A DNA stretch of 64,000 bases from a virus. Below the pieces are notes generated by a model. The model was given only the letters and a program-made list of their open reading frames with translations. It was not told the origin of the DNA and made no database searches. A program made the translations under genes and the position numbers. Shown here one piece after another: positions 1-64,000 of this stretch (positions within the stretch are counted from its first letter, which is position 1; each line of letters opens with the position of its first letter). The DNA is taken from the IMG/VR virus record IMGVR_UViG_3300046804_004738, positions 1 to 64,000 of that record. One strand, written 5' to 3'.

Positions 1-2
1 AT

Positions 3-419
3 AAACGTTGGCACAAAGCACTAATGGAACACAGAAGAGGTAATGTGCCACCGCATGGTGCAATATGGTTAACCATATATCCTAACGTAATGGTAGAATG
101 GTATCCAGAAGTTTTAGTAATTTCTACACTTTGGCCTGAATCACCACAAAAAACAAAAAATATCGTAGAGTTTTATTATCCAGAAGAAATTTGTCATTTT
201 GAAAGTGACTTTGTTGAGGCGCATCAAGCTGCATACATGGAGACCTGTTATGAAGATGATGAGATTGCTGAAAGAATGGATCGAGGTAGATATCATAATA
301 AGTTAAGTAACTTTGATGATTATGGTCCAATTCATGATCCAATGGAACTAGGTTTAAAATATTTTCATGAATATTACGACAATTATGTAAAAGTATATTG
401 GGGAGTTGATAATACATGA
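3..419 (+). CDS. Rieske-type aromatic ring-hydroxylating oxygenase alpha subunit, C-terminal part
   Basis: The reading frame is open to the left edge of the window, so only the C-terminal 138 residues are visible (the first ATG at 24 is probably internal). The segment reads like the C-terminal catalytic domain of Rieske non-haem iron oxygenase alpha subunits, with the run WLTIYPNVMVEWYPEVLVIS, then SPQKTKNIVEFYYPEE, AYMETCYEDDEIAERMDRG and a terminal MELGLKYFHEYYDNYV helix. These enzymes take electrons through an N-terminal Rieske 2Fe-2S domain and oxygenate their substrate at a mononuclear iron. The Rieske cysteines and histidines and most iron ligands would lie upstream of the window and cannot be checked. 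The stop overlaps the start of the MazG-like gene. Family assignment is from recalled sequence pattern. The substrate is unknown. Confidence 0.7.
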   Translation, partial: KRWHKALMEHRRGNVPPHGAIWLTIYPNVMVEWYPEVLVISTLWPESPQKTKNIVEFYYPEEICHFESDFVEAHQAAYMETCYEDDEIAERMDRGRYHNKLSNFDDYGPIHDPMELGLKYFHEYYDNYVKVYWGVDNT

Positions 420-694
420 GTAATAAAGAAAATGAAATAATGAACATTCTTAGTGAGGAATGTGCTGAGGTTATTCAATCCATAAGTAAATGTAATAGAT
501 TTGGAATGGAGAACTTAAAACCAGGTTATGGGAAAACTAATAGAGAACATCTAGCTGATGAGCTTGGAGATGTGCTAGCAATGATTGACATTATGTTAGA
601 ACATGCTATAATAACAGGTGACAAACTTGATGAAGCAAAGCAAAAAAAGTTTGATAAACTAAAGAGATGGTCAACTATATATGAACAAAATTAA
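416..694 (+). CDS. MazG-like nucleotide pyrophosphohydrolase
   Basis: A 92-residue all-helical protein with the two acidic metal-binding signatures of the MazG/all-alpha NTP pyrophosphatase fold: EECAE at residues 14-18 and DELGD at 48-52. It probably hydrolyses (d)NTPs to monophosphates, cleaning the nucleotide pool or altering stress-nucleotide signalling. Phages of the T4 group often carry such single-domain MazG proteins. The ATG overlaps the preceding stop (ATGA) and its end overlaps the queE start, so it is translationally coupled on both sides. Substrate specificity cannot be told from sequence. Confidence 0.8.
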   Translation: MSNKENEIMNILSEECAEVIQSISKCNRFGMENLKPGYGKTNREHLADELGDVLAMIDIMLEHAIITGDKLDEAKQKKFDKLKRWSTIYEQN

Positions 695-1529
695 GGTAGC
701 AGAGTTATTTTACAGTATACAGGGTGAGGGCAGATTTATGGGTGTGCCCTCAGTTTTTCTGCGCACGTATGGTTGTAATTTTAAATGTGCGGGTTTTGGT
801 ATGCCCAAAGGTAAACTAAGCACTGAAGCAGATAAAATTGCAGAACATGTAAGTGATTTTAAATTCTATAATGAATTACCACTAGTGACAACAGGCTGCG
901 ATAGTTATGCTAGTTGGCATCCCGCATTCAAAGACCTTAGTGCGATGTACGATACGGATGTAATCGTAGAAGCAATAATTGGTTCATTGCCGCACAAAGA
1001 GTGGCGCAATGAACATCTAGTTATCACAGGTGGGGAACCATTATTAGGATGGCAACGTGCATATCCCGAACTATTAGAACATCCCAAAATGAAAAAATGT
1101 AAGGACGTTACATTTGAGACTAATGGCACACAAAAGTTACAACAGGATTTTAAATTGTTTTTGTATAAGTGGACACACAAAAAAGGTTATCATAATTTGA
1201 CTTTTAGTGTAAGTCCTAAATTAAGTGTCAGCGGTGAAGATAGAGATGAAGCGATACGCCCTGATATTGTTCGTGAGTATGAAGATTTAGGTCATACATA
1301 TCTTAAATTTGTTGTAGCATCACATGAAGATGTTGATGAAGCCTTAGAAGTAACAGAAATGTATAGAAAAGAAGGATTTGGAGGCCATGTTTATTTGATG
1401 CCAGTTGGTGGCGTTGAAAGTGTTTACGCACTTAACAACAGGGCAGTAGCAGAACTTGCAATGAAACATGGCTTACGTTATAGTGATAGATTGCAAGTCC
1501 CGCTTTTTAAAAACGAATGGGGAACTTAA
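681..1529 (+). CDS. queE: 7-carboxy-7-deazaguanine synthase QueE-like radical SAM enzyme
   Basis: QueE converts 6-carboxytetrahydropterin to 7-carboxy-7-deazaguanine, the committed ring contraction toward preQ0, queuosine or deazaguanine DNA modification. Visible hallmarks are FYSIQGEG (residues 10-17), PSVFLRTYGCNFKC (23-36) and the radical-SAM GGEP motif in ITGGEPLL. The cluster cysteines are spaced oddly: C32 and C36 give the first CX3C, but the expected cysteine two residues on is F39, and the next cysteine is C73 in TTGCDSYASW after a 36-residue insert. The length (282 aa) is longer than minimal QueE (about 220 aa), consistent with this insert. It overlaps mazG by 14 bp. No other preQ0 gene is in the window, so whether the product feeds tRNA or phage DNA is open. 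Confidence 0.85.
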   Translation: MNKIKVAELFYSIQGEGRFMGVPSVFLRTYGCNFKCAGFGMPKGKLSTEADKIAEHVSDFKFYNELPLVTTGCDSYASWHPAFKDLSAMYDTDVIVEAIIGSLPHKEWRNEHLVITGGEPLLGWQRAYPELLEHPKMKKCKDVTFETNGTQKLQQDFKLFLYKWTHKKGYHNLTFSVSPKLSVSGEDRDEAIRPDIVREYEDLGHTYLKFVVASHEDVDEALEVTEMYRKEGFGGHVYLMPVGGVESVYALNNRAVAELAMKHGLRYSDRLQVPLFKNEWGT

Positions 1530-1540
1530 AGGAGAAAAAA

Positions 1541-2056
1541 ATGGCAGATTGGATTATTCACCCTAGTTGGAAAAAGTCACTTATTGAAAGATTTTATTAT
1601 CACAAAGATGATAATACAGTAATGATAGAAACAGGTTGGCGTTGGGGTTCATTTGAGGTTACTACTGAAGATGAAAATGTTCCAACAATAAGTGCAGGTG
1701 ACAATTTATATGATTGTGAATATACTGTTGAACTGATTGAAACATCAGATGGTTGCTGGGAAGAAATTGATTACGATGATTGTGATGATGAAACACGTGA
1801 ATGGCTAGAAAACTTTTTTGAAGAAGGGAATAGCTACTTCGATTTAGTAGAGGAAGACGGATGGAATGAAGGTGATTGCGAAATGATAATTGACTGTGAT
1901 CCTATTTTTGAAAGAGTAGATGGACCTAATGCTGGTAAAAGATATGATGTTGACGGCGACGAAATTAAAGATGAAGAAACAGAAGAAAAACCAATCATTG
2001 AATCGACAACTTTAAATCCTGGTGCAGCATGGCCATTTCCTAAATCTGAAGAATGA
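1541..2056 (+). CDS. acidic tryptophan-rich phage protein ending in a WPFP motif
   Basis: The ATG at 1541 is chosen because AAAGGAG lies just upstream; the frame continues back to 1517 but without a binding site. The 171-residue product is very acidic, with paired tryptophans and a C-terminal AAWPFPKSEE. The same architecture (central EWLENFFEEG-like stretch, then a W/G-rich acidic part, then WPFP near the end) recurs in the protein at 33350-33898, so the two appear to be diverged paralogs. Function unknown. Acidic charge could mean a DNA mimic or simply a soluble accessory protein; nothing here decides this. It overlaps the next start by 4 bp. Confidence 0.7.
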   Translation: MADWIIHPSWKKSLIERFYYHKDDNTVMIETGWRWGSFEVTTEDENVPTISAGDNLYDCEYTVELIETSDGCWEEIDYDDCDDETREWLENFFEEGNSYFDLVEEDGWNEGDCEMIIDCDPIFERVDGPNAGKRYDVDGDEIKDEETEEKPIIESTTLNPGAAWPFPKSEE

Positions 2057-3405
2057 AAACATACAGCAAACGAATTGGTTTTTTAGTAAGTTATCAAACT
2101 CTTGTACCACACGGAGGTATTGGGCAGTTTACAAAAAGTTTTATAAGGTTAATGGAAGAAAATAATGTTAAAGTAGATATTATAACTGACAAGAAACCAC
2201 AAGACAACGATTTTATAAAATCACTTAACACAAGTATCATTTACCCGGAAGAAACTTATGCCTATACAAACCACAGTTCTATTTTTATGTACGGTGATAG
2301 TTATTGCTATGAACGAATGGCTAACTTTCGTAACGCAATTGTTCATGCGTTAAGTAAAAACCTTTACGATGCACTTATATGTAACACATATGAAACTGTA
2401 CAGGTTGCAAGTACAATGGGTCTTGAAGATGTAATTCAAATTATTGCCTACACTCACTTAGAAAGTCAAATCTTTCCAAACACACTACACAATCCTTTTT
2501 TAGATAGTGTAAACGAAATGATGCGTAAACAATTAAATATGAGTGGCATATTTGTAGGCACACAAAGTAAATTTAATCAAATAGAAATTGACAACGGTGC
2601 ATGGCATCTACCTATTCCATTTACTGAAACAAATTTACTAAAGAAATATAATAACCCACGTGAGGGTGTATTGTTTATTGGTCGTTGGGAAGAAGGTAAA
2701 AATCCAGAACAATATCTTAAAGTAATAGCTGAAACCAAATTACCTGCAAGAGTAATGACAAATGCAAATGGTGCTAAGAAATTCGAAACACGGTTAAAAG
2801 AACTAGGAGTAGATTACAAAATTGCAGTGAGTATTATTGGACAAGAAAAGGTTGATTTTATTACTAGCTGTAGAGTTGCATTCAACCCTAGTAGTGTTGA
2901 AAGTTATGGGCTTGCATTCATTGAGCAGATAAGTCAGCTACCTACTGTCGCAATGGAAAACATGAGATGGACAAAAAATTTCCATCATGAATTATTTTAC
3001 ACAACAGATAAAAAATGGGCAAGTAAAGTAGTAAAAGACCTTTATGATAGATTCCCAACAGCAGACAGTTATTACAATGAAGGTAAGCATGACAAAGTAG
3101 TAGTTGAAGAATCACAAAGCTTTGATAAATGGAATGTTTGTTTTGAGGCATACAAGCCAAGACATAGTAACAGCAACACCGCAAAAATACTTACTTATGA
3201 CACTGTGGTATATGCAGACTATATAGAAGATTTGGGTAGAAAAACTATTTGCATCGATGATATCCGTAGCGTGTTGACAAATAAAGCAAAGTATGCTACA
3301 GTCTTATATACTGACAATCACACCATATTGTCAAAAGAAAAAGATTATGTACCTGTTGTCAATAATGCAACAAATGCTTTTGATGATTTATTTGAATTTC
3401 AATGA
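2053..3405 (+). CDS. GT-B glycosyltransferase (GT4-like)
   Basis: A 450-residue protein with the two-Rossmann-domain pattern of retaining GT-B enzymes. The N-terminal domain opens with RIGFLVSYQTLVPHGGIGQF, the glycine-rich acceptor-side loop. The C-terminal donor domain starts near residue 210 with GVLFIGRWEEGKNPEQYL and contains NPSSVESYGLAFIEQ, an EX7E motif (E283, E291) that contacts the nucleotide-sugar. It likely transfers a sugar to DNA, a phage protein or a surface glycan. A second, unrelated GT-A-type gene lies at 47198. The last ~100 residues extend beyond the usual fold. Acceptor and donor are unknown. Confidence 0.8.
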   Translation: MKTYSKRIGFLVSYQTLVPHGGIGQFTKSFIRLMEENNVKVDIITDKKPQDNDFIKSLNTSIIYPEETYAYTNHSSIFMYGDSYCYERMANFRNAIVHALSKNLYDALICNTYETVQVASTMGLEDVIQIIAYTHLESQIFPNTLHNPFLDSVNEMMRKQLNMSGIFVGTQSKFNQIEIDNGAWHLPIPFTETNLLKKYNNPREGVLFIGRWEEGKNPEQYLKVIAETKLPARVMTNANGAKKFETRLKELGVDYKIAVSIIGQEKVDFITSCRVAFNPSSVESYGLAFIEQISQLPTVAMENMRWTKNFHHELFYTTDKKWASKVVKDLYDRFPTADSYYNEGKHDKVVVEESQSFDKWNVCFEAYKPRHSNSNTAKILTYDTVVYADYIEDLGRKTICIDDIRSVLTNKAKYATVLYTDNHTILSKEKDYVPVVNNATNAFDDLFEFQ

Positions 3406-3599
3406 TAGTTATACCGCACAATAAAATAAGTGTAGTGCAACATTACTGTATCAAAAATATTTCACCTAGGCAATATTATTTACATAATGCATTTGGTGGT
3501 GATGGTTGGGAATTTATAAAAAGCAAAGACATAAATGGGTGGACTCTAAAAATTGACGATCCAAAACTTGAAACTTACATTGAATTGAAATTTAAATGA
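3402..3599 (+). CDS. small phage protein of the C-terminal 'F-x-F ... A-x-x-F-x-L-R-W' family
   Basis: A 65-residue protein overlapping the glycosyltransferase stop and the uvdE start by 4 bp each. Its end (WTLKIDDPKLETYIELKF) follows the pattern seen in at least seven other 60-80 aa proteins here: a beta strand, a short helix-like DxxxxxxFxL segment, then the C-terminus a few residues later. No function known. Such genes sit as short spacers between enzyme genes. Confidence 0.6.
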   Translation: MIVIPHNKISVVQHYCIKNISPRQYYLHNAFGGDGWEFIKSKDINGWTLKIDDPKLETYIELKFK

Positions 3600-4648
3600 C
3601 ATTTAATCAAAATATTAAACGTATTGGCTTTGCTTGCAAATGGGCAGAGATTAATAAAAAAGGTGAGATTGCTAGCACTGAAGGTCTTAATACAGGTGGT
3701 ACTACTAAGGCGTGGGCTGAGCGTCAAAGTCGCCGTGTAGCAGAAGAAAAAGTTCTCGATGTTGCTGCCCGTAACATTATGAATACGCACAATCTTATCA
3801 AGCGTGTTGCTACATTACCACACGAATTGCGTATGCTTCGCCTCACAAGTGATATGCTTAGTTTTTATACTATGGATGACTGGCAACCCTTTTGGCAATC
3901 TACTGACGTACAAAATAAACTGCAACATTGGTTTGCTCCATTAGGTGAAACTGCACGTGCTAATGACGTTCGTGTAAGTTTTCATCCTGATCAATTTGTA
4001 GTTCTTGCTAGTGATCGTCCTGAGGTAGTAAATAAATCTATAGAGGAGTTTGAATATCATGCAACAATGGCCGCTTTCATGGGATACGGTAAAAAATTTC
4101 AAGACTGCAAAATCAATGTACACATTTCAGGTAGACAAGGGCCTGAAGGTATACGAAAGGCATACCAACGCCTTAGTCCCGAAGCAAGGAACTGTATCAC
4201 TATCGAAAACGAGGAGATAGTGCATGGACTCAGTGATTGTCTCAGTCTTAGCGATTTGCTTCCTATTGTGCTTGACATACATCATCATTGGATACGTGAA
4301 GGGGTATACATTGATCCAAATGATGATAGCGTTAAACGAGTGGTTGATAGCTGGCGTGGTGTTCGCCCTGCTTGTCATTACAGCGTCAGCCGCGAGGATA
4401 TTCTAGTTAATCATGATCCTAATGTTTTACCTGACATGAAATTATTGTTAGAGCAAGGACATAAAAAACAAAAACTACGTGCGCATAGTGATTACTATTG
4501 GAACAAAGCATGTAATGAATGGGCGTTAAGTTTTAACGAACAGTTTGATATTATGTGCGAGAGTAAAGCAAAAAATCTTGCTAGTTTTGCACTATTTGAG
4601 GAAAGTAAAAATGTTAGACAAGATAAAGAAATTCTTTGCGAAGCCTGA
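3596..4648 (+). CDS. uvdE: UV damage endonuclease UvdE
   Basis: UvdE/UVDE is a TIM-barrel nuclease that nicks 5' of UV photoproducts and starts alternative excision repair. The 350-residue product opens with RIGFACKWAE and keeps the metal-site signatures: SFHPDQF (H130 region), NVHISGR, an IENEE segment at about 204 and DIHHHW at 227-232, all characteristic of the family. Length matches the catalytic core of bacterial UvdE. In T4 the analogous role is served by the unrelated DenV, so this is a functional substitution. It overlaps the previous gene by 4 bp and the following gene by 38 bp. Confidence 0.93.
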   Translation: MTFNQNIKRIGFACKWAEINKKGEIASTEGLNTGGTTKAWAERQSRRVAEEKVLDVAARNIMNTHNLIKRVATLPHELRMLRLTSDMLSFYTMDDWQPFWQSTDVQNKLQHWFAPLGETARANDVRVSFHPDQFVVLASDRPEVVNKSIEEFEYHATMAAFMGYGKKFQDCKINVHISGRQGPEGIRKAYQRLSPEARNCITIENEEIVHGLSDCLSLSDLLPIVLDIHHHWIREGVYIDPNDDSVKRVVDSWRGVRPACHYSVSREDILVNHDPNVLPDMKLLLEQGHKKQKLRAHSDYYWNKACNEWALSFNEQFDIMCESKAKNLASFALFEESKNVRQDKEILCEA

Positions 4649-5021
4649 ACCTAAGGTAGAAGAAATAAAACCAAAGGTCATAAAGCCCAAAGTAAAAGAA
4701 TTAACAGATAAAGAAAAAGCAACTGCAAATAACGAGCCTTATATTGCAATTACAAAGGTAGAAATTAATCCAGATAATGTACTTGATGGATCATTTGAAA
4801 TGGATTGGAATGATAAATTCATTATTAATTTAATTAAGGCGGGATACAAACAGAAAGCAGAAGATACAGATGAGGTTATAGTAGATAGATGGTTTCAGAC
4901 CATATCCAGAAATATAGCACTAGAGTTATATGAACAACAATATGCTGATCCTGAGAAACGTGATGTTAGATATCAGGTTCAAACACGTAAACTAGAAAAC
5001 GGTAGAACGGAAATAGGATGA
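4611..5021 (+). CDS. hypothetical protein, lysine-rich N-terminus
   Basis: The start at 4611 is preferred because GAGGAAAG precedes it; an upstream in-frame extension to 4545 lies entirely inside uvdE. The 136-residue product has a basic KIKKFFAKPEPKVEEIKPK N-terminus, then a folded acidic/aromatic part. No family recognised. It overlaps the next gene by 4 bp. Confidence 0.6.
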   Translation: MLDKIKKFFAKPEPKVEEIKPKVIKPKVKELTDKEKATANNEPYIAITKVEINPDNVLDGSFEMDWNDKFIINLIKAGYKQKAEDTDEVIVDRWFQTISRNIALELYEQQYADPEKRDVRYQVQTRKLENGRTEIG

Positions 5022-5608
5022 TGACTACATTTAAAGAAGATTTTTTTATTGTCGATAATGCATTAAGCACGACCGATATTTTAAAAAAACGATTACCTAT
5101 TACTGTTGTTCCTTCACACAATGGTAAGTTTGAACCAAAATTTCTACATGAACTATTTGATTCATTGTACGGAAACATTATCAAAGAGGCTAAGGATTTA
5201 TTTTGGGAACAAATATTAAATGAAGAGGCAGCTAGAGGCACCTTTTGGGAAAAAGTTTTAGAAAAGCATATGCCTTTCACACGCCGTCATGCACAAGCAA
5301 ACTATATAGGCTCTGATTTCTTAGATAAGACTGATGCTAAATTTGGGGGTGGATCTAGATATTCTGCTGATGGCACTGTTCAAGCTACTATAAGTGGTTA
5401 TGAAAATAAAACAGGAACATTACGAGTTTGTTTATGTGCCTGGGGACAACATAGCCATAAGGTATATTTTATGTTGATCCCGAACGATGAATATTTCAAT
5501 TGGAAAAGCCCTGCAAAAATCACATTTAAAGCAAACTCTACTCCAATTGGAGCTCTTTGGGACAAATATCAATGCAGTTTTCAAGACGTAATACGTCAAG
5601 GTGTTTAA
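5018..5608 (+). CDS. hypothetical protein
   Basis: A 196-residue protein of unknown function. It has an acidic helical first half (KRLPITVVPSHNGKFEPKFL, then a long helix with paired aromatic residues) and a beta-rich second half. The start MMTTF offers two adjacent ATGs. It ends directly at an intrinsic terminator, so it is the last gene of the first (+) operon. No known motif is visible. Confidence 0.6.
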   Translation: MMTTFKEDFFIVDNALSTTDILKKRLPITVVPSHNGKFEPKFLHELFDSLYGNIIKEAKDLFWEQILNEEAARGTFWEKVLEKHMPFTRRHAQANYIGSDFLDKTDAKFGGGSRYSADGTVQATISGYENKTGTLRVCLCAWGQHSHKVYFMLIPNDEYFNWKSPAKITFKANSTPIGALWDKYQCSFQDVIRQGV

Positions 5609-5632
5609 AAGTTGCTTAAATAGCAACTTTTT
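5607..5632 (+). terminator. intrinsic terminator after the first operon
   Basis: The stem AAAAGTTGC / GCAACTTTT with a 7-base loop is followed by a short T run. It sits between the stop at 5608 and a sigma70 promoter, so it separates two transcription units. Confidence 0.75.
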
Positions 5633-5637
5633 ATCGG

Positions 5638-5666
5638 TTGACAATAAATCCAATCTTTGATATTAT
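5638..5666 (+). promoter_or_regulatory. sigma70-type promoter for the DGQH gene
   Basis: TTGACA, a 17-bp spacer beginning ATAAATCC, and TATTAT. The spacer start is shared with the repeated early-promoter cassette. It directly follows the terminator. Confidence 0.8.
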
Positions 5667-5695
5667 GTATTTCTAATGTAATTTACAGGAGTAAT

Positions 5696-6940
5696 ATGAT
5701 GACAGAAAAAACAAGTATCAAAAGCGTATTATCCTATGACAATCCTATTAAAGAAGTTAAAAAAGAGGATCGTGCTCCAAATGTTTTAGATAAACAGCCC
5801 GACGAGCATGATGCTAAATCCTTAGTGGATATTGTTGATGATTTCTGTGAAGATGGGGTACTGGAAGAAATTGAAGAATACCTGAAGGAACAAGGAAAAT
5901 TTGTATCATATAGTTACGAGGATTATGCTAAGCCAGCTGAATTAACTCTCAGTCTTTTGTTAAGCGCATTAGCAGTGCAAAGACCTATAAGTAAAAGACA
6001 TTTAAGAAAGATTCAAGAAAAATATAATAGATTAAAAGTTCAAACTCCAATAGTATTAAAAATTAAATTTAACGGTAAGGTATATTACTATATTGTTGAT
6101 GGACAGCATACTGCTGCTACACAAGGTATTCGTGCCCGTTTAGGTTTGATTAAAGAAGTAAGTAAAGAAAATTGGAAAGATGTTAAAATTAAGTGCATGG
6201 TAGTTGAATGTGATGACTTTACCTTTGCTAGAGAAGTTTTCTTAGGCATCAACGGAGAAGATAAGCTTGAACTTGCTTATTTTGATAAATGGAAGAACTA
6301 TGTATTGGGTGCAAGACAAGATAATGCTGATATAGAACTTTGGCAAGATTGTCTTGAACTACAAGAAATTTTAGAAGAATTTGGCATCACTCCTATTCAT
6401 AAAGATAGTCCCGAAAACATTAAAAAAATGCCGGGTGCATTTATTGATGTTCATTTGATTGAGGATAAAAAGCCTGAGGATGTTCGATGGATTGCTAGAC
6501 TGCATCAAATGCTTTGGGATGATAAGCCAATGGATCCATTTGAAGTAGACCCAATGCTGCTATTACGGGATAAAATTAAAAAAGATGCATCATTAGATAA
6601 TAAACAGGTTCGTGCATTTGTTAAGGAATTAGGTGCCTTGATTAGACATACTGCTGGAAGTCCTGCAGGATGGAAAAAGTTTACACAAAAAACCTATCCA
6701 CTTTGGTTTAAAGCTACTCATCCAGATGATGCTGACAAAAAAATCAGTATTCCTGATGATGCCTCTCTTGCACTATTATTATTTGCATATCAAGAGGCAG
6801 GAGGAAAATTTAAAGATTTACGCCTAACCTTTTTAAAGGAAAAGTTTACTAAGCGAGGCGAAACTTTGTTTGATTACCTTAGCCAAGATGGAAAAGAAGT
6901 CGACGGTGATTTGCAATCGTTGATTCGACAAGGCTGTTAA
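5696..6940 (+). CDS. DGQH-motif (ParB/DGQHR-like) protein
   Basis: AGGAG at 5687-5691 favours the twin ATGs at 5696/5699; the frame extends upstream to 5657 only through the promoter. The ~414-residue protein contains YYIVDGQHTAATQGIRARL, resembling the DGQHR/ParB-N signature found in DndB-like and ParB-like proteins, followed by FLGINGEDKLELAYFDKW, comparable to the second conserved motif. Such proteins bind or hydrolyse nucleotides or regulate DNA-modification systems; which applies here is not known. The arginine of DGQHR is replaced by threonine. It has its own promoter and is followed by a short gene in tight order. Confidence 0.6.
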   Translation: MMTEKTSIKSVLSYDNPIKEVKKEDRAPNVLDKQPDEHDAKSLVDIVDDFCEDGVLEEIEEYLKEQGKFVSYSYEDYAKPAELTLSLLLSALAVQRPISKRHLRKIQEKYNRLKVQTPIVLKIKFNGKVYYYIVDGQHTAATQGIRARLGLIKEVSKENWKDVKIKCMVVECDDFTFAREVFLGINGEDKLELAYFDKWKNYVLGARQDNADIELWQDCLELQEILEEFGITPIHKDSPENIKKMPGAFIDVHLIEDKKPEDVRWIARLHQMLWDDKPMDPFEVDPMLLLRDKIKKDASLDNKQVRAFVKELGALIRHTAGSPAGWKKFTQKTYPLWFKATHPDDADKKISIPDDASLALLLFAYQEAGGKFKDLRLTFLKEKFTKRGETLFDYLSQDGKEVDGDLQSLIRQGC

Positions 6941-6942
6941 AA

Positions 6943-7386
6943 GTGAGGACTCATCTTTATTTTGGTAAATATGAGGGTAAAGTTACCTCTTGGAAAGTAG
7001 GTCATATGACTAGTGAGGATAGTCGTATGGCTAATTACAGTAAGGGAGGTAACCTACTTACTATATATGGAATTTGCACCCATCTTGCTGGTTTAAATGA
7101 AAAAATGTTAGACTTTGAGTGGGAGGGCAAAGCTCATTTTTTTCATTACAGACAGAAATTTGCCAAAGAAAAATCAGAATATCTTATGTACGATAAAGCT
7201 CCTAAAGGTTTGCCAATCTTAACAAAAGAAAGTATACTTGAATGGTATAAAAATGAATCAAGATATATAAGTGGATTTTATTGGGTAAAAGATTGTTACT
7301 TTCCTTTGTATAGCAATAAAGTAAAACTAACTGAATTTATGGAAAAAGTATGGCAGGATCCAAAAAAATACCTTGAGGGTTTTTAA
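6943..7386 (+). CDS. hypothetical protein, weak GIY-YIG/T5orf172-like pattern
   Basis: The GTG at 6943 comes two bases after the previous stop, and no later in-frame start leaves the conserved beginning intact. The 147-residue product begins HLYFGKYEGKVTSWKVGHM and then has SRMANYSKGG. This order (aromatic strand, K-x-G-x-T-like turn, arginine) resembles the start of GIY-YIG/T5orf172 nuclease domains, but the match is weak and the catalytic glutamate cannot be placed with certainty. It is co-transcribed with the DGQH gene. Confidence 0.5.
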   Translation: MRTHLYFGKYEGKVTSWKVGHMTSEDSRMANYSKGGNLLTIYGICTHLAGLNEKMLDFEWEGKAHFFHYRQKFAKEKSEYLMYDKAPKGLPILTKESILEWYKNESRYISGFYWVKDCYFPLYSNKVKLTEFMEKVWQDPKKYLEGF

Positions 7387-7389
7387 CAT

Positions 7390-7418
7390 TTGACAATTAT
7401 TAAACTTACTGCTATACT
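7390..7418 (+). promoter_or_regulatory. sigma70-type promoter immediately before the exonuclease ATG
   Basis: TTGACA, 17-bp spacer, TATACT. The -10 ends six bases before the ATG at 7425, so transcription is predicted to begin at or next to the start codon, giving a leaderless message. Confidence 0.75.
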
Positions 7419-7424
7419 TACATC

Positions 7425-8429
7425 ATGAAAAAATACGCACTCATAGACACTGCTAACACATTTTTTCGTGCTAGACACATTGCTAGCCGAAATACAGACA
7501 CGTGGGGCAAGATTGGGATGGCACTACACTTGTCACTTGCAAGTGTAAATCAAATTTACAAAAAGTTTGGTATCGACCACACAGTGTTCGCACTGGAAGG
7601 TCGCAGCTTCAGGAAGGACTTCTACAAGCCTTACAAGGCTAATCGTGCTGTAGCCAATCAGGCCTTGACAGAAGCAGAAAAAGAAGAAAACGAACTTTTT
7701 TGGGACACGTATGAAAAGTTTACTACGTATCTCAAAGAAAAAACCAACGTGTCTGTTATTCGTCATGAAAATGCCGAGGCAGACGATATTATAGCACGTT
7801 TTACTACATTACATCCAAATGACCAAATATATATTATTAGTAGCGACACTGATTATCACCAGCTTATATCTAATAATTGCCACCAATATAATCCAGTCGC
7901 CAATCAACTCATCACCCCCGAAGGATACTTTGACGATAAGGGGCGTCAAGTTGTAGACAAGAAAACTAAGGAGCCGAAACTTCTTGGAGATCCGCAATTT
8001 ATTTTATTTGAGAAGTGTATGCGCGGCGACGCAACTGACAACGTGTTCAGTGCATATCCAGGCGTAAGAACTAAGGGTAGTAAAAATAAAGTTGGATTAA
8101 CTGAGGCGTTTGAAGATCGCACAAAACAAGGATATGCGTGGAACAATCTAATGCTCCAACGCTGGACTGATCATGAAGGCGTTGAACATCGTGTAAAGGA
8201 TGACTACGAACGTAATCGCACGTTAATTGACCTTAATGCACAACCACAAGAGATTAAAGATAAAGTTGACGAGGCTATACGCAATGGTGTTCGTACAACA
8301 ACTACGCCACAAGTTGGTGTACACTTTATGAAATTTTGTGGTAGGTACGAACTTACTAAAATTAGTGAACAAGCAGAGGCATACGCAAAATGGTTAAACT
8401 CGCCATACGAAGGTTGTTTAATAAAATAA
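7425..8429 (+). CDS. 5'-3' exonuclease / flap endonuclease (T4 RNase H / T5 D15 type)
   Basis: This enzyme removes RNA primers and 5' flaps during phage DNA replication. The 334-residue product shows the PIN/FEN-like metal sites in order: ALIDTAN (D8), RKDFYKPYKANR in the helical arch region, AEADDIIARF (acidic pair near 118-122), ISSDTDYHQLI (near 138-146) and GDATDNVFSAYPGV (near 202), the H3TH entry. There is no Shine-Dalgarno sequence and a promoter lies at the correct distance for leaderless translation. DNA ligase, its partner in lagging-strand processing, is at 18892. Confidence 0.9.
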   Translation: MKKYALIDTANTFFRARHIASRNTDTWGKIGMALHLSLASVNQIYKKFGIDHTVFALEGRSFRKDFYKPYKANRAVANQALTEAEKEENELFWDTYEKFTTYLKEKTNVSVIRHENAEADDIIARFTTLHPNDQIYIISSDTDYHQLISNNCHQYNPVANQLITPEGYFDDKGRQVVDKKTKEPKLLGDPQFILFEKCMRGDATDNVFSAYPGVRTKGSKNKVGLTEAFEDRTKQGYAWNNLMLQRWTDHEGVEHRVKDDYERNRTLIDLNAQPQEIKDKVDEAIRNGVRTTTTPQVGVHFMKFCGRYELTKISEQAEAYAKWLNSPYEGCLIK

Positions 8430-8446
8430 AATTAAAGGTTCAGTAC

Positions 8447-8680
8447 ATGCGTAGAGAAACATTAAAGGACAGTTTGTATGGTGGATTAGTTGAAATAACT
8501 AAGAATCCTAGACTATATAGATTTAGCGAGATTGGCAAAGAATATTGCTACTTTACAGAAGCAGGTAAAGAAGAAATAATTGAATGGATTTCTAATCACG
8601 CAAAAGAAATTGCTACAGCCGAAGAGATTATTTTGAATGAACGGGCAAAAAAATTAGTATTGGATGAACTGAAAAGATAA
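8447..8680 (+). CDS. small hypothetical protein
   Basis: A 77-residue acidic helical protein, start chosen at 8447 after an AAAGG-like site; the frame could begin at 8390 inside the exonuclease. It contains an aromatic RLYRFSEIGKEYCYFTEAG stretch. No family recognised. It overlaps the next gene by one base. Confidence 0.5.
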   Translation: MRRETLKDSLYGGLVEITKNPRLYRFSEIGKEYCYFTEAGKEEIIEWISNHAKEIATAEEIILNERAKKLVLDELKR

Positions 8681-8904
8681 TGTATACTATATCCGGTAAA
8701 ACCTTTATTGAAATTACCTCAGGTAAAGACCTTTGGTACATGACTGACGGGGTTAAACTTGTACCAAGAGCGGCTATTCAAATTACTGATAAATGTCCAG
8801 ATAATTTTAAGTCTATCATAAGAGAAGCTATAAACTGTGGATATATTGAACCAATAGCGTATATGAGTGAGAGAGACTATCTTTGGGCAACTTTGGAAAA
8901 ATAA
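8680..8904 (+). CDS. small hypothetical protein
   Basis: 74 residues, starting in a TAATG overlap with the previous gene. The pattern FIEITSGKDLWYMTDGVKLVPR suggests a small beta-rich fold. Function unknown. Confidence 0.5.
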   Translation: MYTISGKTFIEITSGKDLWYMTDGVKLVPRAAIQITDKCPDNFKSIIREAINCGYIEPIAYMSERDYLWATLEK

Positions 8905-8934
8905 CATAAATATCTTAAGAGGTACTTATGTTTA

Positions 8935-9150
8935 ATGCTTTTTATTCGTGATTTTGATGGGATTGCCCAATATGTCGTTTGCAACGAAGATGGCAAATGT
9001 CTCATTATCACTACAAGTAGTAAAATTGCTATGTTTGTAGAAAGACATGTAAAAGGTATACCTTCCGATCTTCGCCTTAATATCGGGGGAGATCCTGGAA
9101 CGAAAGAAGAAAAAAAACTTTGGCATCACATTAAAAGATACACAAAATGA
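8935..9150 (+). CDS. small hypothetical protein
   Basis: 71 residues; AAGAGG lies upstream at a long distance, and a 7-codon mini-ORF (ATG 8928) overlaps the start in another frame. An ATAAATATC box lies about 30 bases upstream. Function unknown. Confidence 0.45.
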   Translation: MLFIRDFDGIAQYVVCNEDGKCLIITTSSKIAMFVERHVKGIPSDLRLNIGGDPGTKEEKKLWHHIKRYTK

Positions 9151-9380
9151 TTGAGACTCCATTTCCCTTTCCAATTCACATAACTCAAGAAGTTTACAAA
9201 ACTAGGGCTATTCCTGCAGTTGATGGTACGCAAATTAAAAACACAGTTGTCACAGAAACAAGTTATCCTGAAGGTAATTCTACTAGGCGAGTTGAATCAT
9301 ATACGGTTACTGTATATGATGCTGCTGGACGACTCAATTCATACTTGTTTGGATACAATCACATTGACAGATTGGTATAA
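9147..9380 (+). CDS. small hypothetical protein
   Basis: 77 residues with alternating valine, threonine and tyrosine (VVTETSYPEG, VESYTVTVYDAAGRL), predicted mostly beta. It overlaps both neighbours (ATGA and TAATG). Function unknown. Confidence 0.5.
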   Translation: MIETPFPFPIHITQEVYKTRAIPAVDGTQIKNTVVTETSYPEGNSTRRVESYTVTVYDAAGRLNSYLFGYNHIDRLV

Positions 9381-9592
9381 TGTATTCTGTAAAAATTAGA
9401 AATTTACCAGATACAGACGATGCCGACGAATTTTTCGAAAAAGCACGTAAAAATTGTAAATCTATTATTGGAGCAAAAGTATGCCATGATTACGTACTTA
9501 TAGATATTAATACACACGAAGTAGCCTTTATGTTAGAAATTTATTTTTCTAATCAACAAGAAGCAATTATGTTTGAACTAAAATGCCTATGA
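9380..9592 (+). CDS. small protein of the F-x-L-R-W family
   Basis: 70 residues ending EIYFSNQQEAIMFELKCL, the family's beta-strand plus short helix plus FxL end. It overlaps the next family member by about 10 bp. Two members in tandem precede the first radical-SAM gene. Confidence 0.5.
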   Translation: MYSVKIRNLPDTDDADEFFEKARKNCKSIIGAKVCHDYVLIDINTHEVAFMLEIYFSNQQEAIMFELKCL

Positions 9593-9801
9593 AGGTTGTA
9601 AATCTAAACTATTCCACACATCTTGAACCAATCGTTGGCTACTATTATGACAACATACATTGGAGCGAAGATATTTTTCCAAAAAGTACTTTTTCCAATT
9701 GGCTAGAAAAAGAATACGGTGCAACGTATAATTTTGTTGATCAAAGTTTATTATTTAGAGATGACAAAAATTTTACACATTTTGCGCTTAGATGGCTATA
9801 A
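9583..9801 (+). CDS. small protein of the F-x-L-R-W family
   Basis: About 70 residues ending SLLFRDDKNFTHFALRWL, a clear family ending. The start may be ATG 9583 or ATG 9589. It lies just upstream of the radical-SAM gene at 9824. Confidence 0.55.
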   Translation: MPMKVVNLNYSTHLEPIVGYYYDNIHWSEDIFPKSTFSNWLEKEYGATYNFVDQSLLFRDDKNFTHFALRWL

Positions 9802-9823
9802 TAAAAATTAACTATATGAGTAT

Positions 9824-11302
9824 ATGACATTTGATATAATATTATTAACAGACACGCCTGATTACCCTAGATGGAATAGAGGATACGGAGCACACAGGTT
9901 AGCAAGTCATTTGCGTTCACATGGATATACAGTCCTTGTAATAGATTTTTCTATTGCTTTAACTTTTGAACACTGGACAGAGATATGTACACATGCTGTG
10001 GGTTCAAACACGCAAATGATAGGAATAAGCACTACGTGGTTACCTTTTAGAAAACCATTTGCTGATAACGCTAAAGTAAATCCCCAACCTCATTGGCATG
10101 ATTGGGGTACAGATATGTTTCAAAAACCTTATCCTGAACAATTAACTTTTACGTTAGATTTGGTTAAAGGTAACGCAAATAAATGGTTTGATGTAGCTAG
10201 AAAAATAAATCCTAAAATAAAATTTTTTGCCGGTGGTACAAAAATAGATTGGTACATGGATTTGCCAGTCGACCACTTTATCAATGGTATGGGTGAAAAT
10301 CAAATTATTGATTATCTTACACAACCAAGACGAATTTGGCCTAAACTTATTTCTCATGACACAAAATCTAATGCCAGAGACTGGGGTTGGACAACATGTT
10401 CTACTCAATATACAAAGTTTGATCAGATTCAATCGAAAGAGATTCTTAATTTAGAAACTAGTAGAGGATGTCGTTTTGCTTGTAAATATTGCTCATTTCC
10501 TTTAATAGGTAATAAAAATCTAGCAAGTTATTTAAAGACGGAAGAAACTATTTACAATGAGTTAATGGAAAATTATAACAAATGGGGAACAACTAGATAT
10601 TACATACTTGATGACACGTTTAACGATAGCGAGGAAAAAATTGAATTAATGTATAGAGTAAATAAGCGTTTACCATTTGATTTACATTATTGGGCTTACA
10701 TAAGAGTTGATATGTTGGCACAAAATTATGATACAATACATTTATTACTAGAATCAGGTTTACGTAGTTGTTTTATGGGCATCGAATCATTCAATCCAAA
10801 GACTAGTAAGTTTGTTGGTAAAGGGATGAGTGAACAAAAACGTAAAGATGCCTTATATGAATGTAAACGTGTTTGGGGGGATAAGGTAGGTATAAGAGCA
10901 GGTTATATTATAGGACTGCCTTATGAAAATGAAGAATCTGTGCGTAGACAAGCTGACTGGTTCGCCGAAGAGGACAATCCAATTAATCTGAGTATAGATT
11001 ACGCACCATTGATGATAAATCCACCGGGCGTTTTTAAAAATAATCCAATGAGTGACATTGACAGGAATTATGAGAAATACGGTTATACAATTCCTGATAT
11101 GAATAAACATTTATTTTGGACAAAGGATGATGGTACTGATATCACAACCTTTGAACGTGCGTATACAATAGCAGTTGAATTAACCCAACGATTTAAAAAA
11201 TCGTCTATTCATGATGTAATTACAAGTGATAGAAATGGAATTAAAGATCCAATAAGTGAATATTTTATTCCGTTAATTGACATGTTAAAAAATGAATCTT
11301 AA
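9824..11302 (+). CDS. B12-binding-domain-type radical SAM protein, copy 1
   Basis: A 492-residue enzyme with an N-terminal Rossmann-like domain typical of cobalamin-binding radical SAM proteins (FDIILLTDTPDYPRWNRGYG, then HLRSHGYTVLVIDFS). The radical-SAM 4Fe-4S motif CX3CX2C is at C216, C220 and C223 (SRGCRFACKYCSF). The classical B12 DxHxxG motif is not seen, so cobalamin may be absent. Later motifs GIESFNPKTSKFVGKGMSE and AGYIIGLPYENEES match the family's barrel ends. It is paralogous to the gene at 11497 with the same domain order and the same small-gene linkers. Substrate unknown: such enzymes methylate, rearrange or couple unactivated carbons. Confidence 0.85.
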   Translation: MTFDIILLTDTPDYPRWNRGYGAHRLASHLRSHGYTVLVIDFSIALTFEHWTEICTHAVGSNTQMIGISTTWLPFRKPFADNAKVNPQPHWHDWGTDMFQKPYPEQLTFTLDLVKGNANKWFDVARKINPKIKFFAGGTKIDWYMDLPVDHFINGMGENQIIDYLTQPRRIWPKLISHDTKSNARDWGWTTCSTQYTKFDQIQSKEILNLETSRGCRFACKYCSFPLIGNKNLASYLKTEETIYNELMENYNKWGTTRYYILDDTFNDSEEKIELMYRVNKRLPFDLHYWAYIRVDMLAQNYDTIHLLLESGLRSCFMGIESFNPKTSKFVGKGMSEQKRKDALYECKRVWGDKVGIRAGYIIGLPYENEESVRRQADWFAEEDNPINLSIDYAPLMINPPGVFKNNPMSDIDRNYEKYGYTIPDMNKHLFWTKDDGTDITTFERAYTIAVELTQRFKKSSIHDVITSDRNGIKDPISEYFIPLIDMLKNES

Positions 11303-11495
11303 AACTAAATATTATCCAATTAAAATTTATTGGAAATCCGGTGATAATATATCTGCTTGGGATCAAAAATGCGTTGAACTATTAGAACAGTTTGGTTTGC
11401 CAGGCGGTCGTTATGTAACTTCTTTTTGTGAAAATTATTTAGAAATAAAATTTTATAAGCACGAAGATGCTATGTTGGCAACTTTAGTTTTATAA
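11292..11495 (+). CDS. small protein of the F-x-L-R-W family
   Basis: 67 residues between the two radical-SAM genes, overlapping the first and two bases before the second. It ends NYLEIKFYKHEDAMLATLVL, a shortened form of the family ending. Confidence 0.5.
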   Translation: MNLKTKYYPIKIYWKSGDNISAWDQKCVELLEQFGLPGGRYVTSFCENYLEIKFYKHEDAMLATLVL

Positions 11496-11496
11496 A

Positions 11497-12945
11497 ATGC
11501 CTTTTGATATTATTTTATTTACGGAAACTTCTAATTTACCTGCATGGATTAGAGGGTACGGCGCACATAGGCTAGCAAATCATTTAAGACAAAAGGGTTT
11601 CTCAGTCCTTGTAGTAGATTTTTCAAGCTATATAAAATTTGATCTTTGGAAACAAATATGTGATTATGCCATAAGTGATTCTACTAAATTAATAGGATTT
11701 TCTACTACATGGTGGCCTTATAAAATACCGGGAGGAGATTCTCCTAGATTTGCTAAACAGGCAACTGCTGAAGCAAAATCTGTAGACGACCCAACATTAA
11801 TTGAAGCCGCGGTTAACGGTAGTTTACGAGATTGGATTACTTATGCAAAACTAATAAATCCTAAACTTAAAATAATTTTAGGAGGTCCAAAGGCTAATTT
11901 TTACTTAGATATTCCTGCAGATCATTTTGTAATAGGATATGGCGAAACTCAGGTTGAAGATTTAATAACACAGCCTAGAAGAATATTTCCTAAAATAATT
12001 AATCACGACACCGAGGCAAAATCTAAAACGTTTGATTTTAAATATAGTCACACTTGTTATACAGAGTATGATCAAATACAACCTTATGAAAAACTAATGA
12101 TAGAATTTTCCAGAGGTTGTAGATTTAAATGTAGCTTTTGTAACTATCCCTTAATAGGCAGAAAAGATGTTTCTAACTATATTAAGGATCCAGATGTTAT
12201 CTATTCTGAATTGATGCATAATTACGAAAATTATGGGATAAAAGATTATTTTGTAGCTGATGACACTTTAAATGATTCAACTGAAAAATTAGAACAAATT
12301 GTTAAAGGAATACGCAAATTACCTTTTCAACCTAAATTTTCAGCATATACAAGATTAGATGTAATGGTAAAAAGTCCAGAACATGTTAGTTTACTTAGCG
12401 AAATAGGATTAGCTAGAACATGGATAGGATTAGATTCATTGCATCCTATTGCTTCCAAAAAAATTGGAAAGGGGATGAGCGAACATCTTAAAAAAGAAAT
12501 GTTATATAAGCTTCAAGAGGAATGGGGCAAAACTGTAACTATTGATGTAGGATATATTGTTGGTTTACCAGAAGAACCTAAAAATTTTATTGAAAAAGTT
12601 GCTGAGTGGATAAACGAAAAAGATAATCCTATATATAACGTAGAATTTATAGCTTTACTTTTAGTTCCTCCAAGCACAGTGTTACAGTATTCTCCTAGAA
12701 GTGACATGGATATTAATTATGAAAAATATGGATATCAGATCCCTAATATGGAAAAATTTTGGCAATGGACAAAACAAGATGACACTGAAATTTATTCATA
12801 TGATCAAGCAAATTCGTTAGCAGTTCAATTAAATTCTCAAAAAATTAAAAAAGATTATTTACCTAACATGGAAGAAAATGCAGAAGTTTATAAAAATCCA
12901 GATTGGTATTTTACCGGTTTAATTTCTAAATTAAAAAAAGTATAA
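11497..12945 (+). CDS. B12-binding-domain-type radical SAM protein, copy 2
   Basis: A 482-residue paralog of the protein at 9824, with matching N-terminus (FDIILFTETSNLPAWIRGYG) and CX3CX2C at C208, C212 and C215 (SRGCRFKCSFCNY). Also shared are GLDSLHPIASKKIGKGMSE and VGYIVGLPEEP. Divergence is spread over the whole length, so the duplication is not recent. Both copies keep all three cluster cysteines, so both are probably active. It follows the small gene at 11292 with a one-base gap. Confidence 0.85.
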   Translation: MPFDIILFTETSNLPAWIRGYGAHRLANHLRQKGFSVLVVDFSSYIKFDLWKQICDYAISDSTKLIGFSTTWWPYKIPGGDSPRFAKQATAEAKSVDDPTLIEAAVNGSLRDWITYAKLINPKLKIILGGPKANFYLDIPADHFVIGYGETQVEDLITQPRRIFPKIINHDTEAKSKTFDFKYSHTCYTEYDQIQPYEKLMIEFSRGCRFKCSFCNYPLIGRKDVSNYIKDPDVIYSELMHNYENYGIKDYFVADDTLNDSTEKLEQIVKGIRKLPFQPKFSAYTRLDVMVKSPEHVSLLSEIGLARTWIGLDSLHPIASKKIGKGMSEHLKKEMLYKLQEEWGKTVTIDVGYIVGLPEEPKNFIEKVAEWINEKDNPIYNVEFIALLLVPPSTVLQYSPRSDMDINYEKYGYQIPNMEKFWQWTKQDDTEIYSYDQANSLAVQLNSQKIKKDYLPNMEENAEVYKNPDWYFTGLISKLKKV

Positions 12946-12965
12946 TATAATTTTATACAAGCATA

Positions 12966-13196
12966 ATGAAACTAATAGTTGAACAAGAAACATATGTTGC
13001 CAAAGATGGAACAGAATATATTTCTGTAGAAGTTGATGGGCAATCTTACTATGGTGATTATCCTGGTTGGTTAGCAATGATTGATTGGGCGGTCGAAACA
13101 TTTGGTCCTGAAGCTGATCGTTGGCACGTTAGTAATAAACGATTTTGGTTTCGTGATAAACAAGACGCAGAATGGTTTTTGTTGAGGTGGTCATAG
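12966..13196 (+). CDS. small protein of the F-x-L-R-W family
   Basis: 76 residues ending RFWFRDKQDAEWFLLRWS, the clearest family ending in the window. An acidic aromatic N-terminal part (YISVEVDGQSYYGDYPG) precedes it. It follows the second radical-SAM gene. Function unknown. Confidence 0.6.
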   Translation: MKLIVEQETYVAKDGTEYISVEVDGQSYYGDYPGWLAMIDWAVETFGPEADRWHVSNKRFWFRDKQDAEWFLLRWS

Positions 13197-13197
13197 T

Positions 13198-13533
13198 ATG
13201 AAACTTGTAGGGCCTAAAGTAAAGTTTAAAGACGGTGAATATGCTATGGTTCCATATGGTTCGGGTGGCAAGAAAATACATCAAGGTCTTGAAGCCTTTC
13301 CGGGCACTGAATGGATGAAGATGGAAATAACAGAAAAAATATTTAATGGATGTGATTGTTATCCTTGGCGAGAGGTGTTTGCATGGTTACCGGTGAAAAC
13401 AATTAATGGCAAATATGTTTGGATGCGTAAAGTATATAAACAAAAATATTGGGCTGTTTGGGGCTCACACTTTCATCTGTCACCTATTGTAGAATACGGT
13501 ACAGTTTTTGATATATTAACATATGAAAAATAA
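13198..13533 (+). CDS. hypothetical protein
   Basis: A 111-residue protein rich in tryptophan, lysine and glycine (KFKDGEYAMVPYGSGGKKIH, PWREVFAWLPVKTINGKYVW). No family recognised. It starts one base after the previous stop and overlaps the next gene by 11 bp. Confidence 0.55.
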   Translation: MKLVGPKVKFKDGEYAMVPYGSGGKKIHQGLEAFPGTEWMKMEITEKIFNGCDCYPWREVFAWLPVKTINGKYVWMRKVYKQKYWAVWGSHFHLSPIVEYGTVFDILTYEK

Positions 13534-13915
13534 ATTATTGCGTAGAAAAGTATTAATTCGTGAGTATGATTTTAACAAAATCAAAACCAAAGCCACAGCA
13601 AAAATTGACAGATATGAAACACTTTATGATCGTGCAACCTTCACTCCTATCACAAAAGATGATTTAGAAAAAGAATACATGATGTTTATTTTAATGAGAG
13701 ATGAGACTGTAAGTAAATTACAAAGTCCAATGGATCAATGGAAACCAACTGAGTATCCAAGTAGCTATTTATGGCATTTAAGCAAAAAACTATACAATGA
13801 AGATTACGCACGTTGGGAAAGTAGATTTGATGAAAATGGTTATCTTGTTGTAAAACATAGTAAAGGTAAACCAGAAACTAAATTAGGTTGGGGAATATTT
13901 GAAAAGCAACTATGA
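13523..13915 (+). CDS. hypothetical protein
   Basis: 130 residues, basic and helical, with KIKTKATAKIDRYETLYDRA near the start and a W/Y-rich end. It overlaps the following gene by 4 bp. No known motif. Confidence 0.55.
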   Translation: MKNKLLRRKVLIREYDFNKIKTKATAKIDRYETLYDRATFTPITKDDLEKEYMMFILMRDETVSKLQSPMDQWKPTEYPSSYLWHLSKKLYNEDYARWESRFDENGYLVVKHSKGKPETKLGWGIFEKQL

Positions 13916-14148
13916 ATTATTTCCCACATCCAATGGACTTGATGCAATTGCCCTGCGGTGGCATAGCAGAATTAGATGTTGATACGGGGTTGTGTTATCG
14001 TTGCCAACAATGTATGGCAATAGTCGGAAGTGATGATATGCCACAATCTTGTAAAGATGAAAGACAAAAATGGAATAACTGGAAAGAGTTAGGTGGTGAA
14101 GGTTGGGATTACAAAATACCTCAAAGTTATTCGGATGACTGGACATGA
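13912..14148 (+). CDS. small cysteine-containing protein, possible zinc-binding
   Basis: 78 residues with C15, C28, C31, C34 and C47; the CYRCQQC cluster resembles a compact zinc knuckle, but spacing does not match a named ribbon. Overlaps neighbours by 4 bp (ATGA). Function unknown. Confidence 0.5.
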   Translation: MNYFPHPMDLMQLPCGGIAELDVDTGLCYRCQQCMAIVGSDDMPQSCKDERQKWNNWKELGGEGWDYKIPQSYSDDWT

Positions 14149-14333
14149 GATACAAAACTTATACTCATAGATTTGAACCCAAAAACGAGATAGACAAGCT
14201 AGACCATATTAAATGGTGTCGAAGAAATTTAGGTGAGCGTGGTAGAGATTGGGACTTCTCTGGTGGCTTTAAATTAGACATTGTAATCTACACTGAGAAA
14301 TATATTCCATTTTATAAACTTAAATTTGATTGA
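14145..14333 (+). CDS. small protein of the F-x-L-R-W family (divergent)
   Basis: 62 residues ending LDIVIYTEKYIPFYKLKFD, comparable to the end of the protein at 3402 (ETYIELKFK). It overlaps the previous stop. Function unknown. Confidence 0.45.
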   Translation: MRYKTYTHRFEPKNEIDKLDHIKWCRRNLGERGRDWDFSGGFKLDIVIYTEKYIPFYKLKFD

Positions 14334-14342
14334 CCAAAATTA

Positions 14343-14371
14343 TTGTAAATAAGAAAATACACAGTTATACT
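14343..14371 (+). promoter_or_regulatory. sigma70-type promoter
   Basis: TTGTAA, 17-bp spacer, TATACT, followed by AGAGAGG before the ATG at 14390. The -35 variant TTGTAA is shared with the promoter at 22405. Confidence 0.65.
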
Positions 14372-14389
14372 TACACAGAGAGGTAAAAT

Positions 14390-14845
14390 ATGAATCTAAT
14401 TGCTAAACCAGTAGTAAAAGATCAGTTTTGGATCGTCACAGACGGAAAGAAAAAAGTTGGTAACGTTATAGCTAACGGATCCGGCTATCAAGTTAAACTA
14501 GGAAACTCAAAGAAAGAATACCCTAGCACAAAAACAATTTCTAACAAAGAACGTATTGAATTCGTCAAATTCAAAAAAGTAGATAAAAAAAATCCAAATC
14601 CTTACGAACACTTTCCAACTACTGGAAAAGTCTTTAATAGTGTCTTGGACGTTAGAAGAAAAATTCATCTTTTTACAAAGACAACAAAAAGTAAATGTTA
14701 CTATGCTGCTGGCTGGTACGCTATAAAACAAGGACTAGATTTTGTCCCCATACTTTGTCCTAAATATATCTTTGTACAAAGATACGAATCAATTGGTCCT
14801 TTTATGACCAAAGATGAAGCAGAAAATGCGATAAATATATTATGA
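14390..14845 (+). CDS. conserved phage protein (marine/freshwater T4-like type)
   Basis: 151 basic residues beginning NLIAKPVVKDQFWIVTDGKK, a beta-rich start that I recall from T4-like phages of aquatic bacteria, and ending in an alpha helix (FMTKDEAENAINIL). It has a dedicated promoter and a clear SD (GAGAGG). No function is known; similarity to other phages is from memory and untested. Confidence 0.6.
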   Translation: MNLIAKPVVKDQFWIVTDGKKKVGNVIANGSGYQVKLGNSKKEYPSTKTISNKERIEFVKFKKVDKKNPNPYEHFPTTGKVFNSVLDVRRKIHLFTKTTKSKCYYAAGWYAIKQGLDFVPILCPKYIFVQRYESIGPFMTKDEAENAINIL

Positions 14846-15039
14846 TTAATATAAAGCGTTTTATTGATAAAATAGCTAGTATGGAGGGTAAACAAGGAAG
14901 AGATGTTGTTTTACCTATTTCAGATGCCCGTGCGTTACGGGATGAAATTACTAAACTCCTACTTGATCAACGTGACTCAAATCCTACCCAAACAACTAAT
15001 GAAGTTATACAGGTAGAGTTAAAGGGTGGAAAATGGTAA
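14842..15039 (+). CDS. small hypothetical protein
   Basis: 65 residues overlapping the previous gene (ATGA-like). It has a helical middle (ISDARALRDEITKLLLDQRD) that could form a coiled coil. Function unknown. Confidence 0.5.
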   Translation: MINIKRFIDKIASMEGKQGRDVVLPISDARALRDEITKLLLDQRDSNPTQTTNEVIQVELKGGKW

Positions 15040-15043
15040 CTTA

Positions 15044-15337
15044 ATGGGACGAACTCAACCAAAAGTAATATTAGAAATAGTTGACAAGACAACTTACAAA
15101 TGTGATCAAATTGTTGAGGCTGCTGGAATTTGGGCAGTCTTTTATGACGGGCAACCTATTAATTTAAAAAGTAATCATTATTTAGATAGCGAATCAGTAC
15201 CAAAATACAAAAAAACAAGTTTTAGTAATCCAGGACATGCACGTAACTTATGTCGTAAATTAAATCAACAATTTAAAACTGAAAAATTTAGTGTTGTTTT
15301 TATGAATTCAGGAACTAAGGTTTACCCAGATGATTAG
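15044..15337 (+). CDS. hypothetical protein
   Basis: 97 residues from ATG 15044; a GTG at 15026 in the same frame is the alternative, and neither has an ideal ribosome site. Beta-rich (VILEIVDKTTYKCDQIVEAA, GIWAVFYDGQPINLK), with an ARNLCRKLNQQF helix near the end. Function unknown. It overlaps the next start. Confidence 0.5.
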   Translation: MGRTQPKVILEIVDKTTYKCDQIVEAAGIWAVFYDGQPINLKSNHYLDSESVPKYKKTSFSNPGHARNLCRKLNQQFKTEKFSVVFMNSGTKVYPDD

Positions 15338-15734
15338 AGATTCTCTTAAACGAAGAATTACAAAAGCCATTTTAGAGGATGTGAAAGAACAACATTTAGA
15401 TGTTGAAAAGGCTATGAAAACTTTTTGGCTTGATATAAGAAATGAAGGTGGATTACGCCTTACAGATGTAGGAGATTCATTTTTCAAAAGAGCGGACCTT
15501 GAGTATTTTGAATTTCCTTTTAGATTACAAAAAATAATAGACAAAGAACCTATTTATAGTTATCAAAATCTTATGTTGGATTTAAGTTTAAAACTACCAT
15601 GTCCCTATTTTATTGGAAGACACAAACCTAACGAACCATACATAAAAATTTATGATAGCAAAATTGCTATGATGATAAATTTATACGGCAACATTTACGA
15701 ATATTTGAGGAACAGTCAACTTAAACGTAAATAA
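15330..15734 (+). CDS. conserved T4-like-phage protein
   Basis: 134 residues. The order GGLRLTDVGDSFF, LKLPCPYFIGRHKP, then IYDSKIAMMINLYGNIYEYL matches a small conserved protein I recall in T4-like cyanophages and relatives, where the last segment reads like a winged-helix end. Function not established. It overlaps the previous gene by 8 bp. Confidence 0.6.
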   Translation: MIRDSLKRRITKAILEDVKEQHLDVEKAMKTFWLDIRNEGGLRLTDVGDSFFKRADLEYFEFPFRLQKIIDKEPIYSYQNLMLDLSLKLPCPYFIGRHKPNEPYIKIYDSKIAMMINLYGNIYEYLRNSQLKRK

Positions 15735-15750
15735 TAAAAAGGGGTATAAT

Positions 15751-15909
15751 ATGACTGAAGAAAAGAAAACTAAAAATCCATTTATAAATATAGCTAATGC
15801 TGTTAAGAAAAACAATTCATTTCCTAATCAGCAGCAGAACAAAGTTCCAAAACCAAACAAGGGGTTTGGTGGGGCAACAACAATGAGAAAAACAGGGAGA
15901 GGACGATGA
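15751..15909 (+). CDS. short basic protein (52 aa)
   Basis: ATG at 15751 with AAGGGG upstream. The 52 residues are lysine-, asparagine- and glutamine-rich and end in TTMRKTGRGR, so the protein is probably unstructured and nucleic-acid- or surface-binding. It overlaps the next gene (ATGA). The coding call rests on the SD and the tight coupling. Confidence 0.55.
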   Translation: MTEEKKTKNPFINIANAVKKNNSFPNQQQNKVPKPNKGFGGATTMRKTGRGR

Positions 15910-16082
15910 ATTATTTGGTAATATTAGCACTAGTTTCAGTTTTAACAATACCGGCTGCATTTGCAGCAGATGCACCAAATGCGCCAGTAAAAAAGGGTAA
16001 CTTGATGCTTGCTAAAAAGAAAGATCACAGCAAGGCACCGGAACCAGCTAAAAAATCCGAGAAAAAATCTAAAAAGAAATAA
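15906..16082 (+). CDS. small exported basic protein with signal peptide (58 aa)
   Basis: The product starts with a hydrophobic signal sequence (MNYLVILALVSVLTIPAAFA) ending in an AFA signal-peptidase I site, leaving a mature ~37-residue lysine-rich peptide. It would act in the periplasm, possibly on membranes or the cell wall. No family recognised. Coupled to the preceding gene by a 4-bp overlap. Confidence 0.6.
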   Translation: MNYLVILALVSVLTIPAAFAADAPNAPVKKGNLMLAKKKDHSKAPEPAKKSEKKSKKK

Positions 16083-16087
16083 GTTAG

Positions 16088-16096
16088 ATAAATAGT
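16088..16096 (+). promoter_or_regulatory. T4-late-like box ATAAATAGT
   Basis: It resembles the T4 late -10 element TATAAATA and lies about 60 bases before the ATG at 16156. A small hairpin (TGAGGTT/AACCTCA, 16107-16128) lies between box and gene. Confidence 0.4.
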
Positions 16097-16155
16097 TTTA
16101 CAGTTATGAGGTTCTGCAAAAAACCTCAACTCACACTTACAGATAGGAGAATAAC

Positions 16156-16422
16156 ATGTTGTATGATTTTTTCAACCCAAACGTCTATAAAAATTTCTAT
16201 TCACCAGAATTTTACATCGACAGTTTTCAAAATACCAAAAAAGTAATTACTGATAAAATAATTACAGACAAAACACTTAACAAAGCAGCACATTCATATA
16301 TTGATGGACAAACTGCATTTGCAAAAGTTTTGGTAAATAATGCTATGGAAATTGCAAAAGTTATCACAGAAAACTTAAGTGATAAAGTTATGCAAAAACC
16401 AAAAGCAGCTAAGGCAGATTAA
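16156..16422 (+). CDS. small helical protein, faintly phasin-like
   Basis: 88 residues with an aromatic N-terminus (FFNPNVYKNFYSPEFYIDSF) and a long amphipathic helix ending in KPKAAKAD. The helix and basic Ala/Lys tail recall short phasin-type granule or membrane-surface proteins, but similarity is only general. SD AGGAG precedes the ATG. Function unknown. Confidence 0.5.
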   Translation: MLYDFFNPNVYKNFYSPEFYIDSFQNTKKVITDKIITDKTLNKAAHSYIDGQTAFAKVLVNNAMEIAKVITENLSDKVMQKPKAAKAD

Positions 16423-16583
16423 TGCCTTATTGGGTGAGATCCTTTTTAAACAAATTATCACCAAATCAGTATGGTACTGAATTGGAAAAATATATTGTTA
16501 GCAGGGATCCAAAAACTCTAGCAGATATAGAAATATATACGCTAGAGTATCATAGAAAACTTGCACAACAAGTTTTCAATTAA
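16422..16583 (+). CDS. small protein (53 aa)
   Basis: Starts in a one-base overlap with the previous stop (TAATG). It contains LEKYIVSRDPKTLADIEIYT, a pattern typical of short helical proteins in phages and proteobacteria. The start by coupling is the main evidence. Function unknown. Confidence 0.5.
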   Translation: MPYWVRSFLNKLSPNQYGTELEKYIVSRDPKTLADIEIYTLEYHRKLAQQVFN

Positions 16584-16600
16584 ATTACACGGAGACACAT

Positions 16601-16876
16601 ATGAACGACTTTACACCAAAACTACCAGAAGTAAAATTTAACAAAAACGGTTACGAAATTCGTACAGACATTCTTGGCATGGCCAAAGACCTTTTGCATT
16701 CAGAACACTCATCTAAATTTGCTGGTTGGGAAATGAGTGCCAAACGTGATGAAAAGACTGGTCAGATCGTCACTACAGTTGGCATGCCAGAATTTCCAGG
16801 TCTAGACAAAGTTTTAGAAACTGCGGAAAAAATGTATGCATTTGTTAACCAAACAGCAAATATTAATAAAAAGTAA
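16601..16876 (+). CDS. conserved phage protein
   Basis: 91 residues; KNGYEIRTDILGMAKDLL followed by GMPEFPGLDKVLETAEKMYA is a pattern I recall from myoviruses of aquatic bacteria. Predicted helical. SD ACGGAG is upstream and a strong terminator directly downstream. Function unknown. Confidence 0.6.
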   Translation: MNDFTPKLPEVKFNKNGYEIRTDILGMAKDLLHSEHSSKFAGWEMSAKRDEKTGQIVTTVGMPEFPGLDKVLETAEKMYAFVNQTANINKK

Positions 16877-16893
16877 TTACTAAAATTACAACA

Positions 16894-16921
16894 AAATAGC
16901 CCCGAAAGGGGCTATTTTTTT
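16894..16921 (+). terminator. strong intrinsic terminator
   Basis: The stem AAATAGCCCC / GGGGCTATTT closed by a GAAA tetraloop is followed by a T run. Ends the unit before the promoter at 16926. Confidence 0.9.
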
Positions 16922-16925
16922 CGGC

Positions 16926-16954
16926 TTGACAATAAATCATACAGGTACTATAAT
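16926..16954 (+). promoter_or_regulatory. sigma70-type promoter
   Basis: TTGACA, 17-bp spacer starting ATAAATC, TATAAT: a consensus promoter right after the terminator, driving the gene at 16989. Confidence 0.85.
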
Positions 16955-16988
16955 CACAGTATCTTAATTACATTTTGAGATTAACAAA

Positions 16989-17231
16989 ATGATAACAGCA
17001 GAAAAAATTGCAAAATTGTCAACACTTGACGCAAGCGGGCTTGACAATGCACTAATTAACGGCGGTTACTCAATGTTTGAGCGCCCTAAAACAGCAAAGT
17101 TTTTGGGTATCACAACCGGTGGTGATTTTTGTTATCAATTTACTTACAAAGATAATGATAGTGGATTGTTATCAATAGGGAAACTTTTTGTTGACATAGA
17201 TGAAACTGGAAAAATTGTTGCCGAATACTAA
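16989..17231 (+). CDS. small hypothetical protein
   Basis: 80 residues; a helical first half (ITAEKIAKLSTLDASGLDNA) then a beta-rich second half (GDFCYQFTYKDND, GKLFVDIDETGKIV). It has its own strong promoter, suggesting early high expression. Function unknown. Confidence 0.6.
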   Translation: MITAEKIAKLSTLDASGLDNALINGGYSMFERPKTAKFLGITTGGDFCYQFTYKDNDSGLLSIGKLFVDIDETGKIVAEY

Positions 17232-17237
17232 TTTTGG

Positions 17238-17266
17238 TTGACAATAAATCCATTTGGAGATATACT
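17238..17266 (+). promoter_or_regulatory. repeated early-promoter cassette, copy 1
   Basis: TTGACA, 17-bp spacer (ATAAATCCATTTGGAGA), TATACT, then a leader ATCGGTATAGTGAATAAC leading to AAGGAG. ACTAT and ATAGT form a small inverted repeat across the -10 and start region. Five near-identical cassettes occur at 30152, 30409, 59930, 61240 and 62553. Confidence 0.9.
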
Positions 17267-17296
17267 ATCGGTATAGTGAATAACAAGGAGCTAGAA

Positions 17297-17536
17297 ATGA
17301 CCGAATTCGAATCTAAGTGCTACGGTATGACTGAACAAGATATCCGCGATCAGTATATCAATAGCCTCACCGCTAAATTATCTGGTCTTGAAATGGTTGT
17401 CATGAGCATTTTATCTGATTGTCAAGAAATGCAAAATTTCGGTGTTGATACGAAAGAGCGAATCCGCAAGCAAATGAATGTTGCTAAATTCATTCTTGCT
17501 GAGATGATGGATGCTAAGCGCAAGGAGGAAGTATAA
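17297..17536 (+). CDS. small hypothetical early protein
   Basis: 79 residues from ATG 17297, with AAGGAG at 17285-17290; the frame runs back through the promoter but that part is untranslated leader. Helical (ESKCYGMTEQDIRDQYINSL). It starts a run of six tightly packed small genes. Function unknown. Confidence 0.65.
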   Translation: MTEFESKCYGMTEQDIRDQYINSLTAKLSGLEMVVMSILSDCQEMQNFGVDTKERIRKQMNVAKFILAEMMDAKRKEEV

Positions 17537-17736
17537 TGTCTAAAACCTACACATTTAGGCAAGAGGTTACTATCTGCATTACAGTTCAAGCAGAAAATGA
17601 AGAATCAGCATATGAAATGCTAGAAGATATTGATCCTCTTACAGGTGATCTTGAATATCAAGAACCTGAGTTGGAGTATGTTGAAGATGAGAATGGTAAG
17701 GTAATTTGGAACTTTTATCAAGGAGATTTGGTATAA
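17536..17736 (+). CDS. small acidic hypothetical protein
   Basis: 66 residues, strongly acidic (EPELEYVEDENGK), beginning YTFRQEVTICITVQAENEES, a beta-strand pattern seen in small phage proteins of unknown role. One-base overlap with its upstream neighbour, SD AAGGAGG. Confidence 0.6.
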   Translation: MSKTYTFRQEVTICITVQAENEESAYEMLEDIDPLTGDLEYQEPELEYVEDENGKVIWNFYQGDLV

Positions 17737-18020
17737 TGACTACTATTCAAAAAATGTCTGATATTAATCAAACAATTATGTTTGGTAATTTAACTAATGA
17801 CCAACTTAATTCAGTTATTACCGCAGTTAAGTTTGCCCGTAATCAATTGCTCAAAGAAACCAAACGAAGCATTAGTGTCGGCAGTGATGTAAAATTTGTC
17901 AACAGCCGCAACGGTCAAACAGTTATGGGAAAGGTTACTTCAATTAAAACAAAAAATGTAATCGTAGCAGTTGGTCTTAGTAACTGGCGTGTACCCGCTA
18001 ACATGTTGGAGGTTATATAA
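17736..18020 (+). CDS. small protein with SH3-like C-terminal segment
   Basis: 94 residues from ATG 17736 (TAATG overlap). Helical N-terminus, then SVGSDVKFVNSRNGQTVMGK and VTSIKTKNVIVAVG, a pattern of strands like a KOW/SH3 barrel, ending WRVPANMLEVI. Possibly nucleic-acid binding. Function unknown. Confidence 0.6.
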   Translation: MTTIQKMSDINQTIMFGNLTNDQLNSVITAVKFARNQLLKETKRSISVGSDVKFVNSRNGQTVMGKVTSIKTKNVIVAVGLSNWRVPANMLEVI

Positions 18021-18196
18021 TGAACAAAATAGAAGAATTGGCCAACGACATTGCATTTCTCAATAATTCGGACATGCAAAAGCTTGCAGAAATATTGGTA
18101 AAAGATTATACTACAAGGGCTGATGCACTTGAGGCACAATTAAACAATGCCCTTTTTGATAGTTCACTTTATAAAGTAGAGGGTGGTTTTGTATGA
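18020..18196 (+). CDS. small helical protein (58 aa)
   Basis: ATG in a TAATG overlap. Acidic helix (IEELANDIAFLNNSDMQKLA, then TTRADALEAQLNNALF). Coupled to genes on both sides. Function unknown. Confidence 0.5.
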   Translation: MNKIEELANDIAFLNNSDMQKLAEILVKDYTTRADALEAQLNNALFDSSLYKVEGGFV

Positions 18197-18324
18197 ACAA
18201 CTTTGTACTAGGTACAATTTTTGGTATTGTAGTTTCAACAATTGGATTTGCAGGTGTTGCAAAGGTGCTTGACAAGGCAGTGGTAGTAACTAAAGAACAA
18301 GCAATTAAAGCAACTAAGGATTAA
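18193..18324 (+). CDS. small membrane protein (43 aa)
   Basis: One predicted membrane helix (FVLGTIFGIVVSTIGFAGVA) followed by a lysine/valine tail. Overlaps the previous stop (ATGA) and is two bases before the next start. Function unknown. Confidence 0.5.
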   Translation: MNNFVLGTIFGIVVSTIGFAGVAKVLDKAVVVTKEQAIKATKD

Positions 18325-18326
18325 TA

Positions 18327-18473
18327 ATGACTACCAAGGGACAAATAATTCTGTTTTTCTTTTTACTAATTTTTATTGTTCCTACAACCTTTTATATAAT
18401 CTATAAAATTACTAAGTCTGCAATTGTTGAAATTTTCTTTTACTTTAAGGCTAGAAAAAATTATGGGACTTGA
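18327..18473 (+). CDS. small membrane protein (48 aa)
   Basis: One very hydrophobic helix (IILFFFLLIFIVPTTFYIIY) with basic ends. It overlaps the start of the next gene by 11 bp. Membrane effector or immunity-type roles are possible but unsupported. Confidence 0.5.
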   Translation: MTTKGQIILFFFLLIFIVPTTFYIIYKITKSAIVEIFFYFKARKNYGT

Positions 18474-18882
18474 TCAATACGCATACGCAGCAATTAAATC
18501 TGGTGCTAGAGATGAATATTACGAAGAAAAGTATGAGCATGGCAACAAAGATGCACATGATTCTACAACCGAACTAGCATATTGGCGCAAGCATCCTAAT
18601 CTTCAAGGTTGGATGGAACGCCTTTGGAATGAAAAGGGTTGTCCTGGTGTGGAAGAAGGTTTTAATGATGTTATGTTTAACGGTATTGAACTTGAATTAA
18701 CCTTTGACGATATTGTAAGGTTAGAAGAGGACGTTAAAAATAATAATCTTCCACCTACTACTGGATTCTTTTACGGTAGTGATGCCGATGATTACTACAA
18801 AGCACAGGATCTAGATTTTGTGTACGAGGCAAAAACAAGGCTTTTCTTAGGACAAAAAGTATTCTATAATTCAAGTTGGTAA
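18463..18882 (+). CDS. conserved phage protein, MGLDQYAY family
   Basis: 139 acidic residues from ATG 18463. The start GLDQYAYA and the later ELAYWRKHPNLQGWMERLW match a small family widespread in phages (starting MGLD-x-Y/F-x-Y with a YWRK(x)N/H-x-(L/I)-H/Q-x-W helix). Function unknown. It is immediately upstream of DNA ligase. Confidence 0.65.
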   Translation: MGLDQYAYAAIKSGARDEYYEEKYEHGNKDAHDSTTELAYWRKHPNLQGWMERLWNEKGCPGVEEGFNDVMFNGIELELTFDDIVRLEEDVKNNNLPPTTGFFYGSDADDYYKAQDLDFVYEAKTRLFLGQKVFYNSSW

Positions 18883-18891
18883 AGGATAAAC

Positions 18892-20226
18892 ATGTCGGCA
18901 AGTTGGATACGCAAACTCACTGAAAGTGATAGTCGCCTTCACAAAGAAGATGTTATACGACAAGCATTGGAAGCTGCTACATTGGGCAGCACTAATGCCA
19001 TTAATTTTTTAACACTGATTAAGGTTTGTTACAACCCCTATCATACTTTTGGCATCAAACAAGTGCCCGATACTGTTGGCATTACTGATGCAGAAAATCC
19101 ATGGAATGAATTTAATGATTTACTTCATTATCTTGGTCAACGAGCATTAACTGGTAATGCTGCCCGCGAAGCTATTGCAGAACTTAGCGAAAAATTTGAC
19201 AGCGAAGAATGGAATACCTTCTTGGCACCTGTGTTACGCCGTGACCTTCGTGCAGGTATTAGTGACAAAACAATTAATAAAATTTGTAAAGGTACAGATT
19301 ACGAAGTGCCCATCTTTGGTTGTCAATTGGCAACTAATAGTGAAGGTCGCCCTGAAATGAAGGGTACAAAACGCCTTGAGCCCAAACTTGATGGTGTTCG
19401 TGTTCTAATGATGGTCAGCGGTATTAAAGATAATGAAAGACTTCATGTTACAAGTTATAGTCGTAATGGCAAAATCTTTGATAACTTTGGTCACATTGAA
19501 CAACAAATTAAAGATCATATAAGTCTTTTTTATTCCCTGCATATAGAATTTCAGCATGGATTTATTCTTGATGGCGAGGTAGTTGGTAATAGTTTTCAAG
19601 AATTAATGCGACAGGCAAGGCGTAAGGAAAATGTACAGGCAGAAGATAGTATATTTCATATCTTTGACATTGTACCACTTGAAAGATTCCGTAAGGGAGT
19701 TTACAAAGAGCCATTAAGTAAAAGAATAAAATTTTTAGAAAAAATGCGTTCGCCTATCGATAATATGCCGAATGTTGAATTACTGCCTCATATTAATGTA
19801 GACCTTGACTACAGTGAAGGACATGATCAACTTAATCGTTATGCTAAGGATATGGTTAACTTAGGTTACGAAGGCATTATGATTAAAGATATTCATGCAC
19901 CATATGTTTGTAAGCGTAGCACAGATTGGATGAAGTGGAAACCAACCATCACTGTTGACCTCACAGTAATTTCTATTGAACAAGGTACTGGTCGCAATAG
20001 TGAAAGACTAGGCGCACTTGTATGTGAGGGTGAAGATGATGGTAAGTATATTACTGTTAATGTGGGTAGTGGTTTCAGTGATGAGGATCGTGACAGTTAT
20101 TGGAACAACCAATCCGCAATTATTGGTCGTACAGCCGAAATACTTTGCGATGCTGTTACTCAGAACCAAGATGGAAGTTATAGCCTTCGCTTTCCTCGCT
20201 TTCTACGTTTTAGGGATGATAAATGA
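18892..20226 (+). CDS. ATP-dependent DNA ligase
   Basis: Seals nicks in replicating or repaired phage DNA. The nucleotidyl-transfer motif I is EPKLDGVR with the adenylated lysine at K165; downstream are HGFILDGEVV (motif III), YEGIMIKD (motif IV) and WMKWKP (motif V). The 444-residue length and helical N-terminal domain fit the T4/T7-type phage ligases. SD AAAGGA. Works with the exonuclease at 7425. It overlaps the next gene by 4 bp. Confidence 0.92.
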   Translation: MSASWIRKLTESDSRLHKEDVIRQALEAATLGSTNAINFLTLIKVCYNPYHTFGIKQVPDTVGITDAENPWNEFNDLLHYLGQRALTGNAAREAIAELSEKFDSEEWNTFLAPVLRRDLRAGISDKTINKICKGTDYEVPIFGCQLATNSEGRPEMKGTKRLEPKLDGVRVLMMVSGIKDNERLHVTSYSRNGKIFDNFGHIEQQIKDHISLFYSLHIEFQHGFILDGEVVGNSFQELMRQARRKENVQAEDSIFHIFDIVPLERFRKGVYKEPLSKRIKFLEKMRSPIDNMPNVELLPHINVDLDYSEGHDQLNRYAKDMVNLGYEGIMIKDIHAPYVCKRSTDWMKWKPTITVDLTVISIEQGTGRNSERLGALVCEGEDDGKYITVNVGSGFSDEDRDSYWNNQSAIIGRTAEILCDAVTQNQDGSYSLRFPRFLRFRDDK

Positions 20227-20408
20227 TTTACATATACTTTGTTTTGGGAATACTTTGTTTAATACTTAGTGGAATGTGGTTTGGTTCTATTTGTACAGAT
20301 TACGTTGATAAAATTAAAATATCACTGACACAATATTTTATGTTTGTGGTTACATTTACTACTGGATTATTCCAATTACTTTCTGTATCAAAATTTATTA
20401 TGTTATAA
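20223..20408 (+). CDS. small membrane protein
   Basis: 61 residues with two predicted membrane helices (YFVLGILCLILSGMWFGSI and FMFVVTFTTGLFQLLSV). Coupled to ligase by ATGA overlap. Function unknown. Confidence 0.55.
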   Translation: MIYIYFVLGILCLILSGMWFGSICTDYVDKIKISLTQYFMFVVTFTTGLFQLLSVSKFIML

Positions 20409-20427
20409 TTAACTAAGGAGTATTAAT

Positions 20428-20637
20428 ATGGATCATGAACTAATTGGTAAATCATATATTTTTGAAGATGGCAATAGTATAAAAATCACTCAAATGAAAA
20501 AAAGGGATGAAGAAAAGGTATTGGTAACTTACGAAATACAAAGTGGTCCGGGTATACCTAGACGTTTAGTGATGGAGTATCCTGAATTTATCAATACATT
20601 TGGTCATCTTTTCAATTACAATGACGAAAATAATTAA
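20428..20637 (+). CDS. small hypothetical protein
   Basis: 69 residues; beta-rich pattern (GKSYIFEDGNSIKITQM, KVLVTYEIQSGPGIPRR). SD AAGGAG upstream. Function unknown. Confidence 0.55.
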   Translation: MDHELIGKSYIFEDGNSIKITQMKKRDEEKVLVTYEIQSGPGIPRRLVMEYPEFINTFGHLFNYNDENN

Positions 20638-20815
20638 TTATTTAAAATTTAGTTCACTTATATTTTCAATTCAATTTAATCCATTGCAGTGGCGATGGAT
20701 TCCGTATTTTTTTTATGGCAAAATTAATGAATGGCCTGATGAAAATGTACATCAAATTAAATTAAGTTGGGTAATGTTTTTAATACGTGTACACATTGAT
20801 GATGGTTCTTGGTGA
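20621..20815 (+). CDS. small hypothetical protein
   Basis: 64 residues from ATG 20621, overlapping the previous gene by 17 bp. Aromatic (IQFNPLQWRWIPYFFYG). Weakly supported; kept because the region is otherwise gapless and the stop abuts a late-like promoter box. Confidence 0.4.
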   Translation: MTKIINYLKFSSLIFSIQFNPLQWRWIPYFFYGKINEWPDENVHQIKLSWVMFLIRVHIDDGSW

Positions 20816-20823
20816 TAAATACT
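20815..20823 (+). promoter_or_regulatory. T4-late-like box ATAAATACT
   Basis: Six bases before the ATG at 20829, which has no SD. Matches the T4 late -10 consensus TATAAATA extended by CT. Confidence 0.6.
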
Positions 20824-20828
20824 AACTT

Positions 20829-22394
20829 ATGATATTTGCTTATATTATTTTATTCACCGCACTACTATTGAGTGCGGTGGCTGCTTACTATTCTATAGCA
20901 GGCTTAACTGCTATTTTTGCTGCGGCTGTAATACCAGTAATAATTATGGGTGCAACTTTAGAGTTAGGTAAAGTTGTAGCAACCGTTTGGCTTCACAATA
21001 ACTGGAAACGAATCAATTGGGTATTCAAAACATACTTAATACCTGCTATTGTATTGCTTATGTTATTAACTAGCATGGGTATTTTTGGCTTTTTAAGTAA
21101 AGCACATAGTGACCAAAGCTTAGTAAGCGGTGATGCAATGAGTAAGGTAGCAATTTTTGATGAAAAGATTGCAACAGAAAAAGAAAACATATCACAAGCC
21201 AAAAAAGCAATTGAGCAGATGAATGCTCAAGTTGATCAGATGTTAGGTCGTAGTGATACCGAACGCGGAGCAGAAAGAGCAGTAAGTATTCGCAAAAATC
21301 AAGCCAAAGAAAGAAACGAGTTACAGGCGCAAATTGCAAAATCGCAAAAAAACATTCAACAGTTGCAAGAAGAACGTGCGCCACTTGCAGCAGAATTTAG
21401 GAAAGTCGAGGCAGAAGTTGGACCTATCAAATATATTGCTGCACTATTATACGGCGACAATCCCGATCAAAATATTTTGGAGCGGGCTGTACGTTGGGTT
21501 ATTATACTTATTGTTATTGTTTTCGATCCGTTAGCATTATGCTTAATCTTAGCAGGTAATAAACAATTAGAATGGGTGAAACAAGATAAACAAGCACATT
21601 TAATACATGAAGTTGCAGAAAAACTATCACACACAGAACCAGTTCCAGTAATAATACCAGAACCTGAACCAACAAAATTTGATCCAGACAAGATTGAAGT
21701 TACTCAGGAAGAAGAGGAACAGTTTAAACAATTAGAACCAAAACAAGAACCTGAAACAGTAGGTATTGTAGAGGAAGATTATGGAAATTGTCCTAAGTGT
21801 GATACTAAATTAATCAATGCCTCAGGCATAGGTCCTTTTTGTCCGAACAAAGAATGTGATATTGTAGATGGTTGGCAAGAAGAAATGCCAAGTGATATTG
21901 TAGAATTGCAATCTGTTACTCCAGAATCGTTGCCTGGCATTGAAGAGCCAAAAAGTTTATTACCCGAAGAACCTAAAGAAATAGTTACAGAAGGAGTAAC
22001 TGAGGAAGCATTTAAAAAATCAGCAGGAGACTATGTTACTTACGAAGGTAAGAGCATGAATGTTAATGTATTGAAGGACATGCGTCCAGATATTTTTAGA
22101 ATTCGCCCAGACTCTGGTGACGAACCAGTTGTTGGATTTGGTACAGAGTTTCCGAAATATGCTGTCATGGGTGATATATTTGTTCGTGTTGATATTCTTC
22201 CGAACAGAGTTTATAAATTCGTTAAAGATAAGTGGATTGAAACAAATAAAGATATATCTGATACATATCTACATAATCCGGCTTACATCACTTACTTGAT
22301 TGATAAAATTGGATCAGGAGAAGTCGATCCAGAATTATTAACCGAAACCGAACAAGAAATGGTTGAACAATATATCCGAAAGGGCAAAGTTTAA
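20829..22394 (+). CDS. large membrane-anchored coiled-coil protein with zinc ribbon
   Basis: 521 residues. Hydrophobic helices lie at about 3-45 and 60-85 (AIVLLMLLTSMGIFGFL), then a long coiled coil (~95-195), another membrane segment around 218-245 (WVIILIVIVFDPLALCLIL), and an acidic proline-rich cytoplasmic tail carrying a zinc ribbon (C321/C324 and C338/C343). The N-terminal part resembles a membrane protein that I recall as common in T4-like phages of aquatic bacteria. Role unknown; a membrane-associated replication or lysis-timing role is only a guess. No SD; probably read from the late-like box just upstream. Confidence 0.6.
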   Translation: MIFAYIILFTALLLSAVAAYYSIAGLTAIFAAAVIPVIIMGATLELGKVVATVWLHNNWKRINWVFKTYLIPAIVLLMLLTSMGIFGFLSKAHSDQSLVSGDAMSKVAIFDEKIATEKENISQAKKAIEQMNAQVDQMLGRSDTERGAERAVSIRKNQAKERNELQAQIAKSQKNIQQLQEERAPLAAEFRKVEAEVGPIKYIAALLYGDNPDQNILERAVRWVIILIVIVFDPLALCLILAGNKQLEWVKQDKQAHLIHEVAEKLSHTEPVPVIIPEPEPTKFDPDKIEVTQEEEEQFKQLEPKQEPETVGIVEEDYGNCPKCDTKLINASGIGPFCPNKECDIVDGWQEEMPSDIVELQSVTPESLPGIEEPKSLLPEEPKEIVTEGVTEEAFKKSAGDYVTYEGKSMNVNVLKDMRPDIFRIRPDSGDEPVVGFGTEFPKYAVMGDIFVRVDILPNRVYKFVKDKWIETNKDISDTYLHNPAYITYLIDKIGSGEVDPELLTETEQEMVEQYIRKGKV

Positions 22395-22404
22395 CCAAAA
22401 TAGC

Positions 22405-22433
22405 TTGTAAATAAATCCAATTTAGTATATAGT
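22405..22433 (+). promoter_or_regulatory. sigma70-type promoter
   Basis: TTGTAA, 17-bp spacer starting ATAAATCC, TATAGT (or the shifted TATAAC at 22433-22438). Upstream of the two lipoprotein genes. Confidence 0.65.
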
Positions 22434-22466
22434 ATAACTTCTTCAATTAACTTTAAGGGTAGTATT

Positions 22467-23129
22467 ATGAAAAAGGTTGCACTGGCAGTCGCTATTGGTT
22501 TCATCGTTACGGGTTGTTCAAGTTTTGGTTCCAAAGGAATAACACCTAGCGCAGATGCTATTACTCCAGTAAAAGAACAAAAATTAAGCACTTCATTTAC
22601 TGATGAAGGTGTAAAAATTTATTACACTGCATCAGGTAAACTTGAAAAAATTGAAGTACATGGACAAGCTCCTGCTTGGAAGCGTAACGTAGAGGTACTT
22701 GCTGAGGCAGATGCGATGGATAAACTTGTAAAATTTATTCATGGTAAAAATGTTTCGTCAGAACGTAGAACCCGCATCATCAGTAGAGCAATTGACAATG
22801 CAAGTGATTTAACTAACAACAAGTTTAAAACTGTTGATGGTACACTTGAAACTGATTCTAAATCTTTAGAGGATGATATGCAACGTCCTCGCAATGGGGA
22901 AGAAATTCAAAAGGATAATACTGCTAGACGTAAAGCACAAATTATTGACGAAACTTTAGTCAACACTGTTACTGAAATTAGATCGTCAGGCTTTTTAATT
23001 GGTGTTCGTAAAGTCAGTGATGCAGTTAAAGAAGATGGTAAGCTTTATACTGCGACATATCAATGGAGTGATGCGGATGTAGCAACTGCTACGTCGGTTC
23101 GTGCAACTATGCGTAAAGCGCAAAACTAA
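22467..23129 (+). CDS. lipoprotein (LPP20/FlgT-N-like domain)
   Basis: 220 residues with a signal sequence and lipobox IVTGC (lipidated C17), so anchored in the inner or outer membrane. The mature part contains AEADAMDKLVKFIHGKNVSS, the pattern of LPP20-type lipoproteins with a repetitive alpha/beta fold. It overlaps the next lipoprotein gene by one base, so the two are co-expressed. Phage lipoproteins can act in superinfection exclusion or envelope remodelling; which is unknown here. Confidence 0.6.
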   Translation: MKKVALAVAIGFIVTGCSSFGSKGITPSADAITPVKEQKLSTSFTDEGVKIYYTASGKLEKIEVHGQAPAWKRNVEVLAEADAMDKLVKFIHGKNVSSERRTRIISRAIDNASDLTNNKFKTVDGTLETDSKSLEDDMQRPRNGEEIQKDNTARRKAQIIDETLVNTVTEIRSSGFLIGVRKVSDAVKEDGKLYTATYQWSDADVATATSVRATMRKAQN

Positions 23130-24196
23130 TGCGTAATTTATTAACTTTAACACTTTTTGTAATACTTTCAGCCTGTTCAACAACAGGCTTTTCCAAACAG
23201 ACAAGTATCGTCGGCCCTTTTAGGGTTGTTGGTAAAGGAGTCTCGCAAGAATCTGCCAAACATGATGGATTTAGAAAAGCAATTGAATACTCAATGGGTG
23301 TTGCAATTCAATCAGAAAAAATTATTCAAAACAACAATGTGAGTAAAAATTACATTTTAACTCATAGTTCAGGCTATGTGGATAACTTTGTAATTTATAA
23401 AACACTTGAATTGAACGGTAAGTATGAAATTGAAATGGATGTTTATGTAAAACCAACTTACATAGATGACTACACAATTAAATCTACAGACAAAAATTTT
23501 AGAGTAGAAGGTCATGCATTAAAAGAAAGTATTGGAACGTTTGATGATGAAAAGAAAACAGGTGATCAAATAGTAATGTCAATTCTTAAAGACTACCCTG
23601 AAAAAGCTTACAACTTTGAAGCTGAGCCAGTGACCTTTAAGGTAGATGGAGATAGAGTTTTGTATGCTGAGGTAAAATATAAATTAAAATGGAGCGATAG
23701 TTACTTAAGATCGTTATCTCAAACTTTACAAATGGTAAGTGATAGTGACTGCAAAATGTTTTGTGATAACTTGCCTTTTTATAAAATAAGCTACAAAAAA
23801 CATGATGGAGATTGGATCAATACAAATGATCACATTTATTTTAAAGATGCTACCAGACCTCAAATGGTTTACAAGTATTTGCGAGGGGCCAATTTTCCTG
23901 CAGTATACAGTAAAAGCCAGCAAAAACATGCAAATGTAAAATATGCTATTAAGGTAGATTTTCTTGATGACACAAGCACGGTATTAAACACAACGTGCTA
24001 CTATGCTCCAAGTGCATATAAGCAAGACTACTATGGTGGAGAACAGTTTTACATCAATAATCATCTTCTTGTAGAAGAAACCTTTAAAATTATATTAAAG
24101 AGAAATAATTGGTATTCAGATCAATATAAAAATATTGATAAATTCCAAACTATCAATGTCAATGTGGTTCGCCCAGACAGGTGTCAAGACTTGTAA
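23129..24196 (+). CDS. lipoprotein, second of a tandem pair
   Basis: 355 residues, lipobox ILSAC (lipidated C16). The segment after the lipobox (GPFRVVGKGVSQESAKHDGF and RKAIEYSMGVAIQS) resembles the N-terminal domain of FlgT/LPP20-like proteins, as in its neighbour. The larger C-terminal part is unrecognised. Starts in a one-base overlap (TAATG). Envelope localisation is the only firm inference. Confidence 0.6.
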   Translation: MRNLLTLTLFVILSACSTTGFSKQTSIVGPFRVVGKGVSQESAKHDGFRKAIEYSMGVAIQSEKIIQNNNVSKNYILTHSSGYVDNFVIYKTLELNGKYEIEMDVYVKPTYIDDYTIKSTDKNFRVEGHALKESIGTFDDEKKTGDQIVMSILKDYPEKAYNFEAEPVTFKVDGDRVLYAEVKYKLKWSDSYLRSLSQTLQMVSDSDCKMFCDNLPFYKISYKKHDGDWINTNDHIYFKDATRPQMVYKYLRGANFPAVYSKSQQKHANVKYAIKVDFLDDTSTVLNTTCYYAPSAYKQDYYGGEQFYINNHLLVEETFKIILKRNNWYSDQYKNIDKFQTINVNVVRPDRCQDL

Positions 24197-24232
24197 TTTT
24201 CTTTTATACTATATACTTGATAAGTAATATAT

Positions 24233-25429
24233 ATGGAAGAAGAAAATAAGCTAAGTCATTGTAGTTTTTGTGGAACAAATAAAGAATTTGTCAAAAAGCT
24301 CATAGTAGGAGACGGAATTGCAATATGTAGTGATTGTGTCGAATTATGTAACGAATTAATTGCAGACGATTCCAAAATAGAAAGTCCTGAACCATCTCCT
24401 AATTACGATCCTGAATCGATTAAAAATTACCTTGATTCTCATGTAATCGGTCAGGATGATGCAAAAATTGTTCTCAGTGTTGCTATTAGCAATCATTACA
24501 AGAGGATCACACATCCACCTAAAGATTTAGAAATTCAAAAAGGAAACGTATTAATAATAGGGCCAACCGGGTCAGGCAAAACACTATTGGCAAAAACGGT
24601 AGCCAAATACCTTAAGGTTCCTTTTATTGTAGCAGATGCAACTAGTCTAACTGAAGCAGGTTATGTCGGCGATGACGTAGAGAGTATGATAAACATGCTG
24701 CTTAATGCCGCCGGTGGTGATATAAAGCAAGCAGAGCGAGGTATAATTTTTATCGATGAAATTGATAAGATAGCACGTAAGGGCGAAAGCACTAGTATAA
24801 CACGTGATGTATCGGGTGAGGGTGTACAGCAGGCACTATTAAAGTTAGTTGAAGGTACAGTTTGCAGAGTGTCCGGACAGGGCGGAAGAAAACATCCTGG
24901 TTCTGAAATGTTAGAAATCAATACAAAAAATATATTGTTTATTGCCGGTGGGGCCTTTGTTGGGTTAAAGGACGTAATTACAAATAGAATAAGTGGGACC
25001 AGTATAGGATTCAGTGCCAACATTAAAGATAATAAAGTTGAGGGAGAACTTAGTCAAGTAACACCCGATGACTTAACTAAGTTCGGCATGATACCTGAAT
25101 TTATTGGCAGATTTACTACGACTGTAAGTATTTCAGAATTATCCAAAGACCAACTTGTTCAGGTATTAACGGATGTAAAAAACAATTACATATCACAATA
25201 CAAATATCTATTAGGGTTAGACGATGTTGAACTGAGTTTTTCTGAGGATGCGCTTGAACAAATAGCTGAGAATACCCTGACCCTAAAAACAGGAGCTAGG
25301 GGACTACACACTGAGATTGAACGAGTCCTGATGCCGCATATGTATCATATAGGCAAGTACAAAGAAAAGAAGATTAAAACACTAAATATTAATAGGGACA
25401 ACGTTTTGAGTCCCAAATCAATTTTATGA
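24233..25429 (+). CDS. clpX: ClpX ATP-dependent unfoldase
   Basis: AAA+ unfoldase that feeds substrates to ClpP. A complete ClpX: N-terminal C4 zinc finger (C10, C13, C32, C35), Walker A GPTGSGKT, the pore loop GYVGDD, Walker B IFIDEIDKIAR, the GARGL sensor region, and the ClpP-docking loop SIGF at residues 257-260. Length (398 aa) is close to bacterial ClpX (~420). With the phage ClpP at 29290 it could form an all-phage ClpXP. It overlaps the bS21 gene by 4 bp (ATGA). No SD is evident; an AT-rich TATACT-type -10 lies just upstream. Confidence 0.96.
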   Translation: MEEENKLSHCSFCGTNKEFVKKLIVGDGIAICSDCVELCNELIADDSKIESPEPSPNYDPESIKNYLDSHVIGQDDAKIVLSVAISNHYKRITHPPKDLEIQKGNVLIIGPTGSGKTLLAKTVAKYLKVPFIVADATSLTEAGYVGDDVESMINMLLNAAGGDIKQAERGIIFIDEIDKIARKGESTSITRDVSGEGVQQALLKLVEGTVCRVSGQGGRKHPGSEMLEINTKNILFIAGGAFVGLKDVITNRISGTSIGFSANIKDNKVEGELSQVTPDDLTKFGMIPEFIGRFTTTVSISELSKDQLVQVLTDVKNNYISQYKYLLGLDDVELSFSEDALEQIAENTLTLKTGARGLHTEIERVLMPHMYHIGKYKEKKIKTLNINRDNVLSPKSIL

Positions 25430-25641
25430 CAGGAAAAAAGGTAATAGTACACGACGGTAACGTTGAAAAGGCGTTGCGTAAATTTAAGAAAAAAGTGCAG
25501 GATTCTGGTATCCTGCAGGAAGTGCGCCAACGTCAGGAGTACGTTAAACCTACAATTAAACGTAAGATTGCTAAAAATTTAGCGAAAAAACGTTGGAAAA
25601 AATTTCTGTCAGATCAACAATTGCCCAAAAAATTATTCTAA
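25426..25641 (+). CDS. rpsU: ribosomal protein bS21
   Basis: 71 residues with the bS21 pattern: VIVHDGNVEKALRKFKKK, then GILQEVRQRQEYVKPTIKRK and a basic tail (NLAKKRWKKF). bS21 sits on the 30S platform near the anti-Shine-Dalgarno end of 16S rRNA and influences initiation. Phage copies can replace the host protein in ribosomes. Overlaps clpX by 4 bp, so it is made together with the unfoldase. Length matches bacterial bS21 (about 70 aa). Confidence 0.9.
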   Translation: MTGKKVIVHDGNVEKALRKFKKKVQDSGILQEVRQRQEYVKPTIKRKIAKNLAKKRWKKFLSDQQLPKKLF

Positions 25642-25677
25642 CCTAAATAATTTACTTTTTTTCGAAAAATATATATA

Positions 25678-25686
25678 ATAAATACT
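25678..25686 (+). promoter_or_regulatory. T4-late-like box ATAAATACT before hsp20
   Basis: Box in an AT-rich stretch about 65 bases before hsp20, leaving a structured 5' leader. Confidence 0.55.
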
Positions 25687-25689
25687 TAT

Positions 25690-25743
25690 GTAGATGCCGC
25701 TTACGGGTCTACACTAAAGTCATACTTGCTTACTTGAAAGGAG
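25690..25743 (+). promoter_or_regulatory. structured hsp20 leader, possible ROSE-type RNA thermometer
   Basis: A first hairpin (GTAGA...TCTAC, 25690-25712) is followed by TTGCT at 25726-25730 and the Shine-Dalgarno AGGAG at 25739-25743. In RNA, UUGCU can pair with AGGAG across an 8-base loop with the G-G opposition typical of ROSE elements, and flanking AUA/UAU extend the stem. ROSE thermometers regulate small heat-shock genes in proteobacteria. No folding was computed. Confidence 0.45.
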
Positions 25744-25750
25744 ATATAAA

Positions 25751-26197
25751 ATGACTAACTCAACATTAACCCTTCGTGCCTACGATTTTCCATCTATCAA
25801 TAAACTAGGAATAGGTTTTGATACAATGTTGGAAGATTTAATACGTCTAACGTCGGCACAACAAACAAATTATCCTCCATATAATCTTATAAAAACAGCA
25901 GAAAATCAATTTAGCATTGAAATTGCTGTAGCGGGGTTTAAAGAAGGAGAAATTGAAGTTTCTATGGAAAAAAATATGCTCACTGTTAAAGGATCCAAAA
26001 AAGATGGAATTCCTGAAAACTTTGAGTATTTACATCGTGGTATTAGTCTGCGCAATTTTGAGCGTACTTTTCCTCTAGCTGAACACATTGAAGTTAAAGG
26101 GGCTTTAGTACGTGATGGTATGCTTTTGATAGACCTTGTACGTTTAGTACCTGAAGAAGATAAACCCAAGTCTATTGCTATATCATACGTTAAGTAA
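25751..26197 (+). CDS. hsp20: small heat-shock protein Hsp20 (IbpA-like)
   Basis: ATP-independent holdase of the alpha-crystallin family. The 148 residues show the IbpA-type start (LTLRAYDFPSINKLGIGFD), the alpha-crystallin domain from about 45 (NLIKTAENQFSIEIAVAGF, LTVKGSKKDG) and the IbpA-typical YLHRGISLRNFERTFPLAEHI. Phages of aquatic bacteria often carry Hsp20. Placed between bS21 and ClpS with a structured leader carrying GAAAGGAG. Confidence 0.93.
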   Translation: MTNSTLTLRAYDFPSINKLGIGFDTMLEDLIRLTSAQQTNYPPYNLIKTAENQFSIEIAVAGFKEGEIEVSMEKNMLTVKGSKKDGIPENFEYLHRGISLRNFERTFPLAEHIEVKGALVRDGMLLIDLVRLVPEEDKPKSIAISYVK

Positions 26198-26201
26198 TAT
26201 T

Positions 26202-26236
26202 ATAAATACAAGTGTGCAGTATTATACTGCACACTT
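26202..26236 (+). promoter_or_regulatory. late-like box overlapping a 12-bp hairpin before clpS
   Basis: ATAAATACA (26202-26210) runs into a perfect 12-bp inverted repeat AAGTGTGCAGTA / TACTGCACACTT (26210-26221, 26225-26236). The hairpin may end hsp20 transcripts or protect the clpS leader; only three T bases follow, so a classical terminator is doubtful. Confidence 0.5.
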
Positions 26237-26253
26237 TGAGTCTAAGGTAAAAA

Positions 26254-26559
26254 ATGGCTAATTCCGATACACAACTAAAAATTAAACCGAACTTTAAAAT
26301 CCCTGAACCACCAATGTTTAGGATAATATACCTAAATGATGATCATACAAGCATGGACTTTGTAATAAGTAGCCTGATCGATCATTTTCACTACAATGCT
26401 GATACTGCAGTAAATATCACTCAAAATATCCACGAAGAGGGCTCAGCAACAGTTGCAGTGTTACCATTTGAAATTGCAGAACAGAAAGGCATTGAAGTTA
26501 CAGTGGAAGCACGTAGTCAGGGATTTCCCTTGCAAATTAAAATTGAGGCAGAAGGTTAA
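26254..26559 (+). CDS. clpS: ClpS N-end-rule adaptor
   Basis: Adaptor that delivers N-degron substrates to a Clp unfoldase. The 101-residue protein has the binding-pocket motif LNDDHTSMDFV (N28, D29, D30, gatekeeper M34) and the pocket histidine in QNIHEEGSA (H60), and ends in the typical FPLQIKIE strand. Host ClpS works with ClpA, which is not in this window, so it may recruit host ClpAP or work with phage ClpX in a non-standard way. SD is weak (AAGG). Confidence 0.92.
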   Translation: MANSDTQLKIKPNFKIPEPPMFRIIYLNDDHTSMDFVISSLIDHFHYNADTAVNITQNIHEEGSATVAVLPFEIAEQKGIEVTVEARSQGFPLQIKIEAEG

Positions 26560-27245
26560 AGAGTAATTCTTTTAGCGTAGTAATTTAACTCTTGTCTTTT
26601 TGGATTTGAAACATAGTTGATACCATTTATATTGGTATCAACTATTTTATTATAAGTGCCAAATATCCAAGTTTTTACTTTTTTCTCTGTGTCTGGTTTC
26701 AGAGCAATCGAAGGGCTTATATCATCAATAAACCCATCCATTTCATGAAAGTATAATTGTTTGTCTGGAACACTGTTGCTTAACACAATAATGTTTTTAA
26801 CATCCCCGTGTAATTGTAATTTCTTAATAGTGTTATAAAGGTAAACTAAATCATCTCTACGCATTGTTTCTATTGCTAGGTAATCTGCTAGGGTGTATTC
26901 GTGATGATTACCATACCAACCATTAATACCAACTATTGCAACTCCGTTGAAAATAACAATATTGTTATGTAGATAAACTGTGTTGTTTATGCTGCGACAA
27001 ATTTTATGCAATTCATGAATTAATTCACTATGATGCTGTAAATTGGAATTTTCTAAAGCTCCGTCGATGTAAAAAACACCTTGATACATTGTAGACAAAT
27101 AATGTAAGGTTTTTCTCACTACATTTAAATCTGATGATATGTTTCCTGCTACTAAACAAAACAAACTTGTAACTTTATCTTCCCAAATAAACTTATCTTC
27201 TTGGGTAAGATTTAGGTCACTAATAATGTCAAAACTTAGATCCAT
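26556..27245 (-). CDS. degenerate metallophosphoesterase-like protein (pseudoenzyme)
   Basis: 229 residues from the ATG at 27245 (the frame begins at a TTG, 27251). Its layout parallels the intact phosphoesterase at 32073: SDLN for SDVH, VAGNIS for LGGDIF, FYIDGALE for LIMGNHE, FNGVAIVGINGWYG for INGVLFYGGTLWTD, WIFGTYNKIV for WTHGHTHEDF and NYVSNPKRQ for RIVCNPRGY. Nearly all metal-binding D, N and H residues are lost, so catalysis is unlikely while the fold is kept. It may bind a partner or ligand. Convergent with clpS (4-bp overlap at stops). Confidence 0.65.
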   Translation of the reverse strand: MDLSFDIISDLNLTQEDKFIWEDKVTSLFCLVAGNISSDLNVVRKTLHYLSTMYQGVFYIDGALENSNLQHHSELIHELHKICRSINNTVYLHNNIVIFNGVAIVGINGWYGNHHEYTLADYLAIETMRRDDLVYLYNTIKKLQLHGDVKNIIVLSNSVPDKQLYFHEMDGFIDDISPSIALKPDTEKKVKTWIFGTYNKIVDTNINGINYVSNPKRQELNYYAKRITL

Positions 27246-27252
27246 ATTCAAA

Positions 27253-27279
27253 AATAAAAGGGAAAAATTCCCTTTTATT
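27253..27279 (-). terminator. intrinsic terminator (minus strand)
   Basis: Perfect 12-bp stem AATAAAAGGGAA / TTCCCTTTTATT with a 3-base loop, ending in a T-rich run on the minus strand, right at the stop of the gene at 27278. Confidence 0.75.
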
Positions 27280-27613
27280 ATTCGGCTTTTTTCTTCTTAA
27301 CTTTTTTAACTTTTTCTGTAACTTCTGCTGCCACCTTTTTAGCTTTTGTTTTGGTCTTTTTAACAACTTCCTTAACATCTTCAATGTCTACTTTTCCGTC
27401 TTTATTAACATCAAGTACATTTGATATTACAGGCTGTACCGTTACACTTTCATGACCAATACCGTCAGGAACTGTTGTTTTTGGCTCAATTTTATATGGG
27501 GCTTGAGTAGCTGCATCCAATGGGTGTGATCCATCTGATTTTGAGGCATTAAGCATTCTGTATCCAACATAAACAATTGCAGCACCTGCTACGATAACTA
27601 ATATAATTTCCAT
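27278..27613 (-). CDS. membrane-anchored protein with EF-hand/dockerin-like motif
   Basis: 111 residues: one N-terminal membrane helix (IILVIVAGAAIVYVGYRML), a linker, then DVNKDGKVDIEDVKEVV, a calcium-binding dockerin/EF-hand-like loop (D-x-N-x-D-G-x-V-x-x-x-D), and a very lysine-rich tail (KKTKTKAKKVAAEVTEKVKK). The start has SD AAGGAG (reading minus). Function unknown; possibly a surface-tethered or nucleic-acid-binding protein. Confidence 0.65.
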   Translation of the reverse strand: MEIILVIVAGAAIVYVGYRMLNASKSDGSHPLDAATQAPYKIEPKTTVPDGIGHESVTVQPVISNVLDVNKDGKVDIEDVKEVVKKTKTKAKKVAAEVTEKVKKVKKKKAE

Positions 27614-27669
27614 AATTGCATCTCCTTAATATCTATATTTAGTAATCCTATGTACTAAACAATTTTAAG

Positions 27670-27678
27670 CTAAATACT
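27670..27678 (+). promoter_or_regulatory. T4-late-like box CTAAATACT
   Basis: Five bases before the ATG at 27683, which has no SD. Expected to give a leaderless late transcript. Confidence 0.55.
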
Positions 27679-27682
27679 AATT

Positions 27683-29230
27683 ATGCGTGATATACTTGAC
27701 AAATTAACCTACTTAGTTGAAAGCACTGGACTTGCAAACAGAAAGCCAGGAGACATTTTTAAAAATTCTGCAGGAGACCAAATTACTTTTACGGGCATAG
27801 CATTTACTCCGGAAGAAGGTGGTAAATTAACTCCTGAGCAATTAAATGATGCTGTTGCAATGGCTACAACAGAAGCAGGTGACATACAGTGGCAAAACAA
27901 TGCAGGTAGAGCAGGTGGATTCGCTATAGCAAGTTTTGACAGCGAAACAGGTCCACTGCATTTTGGTTTCTTTTTACAAGAAGTGAAACCTAATCCTAAA
28001 GATAACAAGATTAAAAATGTAATAGGTGATTACAAGTTTGCTGGTGCCGCAGCAGCAAAAACTCAGGCAAAAATGACACCACAGGATTTGTTAACAAACA
28101 AAACTAATCTTACAACTAAAGATATAATGTTACAATTAAGCCAAAGTTTAGGTATTGATAGTCCTTTATATTATATTGCTCATCAAGTTGCCATGAATGC
28201 ACCATTTCCAATTGAAGTAGAGGTAAGTGGTGATTTAAGTTTTACAGGATTTAGAGATTATTTTTGTGAGATACTACAACCAATTGCATTGCAAAATGGC
28301 AATTACAGAGGCAACGCCAGTGACGCAGCACAGACATTCTTTGGTGAGCCTAGTTTTGCAAACACTACAATAAGTTTTGATAGTAGTAAGAACGCAGGAT
28401 TAAGTGACAGTATGTTAGAGTTACAAGATGGAAGGTATGTAAAAATAAGTAGCAAGGGTGAAAAGGGCGCAGAGGCAAGTGTAAAAAATTTATTAGATGA
28501 AGTAGACAATGTTCAAAACCCTGAACTATTAGAAAAATATAGTGATGTGTTAGATTTAATTGATACGATGAGAACAAATGGTCAAGCTGGTGCTCCATTA
28601 GTATTAGGCATTCGCTATGGTATAATAGATGAACAAGATGCAGAATTTATAAAGGCACTAAAAAAGATTAAACCGTTGCCACTAGAATCTATAAATTACA
28701 TGACTGTGAGTGGAATGAGTCCTTCTAATAATATAATAACTTTGGCAATGGGTAGAAAAACCAAAAAACCAGAATCAACTGTTTTATATTATCATTTAAT
28801 AGCAGCAGTAGCACATAAGGTAGCAGAAAAAATAAACACAGACACTAATTTTAGTCAAGCGGCAAGTGAAATACTTAACAACGGTGCTTTAATACAAGTA
28901 TATACTAACGCAAAACAATCAGGCAACAAATGGATATTAGAAGCCTTCAAAACTGTTTACCCAAGTAAAGCAGTTACTGGTGTTGTATTGAGTGCAGGCA
29001 AGAATTATAGTAGCACAGAAATAAAAGGTAATTTTACTTTTAAGATATTACGTAATGGCGCAAAGCCAGATGCGGAACCAACAGAAACAGATCAGGCAAC
29101 TGACTCAGCGGTCGATACAGATTTGTCAAAAGATGCAGAAAAAATAACAAATCCAAAAACTTCAATTCTAACCAGAAAAAAACGTGAACCTGAAAATATT
29201 GATTTAGGCCGAGAAAAACGGAAAAATTAA
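27683..29230 (+). CDS. large phage protein with capsid-targeting-like N-terminus
   Basis: 515 residues of unknown fold. The N-terminal amphipathic helix RDILDKLTYLVESTG resembles T4 capsid-targeting leaders, ending in L-V-E, which fits the (I/L)xE cleavage rule of the T4 prohead protease. The body is alpha/beta with SDSMLELQDGRYVKISSKGE in the middle and an acidic, then basic, charged tail. Late-like box and position before clpP suggest late expression and possible packaging in the head. No enzyme motif is recognised. Confidence 0.55.
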   Translation: MRDILDKLTYLVESTGLANRKPGDIFKNSAGDQITFTGIAFTPEEGGKLTPEQLNDAVAMATTEAGDIQWQNNAGRAGGFAIASFDSETGPLHFGFFLQEVKPNPKDNKIKNVIGDYKFAGAAAAKTQAKMTPQDLLTNKTNLTTKDIMLQLSQSLGIDSPLYYIAHQVAMNAPFPIEVEVSGDLSFTGFRDYFCEILQPIALQNGNYRGNASDAAQTFFGEPSFANTTISFDSSKNAGLSDSMLELQDGRYVKISSKGEKGAEASVKNLLDEVDNVQNPELLEKYSDVLDLIDTMRTNGQAGAPLVLGIRYGIIDEQDAEFIKALKKIKPLPLESINYMTVSGMSPSNNIITLAMGRKTKKPESTVLYYHLIAAVAHKVAEKINTDTNFSQAASEILNNGALIQVYTNAKQSGNKWILEAFKTVYPSKAVTGVVLSAGKNYSSTEIKGNFTFKILRNGAKPDAEPTETDQATDSAVDTDLSKDAEKITNPKTSILTRKKREPENIDLGREKRKN

Positions 29231-29289
29231 TTCTTTATAGTTTTTATTTTGTATGTTATAATAATGTACATTTACTATAAAGGAACAAA

Positions 29290-29877
29290 ATGGCTCTCGT
29301 ACCAATCGTTATTGAACATTCAAGCAAAGGTGAGCGTAGTTATGATATCTACAGTCGCCTATTGCGTGATCGTGTAATTCTCCTAGAAGGTGAAGTACAT
29401 GACCATATGGCAAATCTTATCGTAGCACAATTATTGTTTTTGGAAAGTGAAGATGACACCAAAGACATTTCATTATACATCAATAGTCCAGGCGGTAGTG
29501 TAACTGCTGGTATGGCAATCTATGATGCAATACAATTCGTTAAACCTGACGTTTCTACAATCGTTATGGGGCAAGCTTGTAGCATGGGCAGTCTCCTTGC
29601 TAGCAGTGGTGCTAATGGCAAGCGTTTTATACTCCCAAACGCAAGACATATGATTCATCAACCTAGTGGTGGCGCACGTGGTCAAGCGACTGATATGCTA
29701 ATTCAAGTAAATGAAATACTTGAAATAAAACGTAACCTTACAAACATTTACGTTAAGCATAACAGTGCAGGTAAAACGTTTGAAGAATTCGCTACGGATA
29801 TGGAACGTGACAACTATATGAGTGCAGAACAATCAGTAGCTTATGGTCTAGCAGATAAAGTGATAACAAAAAGATAA
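29290..29877 (+). CDS. clpP: ClpP protease subunit
   Basis: Serine protease barrel subunit. 195 residues, the usual mature length. Catalytic triad S98 (QACSMGS), H123 (MIHQPSGG) and D170 are all present, as is [14 protein letters not shown]. Partner of ClpX at 24233, whose docking loop is kept. The ATG has SD AAAGGA; an AT-rich TATAAT lies upstream. Proteolysis by phage-coded ClpXP could remodel the host proteome or process phage proteins. Confidence 0.96.
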
Positions 29878-29879
29878 CA

Positions 29880-29908
29880 TTGACAATTAATCCAAAAACT
29901 GATAGAAT
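29880..29908 (+). promoter_or_regulatory. sigma70-type promoter at a leaderless start
   Basis: TTGACA, 17-bp spacer (starts ATTAATCC), TAGAAT. The -10 ends six bases before ATG 29915, predicting transcription from the start codon. Confidence 0.75.
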
Positions 29909-29914
29909 ATGGGC

Positions 29915-30145
29915 ATGAATGAAAAAACAGTATTCTATCTTAAGTGGCTTGCAACTTTTGTAACAATTGTTGGGGCTGTCTGCACAAGCATTAATATGTA
30001 CCCATTGGGGCCAACACTGCTCAATTTGGGTGCATTTATTTGGCTGATTGTTGCTATTGCATGGCGTGAGTGGTCATTAATTATCATTAATGCAACACTT
30101 CTTATCATCTATACAGTGGGATTAGTTGTCAAATTGTTAACATAA
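29915..30145 (+). CDS. small membrane protein
   Basis: 76 residues, with two or three hydrophobic helices (LATFVTIVGAVCTSINMY, LGAFIWLIVAIAW, IINATLLIIYTVGLVV). ATG 29915 is preferred over 29909 because it coincides with the predicted transcription start. Function unknown. Confidence 0.6.
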   Translation: MNEKTVFYLKWLATFVTIVGAVCTSINMYPLGPTLLNLGAFIWLIVAIAWREWSLIIINATLLIIYTVGLVVKLLT

Positions 30146-30151
30146 TTTTGG

Positions 30152-30180
30152 TTGACAATAAATCCGTTTGGAGATATAAT
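30152..30180 (+). promoter_or_regulatory. repeated early-promoter cassette, copy 2
   Basis: TTGACA, spacer ATAAATCCGTTTGGAGA, TATAAT, then a leader GTGATTGATAAGGAG. The same cassette as at 17238. Confidence 0.9.
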
Positions 30181-30211
30181 GTATCTACAGTGATTGATAA
30201 GGAGTTATTAA

Positions 30212-30412
30212 ATGTTTAACTTTTATATTGAATTTGCCGACGGTACTGCAAGAATTGAAACTAACTTGTCAAAAATACAAGCCAAAAGGCTTTACAATAA
30301 ATGCAACAAAAATCCAGAAGATAACGCCAAGTCTTGGGGCTGGGAAGAAAGTAACCCTTATAAACTGAGCCAGCAAATTCGTGCTAAAAAAGCAACAAAA
30401 TCTTTTGGTTGA
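30212..30412 (+). CDS. small hypothetical early protein
   Basis: 66 residues, SD AAGGAG. N-terminal beta pattern (FNFYIEFADGTARIE), then a basic helix (KIQAKRLYNKCNKN). Its stop overlaps the -35 of the next promoter cassette. Function unknown. Confidence 0.6.
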   Translation: MFNFYIEFADGTARIETNLSKIQAKRLYNKCNKNPEDNAKSWGWEESNPYKLSQQIRAKKATKSFG

Positions 30413-30437
30413 CAATAAATCCATTTGGGCATATAAT
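30409..30437 (+). promoter_or_regulatory. repeated early-promoter cassette, copy 3
   Basis: TTGACA, spacer ATAAATCCATTTGGGCA, TATAAT, leader AACGGTATAGTCAATAAC then AAGGAG. Closest to copy 1 and to the minus-strand copy at 59930. Confidence 0.9.
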
Positions 30438-30467
30438 AACGGTATAGTCAATAACAAGGAGCAAGAA

Positions 30468-30692
30468 ATGAACGAACTACTCATCAACGAAACACCCTAC
30501 TACGGTATGTTTACTGAGCGCGGTAACCGAGTAGTTGACGGTATCGTAATCGCAGCAAAAGAACTAGGTTGGGATTTTGCTGAAGTTATGGATTTGTTGA
30601 ATGATATTGCAAAGGTAGAAGAATTTGCAGAGGCAAGTGATACTGCGGTTCGTGAATATACATATGAAGCAATTTTTGGTTACGGAGAATAA
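30468..30692 (+). CDS. small acidic hypothetical early protein
   Basis: 74 residues from ATG 30468 with AAGGAG at 30456-30461; upstream in-frame codons are promoter DNA. Acidic helical (IAAKELGWDFAEVMDLLNDI). Function unknown. Confidence 0.6.
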   Translation: MNELLINETPYYGMFTERGNRVVDGIVIAAKELGWDFAEVMDLLNDIAKVEEFAEASDTAVREYTYEAIFGYGE

Positions 30693-30693
30693 T

Positions 30694-30936
30694 ATGTCTA
30701 AATCTTTCGCATTTAAACCCAATACTAAAATTCGTGTTGTTAGTGGCAATGTTAGTTTCTATACTACTGCAAAACAAATCCGTGATGGCGTAGGTGGCTT
30801 TATTAATTTCAATCTTGCTACTATGGAAGCATTGCAGGCTTTTGAAAACTATCGCACAGGTGACGGTGTTGAAAGTTGCAGCACAGGTCTTGGTGGTACT
30901 TGGCATGGCGTACAAGTTCAATTGGATGTATTGTAA
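30694..30936 (+). CDS. small hypothetical protein
   Basis: 80 residues from ATG 30694 (SD GGAG). Beta-rich (FKPNTKIRVVSGNVSFYTTA) and a glycine-rich C-terminus. Function unknown. Confidence 0.55.
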   Translation: MSKSFAFKPNTKIRVVSGNVSFYTTAKQIRDGVGGFINFNLATMEALQAFENYRTGDGVESCSTGLGGTWHGVQVQLDVL

Positions 30937-30946
30937 GGAGATGATT

Positions 30947-31150
30947 ATGAAAGATTTGGCTAGTGCATTTTTTATGATTGTTGGTATTGTTGTTGTACTT
31001 GGACTACTCTTTAGTTATCCTGTAATGCTACTTTGGAATAATTGCTTTGTTCCTGCAGTAGAAGGCGTAAAAGAAATTGGATGGCTACAGGCTTGGGGTC
31101 TAATGATTCTATTTGGTATTTTGTTTAAATCTACGGTAACTAAAAAATGA
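30947..31150 (+). CDS. small membrane protein
   Basis: 67 residues from ATG 30947, seven bases after AAGGAG. Two hydrophobic segments (SAFFMIVGIVVVLGLLFSY, WGLMILFGILF). Overlaps the next start. Function unknown. Confidence 0.55.
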   Translation: MKDLASAFFMIVGIVVVLGLLFSYPVMLLWNNCFVPAVEGVKEIGWLQAWGLMILFGILFKSTVTKK

Positions 31151-31536
31151 TTCAGGTTCCAGTTAAAGATAGTAAAGTAAAGGTCACTGTTCGTTATGAC
31201 ATGGGACCTCGTATGATTCCCCCTCAACCCGATAGTCATGTGTTTGAGGGTACCGTTGTTCCTAGCTACAAGTGGTTGAACGACCGTCAGTTTTGCATGA
31301 CCGGCGATGAGCAAATGAAAATTCGTGTTATTGATATGAGTTTGGTTCGTGATATTGAACTACTAACTGGCTCAATGAAAAATGTTGACACGGATGTAAA
31401 AGTATTTGAAGTGGCAGGTAGTAAAGGTAACAAGTACATTGTCACAAAAGATAACAAAGGTTGGACTTGTACTTGCCCAGGCTTTCAATTTCGCAAAGCA
31501 TGTAAGCATGTTTCAGAGTTAAGCGGGAATGAATAG
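31147..31536 (+). CDS. SWIM zinc-finger protein
   Basis: 129 residues with a C-terminal SWIM motif CxC-x8-CxH: C108, C110, C119 and H121 (TCTCPGFQFRKACKH). SWIM fingers bind DNA or proteins. The N-terminal beta-rich region (RMIPPQPDSHVFEGTVV, YKWLNDRQFCMTGDE) resembles a KTSC-like domain. Coupled to neighbours by short overlaps. Its target is unknown. Confidence 0.7.
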   Translation: MIQVPVKDSKVKVTVRYDMGPRMIPPQPDSHVFEGTVVPSYKWLNDRQFCMTGDEQMKIRVIDMSLVRDIELLTGSMKNVDTDVKVFEVAGSKGNKYIVTKDNKGWTCTCPGFQFRKACKHVSELSGNE

Positions 31537-31768
31537 TAAACAAAGGCGCAAAGACAAAAGACTTTGGAAATATTCTGTAAAAATGACTTACAGAGATTAT
31601 GCCCATTACGAAGAAATGTGGGGTTGGTTAAAATCAAGATATGGTAGCAAAGTTTACAAATGCGGCTGGCGTGACAGGCATGCATGGTATCCAGCACAAG
31701 AGTACAATGTAGAGTGGCAATTTCTTGAAGAAAAGAGAATGGTTGAGTTTATGTTACGGTGGTTGTAA
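31529..31768 (+). CDS. small protein of the F-x-L-R-W family
   Basis: 79 residues; a basic start (NSKQRRKDKRLWKYSVKM) and the clear family ending WQFLEEKRMVEFMLRWL. Overlaps the SWIM gene by 8 bp. Confidence 0.55.
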   Translation: MNSKQRRKDKRLWKYSVKMTYRDYAHYEEMWGWLKSRYGSKVYKCGWRDRHAWYPAQEYNVEWQFLEEKRMVEFMLRWL

Positions 31769-31798
31769 TAAATACAACTCTATCTAGTGCCAAAATAT

Positions 31799-31827
31799 TT
31801 GACAAAAACTAGACAATCATTTACAAT
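31799..31827 (+). promoter_or_regulatory. sigma70-type promoter
   Basis: TTGACA, 17-bp spacer, TACAAT. The GTG start at 31837 lies only 9 bases after the -10. A late-like ATAAATACA (31768-31776) lies just upstream. Confidence 0.6.
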
Positions 31828-31836
31828 AAAAACAAA

Positions 31837-32076
31837 GTGAAAAATCTACTTGAAAATTTACAAAAAATCCTGCCATTAGTGTTGCAGGTGTTTCAGAGTT
31901 TAGGTGCATTTGGGAAATTGCTACCTTACTTGTTTATTGCTGCTGCGATAGGCGGTGCAGGATATTTAATTTTTTTAAATTATAAAGACCCATACAAATG
32001 TGTTGATAATGAAATTTATGAGCAACTAAGATGGGATAGTAATGTGTATAAATTTAAGGGCGGTTACTGTGTATGA
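31837..32076 (+). CDS. small membrane protein
   Basis: 79 residues from GTG. A hydrophobic N-terminal helix and a second at LLPYLFIAAAIGGAGYLIFL, then a short soluble tail with two cysteines (YKCVDNEIY, GGYCV). Overlaps the phosphoesterase start by 4 bp. Function unknown. Confidence 0.5.
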   Translation: MKNLLENLQKILPLVLQVFQSLGAFGKLLPYLFIAAAIGGAGYLIFLNYKDPYKCVDNEIYEQLRWDSNVYKFKGGYCV

Positions 32077-32912
32077 AAATAGCAATTACAAGTGATGTGC
32101 ATTTAGAGTTCGGTGATTTGGACTTAACCAATGATGAAAACGCAGATGTATTAATCCTTGGCGGTGACATTTTTATTGCTGATGAACTAAGAGGCTTCAC
32201 TACTGATGAAGATGGTTTACTTGTCGCTGCAACATCAAGTGTCCGTGCAAGAGCAGAACGCTATGTAAATTTTGTAACACGTTGCTCCGAAAGCTTTAAA
32301 CATGTTATCCTAATTATGGGTAACCACGAACACTATCACGGAGATTTTGCACAAAGTGCAAATACGATCCGTGGTACATTTGGTGATTTACACAATGTCT
32401 ATTTCTTAGACAAAGAATGGCGTATCATTAATGGCGTTTTATTCTACGGTGGCACACTATGGACTGACATGAACGGTGAAAATGTTGACACAATGCACCG
32501 CATTCGTTTTATGATGAATGACTTTAATTGTGTTAAGAATACTACCGAAGATGGTAAAACGGTGTTCATGCCAGAGGATGCAGTAGAAGATCACTTTGCA
32601 TTTCGTCGTGGTCTTGACGATGTATTGGCATTACACCCAGACTTACCTGTTGTAGTAGTTGGTCATCATGCACCAAGCAAGGCAAGTACACATCCACGTT
32701 ATAAGAATGAAATTGTAATGAATGGTGCATATAGCAGCAGTTTAGACAATTACATCTTAGACCGTAGACAAATTAAACTTTGGACCCATGGTCACACTCA
32801 TGAGGATTTTGATTACATGATTGGTACTACTCGCATTGTATGTAACCCACGTGGTTATATTAATTACGAAGCAAAGGCTGATGATTTTAAACTTAAATAT
32901 GTGGAGGTTTAA
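32073..32912 (+). CDS. metallophosphoesterase (calcineurin-like)
   Basis: A complete binuclear-metal phosphoesterase of 279 residues: SDVH (D8, H10), LGGDIF (D32), IMGNHEHYHGD, VVVGHHAPS and WTHGHTHEDFDY, the five motifs in order. It could act on nucleotides, cyclic nucleotides or RNA ends; the substrate is unknown. It is the likely active relative of the degenerate copy at 26556. Overlaps its upstream neighbour by 4 bp. Confidence 0.88.
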   Translation: MKIAITSDVHLEFGDLDLTNDENADVLILGGDIFIADELRGFTTDEDGLLVAATSSVRARAERYVNFVTRCSESFKHVILIMGNHEHYHGDFAQSANTIRGTFGDLHNVYFLDKEWRIINGVLFYGGTLWTDMNGENVDTMHRIRFMMNDFNCVKNTTEDGKTVFMPEDAVEDHFAFRRGLDDVLALHPDLPVVVVGHHAPSKASTHPRYKNEIVMNGAYSSSLDNYILDRRQIKLWTHGHTHEDFDYMIGTTRIVCNPRGYINYEAKADDFKLKYVEV

Positions 32913-33062
32913 ATGAGTTTTGTTCTATATGTTTTTATGTTGGTAGGCAATGAGTATAATTGGATTCCAAATGGAGAATTTGAAAATGCTCTGTTATGTA
33001 CAATGGCTGGAAATGAACTTTATAGAAAAGAAAGGTTCAAATGTATACAGACTAGATTATAA
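32913..33062 (+). CDS. small protein (49 aa)
   Basis: ATG directly follows the phosphoesterase stop, with GGAGG at 32903-32907. A hydrophobic start (FVLYVFMLVGNEYNWIP), two cysteines near the end, and a basic tail; resembles a small exported or membrane protein. Function unknown. Confidence 0.5.
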   Translation: MSFVLYVFMLVGNEYNWIPNGEFENALLCTMAGNELYRKERFKCIQTRL

Positions 33063-33081
33063 CTCTTATAGTGTATTAAAT

Positions 33082-33118
33082 TACTCAACTATTTGTTTTA
33101 AATAGTTGAGTAAAGGAG
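33082..33118 (+). promoter_or_regulatory. 13-bp perfect hairpin abutting an SD
   Basis: TACTCAACTATTT / AAATAGTTGAGTA with a GTTTT loop; AAGGAG (33113-33118) follows the stem immediately. It lacks a T run, so it looks like a leader element (RNA stabiliser or translation control) rather than a terminator. Confidence 0.6.
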
Positions 33119-33131
33119 TTCAATACATAAA

Positions 33132-33353
33132 ATGTCTGATAATGATGAAATAAAAGCAAATTTAAAAAAATTCAAAAAGAAAGCAAAAATAACAGTTCCA
33201 GCAGATTTTTTAGACGGCGCAAAAAGTTATGATGATAAATTAGCTATAGTAAAAGTACTTACAGAAAAAGAAAAAGGTAGGGTAATGTTAATTATTAAAA
33301 AAATGATTGCAGCTGGAATGGAAGAATCCAAAAAGAAAAAAGGACTAAAATGA
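33132..33353 (+). CDS. small lysine-rich helical protein
   Basis: 73 residues, about a quarter lysine (KANLKKFKKKAKITVPADFL, then ESKKKKGLK). Overlaps the next start by 4 bp. Possibly nucleic-acid binding. Function unknown. Confidence 0.55.
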   Translation: MSDNDEIKANLKKFKKKAKITVPADFLDGAKSYDDKLAIVKVLTEKEKGRVMLIIKKMIAAGMEESKKKKGLK

Positions 33354-33898
33354 CTAAAGTTTTTCGTATTACACCTTTAGAGAAAAAAAATGTTGAAGTT
33401 TGTTTTGATGTTTTTGAGGAAACAGATGAAGGTACGATAAGGAGCTGGCATGTAGAAGAACTTTATAGATGGGGTTTAGGATTTAGGCATTTAGACAATC
33501 CTATTAGTGAATGGGAATTAAAAAGTAATGCTATTAATTGCGATACCGATGCTGGTTCTGGGGCAGAACTAGATGACCTAATAAATGTAAGTTTTAACTT
33601 TGATGCATCTTTTTCTGAAGAAGAAAAAAGAGAAATAGAAAATCTTTGGTATGAAGGTGGTGCAGGTTGGTTGTATGATGGTGAACATAATTGGCAAGTA
33701 GATTATGATTCTTTGGTTGTTTATGGGCCTGTCAAAATTGACCTAATTGATGATATTACTAATGAAATTTTTGAAGAAAATATTCAACCAACAAGTGAAG
33801 GCGCTCCAATGGACTGGCAAACCATTAGTGACCAAGAAGTAGCTGTTTGGCCCTTCCCTACACAAAAAAACTTTGGTGAAACTGATAAAAACAGTTAA
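33350..33898 (+). CDS. acidic protein with WPFP motif, paralog of 1541-2056
   Basis: 182 residues, acidic and tryptophan-rich, with EIENLWYEGGAGWLYDGEHN in the middle and AVWPFP near the end, parallel to EWLENFFEEG and AAWPFP in the protein at 1541. Function unknown. It is last in its unit; a sigma70 promoter follows. Confidence 0.65.
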   Translation: MTKVFRITPLEKKNVEVCFDVFEETDEGTIRSWHVEELYRWGLGFRHLDNPISEWELKSNAINCDTDAGSGAELDDLINVSFNFDASFSEEEKREIENLWYEGGAGWLYDGEHNWQVDYDSLVVYGPVKIDLIDDITNEIFEENIQPTSEGAPMDWQTISDQEVAVWPFPTQKNFGETDKNS

Positions 33899-33908
33899 CC
33901 AAAATCAG

Positions 33909-33936
33909 TTGCAACATCTGTAATCTGTGTTATAAT
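33909..33936 (+). promoter_or_regulatory. sigma70-type promoter
   Basis: TTGCAA, 16-bp spacer, TATAAT; drives the wHTH gene at 33982. Confidence 0.65.
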
Positions 33937-33981
33937 GTTATTACGTTGAGCAATCAGCGACATTTTTTATAAGGAAAATAT

Positions 33982-34236
33982 ATGTTGAAAAGCAAACAAG
34001 AACGCCTCCTTGAGGCATTTCAAAAGGGTGAGCAAATGACAGCAGCGCAAATTAAACAGCGTTTTAGTATTGCAAACCCAACTGCAACAGTAAGTGACCT
34101 TCGCTACGAAGGCTTTGCTATCTATGCAAACAAGCATACTGACACCAAAGGTCGCACTACGACTAAGTATCGTTTAGGTAATCCTAGTCGTGAAATAGTT
34201 GCAGCGGGCTATCGTGCTTTAGCACTTGGCCTATAA
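33982..34236 (+). CDS. winged-helix DNA-binding protein
   Basis: 84 residues: MTAAQIKQRFSIANPTATVS is a helix-turn-helix with the recognition helix at TATVSDLRYEG, followed by wing residues (AIYANKHTDTKGRTTTKYRL). A common small phage regulator type. A single-gene unit with its own promoter and terminator, as expected for a transcription regulator. Its operator is unknown. Confidence 0.75.
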   Translation: MLKSKQERLLEAFQKGEQMTAAQIKQRFSIANPTATVSDLRYEGFAIYANKHTDTKGRTTTKYRLGNPSREIVAAGYRALALGL

Positions 34237-34265
34237 AACGTTCAGCTAGTCACTGGCGCAGTTTT

Positions 34266-34295
34266 GGTAGCTCTGTTTAAAAGCTACCTTTTATT
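34266..34295 (+). terminator. intrinsic terminator
   Basis: Stem GGTAGCT / AGCTACC followed by TTTTATTTTTTT, just after the wHTH gene. Confidence 0.85.
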
Positions 34296-34306
34296 TTTTT
34301 AGGCGT

Positions 34307-34807
34307 ATGAATATTTTTCACAAGTTAATGAATAAATTTGGTAGGTACAGATTGATCCCTGACCGTAAAACGGGAGCGGATTATATGCACCGTTATTACT
34401 TACTGTGTAAAAATAGAAGCTGGTTTCCATTTAACATTACGTTACATAAAATTGTAAGGAGTGATGATCCAATATTTCATGATCATCCATGGCCATACAT
34501 GACAGTTGTACTTAAAGGTGGATATTGGGAACATGTACCATTATACAATAATGACGGATCTATTTTTGGGGAAGTAGCAAAATGGCGAGGACCAGGCAGT
34601 ATAATTAAACGTAAGTCCACAGACATGCATTGGTTAGAATTAGATGCAGGTAAACCAGCTACAACACTTTTTTTCATGGGGAAACAAGAACGTGAATGGG
34701 GATTTCTTGTAAGAATACGTCAGTCTAAGACACGTTGGATTCACTATAAAACATATTTACAAGATTGGCAAAAGTATCATAACAAATACGTTGTAAATAA
34801 TAAATAA
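34307..34807 (+). CDS. cupin-like conserved phage protein
   Basis: 166 residues with the double-stranded beta-helix pattern: HKIVRSDDPIFHDHPWPYMT and LKGGYWEH, holding histidines at the cupin metal site (HDHPW). A common phage cupin of unknown substrate. The start ATG at 34307 lacks a strong SD. Confidence 0.65.
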   Translation: MNIFHKLMNKFGRYRLIPDRKTGADYMHRYYLLCKNRSWFPFNITLHKIVRSDDPIFHDHPWPYMTVVLKGGYWEHVPLYNNDGSIFGEVAKWRGPGSIIKRKSTDMHWLELDAGKPATTLFFMGKQEREWGFLVRIRQSKTRWIHYKTYLQDWQKYHNKYVVNNK

Positions 34808-34823
34808 TCAAAAGGGACATCAA

Positions 34824-35183
34824 ATGTTTGAGTTTTTTGTTTTTATTTTATTTGGTATGTTTATGTTTAATATGGGCAGGGCATATCAATTATTCGAAAC
34901 ACGAAAATTTGTTAGACGTATAGCAAATGAAAATGGTATAGATATAGAAAAAATACTCACGGCTCAACTAGAAGAAAAGGAAATAGTTCCAATTCATACA
35001 GAAACAATTGATGGAACGATCCTTTTATATAATGCAGATACAAATGAATTTTTAGGTCAAGCCCAAACACTTGATGAAGCGGCGCAAGTCTTTAATCAAC
35101 GAAGTAAAAATACTAACGCAGAAGTTGTTCACAATGAAAATAAGTTTTTCTTTGTAGACGGTAAACTAACTAAAACATTATGA
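34824..35183 (+). CDS. small membrane-anchored protein
   Basis: 119 residues, N-terminal membrane helix (FEFFVFILFGMFMFNMG), then a soluble domain (IDGTILLYNADTNEFLGQAQ). SD AAAGGGA. Overlaps the next start by 4 bp. Function unknown. Confidence 0.55.
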   Translation: MFEFFVFILFGMFMFNMGRAYQLFETRKFVRRIANENGIDIEKILTAQLEEKEIVPIHTETIDGTILLYNADTNEFLGQAQTLDEAAQVFNQRSKNTNAEVVHNENKFFFVDGKLTKTL

Positions 35184-35713
35184 AAGTACATATAGGTCCA
35201 TATCCTAGAGGTATGGGAGAACGCAAGGTAGATATAACCATCGACGGGTACGATACTTGGAGTATGTACAACAATTTAGCATTAATCATTTATCCAATGC
35301 TTGTGCAACTAAAAGAAACTAAACATGGTGTACCTGGTGACTTTGCAGAGGTTGGGGGTGACAATCACAGTAGTCAAGATAGCTTTGATTTTTACAAAGA
35401 TACAAATAGAGAATGTTTTGATGAATCATGCAAACGTTGGGATGAAATACTTGATAAAATGATTTGGAGTTTTGGTCAACTAATTGACGAAGATTATGAT
35501 GCAAAATATCATCATGGTGAGGCTAAATTTGAATTTGTTGATACTGAACCTATGTTAAATCCAATAACTAACAAGATGGAAGTCATGCACCAAATGGTAG
35601 ATATAAACCCAGATGATCATTGGTACGATCATGAAGGTCACATGGTTCATGAAGATAGAATTCAAGAAGGTATTAATTTATTTGCAAAATATTTTCGTAA
35701 TCTTTGGGACTGA
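35180..35713 (+). CDS. conserved phage protein
   Basis: 177 acidic residues. RKVDITIDGYDTWSMYNNLA and RWDEILDKMIWSFGQLIDED are a pattern I recall from other large phages, with a histidine-rich middle (DDHWYDHEGH). Function unknown. Its stop overlaps a late-like box. Confidence 0.6.
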   Translation: MKVHIGPYPRGMGERKVDITIDGYDTWSMYNNLALIIYPMLVQLKETKHGVPGDFAEVGGDNHSSQDSFDFYKDTNRECFDESCKRWDEILDKMIWSFGQLIDEDYDAKYHHGEAKFEFVDTEPMLNPITNKMEVMHQMVDINPDDHWYDHEGHMVHEDRIQEGINLFAKYFRNLWD

Positions 35714-35721
35714 TAGATACT
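35713..35721 (+). promoter_or_regulatory. late-like box ATAGATACT
   Basis: Five bases before the ATG at 35726, which has no SD. A one-base variant of the ATAAATAC box. Confidence 0.45.
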
Positions 35722-35725
35722 CATT

Positions 35726-36577
35726 ATGGTTACACCTTTAAATTTTAATAGACATATCATGTTCAGTGACACAGCTGGGCATACAATTGACTTTGATAAA
35801 TCATTTGATTTTTTTAAAAAATGGGATGAGTATACATTAACAGTTGATTCTAATAAAGGCCCATTAACTTTGCGGTGGAAAAATTTACAGACACTGGCTG
35901 CTAACTGGTTTGTTCAAACAGGATCATTAACAGGTCAACCTGTATTACAAAATTTCTTTGAATTTTTTCCTATGTGGGTTAAATGGAACTGGTGGAATTT
36001 CAGCGAAAGAGGTATATACGATCTTCCTAATGATTCAGTTGTAATTGATATTGGAGCAGGAAATAGTGTTCTTGATTTGTTATTGTCGCAATACAATCCT
36101 ACTGCTAAGTTTATTTTAGTAGATAGAAATGAGTTTATAAACACAGAGGCGCAACCAAAATATCCTACTCCAGACAGTCCTTGCTGGCAGCATTCATGGA
36201 GTGTGGTGAATGATGCAATAGATGCATCAGGCATTGAGTCAAATAGATTTACTTTTTTGGATGTTGAAGATCCATGGAACGTTGAGGCTGATTTAATTAC
36301 ATCTCATTTAGCCTGGTGTATGCATTTTCCAAAAGAGGTTTACTGGGATAGAATGTTATCAAGTTTAAAAATTGGTGGCAGATTAGTACTAGATATTAAC
36401 ATAAGTTGGGAACAAGAATATTTGGATGAAATTAGTGATGCATTAAATTGCAGACATACAGTAATTACATCTTTTCCAAACAAACCTATACCTAATTCTC
36501 ATCTACCAGTCAACCAACCTAATAGAGATAAACTTAACGTTGCTGGTTACCGTTGTTCTTGGACAAGACATAAATGA
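35726..36577 (+). CDS. SAM-dependent methyltransferase
   Basis: 283 residues with a class I Rossmann core: SVVIDIGAGNSVLDLLLSQ (motif I) and KFILVDRN (motif II). The N-terminal ~100 residues are aromatic and specific. It overlaps the radical-SAM gene at 36574 by 4 bp, so the two probably act in one modification pathway. Substrate unknown. Confidence 0.72.
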   Translation: MVTPLNFNRHIMFSDTAGHTIDFDKSFDFFKKWDEYTLTVDSNKGPLTLRWKNLQTLAANWFVQTGSLTGQPVLQNFFEFFPMWVKWNWWNFSERGIYDLPNDSVVIDIGAGNSVLDLLLSQYNPTAKFILVDRNEFINTEAQPKYPTPDSPCWQHSWSVVNDAIDASGIESNRFTFLDVEDPWNVEADLITSHLAWCMHFPKEVYWDRMLSSLKIGGRLVLDINISWEQEYLDEISDALNCRHTVITSFPNKPIPNSHLPVNQPNRDKLNVAGYRCSWTRHK

Positions 36578-37698
36578 ATGACACCTTGTGTAAGTTTGCA
36601 TGGTCAGGAATTACAAGTACAATTATAAACACATTTCGACCTTGTTGTAGATTTCCACTTGATGATGATAACCAATATCCTACTACAGAACAAATTATTA
36701 ATACAGGTGAAGTAGCGTTTAACAACAATTTTCTTATTCAATTAAGAAAAGATATGTTAAACGGGATACCTAGAAACGAATGTAAAAAATGTTATGTAGA
36801 GGAACATTCTAATACAAAAAGTATGAGGCAAAAAGCTAATGAACTATTATTAGCGGAAGCTAAAGATGTTCGTTTTGAAAAATTAGAATTTCTCGAAATT
36901 AGTTTAGATAATATTTGTAATTTGGAGTGTAGAATGTGTTCAAGTAGATTCAGCACAAAACTTCAAATGAGAGATAGATATTTAAATGAAAATGGAATAA
37001 CTGGTTATTCACCAAATAACATCACACACAAAACTCTTGATTTAATGGATTCTCTTGATTTAAGTCACTTGAGAATGATAAAATTGTTGGGAGGAGAACC
37101 ATTAATTAGCCCTAACTTTTTTAAATTTTTAGACAAAATTCCTCAGCCTCAAAATGTAAATTTACTTATAATAACCAATGCTACAAGCATTCCGTCAAAG
37201 AAAACATTAGATAAACTAATGGACTTTAAATCAATAAGATTTGATTTTAGTATAGACGGCATTTACGGATATAATGATTATCAAAGAGTTGGTAGTAATT
37301 TTGAAACTATTATCGCAAACGTTTTAGAATTGTCAAAACTATCATCCGAAGAACACAGTGTACATTCAGTATATAGTTCACTTAATATATTAGGATTGGA
37401 TGCTAGCACGAAATGGTTTTATAATAATTTACCATTTAGAACCACTATTGATATTGTAAAAAACAATATACTTTCTCCATTTATAGCTCCAAAATGGTAT
37501 GTAGACGAAATTTTAAATCGTGTATCGGACACAAATCCCTACAGGAATTTTATTGTAAATATGTTTAATGAGTATCACACATTTGACGAAAACAAATGGA
37601 ATGAATTTTTAAAATTTGTGACTTTAACTGACCAAATGTATAAAACTGATATCAACAACATAAACCCAATTTTAGGAAAAGTTATACAAAATATTTAA
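36574..37698 (+). CDS. radical SAM protein with twitch/SPASM-type layout
   Basis: 374 residues. CX3CX2C at C115, C119 and C122 (NICNLECRMCSS) binds the 4Fe-4S cluster, followed by LLGGEPLISP. An N-terminal extension holds further cysteines (RPCCRF and CKKC), which could bind an auxiliary cluster, as in SPASM/twitch enzymes that modify peptides. The pairing with a methyltransferase suggests modification of a peptide, sugar or protein. Substrate unknown. Confidence 0.82.
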   Translation: MNDTLCKFAWSGITSTIINTFRPCCRFPLDDDNQYPTTEQIINTGEVAFNNNFLIQLRKDMLNGIPRNECKKCYVEEHSNTKSMRQKANELLLAEAKDVRFEKLEFLEISLDNICNLECRMCSSRFSTKLQMRDRYLNENGITGYSPNNITHKTLDLMDSLDLSHLRMIKLLGGEPLISPNFFKFLDKIPQPQNVNLLIITNATSIPSKKTLDKLMDFKSIRFDFSIDGIYGYNDYQRVGSNFETIIANVLELSKLSSEEHSVHSVYSSLNILGLDASTKWFYNNLPFRTTIDIVKNNILSPFIAPKWYVDEILNRVSDTNPYRNFIVNMFNEYHTFDENKWNEFLKFVTLTDQMYKTDINNINPILGKVIQNI

Positions 37699-37714
37699 AT
37701 TATTTTTATGATTG

Positions 37715-37722
37715 ATAGATAC
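37715..37722 (+). promoter_or_regulatory. late-like box ATAGATAC
   Basis: Two bases before the dCMP deaminase ATG (37725), no SD. Confidence 0.4.
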
Positions 37723-37724
37723 AT

Positions 37725-38177
37725 ATGAAAGAAAAATTTATAAATTTATACATGGATTGGGCTAAGAGGGTTGCTCAATTAAGTCACGCAAGACGTTTAC
37801 AAGTAGGAGCAGTTATAGTAAAAGACGATTGTGTAATCAGTTACGGGTACAATGGCATGCCAGCAGGTTGGGATAACAACTGTGAACATGAAATGAAATG
37901 GCCAAACGGTGAAATTAGATTTTTAGAAACAAAGTCGGAGGTATTACATGCTGAAAGTAACGCAATTTCAAAACTTGCAAAATCTTCTAATAGTGGGCTG
38001 GGTAGTACAATGTTTGTTACTCACAGTCCTTGTCTTGAGTGTGCCAAACTTATATATCAAAGTGGCATTACTAATATATATTATAATGCAGATTATAGAA
38101 ATAATGACGGTGTTGAATTTCTCAAAAAGTCAGGAGTAAATGTTGTTAGATCAATCGAATCAATTATACCAAACTAA
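37725..38177 (+). CDS. dCMP deaminase
   Basis: Deaminates dCMP to dUMP for dTTP supply. 150 residues with the zinc-site HAE (H75, E77) and PCLEC (C103, C106), plus GYNGMPAGWDNNCEH, typical of phage dCMP deaminases. No SD. Overlaps the next gene's start region by 38 bp. Confidence 0.9.
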   Translation: MKEKFINLYMDWAKRVAQLSHARRLQVGAVIVKDDCVISYGYNGMPAGWDNNCEHEMKWPNGEIRFLETKSEVLHAESNAISKLAKSSNSGLGSTMFVTHSPCLECAKLIYQSGITNIYYNADYRNNDGVEFLKKSGVNVVRSIESIIPN

Positions 38178-38352
38178 AATAGAATTAGAATATGGTCAAC
38201 TTAGACCAGCTATGGATTGGTGTCACAGAAATTGCACTGACAAATGGTTTGTATCGGAATCAACTGACTATGTAGAACAATTCAATGGCAATTATAAATT
38301 TTTTTTTGAATCAGAGCGTGATTATATTAATTTTTTAGTTTGGAAAAAATGA
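38140..38352 (+). CDS. small protein of the F-x-L-R-W family
   Basis: Up to 70 residues, ending YKFFFESERDYINFLVWKK, the family ending. The start is uncertain: the ATG at 38140 lies inside the deaminase gene and no internal ATG exists. Confidence 0.45.
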   Translation: MLLDQSNQLYQTKIELEYGQLRPAMDWCHRNCTDKWFVSESTDYVEQFNGNYKFFFESERDYINFLVWKK

Positions 38353-38600
38353 GTTACATTATTTTTCGTCGTGAATCGGATAACTTTGATGACATAATTA
38401 AAGATCCATCACTCAAAAAGTGGTTAAAATTTAAAGTAAAATTTAAACAAGGCCTTATTATTAAAAGACCTTATAAGGATGAAATCATAAGTTACATAGA
38501 ATTAAAGTATGGAGAATCAATAGTTAATAATATTGTTCCTGACCGTACTCCTATTATTAACGTGGATTACTTACCAAAGGTTGACAAGAGAAACCGTTAA
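38349..38600 (+). CDS. small hypothetical protein
   Basis: 83 residues from ATG 38349 (overlap with the previous stop). Basic, beta/alpha (WLKFKVKFKQGLIIKRPYK). Converges with a minus-strand small gene (44-bp overlap at the ends). Function unknown. Confidence 0.5.
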   Translation: MSYIIFRRESDNFDDIIKDPSLKKWLKFKVKFKQGLIIKRPYKDEIISYIELKYGESIVNNIVPDRTPIINVDYLPKVDKRNR

Positions 38601-38691
38601 TTTGCATATCTGTCAAATAAGCAGGTAAATAATAATAAAACAATGCTGTTCTAACAAAAGATTCTACATATATATCAATTATCCAATTCAT
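38557..38691 (-). CDS. small protein (44 aa), last of the minus operon
   Basis: ATG at 38691 overlaps the previous stop (ATGA), with AAGGAG-like GAAGGAGAAGG upstream on the minus strand. Hydrophobic (WIIDIYVESFVRTALFYYYL), probably membrane. Its 3' end overlaps the convergent gene at 38349. Confidence 0.45.
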   Translation of the reverse strand: MNWIIDIYVESFVRTALFYYYLPAYLTDMQINGFSCQPLVSNPR

Positions 38692-38987
38692 ATTCCTTCT
38701 CCTTCTTTAAGAAGAATCACAATATCTGTTCCAATTGCAAGAACACAAGATGTATCTCCGTGACTATCTAAAATAGTAAAAGTTTCAGTAGCTGGATTTC
38801 CCCATACACTAATTGTGCTTCTAACACTATTAAGATTTTTTCCTGCAAGTATGGGAATTTCTTTAAACTTTTCTTTAAGTTGTGATATAATTACTTCTGT
38901 TTTGTCACAAACTACTCTCACACCTCGAACATCTTCTGCGTGTGAACTTGTGGCAATTAGAGTTAATAACAACAAAATTTTTTTCAT
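38688..38987 (-). CDS. small exported protein
   Basis: 99 residues from ATG 38987; signal peptide KKILLLLTLIATSSHA with SHA cleavage site, mature part with two cysteines (VVCDKTE, SCVLAIG) that could form a disulfide. Overlaps its upstream and downstream genes by 3 bp. Periplasmic. Function unknown. Confidence 0.6.
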   Translation of the reverse strand: MKKILLLLTLIATSSHAEDVRGVRVVCDKTEVIISQLKEKFKEIPILAGKNLNSVRSTISVWGNPATETFTILDSHGDTSCVLAIGTDIVILLKEGEGI

Positions 38988-39130
38988 GGCTGTACCCAAT
39001 CTTTATAAAAATTATACATAATAGAAAATCCAACCAATAATAAAATTGCTATAACTCTAACTAGTGTGAATATTTCAAACAGTAAAACTATAGGTATGTA
39101 ATTTCCTAATTTTTTAATACAATTACACAT
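38984..39130 (-). CDS. small membrane protein (48 aa)
   Basis: One membrane helix (IPIVLLFEIFTLVRVIAILL). Its stop overlaps the next start (ATGA), so it is coupled within the operon. No SD. Function unknown. Confidence 0.45.
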   Translation of the reverse strand: MCNCIKKLGNYIPIVLLFEIFTLVRVIAILLLVGFSIMYNFYKDWVQP

Positions 39131-39148
39131 ATTGTATATATCAAAGAA

Positions 39149-39586
39149 TTATAGGTATTCAATACATACTTTTTTGTAAACTGCATTTCTAGCAGTATTA
39201 GGAGTCATAAGTTCAGATTTAAATTCACCAATTTCATAACTTTCAGAATAAACAACTTTATTTTTTTCATTGGTAAACACATCACTAAAAAGATTCATAA
39301 CACGTAAGTCACAATCAAGCATACCATAATTGTATATTCTTTTTACAGAATATCCAAGTTCAGCATATTTAAGTCCATCAGGAGTTATGTACTCAACCAT
39401 CGTGTGAACCAAATACTGTTCAGGTCCAACTTTGAGTACACCACTTCTTATATAGAAATGATATACATCATTTTGATAAATTTTTTCATATTTTGAAATA
39501 TCTTCAATATAGTTCCCATTAGCCGTATCAGATGCACATAAGAAAGGTGTGAGGACCACTAATAAAACTGCAAGTAATTTTTTCAT
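39149..39586 (-). CDS. exported protein, surface-adhesin E-like pattern
   Basis: 145 residues with a signal peptide (KKLLAVLLVVLTPFLCASD). The mature part has two cysteines (DCDLRVMN and KKVCIEYL) and a beta-rich pattern, resembling the small adhesin E-like periplasmic family. First gene of a four- or five-gene minus operon of envelope proteins. SD AAGGAAA. Function unknown. Confidence 0.55.
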   Translation of the reverse strand: MKKLLAVLLVVLTPFLCASDTANGNYIEDISKYEKIYQNDVYHFYIRSGVLKVGPEQYLVHTMVEYITPDGLKYAELGYSVKRIYNYGMLDCDLRVMNLFSDVFTNEKNKVVYSESYEIGEFKSELMTPNTARNAVYKKVCIEYL

Positions 39587-39594
39587 AAATTTCC

Positions 39595-39738
39595 TTAATT
39601 TTTATCTTGAGTGGGCTGAGATAATTTGACTTGATCTTTATTAGGATTTATTGGGATAATGGGTGTGTGTGGACTTTTAGGATTAGTCTGTTTTTCTTCA
39701 GATTTTACATGAATCAGATTTGCTAAGGCCTGCTTCAA
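39595..39738 (-). CDS. possible short protein with TTG start (47 aa)
   Basis: TTG at 39738 with GGAG seven bases upstream on the minus strand; proline- and lysine-rich (NPKSPHTPIIPINPNKDQ). Low complexity and without a family. The flanking 39739-39830 holds no gene I can support. Confidence 0.35.
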   Translation of the reverse strand: MKQALANLIHVKSEEKQTNPKSPHTPIIPINPNKDQVKLSQPTQDKN

Positions 39739-39830
39739 TTTTCACTCCAAAATGGATATGTCCATTTGATAAATATAAAAGTATTTAAAGTTTTAAATTT
39801 ACCGATATAGCTACATATTAAGGAGATAAC

Positions 39831-39974
39831 ATGGCTAAGGCAAAAACTACTACAACTGCAAGAGCGCACACTAGTGTCGTTAAAACCACAAAACAAGGTG
39901 GCAAAATTAAGACAAGTAGCATGAACAAGGATGAACGCAAGTCATATAAAAAATACAGGGGTCAAGGTCGTTAG
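39831..39974 (+). CDS. short basic phage protein (47 aa)
   Basis: SD AAGGAG before ATG 39831. Very basic (AKAKTTTTARAHTSVVKTTK, then KYRGQGR); I recall similar short basic proteins in other phages of aquatic bacteria. Probably nucleic-acid binding. One-base overlap with the next GTG. Confidence 0.55.
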   Translation: MAKAKTTTTARAHTSVVKTTKQGGKIKTSSMNKDERKSYKKYRGQGR

Positions 39975-40204
39975 TGAACGATTTTGTTCAAACTAAGGTG
40001 AATTTAGTGCTTTTTGACGAATACATTTGGGATTTAAGCGATTCGGGAATTATCTTAGATAATAGATTTGAAGTAGAAAAATTAGGTTGGAAACCGGGCG
40101 ATTATTTTAAATTAGTTTTGACTGATTCTGGATTAAAACTAATAAAAATAGATGACTTAGAAAAATTTATAATAAAGGGAAAAAACCATGAAACAAATGA
40201 TTGA
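39974..40204 (+). CDS. small AbrB-like protein
   Basis: 76 residues from GTG 39974. LGWKPGDYFKLVLTDSGLKL matches the swapped-hairpin AbrB pattern (L-x-W-K-x-G-D), as also in the protein at 45226. Likely DNA-binding or a structural mimic. Overlaps the next gene by 17 bp. Confidence 0.5.
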   Translation: MNDFVQTKVNLVLFDEYIWDLSDSGIILDNRFEVEKLGWKPGDYFKLVLTDSGLKLIKIDDLEKFIIKGKNHETND

Positions 40205-40745
40205 TAAAGTAACAGGTAAAGTATTAAGTAGAAGTGAAGCTGAGGCTAAAATTAAAGATAAAGCAGGTTGGGTAATCACAGTTATTGCGTTATTACTTGC
40301 TGTAAATACTTACATGGCAAACAGCTTTAGTAGTAAAGTTTTAAACAATACCATTGCAGCAAACAATGTTTGGGCTTTTTATCAAGCAAAAAGTATTAAA
40401 CAAGCACTAGCAGAACAAAATTTAGATGACGCTATTGTTCGCGGGGACAAAGCAAAAGCTGAAAAAATGAAAGCTAAAATTGAACGCTATGAAAGTGATC
40501 CTGAAAAGGGTGAAGGTAAGAAAGAATTAATGGCAAAAGCACAGAAGCTTGAGGCAGATCGTGACCTAGCTAAAAAGCATGGACCTTGGATGACATTTGC
40601 AGGTACAAGTTACCAATTAGCTATTGTTTTACTTTCAGCTAGTATACTTGCAGTAAGTATGAGTATGTTCTATGCTAGTATTGGTGTAAGTTTATTTGGC
40701 TTTTTACTAATGAGCCAAGGTATCTGGATGTGGATGCCAATATAA
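40188..40745 (+). CDS. DUF4337-like membrane protein
   Basis: 185 residues: membrane helix near 25-45 (WVITVIALLLAVNTYMA), then the signature NNVWAFYQAKSIKQ, a charged helix (EKMKAKIERYESDPEKGEGK), and two more membrane helices. The WAFYQAKS motif is characteristic of the DUF4337 family, found in bacteria. Function unknown. A small hairpin (TCCCTTAAAGGGA) follows the gene. Confidence 0.65.
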   Translation: MKQMIDKVTGKVLSRSEAEAKIKDKAGWVITVIALLLAVNTYMANSFSSKVLNNTIAANNVWAFYQAKSIKQALAEQNLDDAIVRGDKAKAEKMKAKIERYESDPEKGEGKKELMAKAQKLEADRDLAKKHGPWMTFAGTSYQLAIVLLSASILAVSMSMFYASIGVSLFGFLLMSQGIWMWMPI

Positions 40746-40799
40746 AATAAAATAGTAGTACAATAATAAAAAGATCCCTTAAAGGGACGGTAGAAAAAA

Positions 40800-41579
40800 A
40801 TGGATCCATTAACGCTGTTTGCGCTTGCCAACGGGGCAGTCAAACTCGTCAAAGAGGGTTGCAAACTCTATAAGGACATCAAAGGAGCGGCTGGGGAAAT
40901 CAAAGATGTCCTCAACGACCTTGACGACCAATTTCATAAAAAATTCAAAGATCGACAACCAACCGTTGCGGAAAAAAATCAGTACGTCACTGAACGTAAT
41001 CGTGTCATCGAATTAAACAAAAAAGGTGGCGAGACTACAAACATCTACACAGAAATTGGTCAACAATTAGGTACCTACTACGACAATTATTACAAATGTC
41101 TAGCGGTTTTTGAAGAAGAGGAACGCCGCAGCAAAACAGAAGTATATCACGGTGAAGATAGTGTTGGTAAACGTGCATTACAGCGAGTATTGCTTAAAAA
41201 GCAACTACAGGCAATGGGTGATGAATTACGTGAGATTATGGTTTACCAAAGTCCACCAGAACTGGGTGCATTGTGGACTGAAGTAGAAGCCATGATGAAA
41301 ACTGTGGGCAAGGAGCAGGCAGGTGCAATCGCACTTGAAATGAAAAGGGAAAGAGAGAAGGCTAGAATAAGAGCAAGGAAAAATAAAATTTTCCGTTATA
41401 GATTGACATGTTGGTCTTTAACTAGTATAATATTGGTGTACTTAATATGGTTAATGTGGTCTATTGTCCAAATACGAATAGCGAACCAGCCTGAACTAGG
41501 TGTGTGCCTCATCCCTAAAGGAACTTGGCCCTATCAGCATTACAACAACTTGAAATGGGTCGATTGTGATCCTAAATAA
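40800..41579 (+). CDS. phage protein with C-terminal membrane helix
   Basis: 259 residues: hydrophobic glycine/alanine-rich start (DPLTLFALANGAVKLVKEGC), long charged coiled-coil region, then a membrane helix near 205-228 (LTSIILVYLIWLMWSIV) and a short periplasmic tail with two cysteines. I recall a similar N-terminus in other aquatic phage proteins. Holin-like or envelope role possible, but unsupported. Confidence 0.55.
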   Translation: MDPLTLFALANGAVKLVKEGCKLYKDIKGAAGEIKDVLNDLDDQFHKKFKDRQPTVAEKNQYVTERNRVIELNKKGGETTNIYTEIGQQLGTYYDNYYKCLAVFEEEERRSKTEVYHGEDSVGKRALQRVLLKKQLQAMGDELREIMVYQSPPELGALWTEVEAMMKTVGKEQAGAIALEMKREREKARIRARKNKIFRYRLTCWSLTSIILVYLIWLMWSIVQIRIANQPELGVCLIPKGTWPYQHYNNLKWVDCDPK

Positions 41580-41584
41580 ATACA
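41576..41584 (+). promoter_or_regulatory. T4-late-like box ATAAATACA
   Basis: Overlaps the previous stop and ends three bases before ATG 41587, no SD. Confidence 0.45.
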
Positions 41585-41586
41585 CT

Positions 41587-41730
41587 ATGAAACTTTTTAT
41601 AATAACACTTTTTACAGTTCTACTGACAATAGCAATGAGAATGGGTGATCCATATGCCATGGGATTATGCATTATTGGATTTATGATTATGTTTTACTTT
41701 GTTGAAGATTCACAAAATGAGACTTTTTGA
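41587..41730 (+). CDS. small membrane protein (47 aa)
   Basis: Two hydrophobic stretches (FIITLFTVLLTIAM, LCIIGFMIMFYFV). Overlaps the start of the nucleotidase gene by 14 bp. Function unknown. Confidence 0.45.
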   Translation: MKLFIITLFTVLLTIAMRMGDPYAMGLCIIGFMIMFYFVEDSQNETF

Positions 41731-42325
41731 AATAGATTCCCAGCAAAAAGAAGTTAAGAAAATGCCCCATCTATTTTTAGATATGGATGGGGTGCAAGCT
41801 GACTTCTTTACCCAATGGGCTCGTTGGTGGAGTTCCAAAATGAATGATCCTAATATACAATGGTATAAGGACATCGGGGACAAAGAACAGCGTGAAATTT
41901 CAATAGCAGCATTACAGGCGGAAGGGCCTGAATTTGTGTACGAATTCTTTGCTACCCTTCCTGTACTATCAGGTTGCAGTGAAATATTAAGCTGGATAAA
42001 TCAAAACAAAATTCCTTGCACTATCTTATCTGCTCCATTAAGATCACCAAAAGAAGATAAAAGGAAAGTAATTACTCAAGCTAGTATTGAGGGTAAGAAG
42101 TATTGGTTAGCAAATCATAATCCAAATATGCCAGCTATATTTGATGGCAACAAAGATCGTTATGCTACAAAAGGTGGCCAAGCAAACGTGCTAATTGACG
42201 ATCATAAAAAGTACATATCAGGTTGGGAAAATTCAGGTGGTATTGGAATATTACATCGCTGGAATAATACACAAGAAACGATTCAAAAACTAAACGACAT
42301 ATACGGACCCTATATAGATAAATAG
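41717..42325 (+). CDS. HAD-family 5' nucleotidase (deoxyribonucleotidase-like)
   Basis: About 202 residues. LFLDMDGVQADFF is HAD motif I (DxDG), CTILSAPL is motif II, and VLIDDHKKYISGWENSGGIG is motif IV, matching 5'(3')-deoxyribonucleotidases. It would dephosphorylate (d)NMPs. The start could be 41717 (RLFEIDSQQ leader) or the ATG at 41762 immediately before the HAD domain. Confidence 0.75.
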   Translation: MRLFEIDSQQKEVKKMPHLFLDMDGVQADFFTQWARWWSSKMNDPNIQWYKDIGDKEQREISIAALQAEGPEFVYEFFATLPVLSGCSEILSWINQNKIPCTILSAPLRSPKEDKRKVITQASIEGKKYWLANHNPNMPAIFDGNKDRYATKGGQANVLIDDHKKYISGWENSGGIGILHRWNNTQETIQKLNDIYGPYIDK

Positions 42326-42326
42326 T
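42318..42326 (+). promoter_or_regulatory. T4-late-like box ATAAATAGT
   Basis: About 25 bases before ATG 42351. Confidence 0.5.
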
Positions 42327-42350
42327 ATATTGCCCTTAACTGGATATACT

Positions 42351-44015
42351 ATGACAGATACAAAATTTTTTAGAAAATATTTAGATTTAATTAACGAAGC
42401 AGAAGCCGCTCCCACACCTACCGGAGGAAGAACAGGTTCCCAACAAGATATAGAAAAAATGATGGGGAATTTAGGTGTTAGCCCGGAAGAACTGTCTGCA
42501 AGACAAGCACAGGATGATGCAGCTATCCCTGCTCCAACTACTGTAGGAACTGTAAATCCTAGCGTAAATCCTAATATCACTAAACAAATTGCTGCTGGCC
42601 AAAACGCAGAACAATGGGCGAAGCAAGATTCAGCAGACAAGGCAGCAGCCGCGCAAGAAAGAGGTTCTAATGTTCAAGCAATGCAAAAGGCAGGTATAGA
42701 TCAAAAAACAATTGATATGTATGCAAACGATGATCTTCAAGGAATGGCTAATCAAACTGCCGCAGCACTGAAAAATTTACCGAGCAAAGCCGAAGCACAA
42801 AAAATGATGCGACAAGGAATGGCTAGTAAAGAATTTGCTTCACTTCCAAAAGATCAACAAGACGCATATAGAGCGCAGGCGGCCGAACTAGATGCAATGC
42901 CAGATGATTATCGTGAACAGGGTGCTGCTAGCTTTAAACAAATAGGTGGCATAGCTGCTCAAGATCAAGCAGACAAAAAAGCAGGAAAAGGGATGTATGA
43001 TCCTAAATTAATGCAACCTATTAAGGCAAACTATGAGCCTAGATATACAGAAAAAGACATATATGATTTAGAAGCAAATAAATATTCCCCAAGTGGTTTC
43101 GCAGGTAGAAACATTGCACAAACAGTGGCAGCAAAACCTGTAAGTCCTACTGCACCTACACAAACTACAACTAATTTACAAGTAGCAAAAAATCCAGAGA
43201 CCGGAAATCCAAAATTAGGAAGTCCGTTAGAAGTTGCTCCAACACAACCGACAACAGCAGCACCGGCACCTACAACAACACCAACGCAACCGACAGCAGC
43301 ACCGGCACCTACAACAACACCAACGCAACCACAACCTACTCAACAAAAACCTACAACAGAAGAAAAAGAGGATATGGATGATAGAAAACTAATGAGAAAA
43401 TATATGGATTACTTAGACGAAGCTCCTGCCCAAGCTATTAATCCGAATGATCCTCATGCTGCTGCTTTTGGTAAACAAATAAATGCGCCTGCACCAAATA
43501 CAAACATTGATACTAGGGCCACTGCGCAGAGAGATAAATTAGCACAACAAATGGCATCAGGTAAAATTAACTCTCCAGCACCACAAACAGTAAATCCAAA
43601 TCAGCAATATGGCGGTGGATATGATCCTACTAAGGTTCAATATGCAGCAGGAGCAAAAAGTCAACAACCAGTTAATAATCAAAGTAGCGGATATACAGCG
43701 CAATCACAAGCACAAAAGACGCCAGAACCAGCAGTTAATAATCAAAGTAGCGGATATACAGCGCAATCACAAGCAGTAGCAACAAGAGGGGCAGGTACTC
43801 AATCTACGCCTGAACCAAGTTTAGCAAGTCAATATATTGCAGCAAATCAACCTCAATCTGCTACTGTTACTAAATCTGCTCCCGCACCTGCTACTGAACC
43901 AAGTTTAGCAAGTCAATATATTGCAGCAAATCAACCTCAAACCGTAGCTGAAGAAGGCTTAGATGACAATAGTGACGATATATTAAAAGCAATTATAAGA
44001 TTAATTAAAAAATAA
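42351..44015 (+). CDS. proline/glutamine-rich phage protein with two capsid-targeting-like segments
   Basis: About 554 residues from ATG 42351 (a TTG at 42330 is the frame start but lacks support). N-terminus TDTKFFRKYLDLINEAEAA; a second, similar segment DRKLMRKYMDYLDEAPA occurs near residue 345, separated by repetitive Pro/Thr/Gln linkers. Each ends in (I/L)xE, the T4 prohead protease rule. A helical stretch lies in the first third; the rest is low complexity with duplicated blocks. Probably virion-internal. Followed immediately by the transglycosylase gene, which shares a similar leader. Confidence 0.55.
   Translation: MTDTKFFRKYLDLINEAEAAPTPTGGRTGSQQDIEKMMGNLGVSPEELSARQAQDDAAIPAPTTVGTVNPSVNPNITKQIAAGQNAEQWAKQDSADKAAAAQERGSNVQAMQKAGIDQKTIDMYANDDLQGMANQTAAALKNLPSKAEAQKMMRQGMASKEFASLPKDQQDAYRAQAAELDAMPDDYREQGAASFKQIGGIAAQDQADKKAGKGMYDPKLMQPIKANYEPRYTEKDIYDLEANKYSPSGFAGRNIAQTVAAKPVSPTAPTQTTTNLQVAKNPETGNPKLGSPLEVAPTQPTTAAPAPTTTPTQPTAAPAPTTTPTQPQPTQQKPTTEEKEDMDDRKLMRKYMDYLDEAPAQAINPNDPHAAAFGKQINAPAPNTNIDTRATAQRDKLAQQMASGKINSPAPQTVNPNQQYGGGYDPTKVQYAAGAKSQQPVNNQSSGYTAQSQAQKTPEPAVNNQSSGYTAQSQAVATRGAGTQSTPEPSLASQYIAANQPQSATVTKSAPAPATEPSLASQYIAANQPQTVAEEGLDDNSDDILKAIIRLIKK
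43671..43775 (+). repeat. 42-bp direct repeat inside the linker of the 42351 gene
   Basis: GTTAATAATCAAAGTAGCGG and following bases occur identically at 43671-43712 and 43734-43775, encoding NNQSSGYTAQSQA twice. Confidence 0.85.
43811..43940 (+). repeat. 46-bp direct repeat inside the same linker
   Basis: The block encoding EPSLASQYIAANQPQ is repeated identically at 43811-43856 and 43895-43940. A further repeated block (PTTAAPAPTTTPTQP) lies near 43246-43330. Confidence 0.85.
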
Positions 44016-45190
44016 TGAGAGCAAAAGAATTTATAGTTGAGGCAAACTCTAAACAACCTGAATCTGCAAGGCAAAAATTTCTAAATAAAGTTATTGGACC
44101 AGAGTCTGGTGGTAATGTTTCTATAAAAAATCCACGAAGTAGTGCAACAGGATTATTTCAATTTATCAAATCAACTTGGGACAATACTGTTGCAAAAGCT
44201 AAACCAGGTGACCCACACTACGGTGTCAGTTTTAATGATATGAAAAAAAATCCAGCAGCACAAAGAGCCGCTGCAGACCAAATTTCACGTGAGTATCAAG
44301 CAGCAATTCAAAAAAATAATTTACCAGATACCCCTGGTATGTATTATCTATTTCATGGGCATGGGGCAAAAGCAATTGATCTTTATAATAACCCTGATAA
44401 ACAATTAAAAGATATTTATGATCCTTACGCTAGAGATAAACAAGGAAAAATAATATACAATCCAAAAACAGGAAAACCAGTTAAATCTATCATTTATAAA
44501 CAAAATCCAAATTTTGACCCTGAAGAAAAAATTTCTACATTTATCGCAGGGAGAGCAGCAGCAGTTGGCGATAATATTACTAATATATATCCTGATAAAA
44601 CTAAATTAGCAGTGGTCACTCCGACAAGTAAAACTACAAAAACAGATACAACTACAAATACTGCCCAAACTACAGATAAGAAAATTACACCATCACCTGT
44701 CGTTGCACAAACAACTAAAGAACCTGATATAGTCTCTCAGTATGTTGACGTAAATAAAGGACCTGGCGTAATTGATAAAGTTAAAAAAACAGTTACAGAC
44801 ATTGTTAGTCCTGCTATAGCACCAAAAACTGCAAAAGCAACAACACCAGAAATTCCTAAAACTAAACCTGAATTTATTCCAGGCACTCCAGAATACGATG
44901 CACGGATGGAAAAGCAACAAATCGCAGCCGGGGAAAAATTTAGTAAAGAACGTGAGGCTAGATTAGCCAAAGAACGTGATTTAATGTCCAAAAAATTACC
45001 TATGTCCCCGCCTTCAACTGACCCTGAATTAGATCCCCAGGGTTGGAAAAAATATGATGATTATATGGAAAAACTTCAAAGTGAAAAAGGTGACAAATAT
45101 CATCAAGAATATATGGACAATGAAAAAAAGTTAAATCAAACTTCATCAGACGATAGCTATTACACCAAATTTAAAAACTTACTGAAATAA
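44015..45190 (+). CDS. virion transglycosylase-like protein with capsid-targeting-like leader
   Basis: 391 residues. Starts RAKEFIVEA, close to the T4 internal-protein leader (MKTYQEFIAEA), with IVE matching the cleavage rule. Residues ~20-115 resemble a lysozyme-like transglycosylase domain: KVIGPESGG (catalytic E in ESGG), SSATGLFQFIKSTWDN and ADQISREYQAAI. The C-terminal half is a lysine/proline linker with coiled coils. It probably digests peptidoglycan during DNA entry. One-base overlap with the previous gene. Confidence 0.75.
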   Translation: MRAKEFIVEANSKQPESARQKFLNKVIGPESGGNVSIKNPRSSATGLFQFIKSTWDNTVAKAKPGDPHYGVSFNDMKKNPAAQRAAADQISREYQAAIQKNNLPDTPGMYYLFHGHGAKAIDLYNNPDKQLKDIYDPYARDKQGKIIYNPKTGKPVKSIIYKQNPNFDPEEKISTFIAGRAAAVGDNITNIYPDKTKLAVVTPTSKTTKTDTTTNTAQTTDKKITPSPVVAQTTKEPDIVSQYVDVNKGPGVIDKVKKTVTDIVSPAIAPKTAKATTPEIPKTKPEFIPGTPEYDARMEKQQIAAGEKFSKEREARLAKERDLMSKKLPMSPPSTDPELDPQGWKKYDDYMEKLQSEKGDKYHQEYMDNEKKLNQTSSDDSYYTKFKNLLK

Positions 45191-45225
45191 TTTATTGGTA
45201 AATTTGTATCGTAATAAGTAACTGT

Positions 45226-45408
45226 ATGCCTAAGCAAAAAAAGAATCGCAATCAATACGAAGTTATTACCCAACAGGATAGTAATGGGGATGTATTGATT
45301 CCGATTCCTCCGGTATTATTGGATTCATTAAATTGGAAACAAGGTGATGAAATAAGTTTTGACTTAGATGATAAAGGCAGATTTATTCTTAAAAAGGTAT
45401 TTAAATGA
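45226..45408 (+). CDS. AbrB-like swapped-hairpin protein
   Basis: 60 residues: basic start, then ITQQDSNGDVLIPIPPVLLD, LNWKQGDEISFDLDDKGRF, the SpoVT/AbrB pattern (G-D-V-x-I-P ... W-K-x-G-D). DNA-binding regulator or small virion protein. Overlaps the next start by 4 bp. Confidence 0.6.
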   Translation: MPKQKKNRNQYEVITQQDSNGDVLIPIPPVLLDSLNWKQGDEISFDLDDKGRFILKKVFK

Positions 45409-45947
45409 AAAACGATTCAATGGATCATGCATATGCAAAAATTAATTTATCTGATATTTTTAGTGAGGATTATATAACAGTATCGGAGAAAGAAGATATT
45501 CCATCTTTGAGCCTAAGCGGATTAGATACAATCACTTTAGATTCACTATCCGATACATATTATGCTAATCCTATTACTAATGTGAGTATAGCAGGATCAG
45601 GCACAAGCATATATCAAGGATTAACCAGTCAAACAATAACACTTTCACCAAGTCCGTATTCAAACATATCGTCATGGCCATCAATAAACGACACACTCAC
45701 AGTTAATCATGGTAACAATAACGGCATTAAAGTAAAGGGTGATACAGAGATTGAGGGTAGCTTAAAAGTAAAAGGGGTTGATTTAGGTGAAATGTTGTCA
45801 AAAATACAAGATCAATTAGCAATTTATCAACCTGCCCCTGAACTTGAAGAAAAGTGGGAAAAACTACGTGATTTAGCCCGTCAATACAAAGAAATGGTCG
45901 CTGACATTAAAGAAAAAGAAAAGATTTGGGATATTCTTCAAAAATAA
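45405..45947 (+). CDS. conserved phage protein with C-terminal coiled coil
   Basis: 180 residues. The C-terminal third (GDTEIEGSLKVKGVDLGEML, AIYQPAPELEEKWEKLRDLA) is a recognisable motif in phage proteins, likely tail- or fibre-associated; the first two thirds are serine-rich (IAGSGTSIYQGLTSQTITL). Exact role unknown. A sigma70 promoter follows the stop. Confidence 0.6.
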   Translation: MKNDSMDHAYAKINLSDIFSEDYITVSEKEDIPSLSLSGLDTITLDSLSDTYYANPITNVSIAGSGTSIYQGLTSQTITLSPSPYSNISSWPSINDTLTVNHGNNNGIKVKGDTEIEGSLKVKGVDLGEMLSKIQDQLAIYQPAPELEEKWEKLRDLARQYKEMVADIKEKEKIWDILQK

Positions 45948-45948
45948 C

Positions 45949-45977
45949 TTGACAATAAATACACACGGTGCTATACT
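45949..45977 (+). promoter_or_regulatory. sigma70-type promoter
   Basis: TTGACA, 17-bp spacer starting ATAAATAC, TATACT. The -35 starts two bases after the preceding stop. Confidence 0.85.
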
Positions 45978-46010
45978 ATACTCACTATCAACTCATGTTG
46001 TTATTTTGAT

Positions 46011-46400
46011 ATGACAATGCACCTCGCACACCCTGCACTCACTACCCTTGGCAAACGTAAGGGAAAGAAAAAGTGGGCATCCTCTGAAGCAAAGCAAAAA
46101 GCCGCACAACTTGACCGTGAGTGGCAGGATCTACAGGCTAAGTGGAAAACAGATATCAGTGATCGTAAATGTGATAGAGGTCTTAAGGCTAATGTTTACA
46201 AGCCGCCTGTCAACCCACGTGTTGCAGAAATAAAAAAGTTTGCAAGTGTTGACACAGGTATTAAGGGTGCAGTTACTATCAAACAACCAATGCAATACAC
46301 AGGTGACAAAATAATTGGTATTGGTACCATGCACAAGTCTAATGCTGTACCAATCTTTAATGATGAGGCAGCAAAAGATATTAGCAAAATGAGGAGATAA
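46011..46400 (+). CDS. conserved phage protein
   Basis: 129 basic residues. LAHPALTTLGKRKGKKKW, then YTGDKIIGIGTMHKSNAVPI and a final ISKMRR match a small protein I recall as widespread in phages and prophages of proteobacteria. Function unknown. Strong promoter. Overlaps no neighbour. Confidence 0.65.
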   Translation: MTMHLAHPALTTLGKRKGKKKWASSEAKQKAAQLDREWQDLQAKWKTDISDRKCDRGLKANVYKPPVNPRVAEIKKFASVDTGIKGAVTIKQPMQYTGDKIIGIGTMHKSNAVPIFNDEAAKDISKMRR

Positions 46401-46410
46401 ATCAAATTAA

Positions 46411-46626
46411 ATGGCAAAAGAAGAAACATTAAAATTAGATGGAGTAGTAACAGACGTTTTACCAAACGCAATGTTTAGAGTTGACCTAGAAACAGGACAA
46501 AATGTTATAGGTTACATTTCTGGTAAAATGCGCCAGCATGATATTAAAATACTGTTAGGTGATACAGTAGAAGTCGAGTTTAGTCTATATGATATGAGCC
46601 GCGGCAGAATAACAAGACGGCGTTAA
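46411..46626 (+). CDS. infA: translation initiation factor IF-1
   Basis: 71 residues covering the whole OB fold of bacterial IF-1: [20 protein letters not shown], then [20 protein letters not shown] and [16 protein letters not shown]. The family's NAMFRVELENG-x-ISGKMR core is intact. IF-1 binds the 30S A site and modulates initiation and start-codon choice. Phage copies are rare. Downstream of the gene at 46011 and probably co-transcribed; the AGGAG lies about 15 bases upstream, so the SD is loose. Confidence 0.92.
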
Positions 46627-46632
46627 ATCTCA

Positions 46633-46641
46633 ATAAATACT
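46633..46641 (+). promoter_or_regulatory. T4-late-like box ATAAATACT
   Basis: Six bases before the SOD start (46647), which has no SD. Confidence 0.6.
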
Positions 46642-46646
46642 CTACA

Positions 46647-47198
46647 ATGATCAGTATTGTAGAGAATCTTTCCGAATCCCGTAAAAAGAATCTTGAGATA
46701 TTACCACTCAAGTATTCTCCTACCGATTTAAGTCCTATAATCAGCAAAGCTACAATCGACTATCACTATGAAGAATTAGCAAAAGGCTACGCAAAACGTT
46801 ATAATAATAACGAAGGTGATAGTGAGTTTAATTATGCAGGCGTTTTCTTGCATAACATTTACTTTGCTCAGTTTCAAAAACCAAAAGAATCAGGAACACC
46901 AAATGGGCCTGTACTCAATTTAATAAAAAGAAGATTTGGTTGGTGGCGTGATTTTAAAGAAAAGTTTAAAGAAGAAGCAATGAAGATACAAGGTAGTGGT
47001 TGGATCTACCTTACATACAATGGTGAAATACGAACTATAGTCAACCATGAGGTTCGTGAAGATATACTAATTTTAGTTGATTGGTGGGAACATGCCTGGG
47101 CACTAGATTACCAATCAGACAAAAAACAATACTTAGAAAATACATGGAAGATTATGAACTGGAGTCATATAAACACACGATGGGGCAAGAATCTTTAA
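46647..47198 (+). CDS. Fe/Mn superoxide dismutase family protein
   Basis: 183 residues with the four metal ligands in order: H40 (IDYHYEELAKGY), H69 (FLHNIYF), D145 and H149 (LVDWWEHAWALDY). It would detoxify superoxide. Homologs occur in T4-like phages; whether they are enzymes or virion-associated is unclear. The glycosyltransferase gene downstream starts in a TAATG overlap. Probably leaderless from the late-like box. Confidence 0.88.
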   Translation: MISIVENLSESRKKNLEILPLKYSPTDLSPIISKATIDYHYEELAKGYAKRYNNNEGDSEFNYAGVFLHNIYFAQFQKPKESGTPNGPVLNLIKRRFGWWRDFKEKFKEEAMKIQGSGWIYLTYNGEIRTIVNHEVREDILILVDWWEHAWALDYQSDKKQYLENTWKIMNWSHINTRWGKNL

Positions 47199-47899
47199 TG
47201 AATCAAAAAATTTGTGTAGTAACTGCTACAAGAGAAAAGACAATTCAAGATTTTAAAAGTAAAACACTATTAGGTCAATCATTAGGAATCCATACTTACT
47301 TTGACATTGAGTTGCAATGTTACAACAATAACACAAATGGCTTAAGCAAATGTTATAATGATGCGATTAAGAAAAAAATAAACGAGGATACGATTTTAGT
47401 TTTTGTCCATGATGACGTTGCTCTTTTAGATTATTATTGGCCGTTGCGTGTAATTGAAAGTTTAGAAAAATTTGATATATCTGGAATAGCTGGAAATATT
47501 AGACATGAGATAAACTTTCCGAGTTGGGCACATAGCCACAGTGACGGTAAAAATGTCATTTGGGATGATGATAAAAATTTGTCTGGATGTATGTTACACA
47601 GCGATACATGGCCTCCTAAAATAGTAACTGTTTACGGAGACCCATGTAAAGAAGTTGTTAATTTAGATGGTGCATTTATTGCATGTAGTACCAAAACTTT
47701 AAGAAATTTTAACTTAACTTTTGATGAACAATTTGAATTTCATTTTTATGATGCAGATTTTTGTAAAGCTGCACACGAAAAAAAATGTAAATTAGGTACG
47801 TTTCCATTAGCTTTAATGCATTCAGGAAAAGGAAGAATGGATACACTTGAGTACAGGACTGGATATTTAAAATATAATGAAAAATGGAGTAAAATATGA
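47198..47899 (+). CDS. GT-A-type glycosyltransferase
   Basis: 233 residues from ATG 47198 (TAATG overlap with SOD). The order [25 protein letters not shown] (metal-binding DxD-like HDD) and [17 protein letters not shown] fits GT-A glycosyltransferases. A different fold type from the GT-B enzyme at 2053. It may glycosylate a virion or surface component, as suggested by the neighbouring fibre genes. Acceptor unknown. Confidence 0.72.
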
Positions 47900-48225
47900 A
47901 TTTAATTATAACTGAAAGTGCAAAAACAAAACTTTATGAAGTAATTACGGAAGAAAACGACCCTACGTTAAAACTACGTATATTTGTGCAGGGCGGGGGA
48001 TGCAGTGGTATGCAATATGGGTTTACTTTTGATAATGAAACTTCTGAGGACGACTGGAATATTGACGCTGGACCTGTTAATGTTTTGATTGATGTTATGT
48101 CTGCCCAATATCTAGAGGGTGCAGAAATAGACTATGCAGAAGATATCTATGGAGCTAGCTTTAAAATAAAGAACCCAAATGCTCAAACTAGTTGTGGGTG
48201 TGGGTCCAGCTTCAGTCCTTATTGA
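47896..48225 (+). CDS. A-type iron-sulfur carrier (ErpA/IscA-like)
   Basis: 109 residues with the three conserved cysteines C36 ([11 protein letters not shown]), C100 and C102 (SCGCGSSFS), the HesB/IscA hallmark. It delivers Fe-S clusters to apoproteins. The window codes for four radical SAM enzymes and QueE, all clients for such clusters. Overlaps the glycosyltransferase by 4 bp. Confidence 0.92.
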
Positions 48226-48233
48226 TAAATACT
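48225..48233 (+). promoter_or_regulatory. T4-late-like box ATAAATACT before the main fibre
   Basis: Overlaps the stop of the Fe-S carrier; 15 bases before ATG 48249, leaving a short leader with a GGGGG SD. Confidence 0.65.
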
Positions 48234-48248
48234 AGATGGGGGACTAAT

Positions 48249-51200
48249 ATGCCAATACCAGGACAAGAGAATATAAACATTGGCGCAGAAAATGAAGCGG
48301 AAAATAGCGACTCGCTCTTTATTGCGTTTAATAAAACACAAAACAACTTTTCTACACTTTTTGCACAATCAAGCCAATATACTAGCTTTGTAGGTAGTGA
48401 TGGTATCAGCACCACACTTAATAGTAACAACAAACAAGTTATAATTAACAATACAGGTGTCACACGTATTGCTGCAGGAACGGGAATCGCAGTAAATAGC
48501 GCAAATGGCAATGTAGTCATTTCTGTCATAGGATTAAGTAACGGAAACTTAGTCGCAGGTGTCACAAACGTTGGTATTACTAGTTCTACGCTACAAATAA
48601 TAAACAGTCCAGTAGTAAGTTCAGGAACAATAGGAGTTGATTTACCAGTCATAGCAAATATAATTCCAGGAACATACTCTAATCCTCTTATCCAAGTTGA
48701 TAATTATGGTAGAATTACCTCTGTACAAAACACATTCTCGACTGGTACAGTAACAAGTGTAGATATTCAAAATGGTTCAGGTATCTCTGTAAGTGGTGGA
48801 CCTATCACAAGTAATGGAACTATTACTGTAACAAACACTGGTGTGCGTAGGCTTAATCCAGGTCCTGGAATATTACTTACAGACACCACAGGTGAAATAA
48901 CAATCTCAGCAAACTTTTCTACATTCACAGGAACAGTTTCACGTGTTACTGTAGTTAGTAACACATTAACAGTAAGCAATCCTACTGTAACATTGGCTGG
49001 TAACATAAGAGTTGAATTACCTATTAATATTAGCGTAGCAGGAAATGTGACAGGAGGTGGCAATTTTAATGTTGGTCAAAGCGTATTCGTTGATGGTAAC
49101 GTAACCGCTAATGGAAGAATAACAGCAGGTAATATATCAGCAAGCGGTAATATTTTATCAAATGGTAATATTAGTATTAATAGTGCATCACGTTTAAGAA
49201 TACCAGGTGGAACGAATGGACAGGTTTTACAAACAGACGGAGCTGGTAATTTATCATTTGTCACTGTTACACAAAACACTGCTGCTGGGTTAGGTGCACC
49301 AGGCGCAAATACACAAATTTTATTTAATGATGGTGGCATTGTCAATGCAAATGCTAATTTAACTTTTAACAAGGCAACAGGAACTCTAACTGCTCCTAAC
49401 TTTTCTGGTAATATCAATGTAAACACTGCCAATTTTGTTTCTAATGCGATTCAAGCTAACATAACTACTTTGGGTAATTTAACCAGTTTAAGTGTGATTG
49501 GAAATATTATAGGAAACAATAATTTAAATATAAATGGCAACATAACAAGTAATTCATTTATATATGCTTTAACTCCAGCTGCGAATACCTCAAACAATCA
49601 AGTTGCAACAACAGCCTTTGTTGCAAATTATGTTGGTAATGCTCAATTTACTTCTAATTTATATGCACCTATTAATAGTCCTATTTTCACAGGAACACCT
49701 CAGGCGCCTACTTTAGATCAGACGTTGCCCGGAAGTAATGCATTAGCAACAACTGCATTTGTGAAATCTGCACTTGGTAATGCTAACATAAGTGGATATG
49801 CACCTATTAACAGTCCAGCATTTACTGGAATACCAACTGCACCAAATCCATCTGCTAATACAAGTTCTAATCAGATTGCCACAACATCGTTTGTTCAAAG
49901 TTTATTAGCGAACGCTAATATTGGTGGAAGTGGCACTACAGAATATGCAGGTACCATTCAACTATGGGCTGCAACAACACCTATGCCAGATAATACATGG
50001 ATGGTATGTGATGGTACAGAAGTCAGTAGAACTACATATGCAACATTGTTCAGTAGGATTGGAACTACATATGGTGCAGGTAATGGCACAACTACATTTA
50101 ATCTTCCTAACTTTACGAACAGATTTCCAGTTGGTGCAGGAAATCTCTATGCATTAGGTTCAACAGGTGGTTCAAAAGATGCTGTTGTAGTAAGCCATAC
50201 GCATTCGGTTACTGACCCCGGCCATCCTCACATTCTTCGCATTGGACAATCCGCCGGGACTTTGACACCTCAAATTGGCGGATGGAATTTTGCAGGAACA
50301 TTTAATGCCACAGCGTACTCTAATCATGTACAGTCTGCAAATACAAATATATCTATTGATAGTACAGGTGAACCGGGAACTAATAAAAATTTACCACCGT
50401 ATTTAGGTTTGATTTATATAATTAAAGTCACTGATACAGTTGGAAGTGGCGGGAGTAGCGGAGGTGGTAATGTTATTGTTACGGGATCAACCACTGCAAC
50501 TGCAGAAATATATCAATGGAACGCAACACAACCAGCCATACCAAGTGTTACATCTACTTACACTTGGGCTACAAGTTTATTCTCTCCAGTACCGTCAGGT
50601 TGGAGTACTACTCCCGGAACAACTGTAACACCTGGTGCAACTTTATGGGTAATACGTGTTACAGTTACAAAAACAGGCAGTGAGACAACAACAACGTTTA
50701 CATGGTCTGGTGGAACAATATCAGCATCAGGATATAACGGAACGAATGGAGTTGATGCTACCAAAACTGCAACAATTTCATTATACCAATGGTCTACTAC
50801 ACAACCAGCGAATCCTTCTGGAAATTCAACATATACTTGGTCTACAACTGTCAACACAGGCTACACAGGTGGAGCAGGTTGGCAAGTTAGTGTACCTGTA
50901 AATCCAGGTACAGCTGGATTACAATTATGGTCAGCTTCGAAAGGCATCACCGCAGCATCTAGTGTCACAAGTTCTACAGTAGATTGGTCATCAGGCTTTA
51001 CTGTACGTGCTGTAAGTATCAACGGTGAGGGTGGCCCAGGTGGCACACAATACGCAACACCAGAAGTTTATCAATGGGCAATTACAATACCAGCAGGGCC
51101 AACTGGTACATCGGTGTACACATGGAGTTCAGGATCATTCACTCCAGTTCCCTCAGGTTGGAGTACTTCAGGTGGCGCAGCACCTAGTCCTGGATTTACA

Positions 51201-54035
51201 CTTTACGCAGCGACAGTAAGATTAGCAGATTCAACGACAGTAAGCACAAGTAACATAAATTGGACGACAGCAACCATTGGAGCTATTGGATACGCAGGTC
51301 AAAATGGAAGTCCAGGTACCGCTGCTAAAGTTGTAACCCTTACATCGAACGGAGAATCAATTACTTTTGACGGTTCAGGTAATGCTGATCCAGCAAGCCA
51401 AACAATTACATTTACTGCATTATTAGAAAATATAACTGGTAATGCAACATTTACATGTGAAGCATTTAATTCGACAAATACATCACTTGGTAACATTACT
51501 TTAGGTGGAACAGTACCATCTAACATTAGAACACTTACTAACACACAATTTGTAACTTATCCAAATACAGCCTATGTTCGTGTTACAGCGACAGCAGACT
51601 CACGTAGCGACATAATTACAATTAATAGAATACAAGACGGTGCCGACAGTATAACTGGTTATTTGACAAATGAATCTGTAACATTGTCGGCTTCATCAGA
51701 TGGAACTGTAACAAATTTTGCTCCAGCTAATGGTGAGTTTAGAGTATTCGCAGGCTTACTAAACGTAACAACGTCTGCTACTTTCTCAGTAGTTTCAAGT
51801 ACGGGATGTACAGTTGCAATTAATACGTCTGGTGCCATTACCGTAAGTGCAATGACAAGCGATACTGCTACAGCAAATTTAAGAGCAGTATACAATAGCA
51901 TTACAATAGACAAAGTTTTATCACTCAGTAAATCACTAGCTGGTGCTGGAGGTGGTCCAGGAGTAAATGGTACACGTACTGCTATACTTGACATGTACAG
52001 AGTTGGTACTGCAACCCCTACTATTTTCCCATCAGGAACATCAACATATACTTGGGCTACTGGACAATTCACAGCTCCAGCAACACTTAATGGATGGTCT
52101 TTAACACCACCTGCACCAAGTGCTGGTCAAACCTTATACATCGTTAGACAGGTTTATGCTGATAATAACACAACACTTACGTCAAGTGTTACATGGAGTG
52201 CTGCTTCAGCTTTAATTTCTACTGTGTCAGGAATAAATGGTCTTCCAGGTACTAATGGTACAAGGACTGCAGTTTTAGAGGTTTATTTATGGGCAGCAAG
52301 TACCCCTACTAATTTCCCATCAGGAACATCAACATATACTTGGGCTACTGGTGCGTTTACTGCTCCTACTACTCCAAATGGTTGGTCTTTATTACCAGGT
52401 TCATCAACACCAGGATTTAATTTATATGCATGTAGCGTAACTTTTGCAGATACTAATACTACTGCCACATCTAGTGTAACATGGAATACAGCAACTGCCT
52501 ATGTCGTAGGATACGCAGGTACGAATGGTTCAAGTAGTCCTGGAGCGGAAGGTGCATCAGCAAGAATTTGTTACACAAAAACTACATTATCAAGTTTAGC
52601 ATCAACTCCAACAACAATTACTACAACAGGAAATTCTTCGTTCCCGCCTGCAAGTTCATGGGGCACAGGAACAAGTTGGCAGGGAACACCTCCTGCACTA
52701 AGTGCAGGTGAGTCACTATATCAATCAGATGGTATATATTCTCCTAGCACAGGAAATACTGTATGGAATGTTCCGTACCTATCATCATTAAAAGTTGGCT
52801 CACTATCAGCTATAACAGTTAACACAGGTGCATTAAGTGTTACAGATATTTTAACTGTTGGAACTACAGGAAAAATACAAGGTGGTCAAACAGACTATAA
52901 TACTGGAACAGGATTTTTCTTAGGATATTCAGGCGGAGCTTATAAATTTAGTATTGGTAACACTAGTCAAGGTTTGACTTGGAGCGGTTCTGGTTTAAGT
53001 ATTGGTGGTGGAACATTAACAAGTACCGCAATTTCGGGTGTATCAATAGACGGTAGTACATTTACAGGTGGAACCATAAGAACGTCTGCAACTAATCCTA
53101 GAGTTGAAATGAGCGCAGCAAGTAATGATTTCCGAGTTTATAACAGCAGTGGTACAGTATCAGTTAGAATGGGCGGAACTAATAATTTTGGTGCCACTTT
53201 AAGTGCTTTAGGTACAGCAAGCCAAGGTCCAACTATTACTGGTACGAATGATGGCGCTCCTGGTGTTCGTGGTAACGCTACAGGATTAGGCGAAGGTGTT
53301 TATGGATCATCTGTTAATGGTTATGGTGTTTTAGGTGAATCAAGTAGTAGTGAAGCTGTTCGAGGAGTTGCTACGGTAAAGGGTGGAGGGAATCATGGTG
53401 TTCGTGGATTAAACACTAATGGTTACGCTGCTGGTCAGAATTCGGCTGGTTTAGTTGGGGCTGCCAATGGATACAACTTTTATGCTGATGGAGCATCTCC
53501 ACTAGATTACGGTACATTTACAGGAGTTCATGATGCTTTATCTGAGTTAGCAGATACTTTTACAATAGGTGACATTGTGATAGATATAGAAATAATTGTA
53601 CATAGTTCGGTTTCATCGACTATTTCATTGGTAAAAACTAGCACTACGCCAAATCAAAGGGCTGCACTTGGAGTAGTATCTATGGAACCTAGGCCTTTAT
53701 CTGATTTTGCACCTAAAGCTTACATTCAAGGCTGGGGCGAAGATCCAATTACTAAAAAATATGGACAAATTATTCTTCCATGCTACAAGGATCATTCTAA
53801 AATTTATAATTTACTTGCAGTAAATGCATTAGGTGAAGGACAAATAAATGTTTGTGGAGAAAACGGGGATATTGAAGCAGGTGACTTAATTGTTACAAGT
53901 TCAATACCTGGTAAAGGTATGAAGCAGGCCGACGATATTGTTAGATCATATACTGTTGCAAGATCAAGAGAAGCAGTTACATTTAGTAGCCCAACTGAAG
54001 TAAAAATGATAGCTTGTATATTCTTATCGGGTTGA
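48249..54035 (+). CDS. giant tail fibre / tail-tip protein with collar domain
   Basis: 1928 residues from ATG 48249. The N-terminal part has glycine- and valine-rich beta-helical repeats. Three SPxFTGxPxAPxP ... ATTAFV units lie around residues 440-560, typical of tail fibres. A phage tail-collar domain follows (~565-727, from IQLWAATTPMPDNTW to LPPYLGLIYIIK), then five STYTWxTG / GWS repeats separated by GxxG linkers, and a C-terminal region like that of phage tail-tip proteins (TGKIQGGQTDYNTGTGFFLG), ending in an unrelated compact domain. Adhesion and receptor recognition. Confidence 0.85.
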   Translation: MPIPGQENINIGAENEAENSDSLFIAFNKTQNNFSTLFAQSSQYTSFVGSDGISTTLNSNNKQVIINNTGVTRIAAGTGIAVNSANGNVVISVIGLSNGNLVAGVTNVGITSSTLQIINSPVVSSGTIGVDLPVIANIIPGTYSNPLIQVDNYGRITSVQNTFSTGTVTSVDIQNGSGISVSGGPITSNGTITVTNTGVRRLNPGPGILLTDTTGEITISANFSTFTGTVSRVTVVSNTLTVSNPTVTLAGNIRVELPINISVAGNVTGGGNFNVGQSVFVDGNVTANGRITAGNISASGNILSNGNISINSASRLRIPGGTNGQVLQTDGAGNLSFVTVTQNTAAGLGAPGANTQILFNDGGIVNANANLTFNKATGTLTAPNFSGNINVNTANFVSNAIQANITTLGNLTSLSVIGNIIGNNNLNINGNITSNSFIYALTPAANTSNNQVATTAFVANYVGNAQFTSNLYAPINSPIFTGTPQAPTLDQTLPGSNALATTAFVKSALGNANISGYAPINSPAFTGIPTAPNPSANTSSNQIATTSFVQSLLANANIGGSGTTEYAGTIQLWAATTPMPDNTWMVCDGTEVSRTTYATLFSRIGTTYGAGNGTTTFNLPNFTNRFPVGAGNLYALGSTGGSKDAVVVSHTHSVTDPGHPHILRIGQSAGTLTPQIGGWNFAGTFNATAYSNHVQSANTNISIDSTGEPGTNKNLPPYLGLIYIIKVTDTVGSGGSSGGGNVIVTGSTTATAEIYQWNATQPAIPSVTSTYTWATSLFSPVPSGWSTTPGTTVTPGATLWVIRVTVTKTGSETTTTFTWSGGTISASGYNGTNGVDATKTATISLYQWSTTQPANPSGNSTYTWSTTVNTGYTGGAGWQVSVPVNPGTAGLQLWSASKGITAASSVTSSTVDWSSGFTVRAVSINGEGGPGGTQYATPEVYQWAITIPAGPTGTSVYTWSSGSFTPVPSGWSTSGGAAPSPGFTLYAATVRLADSTTVSTSNINWTTATIGAIGYAGQNGSPGTAAKVVTLTSNGESITFDGSGNADPASQTITFTALLENITGNATFTCEAFNSTNTSLGNITLGGTVPSNIRTLTNTQFVTYPNTAYVRVTATADSRSDIITINRIQDGADSITGYLTNESVTLSASSDGTVTNFAPANGEFRVFAGLLNVTTSATFSVVSSTGCTVAINTSGAITVSAMTSDTATANLRAVYNSITIDKVLSLSKSLAGAGGGPGVNGTRTAILDMYRVGTATPTIFPSGTSTYTWATGQFTAPATLNGWSLTPPAPSAGQTLYIVRQVYADNNTTLTSSVTWSAASALISTVSGINGLPGTNGTRTAVLEVYLWAASTPTNFPSGTSTYTWATGAFTAPTTPNGWSLLPGSSTPGFNLYACSVTFADTNTTATSSVTWNTATAYVVGYAGTNGSSSPGAEGASARICYTKTTLSSLASTPTTITTTGNSSFPPASSWGTGTSWQGTPPALSAGESLYQSDGIYSPSTGNTVWNVPYLSSLKVGSLSAITVNTGALSVTDILTVGTTGKIQGGQTDYNTGTGFFLGYSGGAYKFSIGNTSQGLTWSGSGLSIGGGTLTSTAISGVSIDGSTFTGGTIRTSATNPRVEMSAASNDFRVYNSSGTVSVRMGGTNNFGATLSALGTASQGPTITGTNDGAPGVRGNATGLGEGVYGSSVNGYGVLGESSSSEAVRGVATVKGGGNHGVRGLNTNGYAAGQNSAGLVGAANGYNFYADGASPLDYGTFTGVHDALSELADTFTIGDIVIDIEIIVHSSVSSTISLVKTSTTPNQRAALGVVSMEPRPLSDFAPKAYIQGWGEDPITKKYGQIILPCYKDHSKIYNLLAVNALGEGQINVCGENGDIEAGDLIVTSSIPGKGMKQADDIVRSYTVARSREAVTFSSPTEVKMIACIFLSG

Positions 54036-54049
54036 TTTAATACGACTTA

Positions 54050-54092
54050 TTTTTGCTCCATTTTTGCTAAATACAGTATAAAGGAGCAAAAA
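54050..54092 (+). promoter_or_regulatory. 10-bp hairpin masking the Shine-Dalgarno sequence
   Basis: TTTTTGCTCC (54050-54059) is a perfect complement of GGAGCAAAAA (54083-54092), which holds the SD AGGAG. A second, weaker copy TTTTTGCT (54061-54067) could compete. A late-like CTAAATACA (54067-54075) sits in the loop. Confidence 0.6.
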
Positions 54093-54096
54093 GAAA

Positions 54097-57000
54097 ATGG
54101 CTATACCTACACCAGCACAAACTATAATCGACACAAATTCTGATCCAGCATTGACAGTATATGGAGATAGTGTTCCTGGAGTAATTACTTCAGGAAACGT
54201 TACAGTCAACATTACAAATGTTGAGGAAATAACGCAAACCTCTGTTATTAATCAAACATTAAACAACGCTGCGGGGGGAACCAACTCAAGTGTCCAATTC
54301 AACATAAACAATCAATTAGTAGGTGACTCAGGTTTAACATACGATCCTAACACTGATAATTTAACTGTAGCTGGAAATGTTACGGCAGGCAACTTTGTTG
54401 GCAGTGGCTCACAATTAAGAAATTTACCTGCAGGAAATATTATAGGCTCAGTCGCAGTTGCTCAATTTGCATCAACTGCTGAGACAGTTTCTAATAGTTC
54501 ACAACCTAATATTACAACAATTGGTACATTAAATTCTCTAAATGTATCTGGAAATGCAGCGATAAACACAGTTAAAACAAATAACTTACAATACGCTAAC
54601 GGAGAACCTTGGATATTTGACTTAGGTACAGGTAACATACTTTTTGCTGGCAGTACAATTTATAGTGAATCAAATAGCACCATATTAATCAGCCCAAGTT
54701 ACTCTCAAAATGCTTCAGCAACGATTTCGGTTCCTAGTGATGCTGATGCGGTTGGTAACAATCTATCAATCACAAATCAGTTAAACGGGGTGACAGTTAC
54801 AACAGGAAACGGTAATGCAACATTTAATTACAACTTTTCAAATACAGGATCATTATCTATTCCTGGTAGTATAAATGTAACAAATGCAGCGTTTACACTA
54901 TCAACTAACACAGCAAACAATATAACCTTAGCAACACAGAATGGAAATGATGCAAATAGTGTTACGGTTCAATTAGATAACGGCAATGGATTAAACTTAA
55001 AAACAGCAAATGGTACTTATGTTTGGAGTTTCGATGACACCGGTAATGTTACTTTGCCTTCAGGTAACCCTACAATAATTGGTGGAGGCAATACTGGAAT
55101 TGACGGTTATGGAATACTAAATTTAATTCCAGATTCAACGGTAGGTCTAGTAGCAAACAATCAAACAATAATTATTGATCCAGTAGGGACAGATGAAATT
55201 CATATTAGAGCAGGTGGCACACCAGATGCCAGTGGATCAGAATTATATTTAGGAGCGCAAAACACTTTTGTAAGATTATCTGACACAACAGGTGCAGTTA
55301 CATTAAGAAGTAATGATTTAGTTGGAAACACGTTTGATTTTGCGTTTTCTAACACAGGTAATTTAAATGTTCCATCTAATTTTAGCGCAGTAGGAAATAT
55401 CATAGGTGGAAGATTACAAGTATCTGGTAATGTAAACTCAACAAATGTATTATCCACTGGTATTGTTAGTGCAACAGGTAATATAAGTGGTGGTAATTTA
55501 AGCATAACTGGTAATATTAATGCAGGTAATTTAATTGGTAACGGTAGTAACTTAACAAACTTGCCATCACAATTAGGTAACTTCCAAATTAGCACAAGTA
55601 CATTAACAGTAAACGACAATTCACTAGACATTACTATCACAACTGGTAGTGCTAATGCAGGACAACCAAATGGTCAAGATATTAATATCAATACAGCAAA
55701 TGGATTCAATACTGGCAATGGTGGTGTAATAAATGTTGTAGCTGGAAACTCAGGTCCTAATGGTACAGGGTCAGGTGGAACACTTAATCTTTCAGCTGGT
55801 CAAGGATTTGTATCGGGTGCAGGTGGTAACCTAAGTATCAGTGCAGGTTCAAGTAATGGATCAGGCAATGGTGGAATGTTAATGATTCAATCTGGTTCAA
55901 GTTCAACCGGAGATGGCGGCGATATTGAAATTACATCTGGCTCAGGTGATGCAGGTGGAAATATTACGATTGAAGCATCTACAGGCGCAAATACAAATGG
56001 AATCATTTCATTAATTTCTAACGGTAATAGTACTTACACCTTTAACGATAATGTGTTAGAATTACCAAACACAAATGGTGAAGCATACATTCAGATAGGA
56101 AATGAATATCCTGTTATTATGTCATATGGATCAGGCTCTCATGGAGGTCCTGAGATTAGCTGGTTAAATGCTGATGATCCTATAACTGATTACGGTAACG
56201 TATCTGTAATTAGAAATACATTATACTTAAATAATCAACAATTTTATGTAGGTTTCAATGAGAACGGAAATGTAACTCCTGGATTCAATGGCGCATTTAC
56301 AATGGCTGCTGCTGATGGATTAGTTACTGCTCCTGCTGATATGAGTGTAATAGGAAACTTAGCAGCAGGTAACATAACAACGATTGGATCAGGTGGAAAT
56401 ATAAGTGGTGCCAACGTAGTGTCCGCAAATCTGTTTCAAGGTAACTTAAGCGCATTAGGTAACATTGAGGGCAATATTGTTGTAGGTAACTTTTTGTATG
56501 GCGACGGTTCAAACATTGTGAACGTAACAAGTACTGGCTTCTCAAATGGCAATAGTAACATCGGTATCATAAACAATGCTAATATTACATTCTCATCAGC
56601 AGGCAATGCCAATGTATTAGAAATTAATGGCGCTGGGGCAGTGTTTACCGGTTACCTAAGTGTTACAGGTGATATAAGTGCGGCAAACTTAGTTGGTCCA
56701 CATACAGCTGGTAACAGTAATATAGTAATCACTACAAATGGTAATATTACATTTACCTCAAACAGTAATGCTACAATGGTTGTTACTAATACTGGTGCAA
56801 ATGTAACTGGTTATGTTGATGCAACATATTTTGTAGGTGATGGTGCTAACTTGACTGGCATCACACTTGCTAATTTGGATAACGGTAACAGTAATGTTGT
56901 AATTACGGCTAATGCAAACGTAACTGTTTCATCAAATGGTAATGCAAACGTAGTTGTTGTGTCTGGTCAAGGTGCTAACGTAACTGGATGGGTAGATGCA

Positions 57001-57582
57001 ACTTACTTTGTAGGCGATGGAGCTAACTTAACTGGTATTACTTTAGCTAATTTAGATAATGGAAACAGTAATGTAGTTGTATCTGCTAACGGTAATGTAA
57101 CTATTACTAGTGTAAGTAACGCTACAATGACAATTACTGATACTGGTACTAACGTATCTGGTTATGTTGATGCAACTTACTTTGTAGGTGATGGGGCTAA
57201 CTTAACAGGTATTACTTTAGCCAATTTAGATAATGGTAATAGTAATATCGTTATCACTGCTAACGCTAACATAACATTTACTAGTTCAGCAAATGCTACA
57301 ATGGTTATCACTGACCTTGGTGCTAACATTACTGGATATGCGAATGTTAGTGGTAATGCTAATATTGGTAATATTGGAACAGGTGGTATTGTATCGGCTA
57401 CAGGTAACATTACTGGTGCAAAAGTTTCTGCTACAGTAGCTATTCAGTTACCAGTATACGCTGATGGCACTGCACGTGATGCTGCAATTACAAGTCCGGC
57501 AGCTGGTATGCTTGTATTCAGCACGGCAGACGGCTTCCAAGGTTACGACGGAAGTGCTTGGGGTAACATAACGTTAACATAA
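54097..57582 (+). CDS. second tail fibre protein with tandem repeats
   Basis: 1161 residues, glycine-, asparagine- and serine-rich, beta-helical in character (TTxGNVTAGNFVGSGSQLRN type units). The last quarter carries three near-identical blocks (YVDATYFVGDGANLTGITL, then LDNGNSNVVI) before a final GYDGSAWGNITL cap. Probably a second receptor-binding or accessory fibre. Translation start is masked by the upstream hairpin. Confidence 0.8.
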   Translation: MAIPTPAQTIIDTNSDPALTVYGDSVPGVITSGNVTVNITNVEEITQTSVINQTLNNAAGGTNSSVQFNINNQLVGDSGLTYDPNTDNLTVAGNVTAGNFVGSGSQLRNLPAGNIIGSVAVAQFASTAETVSNSSQPNITTIGTLNSLNVSGNAAINTVKTNNLQYANGEPWIFDLGTGNILFAGSTIYSESNSTILISPSYSQNASATISVPSDADAVGNNLSITNQLNGVTVTTGNGNATFNYNFSNTGSLSIPGSINVTNAAFTLSTNTANNITLATQNGNDANSVTVQLDNGNGLNLKTANGTYVWSFDDTGNVTLPSGNPTIIGGGNTGIDGYGILNLIPDSTVGLVANNQTIIIDPVGTDEIHIRAGGTPDASGSELYLGAQNTFVRLSDTTGAVTLRSNDLVGNTFDFAFSNTGNLNVPSNFSAVGNIIGGRLQVSGNVNSTNVLSTGIVSATGNISGGNLSITGNINAGNLIGNGSNLTNLPSQLGNFQISTSTLTVNDNSLDITITTGSANAGQPNGQDININTANGFNTGNGGVINVVAGNSGPNGTGSGGTLNLSAGQGFVSGAGGNLSISAGSSNGSGNGGMLMIQSGSSSTGDGGDIEITSGSGDAGGNITIEASTGANTNGIISLISNGNSTYTFNDNVLELPNTNGEAYIQIGNEYPVIMSYGSGSHGGPEISWLNADDPITDYGNVSVIRNTLYLNNQQFYVGFNENGNVTPGFNGAFTMAAADGLVTAPADMSVIGNLAAGNITTIGSGGNISGANVVSANLFQGNLSALGNIEGNIVVGNFLYGDGSNIVNVTSTGFSNGNSNIGIINNANITFSSAGNANVLEINGAGAVFTGYLSVTGDISAANLVGPHTAGNSNIVITTNGNITFTSNSNATMVVTNTGANVTGYVDATYFVGDGANLTGITLANLDNGNSNVVITANANVTVSSNGNANVVVVSGQGANVTGWVDATYFVGDGANLTGITLANLDNGNSNVVVSANGNVTITSVSNATMTITDTGTNVSGYVDATYFVGDGANLTGITLANLDNGNSNIVITANANITFTSSANATMVITDLGANITGYANVSGNANIGNIGTGGIVSATGNITGAKVSATVAIQLPVYADGTARDAAITSPAAGMLVFSTADGFQGYDGSAWGNITLT
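56812..57330 (+). repeat. tandem repeats of about 58-59 codons in the second fibre
   Basis: Units starting at 56812, 56989 and 57163 (177 and 174 bases apart) encode YVDATYFVGDGANLTGITLA and LDNGNSN. DNA identity is partial while the protein is nearly constant, so the repeats are old and selected. Confidence 0.85.
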
Positions 57583-57583
57583 T

Positions 57584-58282
57584 ATGGGAATTTTTGTAGG
57601 TGGCGGAATTATATTAGGCGCAGGAGTAACACTTACGTCACCTACTCCCCCAGTACCTGGTAGTATAGAATTTTCAAATGGTGCCACAGACGGATTAACA
57701 CTTCCTGCAGTGTTAGACCTAACTGACACAAACACATTTACAGTTGAAGTTTGGATATATCCAACTGTTTATAATTCAACAACAGTTATTATAGGGGACA
57801 TATCAGGAGGAACTACTGATTGGCATTTATCTATTCAGTCAGACGTTTTAGTTTTTTATTGGACTGACGGCATAGGTAGTCTTACAAGCACAGGCGATAC
57901 TGAAATTTTAGTAGATGAATGGACTCACGTTGCACTAAGTGTAAATAGTAATTACATAAGAATGTTTGTCAATGGGGCAATACAAGGTATAACAGGAGAA
58001 TCATTTTTTACTAATACTGCGAGTACAACAAATCAATTGGTTATTGGTAATCAATCATTTAATGCATATGATGCATTTTTAGGTTATATGACAAATGTAA
58101 GAATAAATAACACAACATCATTGTATAACGATAGTTTTACTCCAACAATACCACTTATAGATGTTGTCGGTACGCAATTATTGTTATTGGCAAATAGCAC
58201 TGCACCATTTACGGATTCCAGCAATACAGGAACAATTGTAACGAATTTAGGTAGTGTCGCTTATAACGTAGCATATCCATAA
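57584..58282 (+). CDS. LamG/concanavalin-like virion protein
   Basis: 232 residues with a LamG-like jelly roll: SIEFSNGATDGLTLPAVLDL, FTVEVWIYPTVYNS, DEWTHVALSVNSNYIRMFVN, LVIGNQSF. Such domains bind glycans and appear in phage tail and capsid decoration proteins. Two bases after the previous stop, so it is probably part of the same fibre operon. Ends at a bidirectional terminator. Confidence 0.8.
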   Translation: MGIFVGGGIILGAGVTLTSPTPPVPGSIEFSNGATDGLTLPAVLDLTDTNTFTVEVWIYPTVYNSTTVIIGDISGGTTDWHLSIQSDVLVFYWTDGIGSLTSTGDTEILVDEWTHVALSVNSNYIRMFVNGAIQGITGESFFTNTASTTNQLVIGNQSFNAYDAFLGYMTNVRINNTTSLYNDSFTPTIPLIDVVGTQLLLLANSTAPFTDSSNTGTIVTNLGSVAYNVAYP

Positions 58283-58307
58283 AAAAAGCCCCTGAGGGCT
58301 TTTTTTA
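58281..58307. terminator. bidirectional terminator
   Basis: Stem AAAAAAAGCCC / GGGCTTTTTTT with a CTGA loop, between the convergent LamG gene (+) and the gene at 58311 (-). It gives T runs on both strands. Confidence 0.9.
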
Positions 58308-58310
58308 TTT

Positions 58311-58529
58311 TCATTTTAACTGTTTCAACATATAATCAGCATATTTACTATCACACATAGAAACAACATCGCTGTGAGGCCATTCTAAATAGAATGGACA
58401 TCCATTTTCCCATCTAAAATTTTCTTTAAAATGTTTAAATGCTTCTAAATCTTCACGTTTGCTAGGATCAAAATAACGCCTACGTTGAGCGTATCTATGT
58501 AAAATAGTTATGCTATCGTAGGAATTCAT
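58311..58529 (-). CDS. small hypothetical protein (possible distant F-x-L-R-W family)
   Basis: 72 residues. ITILHRYAQRRRYFDPSKRE then CPFYLEWPHSDVVSMCDSK; the ending YADYMLKQLK faintly recalls the small-protein family. One-base overlap with its upstream neighbour. Confidence 0.5.
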   Translation of the reverse strand: MNSYDSITILHRYAQRRRYFDPSKREDLEAFKHFKENFRWENGCPFYLEWPHSDVVSMCDSKYADYMLKQLK

Positions 58530-58717
58530 TAAGTGCGTTCCATTGATGTAGCTTCAGTAATTAATTTAACAACTTGATCCAAATCGCTACACAGAATTTT
58601 TACGCCAGACCAATCGTCATTATCATTACGCCCATTTACTTCAAAGAGAAAACCATTGTCGTACATGCGAATATTCATATCCTCATCTACTTTGGTAAGT
58701 TTATCAGAAATTTTCAT
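58529..58717 (-). CDS. small hypothetical protein
   Basis: 62 residues, acidic, beta-rich (MNIRMYDNGFLFEVNGRND). Sits right after the terminator of the previous unit, with SD AAGGAT. Function unknown. Confidence 0.5.
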   Translation of the reverse strand: MKISDKLTKVDEDMNIRMYDNGFLFEVNGRNDNDDWSGVKILCSDLDQVVKLITEATSMERT

Positions 58718-58737
58718 AGTTATCCTTTAACAAAAAT

Positions 58738-58757
58738 AGGACACCCTAAGGTGTCCT
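58738..58757 (-). terminator. intrinsic terminator (minus strand)
   Basis: Stem AGGACACC / GGTGTCCT with a 4-base loop, T-rich on the minus strand, just after the gene at 58768. Confidence 0.8.
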
Positions 58758-58767
58758 GTACCTTAAA

Positions 58768-59103
58768 TTACGCAGCAACTTTTGATTTGCCGCGTTGCTT
58801 AATGCTATCAAGACTAGGCTTAGCTGCCTTGACTTTTACTTCGCTCTTAGGAGCTTTTTCACGATCAGCAATTGCATCACCGATCAACGATTGATCAACA
58901 GGATTCTGAAAATCCGAATGTGCCTGAAGATATTTAAGTGCATCCAACTTAGTCATTGCACTAGGCAATTCCATCAAATCGATGCGAGTCGCACCACCCT
59001 TAGTAAACTGCTTAACACGGCGAATCAAATCATCAGTAAAGCGAACCTTACTGTTACCGTTGTGAGTAGTGATACCTGCTACTTTGAACAATTGTTCAGT
59101 CAT
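58768..59103 (-). CDS. conserved phage protein
   Basis: 111 residues: KVAGITTHNGNSKVRFTDDL, then TRIDLMELPSAMTKLDALKY and a basic tail (KVKAAKPSLDSIKQRGKSK). The middle resembles short proteins I recall in aquatic phages. Single-gene unit with its own promoter and terminator. Function unknown. Confidence 0.6.
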   Translation of the reverse strand: MTEQLFKVAGITTHNGNSKVRFTDDLIRRVKQFTKGGATRIDLMELPSAMTKLDALKYLQAHSDFQNPVDQSLIGDAIADREKAPKSEVKVKAAKPSLDSIKQRGKSKVAA

Positions 59104-59153
59104 AATTACCTCATAAGGTTGTTAATAAAAAGTTGTGTTGTCACACAGTTATA

Positions 59154-59194
59154 ATGATAACACCGGTCATAGTTATTGTCAATAACCGGTGTTA
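59154..59194 (-). promoter_or_regulatory. sigma70-type promoter inside a 10-bp inverted repeat
   Basis: On the minus strand: TTGACA (59182-59177), 17-bp spacer, TATCAT (59159-59154). TAACACCGGT (59158-59167) and ACCGGTGTTA (59185-59194) flank the -35, suggesting an operator. Confidence 0.75.
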
Positions 59195-59207
59195 CCAAAA
59201 TTCTAAT

Positions 59208-59621
59208 TTACTTCTCCAAAACGTAGGGCTTGTTCCAACGACCAATGTTAACATCGATGTACCAGCCCACATCAAAGTAATCAACCATTGCATCCGAATT
59301 GTCATGATTACCCGCATTCATTGCCTCAATAAGTTCTTTAAGACAATTTCTTGCCACACCATCAAAGTGTTCCTTATACCAATAAGGGTTAACATCAATG
59401 TAATCTTTTGCAGGAGTAAAGCCACCATATGATGCGTAACGTGGGTTATCAATATTGAAACTATTGTAGTTACCAATAAAATCAACTGCACCCGACTTAA
59501 TGGTCAAGCAAAGGGTCATGTGATTACGCACAGACAAAGTGCCCCTAACACCATAATTCTTAAGAATTGCCTTGATGACTGGGGCGATCTTTGCTTTCTT
59601 TTCCTGAGACATGTATGCCAT
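59208..59621 (-). CDS. conserved phage protein
   Basis: 137 residues beginning AYMSQEKKAKIAPVIKAILK, then VRGTLSVRNHMTLCLTIKSG and DYFDVGWYIDVNIGRW near the end; a pattern I recall as conserved in large phages of aquatic bacteria. SD AAGGAG on the minus strand. Function unknown. Confidence 0.6.
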   Translation of the reverse strand: MAYMSQEKKAKIAPVIKAILKNYGVRGTLSVRNHMTLCLTIKSGAVDFIGNYNSFNIDNPRYASYGGFTPAKDYIDVNPYWYKEHFDGVARNCLKELIEAMNAGNHDNSDAMVDYFDVGWYIDVNIGRWNKPYVLEK

Positions 59622-59632
59622 TTCGTTGCTCC

Positions 59633-59899
59633 TTAAGCAAATTCATAAAATTTTACAGACGGATCAAGTTGTTGTAATTCTTTAGCAACCTTAATCAGTG
59701 CCTTATATCTTGTTTGCACCTGTGCGCGGCTTAATTCTCCATCGCAGGTAAGATTTTCTGGACTGAGTTCGGCATCAATACTGTTGGCAATCTTTTGACG
59801 ATCGGCTGCATTACTAAGATTCAACTCAGCACTACCAAACATTTTGGACCAAGAATTTTTTCGTTCTACATATGATTCAAGATTAGAAAAATTGAACAT
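59633..59899 (-). CDS. small hypothetical early protein
   Basis: 88 residues from ATG 59899, with AAGGAG upstream. The frame extends upstream to 60070 through the promoter and another gene, but that part is untranslated. Helical, ending in DPSVKFYEF. Function unknown. Confidence 0.6.
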   Translation of the reverse strand: MFNFSNLESYVERKNSWSKMFGSAELNLSNAADRQKIANSIDAELSPENLTCDGELSRAQVQTRYKALIKVAKELQQLDPSVKFYEFA

Positions 59900-59929
59900 T
59901 TTGTGCTCCTTGTTATTGACTATACCGAT

Positions 59930-59958
59930 ATTATATCGCCAAATCCATTTATTGTCAA
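59930..59958 (-). promoter_or_regulatory. repeated early-promoter cassette, copy 4 (minus)
   Basis: TTGACA (59958-59953), spacer ATAAATGGATTTGGCGA, TATAAT, then the leader ATCGGTATAGTCAATAAC and AAGGAG, same as copies 1 and 3. Confidence 0.9.
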
Positions 59959-60164
59959 CCTTTTCTTTTTGACAAGTTTCTTGAGGGAAACTTTTTGCAC
60001 CAGATACATTTTGTACTAGAAACACCGTAAAAATAGAGGCCTGTGTTCGGAAATTGCACTTTACATGCACTACAGATAAATGTAGTCATTTCTGGCTCAG
60101 AATTATCAACTTTCGTTGGTTTCTTCGTTGTTTTTTTGGATGTGGATTTTTTTGGTAAGGGCAT
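59955..60164 (-). CDS. small zinc-finger-like protein
   Basis: 69 residues from ATG 60164 (basic linker KKSTSKKTTKKPTK) or 44 from ATG 60089; FICSACK and CIWCKK give a C2-C2 zinc-ribbon pattern. The longer start overlaps the 57-aa gene below it by 59 bp, so the shorter form may be right. Function unknown. Confidence 0.5.
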   Translation of the reverse strand: MPLPKKSTSKKTTKKPTKVDNSEPEMTTFICSACKVQFPNTGLYFYGVSSTKCIWCKKFPSRNLSKRKG

Positions 60165-60279
60165 GTAGTCTATCCGCGCAATCACGTATATCCTCGCTAA
60201 GTTTGCCTACACCAATATTGGATTCGACAAACCTAGCGATATCATGTAGTTGCATTACTGGGTCATTAATTGTATCCAA
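60106..60279 (-). CDS. small conserved helical protein (57 aa)
   Basis: TTG at 60279 with GAGG nine bases upstream; an ATG at 60255 is the alternative. MQLHDIARFVESNIGVGKLS and DIRDCADRLHALTKK make one helix bundle. Overlaps neighbours on both sides. Function unknown. Confidence 0.45.
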   Translation of the reverse strand: MDTINDPVMQLHDIARFVESNIGVGKLSEDIRDCADRLHALTKKIHIQKNNEETNES

Positions 60280-60430
60280 CGGTGTAATCCTCAGGTTCTA
60301 GCATATCCGCTTCAAGCACTGCATCTTGATAATTGGATGCATTTAGCACAATTACTTGCCCTTCTGCAAAACAAGCCATGTAATTTCCAGATACAGGATC
60401 AGTTTCAACACTTACTAAAAAATTACCCAT
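60266..60430 (-). CDS. small protein (54 aa)
   Basis: ATG 60430 with AAGGAG. FLVSVETDPVSGNYMACFAEG is a beta pattern; overlaps the next gene's end. Function unknown. Confidence 0.5.
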   Translation of the reverse strand: MGNFLVSVETDPVSGNYMACFAEGQVIVLNASNYQDAVLEADMLEPEDYTVGYN

Positions 60431-60615
60431 TACAGTTTCTCCTTGATAAAATTAATAACATCATTTGCTTGTTTTAAATCACTTTTATCCAAAGCTTCAT
60501 CAATCATGTCCAACTGCATTGTATGCAATTCATTTACCATTGCATCAATAATTTGTCGTTTGCGATTCGCACTATTAAAAGTCACACGGTAATTAAAATT
60601 TTTGTAACTGTTCAC
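60430..60615 (-). CDS. small helical protein
   Basis: 61 residues (NANRKRQ-like basic start, then MQLDMIDEALDKSDLKQAND). One-base overlap with the neighbour downstream. Function unknown. Confidence 0.5.
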   Translation of the reverse strand: MNSYKNFNYRVTFNSANRKRQIIDAMVNELHTMQLDMIDEALDKSDLKQANDVINFIKEKL

Positions 60616-60758
60616 TCTTTATCCTTTTTTTCCTGAGTTTTTTCAGGCATCATTCCCTTTGTGTACTCAGCGGTACTTTGTATGTCTTTTCCTAATCCAC
60701 CAATTGTATTACAGGCAGTTAATGCAAACATTACGATTAATGTCATTACAATTTTCAT
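60612..60758 (-). CDS. entericidin-like small lipoprotein
   Basis: 48 residues from ATG 60758 (AGGAG upstream). Signal sequence with lipobox LTAC (C16), followed by NTIGGLGKDIQSTAEY, the entericidin signature (ACNTIxGxGKDI). Entericidins are small membrane lipoproteins linked to envelope stress and bacteriolysis. A phage copy could act in lysis timing or exclusion. Confidence 0.7.
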   Translation of the reverse strand: MKIVMTLIVMFALTACNTIGGLGKDIQSTAEYTKGMMPEKTQEKKDKE

Positions 60759-60759
60759 A

Positions 60760-61011
60760 TTAATCCCACTCCTTATGATCACCAAATTTTTCATTGTCAT
60801 CAAACCCTGCCATATATTCTGCAATTTCTTCCTCAGTCAAATCGGTGATCCTAGCACCATGACCAGTGCCCTCGGGGTACCAGTGTGGTTGACGACCTCT
60901 GCGATAATAACTATCAGCACTACCGCGATCAAACAAACCACCATGTCGGTTACGATCAAACTGTGGTTCGTCTTTAAGAATTTTTACAACTTTCTCTTTA
61001 GTAACTTCCAT
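60760..61011 (-). CDS. conserved phage protein
   Basis: 83 residues. RHGGLFDRGSADSYYRRGR, PHWYPEGTGHGARITDLTEE and EYMAGFDDNEKFGD form a motif set I recall in phages of aquatic bacteria. SD GGAG. Function unknown. Confidence 0.6.
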   Translation of the reverse strand: MEVTKEKVVKILKDEPQFDRNRHGGLFDRGSADSYYRRGRQPHWYPEGTGHGARITDLTEEEIAEYMAGFDDNEKFGDHKEWD

Positions 61012-61012
61012 A

Positions 61013-61207
61013 TTAATCTCCTAAATAAACACTAGTACGGCGCTCAGATGCCCAACGCTTGTGTAACACTTTGGTCAACCAAGTTGTAAAATCTTTAGCA
61101 GCACCAAAATCTTGTACACATACCTTGTGACGCTGGCGAATTTCTTTTTCCTGCGTAGAATCAAAACCTAGTAACTTGAACAAACCTTGTTGTTTATTTG
61201 TTAACAT
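61013..61207 (-). CDS. small hypothetical early protein
   Basis: 64 residues from ATG 61207 with CGGAG upstream; charged and helical (IRQRHKVCVQDFGAAKDFTT). Driven by promoter cassette copy 5. Confidence 0.55.
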   Translation of the reverse strand: MLTNKQQGLFKLLGFDSTQEKEIRQRHKVCVQDFGAAKDFTTWLTKVLHKRWASERRTSVYLGD

Positions 61208-61239
61208 GTTTATCTCCGTGTCAATCAATCAATACCGTT

Positions 61240-61268
61240 ATCATATGCCCAAACGGATTTATTGTCAA
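61240..61268 (-). promoter_or_regulatory. repeated early-promoter cassette, copy 5 (minus)
   Basis: TTGACA (61268-61263), spacer ATAAATCCGTTTGGGCA, TATGAT, leader AACGGTATTGATTGATTGAC, GGAG. Confidence 0.85.
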
Positions 61269-61274
61269 CCGTTA

Positions 61275-61481
61275 TCATTTTGACAACACCTTAGCAAGAT
61301 AGTTGTGGATTTCATCCATTTCTTCCTGCTCAACATAAAAGTCGGTTAGTGGATCCCAATACTGACCTTGTTTTGGATCATAATACAGTACACGACCGTC
61401 TGAGTAGAAGAAAGGCCCCTCAAGTCCTTTACGGGGTTGAAATTTGTTGTCACGCTCACCAAGAACTTTATAGCCCATCAT
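61275..61481 (-). CDS. small conserved phage protein
   Basis: 68 residues. RKGLEGPFFYSDGRVLYYDP and WDPLTDFYVEQEE is a motif set seen in small phage proteins. Overlaps the upstream neighbour by 4 bp. Function unknown. Confidence 0.55.
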   Translation of the reverse strand: MMGYKVLGERDNKFQPRKGLEGPFFYSDGRVLYYDPKQGQYWDPLTDFYVEQEEMDEIHNYLAKVLSK

Positions 61482-61678
61482 TCAACTCCAAAATGTTTTA
61501 GTACATAAGTACCAGGTGTTTGATATTGGTGTGCATTTATTGATGCGATATCCGCACATTCTTTTACTATTAGTTTGGCGAACCTTAGTATAGCCTCTCT
61601 ATTATACTCATCCATCTCATCCCAACAGCCTTGGGCTGTGAGTCCTGCTTCATACATAAGGTCGTCAAATATTGTCAT
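61478..61678 (-). CDS. small hypothetical protein
   Basis: 66 residues; helical and acidic (LMYEAGLTAQGCWDEMDEYN), with ECADIASINAHQYQTPG. Overlaps the upstream neighbour by 4 bp. Function unknown. Confidence 0.5.
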   Translation of the reverse strand: MTIFDDLMYEAGLTAQGCWDEMDEYNREAILRFAKLIVKECADIASINAHQYQTPGTYVLKHFGVE

Positions 61679-61902
61679 AGTTTTTGTTTTATATTTGCAA
61701 TTACTTCCTCTGCTAAATCGGTAGTATCAACACTATCAGCAAAGGCTAATTGCATCATTTCAATAAGGCTGCGGCAATCACGCTGGTCTTTAGCTGGAAG
61801 TGTTGAGATAAAACTTTCTACACCTTCCATTGTTTCAATAGCCCACATAATATCACATAGTGCCATTTGTTTTTCAGTCAAGCCTTCTAATTGAATAATC
61901 AA
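61675..61902 (-). CDS. small hypothetical protein with TTG start
   Basis: 75 residues from TTG 61902, placed one base after the previous stop with a purine-rich GGGGGAT upstream; the longer frame to 61953 overlaps the neighbour by 50 bp. IIQLEGLTEKQMALCDIMWA looks like a conserved phage helix. Function unknown. Confidence 0.55.
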   Translation of the reverse strand: MIIQLEGLTEKQMALCDIMWAIETMEGVESFISTLPAKDQRDCRSLIEMMQLAFADSVDTTDLAEEVIANIKQKL

Positions 61903-61903
61903 C

Positions 61904-62095
61904 TTAAATCCCCCAATAGCAGTTACATAAAAAATCTGCTGTTTCGTTATCATACAAATAACTTAAAGATTTCCATACAGAATCTTCAACATTATTGTAC
62001 TCGCGGAAACCTGTGTAAAGGTTTTTAAAAAACATCTCATCACCACGGGCTTCGGTATATCGCTCGGCTCGTTTTAAGAATTCTAGTGTGTACAT
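61904..62095 (-). CDS. small hypothetical protein
   Basis: 63 residues; SD GAGGAA. EFLKRAERYTEARGDEMFF then acidic helix. Function unknown. Confidence 0.5.
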   Translation of the reverse strand: MYTLEFLKRAERYTEARGDEMFFKNLYTGFREYNNVEDSVWKSLSYLYDNETADFLCNCYWGI

Positions 62096-62106
62096 TTTTA
62101 TTCCTC

Positions 62107-62247
62107 TTATACCATCTGTAAGGGGTTACGGCGACGCAAGTGTGCAAGTGCCTGCTCTTTACTATCAAACCTTCCTGAGATCGGTGTTTGATGACGACCA
62201 CGCACAATGTACCATCCGTTCAGTAATTTATTGAATACGACTTTCAT
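62107..62247 (-). CDS. small basic protein (46 aa)
   Basis: ATG 62247, GGAG upstream. NGWYIVRGRHQTPISGRFDS, KEQALAHLRRRNP: a DUF2188-like beta-alpha pattern. Function unknown. Confidence 0.5.
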   Translation of the reverse strand: MKVVFNKLLNGWYIVRGRHQTPISGRFDSKEQALAHLRRRNPLQMV

Positions 62248-62249
62248 AA

Positions 62250-62522
62250 TTACATGCTCCAATAAGATTCGCTCGACGGGCTGCAAAAGTAAGGAGTGTC
62301 ATAACGCTCCTGAAACTCTTTACCGCCCATAAGATTTTTGCGGGTGACATAAGTTTCAAAAACTTCAACAATAAAACCCAACTTACGCTTGCCTTCAGCA
62401 ACCGCTTGAATGTAATCTTTAGTGCTAGGAGCAAAATCTTGTTTTGCATACAAGCGGCGACCTTCTTTGGTACGCTTGTCAGACTTGTAAATCTCAAGGG
62501 TATATTCAGTAAGCTTAGACAT
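62250..62522 (-). CDS. conserved early phage protein
   Basis: 90 residues from ATG 62522 with AAGGAG upstream; the longer frame to 62681 is promoter and another gene. KLTEYTLEIYKSDKRTKEGR and GFIVEVFETYVTRKNLMGGK suggest a small mixed fold. Function unknown. Confidence 0.6.
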   Translation of the reverse strand: MSKLTEYTLEIYKSDKRTKEGRRLYAKQDFAPSTKDYIQAVAEGKRKLGFIVEVFETYVTRKNLMGGKEFQERYDTPYFCSPSSESYWSM

Positions 62523-62552
62523 TTGAATCTCCTTATCAGTGACTATAACGAT

Positions 62553-62581
62553 AGTATATCGCCAAACGGATTTATTGTCAA
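62553..62581 (-). promoter_or_regulatory. repeated early-promoter cassette, copy 6 (minus)
   Basis: TTGACA (62581-62576), spacer ATAAATCCGTTTGGCGA, TATACT, leader ATCGTTATAGTCACTGAT then AAGGAG. The -35 overlaps the stop of the gene at 62578. Confidence 0.9.
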
Positions 62582-62733
62582 ATTTCGGGCAAAGATTTTT
62601 TGTGTTTTTGTTGTCTTTTGTACAACATTTTGCTTTTGACAACTTTTGGTTTGAATGGGAGGTCGTTATCAAAAAGAACACGGTGTGCCCTAGTTTTGAC
62701 GGGTGTTACAAAACTGATAATTTCTCTTTTCAT
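62578..62733 (-). CDS. short basic protein (51 aa)
   Basis: ATG at 62733 without an SD, about 35 bases after a sigma70 promoter (62769-62797). Very basic C-terminus (KSKMLYKRQQKHKKSLPEI), so probably nucleic-acid binding. The only candidate gene in an otherwise empty 250-bp stretch. Confidence 0.45.
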   Translation of the reverse strand: MKREIISFVTPVKTRAHRVLFDNDLPFKPKVVKSKMLYKRQQKHKKSLPEI

Positions 62734-62768
62734 GATAGTAAATTAGTAACAATATTTATTATACCATT

Positions 62769-62797
62769 ATTGTACTAGAATATGGAATTATTGTCAA
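62769..62797 (-). promoter_or_regulatory. sigma70-type promoter (minus)
   Basis: TTGACA (62797-62792), 17-bp spacer, TACAAT (62774-62769); a TATAAT lies 14 bases further. The -35 overlaps the end of the gene at 62775. Confidence 0.7.
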
Positions 62798-63143
62798 ATC
62801 TTACAATTTTGACAAGGGTATTATTTTTGTAGTAAAGCTTGCCTTTAAAATCAAAGTGTGCCTCACGTTCTATACCTTCCTCTGTTATAGTTTCCCTAAC
62901 GTAATTAGGATAACCCCAAACGTTTGCTCTTTTGCATTCTTGTTCGGTCATCCCTAATTGTGGTTCAACTGCAACATAAGGAGAATTTTTTTTAATTTCT
63001 TCTATTTGTTTTTTTAATACATAACTTTCATATTGGTCATGTAAAATTAAACCAATTAAAATCAAGGGAAAGATCCACATCCAATGCCAAAAAAATCCTA
63101 GAAAAAATCCTATAATTCCCGTAATTACTAAAAAACCTGCCAT
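62775..63143 (-). CDS. small membrane protein
   Basis: 122 residues with two membrane helices (FLVITGIIGFFLGFFWHWMW, IFPLILIGLILHD), then an acidic soluble domain that includes QECKRANVWGYP. One-base overlap with the neighbour. Function unknown. Confidence 0.55.
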   Translation of the reverse strand: MAGFLVITGIIGFFLGFFWHWMWIFPLILIGLILHDQYESYVLKKQIEEIKKNSPYVAVEPQLGMTEQECKRANVWGYPNYVRETITEEGIEREAHFDFKGKLYYKNNTLVKIVRFDNNSIF

Positions 63144-63442
63144 TATAGTTCAAACTCAAATTCTTTTACACTTTTGATAATAAAACTACGCCACGCTTTG
63201 ATATCAGTATCATATACTGCTATGTAATCTTTTTCTTTATTTTTTTCTCTTTTATCCTGAGTACTCTCCAATAAAGGTATAACTTCAGGATTTAATGTAC
63301 AATTCATTACACGTTCAGTACCGTCTTTTTTAGTAAAAGTTATTTTAACATTACGTTCCTGCAATAAAACTTTTATCCAATGATTAAATCTTTCCCAATC
63401 ATTGTCATTCCAGTCTTTCGTAAGGTTTTTACTAGTTGTCAC
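63143..63442 (-). CDS. DUF2693-like SH3-fold protein
   Basis: 99 residues from GTG 63442 (GTGA overlap with the upstream stop). The pattern VKITFTKKDGTERVMNCTLN and YDTDIKAWRSFIIKSV is that of DUF2693-like, SH3-barrel proteins in phages (FTKKDG-x-R-x-M-x-CT and W-R-S-F near the end). Its molecular role is not established. Confidence 0.65.
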   Translation of the reverse strand: MTTSKNLTKDWNDNDWERFNHWIKVLLQERNVKITFTKKDGTERVMNCTLNPEVIPLLESTQDKREKNKEKDYIAVYDTDIKAWRSFIIKSVKEFEFEL

Positions 63443-63750
63443 TGTTCGACTCCTAAAATTTCTGTCGCTTCATTAACCTTTACCATGTCATCAAAAAATC
63501 TATAGCCATCTTCAATTAATCTTCTTGTATAAAATTTATTAAAGAAAAAAGCCATCATAATTTGAACAGGTAACCATGTGAGTGTAATTACTCCAAACAA
63601 CCATATTAAAAAATGCATCAGTGCTAATGAGTAATGTCCACGAAATACAGGAACCCAAAAGCCGAAAAACAAATAGGTCCAACTGAACCCATAAAAACCT
63701 CTTTTAATTATACCCGTTGTAGGGTGTCTCATTCTTATTGATTTTGCCAT
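63439..63750 (-). CDS. small membrane protein
   Basis: 103 residues; two hydrophobic segments (FSWTYLFFGFWVPVF, LIWLFGVITLTWLPVQIMMA) flanking polar parts. One-base overlap with its upstream neighbour. Function unknown. Confidence 0.55.
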   Translation of the reverse strand: MAKSIRMRHPTTGIIKRGFYGFSWTYLFFGFWVPVFRGHYSLALMHFLIWLFGVITLTWLPVQIMMAFFFNKFYTRRLIEDGYRFFDDMVKVNEATEILGVEQ

Positions 63751-63989
63751 TATTCTTTCATAGGAGTAAAAAATGCGTCCTTGATTTTTTCAGGTGTCCA
63801 TGACTTTAAATAGTCATTGTCATCGTAACACAGTTTTATTGCATCTTCCTCTGAAACAACACGGTGACTAGAAATTGTCTCGCCTAAATGTAACTGACTA
63901 AACTCTTTTGCTTCTTCCATAGTAACTGTATCAAGTGCCCATTCTGACTTTCCAACTGGTACTTGCACACAATATCTATGCCTAAACAT
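63750..63989 (-). CDS. small hypothetical protein
   Basis: 79 residues, acidic helices (LDTVTMEEAKEFSQLHLGET). Its promoter lies beyond the right edge. Function unknown. Confidence 0.5.
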   Translation of the reverse strand: MFRHRYCVQVPVGKSEWALDTVTMEEAKEFSQLHLGETISSHRVVSEEDAIKLCYDDNDYLKSWTPEKIKDAFFTPMKE

Positions 63990-64000
63990 TTGAACAGTTT

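Follow-up and report, generated by a model that had tools for sequence, protein, structure and literature searches.

The source record, from an uncultured virus, comprises 106,262 bases, and the 64,000-nucleotide stretch of DNA analyzed here (hereafter, the window) is part of it. Based upon Pfam assignments, the genes of interest are arranged in the order clpX, bS21, hsp20, and clpS, with clpP located further downstream (Table 1). These five genes constitute a clustered phage protein quality-control set (window 24233-29877), and hsp20 likewise adjoins clpS in the Pseudomonas phage Callisto. Directly 5' of the hsp20 gene is a 63 nt leader (25688-25750), within which an initial annotation had placed a possible ROSE-type RNA thermometer at 25690-25743. 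Each of the leader features it described is present, namely hairpin I, TTGCT (25726-25730), an 8-base loop, and AGGAG (25739-25743). The description of this interval was exact, but the extent was too small, since the element runs from ~25688 to 25756 with its last stem inside the coding region. The proposed pairing of the anti-Shine-Dalgarno (anti-SD) and Shine-Dalgarno (SD) sequences was retained in our analysis, while the suggested G-G opposition is better written as CUUGCUU/AAGGAG with a bulged G25728, although the data cannot tell these two notations apart.

Table 1. Positions of the hsp20 leader features and of the chaperone and protease genes in the virus (window numbering unless indicated).
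Feature	Position	Strand	Basis or remark
clpX	24233-25429		Pfam
Ribosomal protein bS21	25426-25641		Pfam
AATAAATA box, like the T4-type late promoter (TATAAATA)	25677..25684	+	just 5' of hairpin I; promoter role inferred
Hairpin I (UGUAGAU-G-CCG...CGG-GUCUACA), stable, conserved bulged G	25689..25713	+	Rfam ROSE_3 alignment, covariation
Start-codon stem, 5' arm AGUCAU (partner 25751-25756)	25718..25723	+	fold; own-versus-swapped partner test
Anti-SD CUUGCUU including ROSE motif U(U/C)GCU; G25728 bulged	25725..25731	+	sequence, ROSE_3 alignment, fold
8-base loop TACTTGAA between anti-SD and SD	25731-25738	+	sequence
Shine-Dalgarno AAGGAG, predicted to pair with anti-SD	25738..25743	+	sequence, fold
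hsp20, controlled gene, 148 aa, Hsp20/alpha-crystallin	25751..26197	+	Pfam PF00011, E 2.4e-18
Start-codon stem, 3' arm AUGACU, overlaps hsp20 start codon (ATG at 25751)	25751..25756	+	fold; partner test
clpS	26254-26559		Pfam
clpP	29290-29877		Pfam
dnaK of the same genome, complete, 636 aa	73009-74919	-	HSP70, E 3.5e-256
ROSE-type leader of this dnaK, the second in the genome, outside the window	G000:C1:74911-74971	-	R1 model, 29 bits

A search with the Rfam ROSE models had been suggested as a check of the thermometer proposal. When the window was scanned at the gathering threshold, no Rfam matches were obtained, and ROSE_3 (RF02523) surfaced only in an E-value scan, where it aligned with the leader from end to end (model positions 1-69 of 69, window 25688-25756, 31.2 bits), covering both hairpins and the start codon. 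The corresponding E-values were 6.6e-5 in a 251-base scan and 6.6e-6 when this single family was searched against the 106-kb genome. As this score lies under the curated ROSE_3 gathering cut-off of 43, we classed the leader as a divergent relative and not as a curated ROSE_3 member. The longer ROSE families (RF00435 and RF01832) gave no Rfam match at the leader, nor did FourU in the scan of the leader, and its CUUGCUU sequence lacks a UUUU run facing the SD. A match to the freshwater-2 family (18.4 bits, E 1.1) was dismissed as chance. Related Hsp20 proteins are encoded in 43 viral records, and in 14 of these (the window plus 13 of 42 relatives) ROSE_3 was detected at E < 2e-4 exactly 5' of hsp20, and the best viral score was 42.6 bits versus the cut-off of 43. 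Leaders from Pseudomonas scored 72.8 bits (P. putida) and 68.7 bits (P. aeruginosa PA7) with ROSE_3 and were reciprocally detected upstream of hsp20 by R1, a covariance model of viral leaders. The short two-hairpin ROSE-like element of Pseudomonas ibpA has been shown by measurement to repress at 25 C and to open at 42 C, and its structure and its binding of ribosomes have been measured as well (Krajewski 2013, PMC3669281); the proposed thermometer is supported by the observed sequence and structure homology to this element. The hsp20 leader is more than a chance resemblance to ROSE.

A protein search yielded 80 viral loci encoding Hsp20 proteins that are 93-42% identical to that of the window, and the design of the leader is common to nearly all of them. 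Related viral leaders keep hairpin I with heavy compensatory change, as well as an anti-SD U(U/C)GCU facing AAGGAG, and the same leader with compensatory changes is found 5' of hsp20 in dozens of other viruses. In a three-stem structure of 16 such leaders, 96.2% of the cells were paired, seven pairs had changed on both sides, and no shuffle was as good. R1 was built from these 16 leaders and detects the element 5' of hsp20 in most of the relatives tested; outside of the training set, 68 loci yielded a total of 95 sites with E < 0.005. Within the latter 95 leaders, 95.6% of the cells were paired, 302 cells carried double changes versus 87 by shuffling, and both-side changes occurred in 10 of the 11 pairs, a signal that was lost when the partners were slid. 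Because this alignment was fitted to R1, it is biased towards the R1 structure. Compensatory changes, which the initial annotation had sought from a comparison with homologous phages, are present in both sets (16 + 95 leaders), chiefly in hairpin I, the source of most of the covariation signal. The SD helix is invariant across leaders, so covariation cannot prove it and its support is the motif itself.

The stem at the start codon was found to vary together with the first Hsp20 codons, as illustrated by the arm pairs GUCAU/AUGAC, UUGUUC/GAACAA, UUGAUUC/GAAUCAA, AAUUUAUC/GGUAAAUU, and CGUUC/GAACG. In viral hsp20 leaders (20 start contexts), arms paired better with the start region of their own gene than with swapped ones, and 0 of 20,000 permutations reached the observed value. 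The stem is missing from several clades, and such a lineage-specific structure represents an uncommon case in which an RNA stem constrains the first codons of a protein. One clade (L060, L062, L065, L066, L239, L241, and L265) has the anti-SD UUACU, in which A replaces the ROSE G, and in several dnaK leaders of this clade the anti-SD is preceded by an additional small hairpin (GGGC..GCCC type). There was also a ROSE-type leader (38.5 bits) on an Hsp20 gene in a Pelagibacter MAG contig (L273:1501-1561); this gene adjoins a portal-like phage gene, suggesting that it is probably a phage contig in the bin.

The initial annotation missed a larger point: the same type of leader is also found 5' of dnaK, both in this genome (Table 1) and in many other viruses. 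A TATAAATA box lies directly upstream of the dnaK leader in this genome. A search for viral DnaK returned 80 relatives, and all 77 of the SD-led viral dnaK genes that were tallied have a G/A-centered motif 5' of AGGAG, many of them with a TATAAATA box and a hairpin as well. R1 detects many of these viral dnaK leaders, often together with a second leader 5' of an hsp20 gene just downstream. As a bacterial control, we used 60 dnaK leaders from two proteobacterial classes, among which the motif occurred once and R1 had no significant match. The single case is a ROSE-like leader on the dnaK of an alphaproteobacterial chromosome (L335, near 1446), consisting of the hairpin AAGACGCTTCGGGTCTT followed by GTTGCTAAAAGGAG. 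The motif is absent from the dnaK genes of three huge phages. Support for a start-codon stem in dnaK leaders was only weak (345 of 20,000 permutations), and we do not claim one. R1 also matched the leader of a viral groES gene encoding a 95 aa product (L213:920-985, 33.4 bits), on a contig that has ROSE-type leaders 5' of dnaK and hsp20 as well. A search for groES in the record studied here found none.

Hsp20 is encoded in 508 phage records, mostly those of cyanophages. Of the 24 isolated phages that were fetched, which again were mostly cyanophages, 22 show a hairpin followed by a U(U/C)GC motif that faces the SD. This number includes P-HM2 and S-CAM3, for which the motif is evident only with a start other than the annotated one, and it excludes the UUGCC variant of S-CREM2; the hsp20 leader of S-TIM5 lacks the motif. 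Judging from the leader and SD, the annotated hsp20 starts of P-HM2 and S-CAM3 look wrong, with the ATG that they point to located downstream in the former and upstream in the latter. With R1, Melnitz scored 45.8 bits, S-SM2 30.3, and ACG-2014f 28.0. Several cyanophage leaders score near the R1 background, so for those phages the claim rests upon the motif and architecture. A near-identity search of phage records gave no matches.

The late-type box was similarly examined by position. A [TA]ATAAATA box occurs ≤100 nt from the start codon in 37 of 103 viral hsp20 genes and 48 of 77 viral dnaK genes versus 5 of 132 other SD-led genes, at a median distance of 69-73 nt. The window shows no enrichment of TATAAATA, with 3 occurrences versus about 11 expected; thus, box frequency alone is uninformative and only its position before these leaders counts. 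Another TATAAATA box is found directly 3' of hsp20 and is followed by a strong hairpin (AAGTGTGCAGTATTATACTGCACACTT) 5' of clpS (26201-26235), which makes the clpS leader another of the late-box and 5'-hairpin type, without a ROSE motif. A different leader is repeated 5' of several small genes (17217-17290, 30388-30460, and 59980-59910 on the minus strand); it contains a sigma70-type promoter (TTGACA..TATAAT-like) and a common SD region (AATAACAAGGAGC) and is probably a repeated early promoter.

Folding calculations predict that both the SD and the AUG of the window leader are paired. A fold leaving AGGAG unpaired, which would have refuted the original proposal, is consequently not what is predicted. 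The exact ROSE register makes up no more than 10-20% of the ensemble, differing from the best fold at 20 C by about 0.5 kcal/mol or less, and in silico the start stem is still closed at 37 C. Using nearest-neighbor energies, the median probability of an open SD at 20 C was 0.009 for hsp20 leaders versus 0.006 for the leaders of other SD-led genes, and dnaK leaders were predicted to be mostly open (0.45). This SD-opening test did not separate hsp20 leaders from ordinary SD-led leaders, and we did not count it as support. ROSE hairpins contain non-standard pairs that are poorly handled by this energy model, and the model alone does not identify thermometers.

Several explanations other than a thermometer could be considered for these leaders. 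The simplest would be a chance resemblance or a generic leader shared by many phage genes, and the window does contain a second TTGCTT-N-AGGAG occurrence (59629-59640, minus strand). However, only 0.38 matches to TTGCTT-N0-12-AGGAG would be expected in the window, versus the two observed, and R1 exceeded 11 bits only at the hsp20 and dnaK leaders of the entire 106-kb genome. Of the 184 SD-led viral genes for hsp20, dnaK, or groES, 181 have the motif U(U/C)(G/A)CU ≤20 nt 5' of AGGAG, compared to 14 of 133 other SD-led genes from the same loci. The strict U(U/C)GCU form was similarly gene-specific (143/184 versus 9/133, Fisher p about 5e-40). Together with the covariation, these results refute this explanation and leave it scarcely any credibility. 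Among the 181 motifs, the central base is a purine in 180 and is never C, which would perfect the helix. We interpret an anti-SD that is conserved yet never perfected as selection for a helix able to melt, which is an inference. Alternatively, the leader might be a static brake or a 5' stabilizer of the mRNA, which keeps translation at a low level or shields the transcript without any useful response to temperature or protein. The location of hairpin I at the presumed 5' end of the mRNA or close to it, its status as the most strongly covarying part of the leader, and the lack of a special temperature profile in the folding model would all be compatible with such a role. Even so, we find it improbable, as it leaves unexplained both the homology to a proven thermometer and the presence of an imperfect U(U/C)GCU on heat-shock chaperone genes, which is rare on the remaining SD-led genes that these viruses carry.

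A tentative alternative, though one we doubt, is that the leader is an autorepressor site bound by the phage Hsp20, which would also bind the dnaK leader and be titrated by protein aggregates. Such a system would sense misfolding and not temperature as such. The precedent is E. coli IbpA, which binds the ibpA 5' UTR and represses its own translation, an activity that depends upon Arg93 and upon position 34 being aromatic (PMC10474464). A leader common to hsp20 and dnaK would also permit their joint control by one protein. Furthermore, the matching R101 and Y41 of the window Hsp20 are invariant in 24 viral Hsp20s, assuming that we have equated them correctly with the E. coli IbpA numbering, which was done by motif. 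On the other hand, proteobacterial IbpA proteins generally have this Arg as well, the start-codon stem is absent from dnaK leaders, and there is no evidence of RNA binding by a phage Hsp20. Autorepression and a thermometer may also coexist, as they do for E. coli ibpA.

Our favored reading, to which we assign a probability of about 0.78, is that the virus carries in its hsp20 leader a translational thermometer of the ROSE type, a homolog of the short element with two hairpins found in Pseudomonas ibpA; the temperature response of the leader is inferred from homology, and promoter use and melting are likewise inferences. Transcription would most likely start from the late-type AATAAATA box, and we propose that this start would place hairpin I at the 5' end of the mRNA. 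Downstream of hairpin I, the imperfect CUUGCUU/AAGGAG pairing, with its U-G pair and bulged G, and the AGUCAU/AUGACU helix over the start codon would exclude ribosomes at low temperature. Upon warming, the interrupted helix would melt, such that Hsp20 could be made at once from pre-existing mRNA. The dnaK of the phage would be served by its own second leader of this kind, and with both genes behind such leaders, we propose that the two chaperones are run as a small translational heat-shock set. A broader reading is that many aquatic phages have their own translational heat-shock regulon composed of hsp20 and dnaK, sometimes joined by groES. Each gene would follow a late-type box and a ROSE-type leader, and temperature would determine chaperone synthesis, perhaps along with free Hsp20 that acts upon the common leader. 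We consider the case for this regulon to be evenly balanced.

According to the literature, ROSE elements are invariably associated with small heat-shock genes of bacteria (PMC4166951), and if the regulon reading is true, ROSE would extend beyond these genes and into viruses. The initial annotation knew of no established phage example. Lambda cIII is an established temperature-responsive phage mRNA (PMC4166951), although it has the opposite sign and an unrelated build; thus, the sensing of temperature by phage RNA is not in itself a novelty. The open-access literature searched (subscription papers and preprints were outside its scope) contained no report of ROSE-type leaders in phages, of ROSE before dnaK, or of hsp20 or dnaK thermometers in phages or cyanophages. 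The new parts seem to be the association with dnaK and the spread among viruses. T4-like cyanomyophages are said to have hsp20 among their core genes (PMC9004378); a ROSE-type leader offers a concrete answer to how it is regulated, one that is testable in cultured cyanophages such as S-SM2, P-SSM4, and S-SSM5. If the leaders do respond to temperature, phage infection would possess a heat response that does not depend on the sigma32 of the host, with relevance for the effect of warming waters on infection. An RNA model like R1 could also be used to annotate such leaders in phage genomes.

Among known systems, lambda cIII is likewise a phage mRNA whose start region refolds with temperature (PMC4166951), but it does so through two alternative folds, is translated less in the heat, has no ROSE motif, and is not a chaperone gene. 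The Methylophilales phage Melnitz is a marine phage that carries both hsp20 and a structured regulatory leader, a glutamine riboswitch (PMC9004378), which binds a metabolite, unlike a ROSE-type leader. The Melnitz study lists hsp20 but no thermometer (PMC9004378). FourU elements and Synechocystis hsp17 also use short hairpins to cover the SD of heat-shock genes, although FourU places UUUU against AGGA and hsp17 has a single hairpin, both unlike the viral leader. The longer ROSE elements of Bradyrhizobium hspA (ROSE1) and E. coli ibpA (RF00435 and RF01832) share the anti-SD motif and gene class but have three to four hairpins (PMC3669281), whereas the viral leader has two. The ROSE_3 elements of Pseudomonas ibpA are similar in length (61-62 nt versus 63 nt), also precede a small heat-shock gene, and have the same hairpin I, marked by GAUGCCG..CGGGUC and one bulged G, including the common stretch GAUGCCGA..UCGGGUC, as well as U(U/C)GCU facing AGGAG. 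In Pseudomonas, the upper stem is CUUGCUGA..UCAG compared to the weak CUUGCUUA of the viral leader, and the start codon is unpaired (PMC3669281), whereas in the virus it lies within an added, covarying stem. Unlike its Pseudomonas counterparts, the window element is virus-borne, falls below the Rfam cut-off, and is of a kind also found 5' of dnaK and groES. In addition, a late-type AATAAATA/TATAAATA box occupies the place of the Pseudomonas sigma32 promoter, from which we infer that the RNA switch was apparently retained by these viruses while the transcriptional one was swapped.
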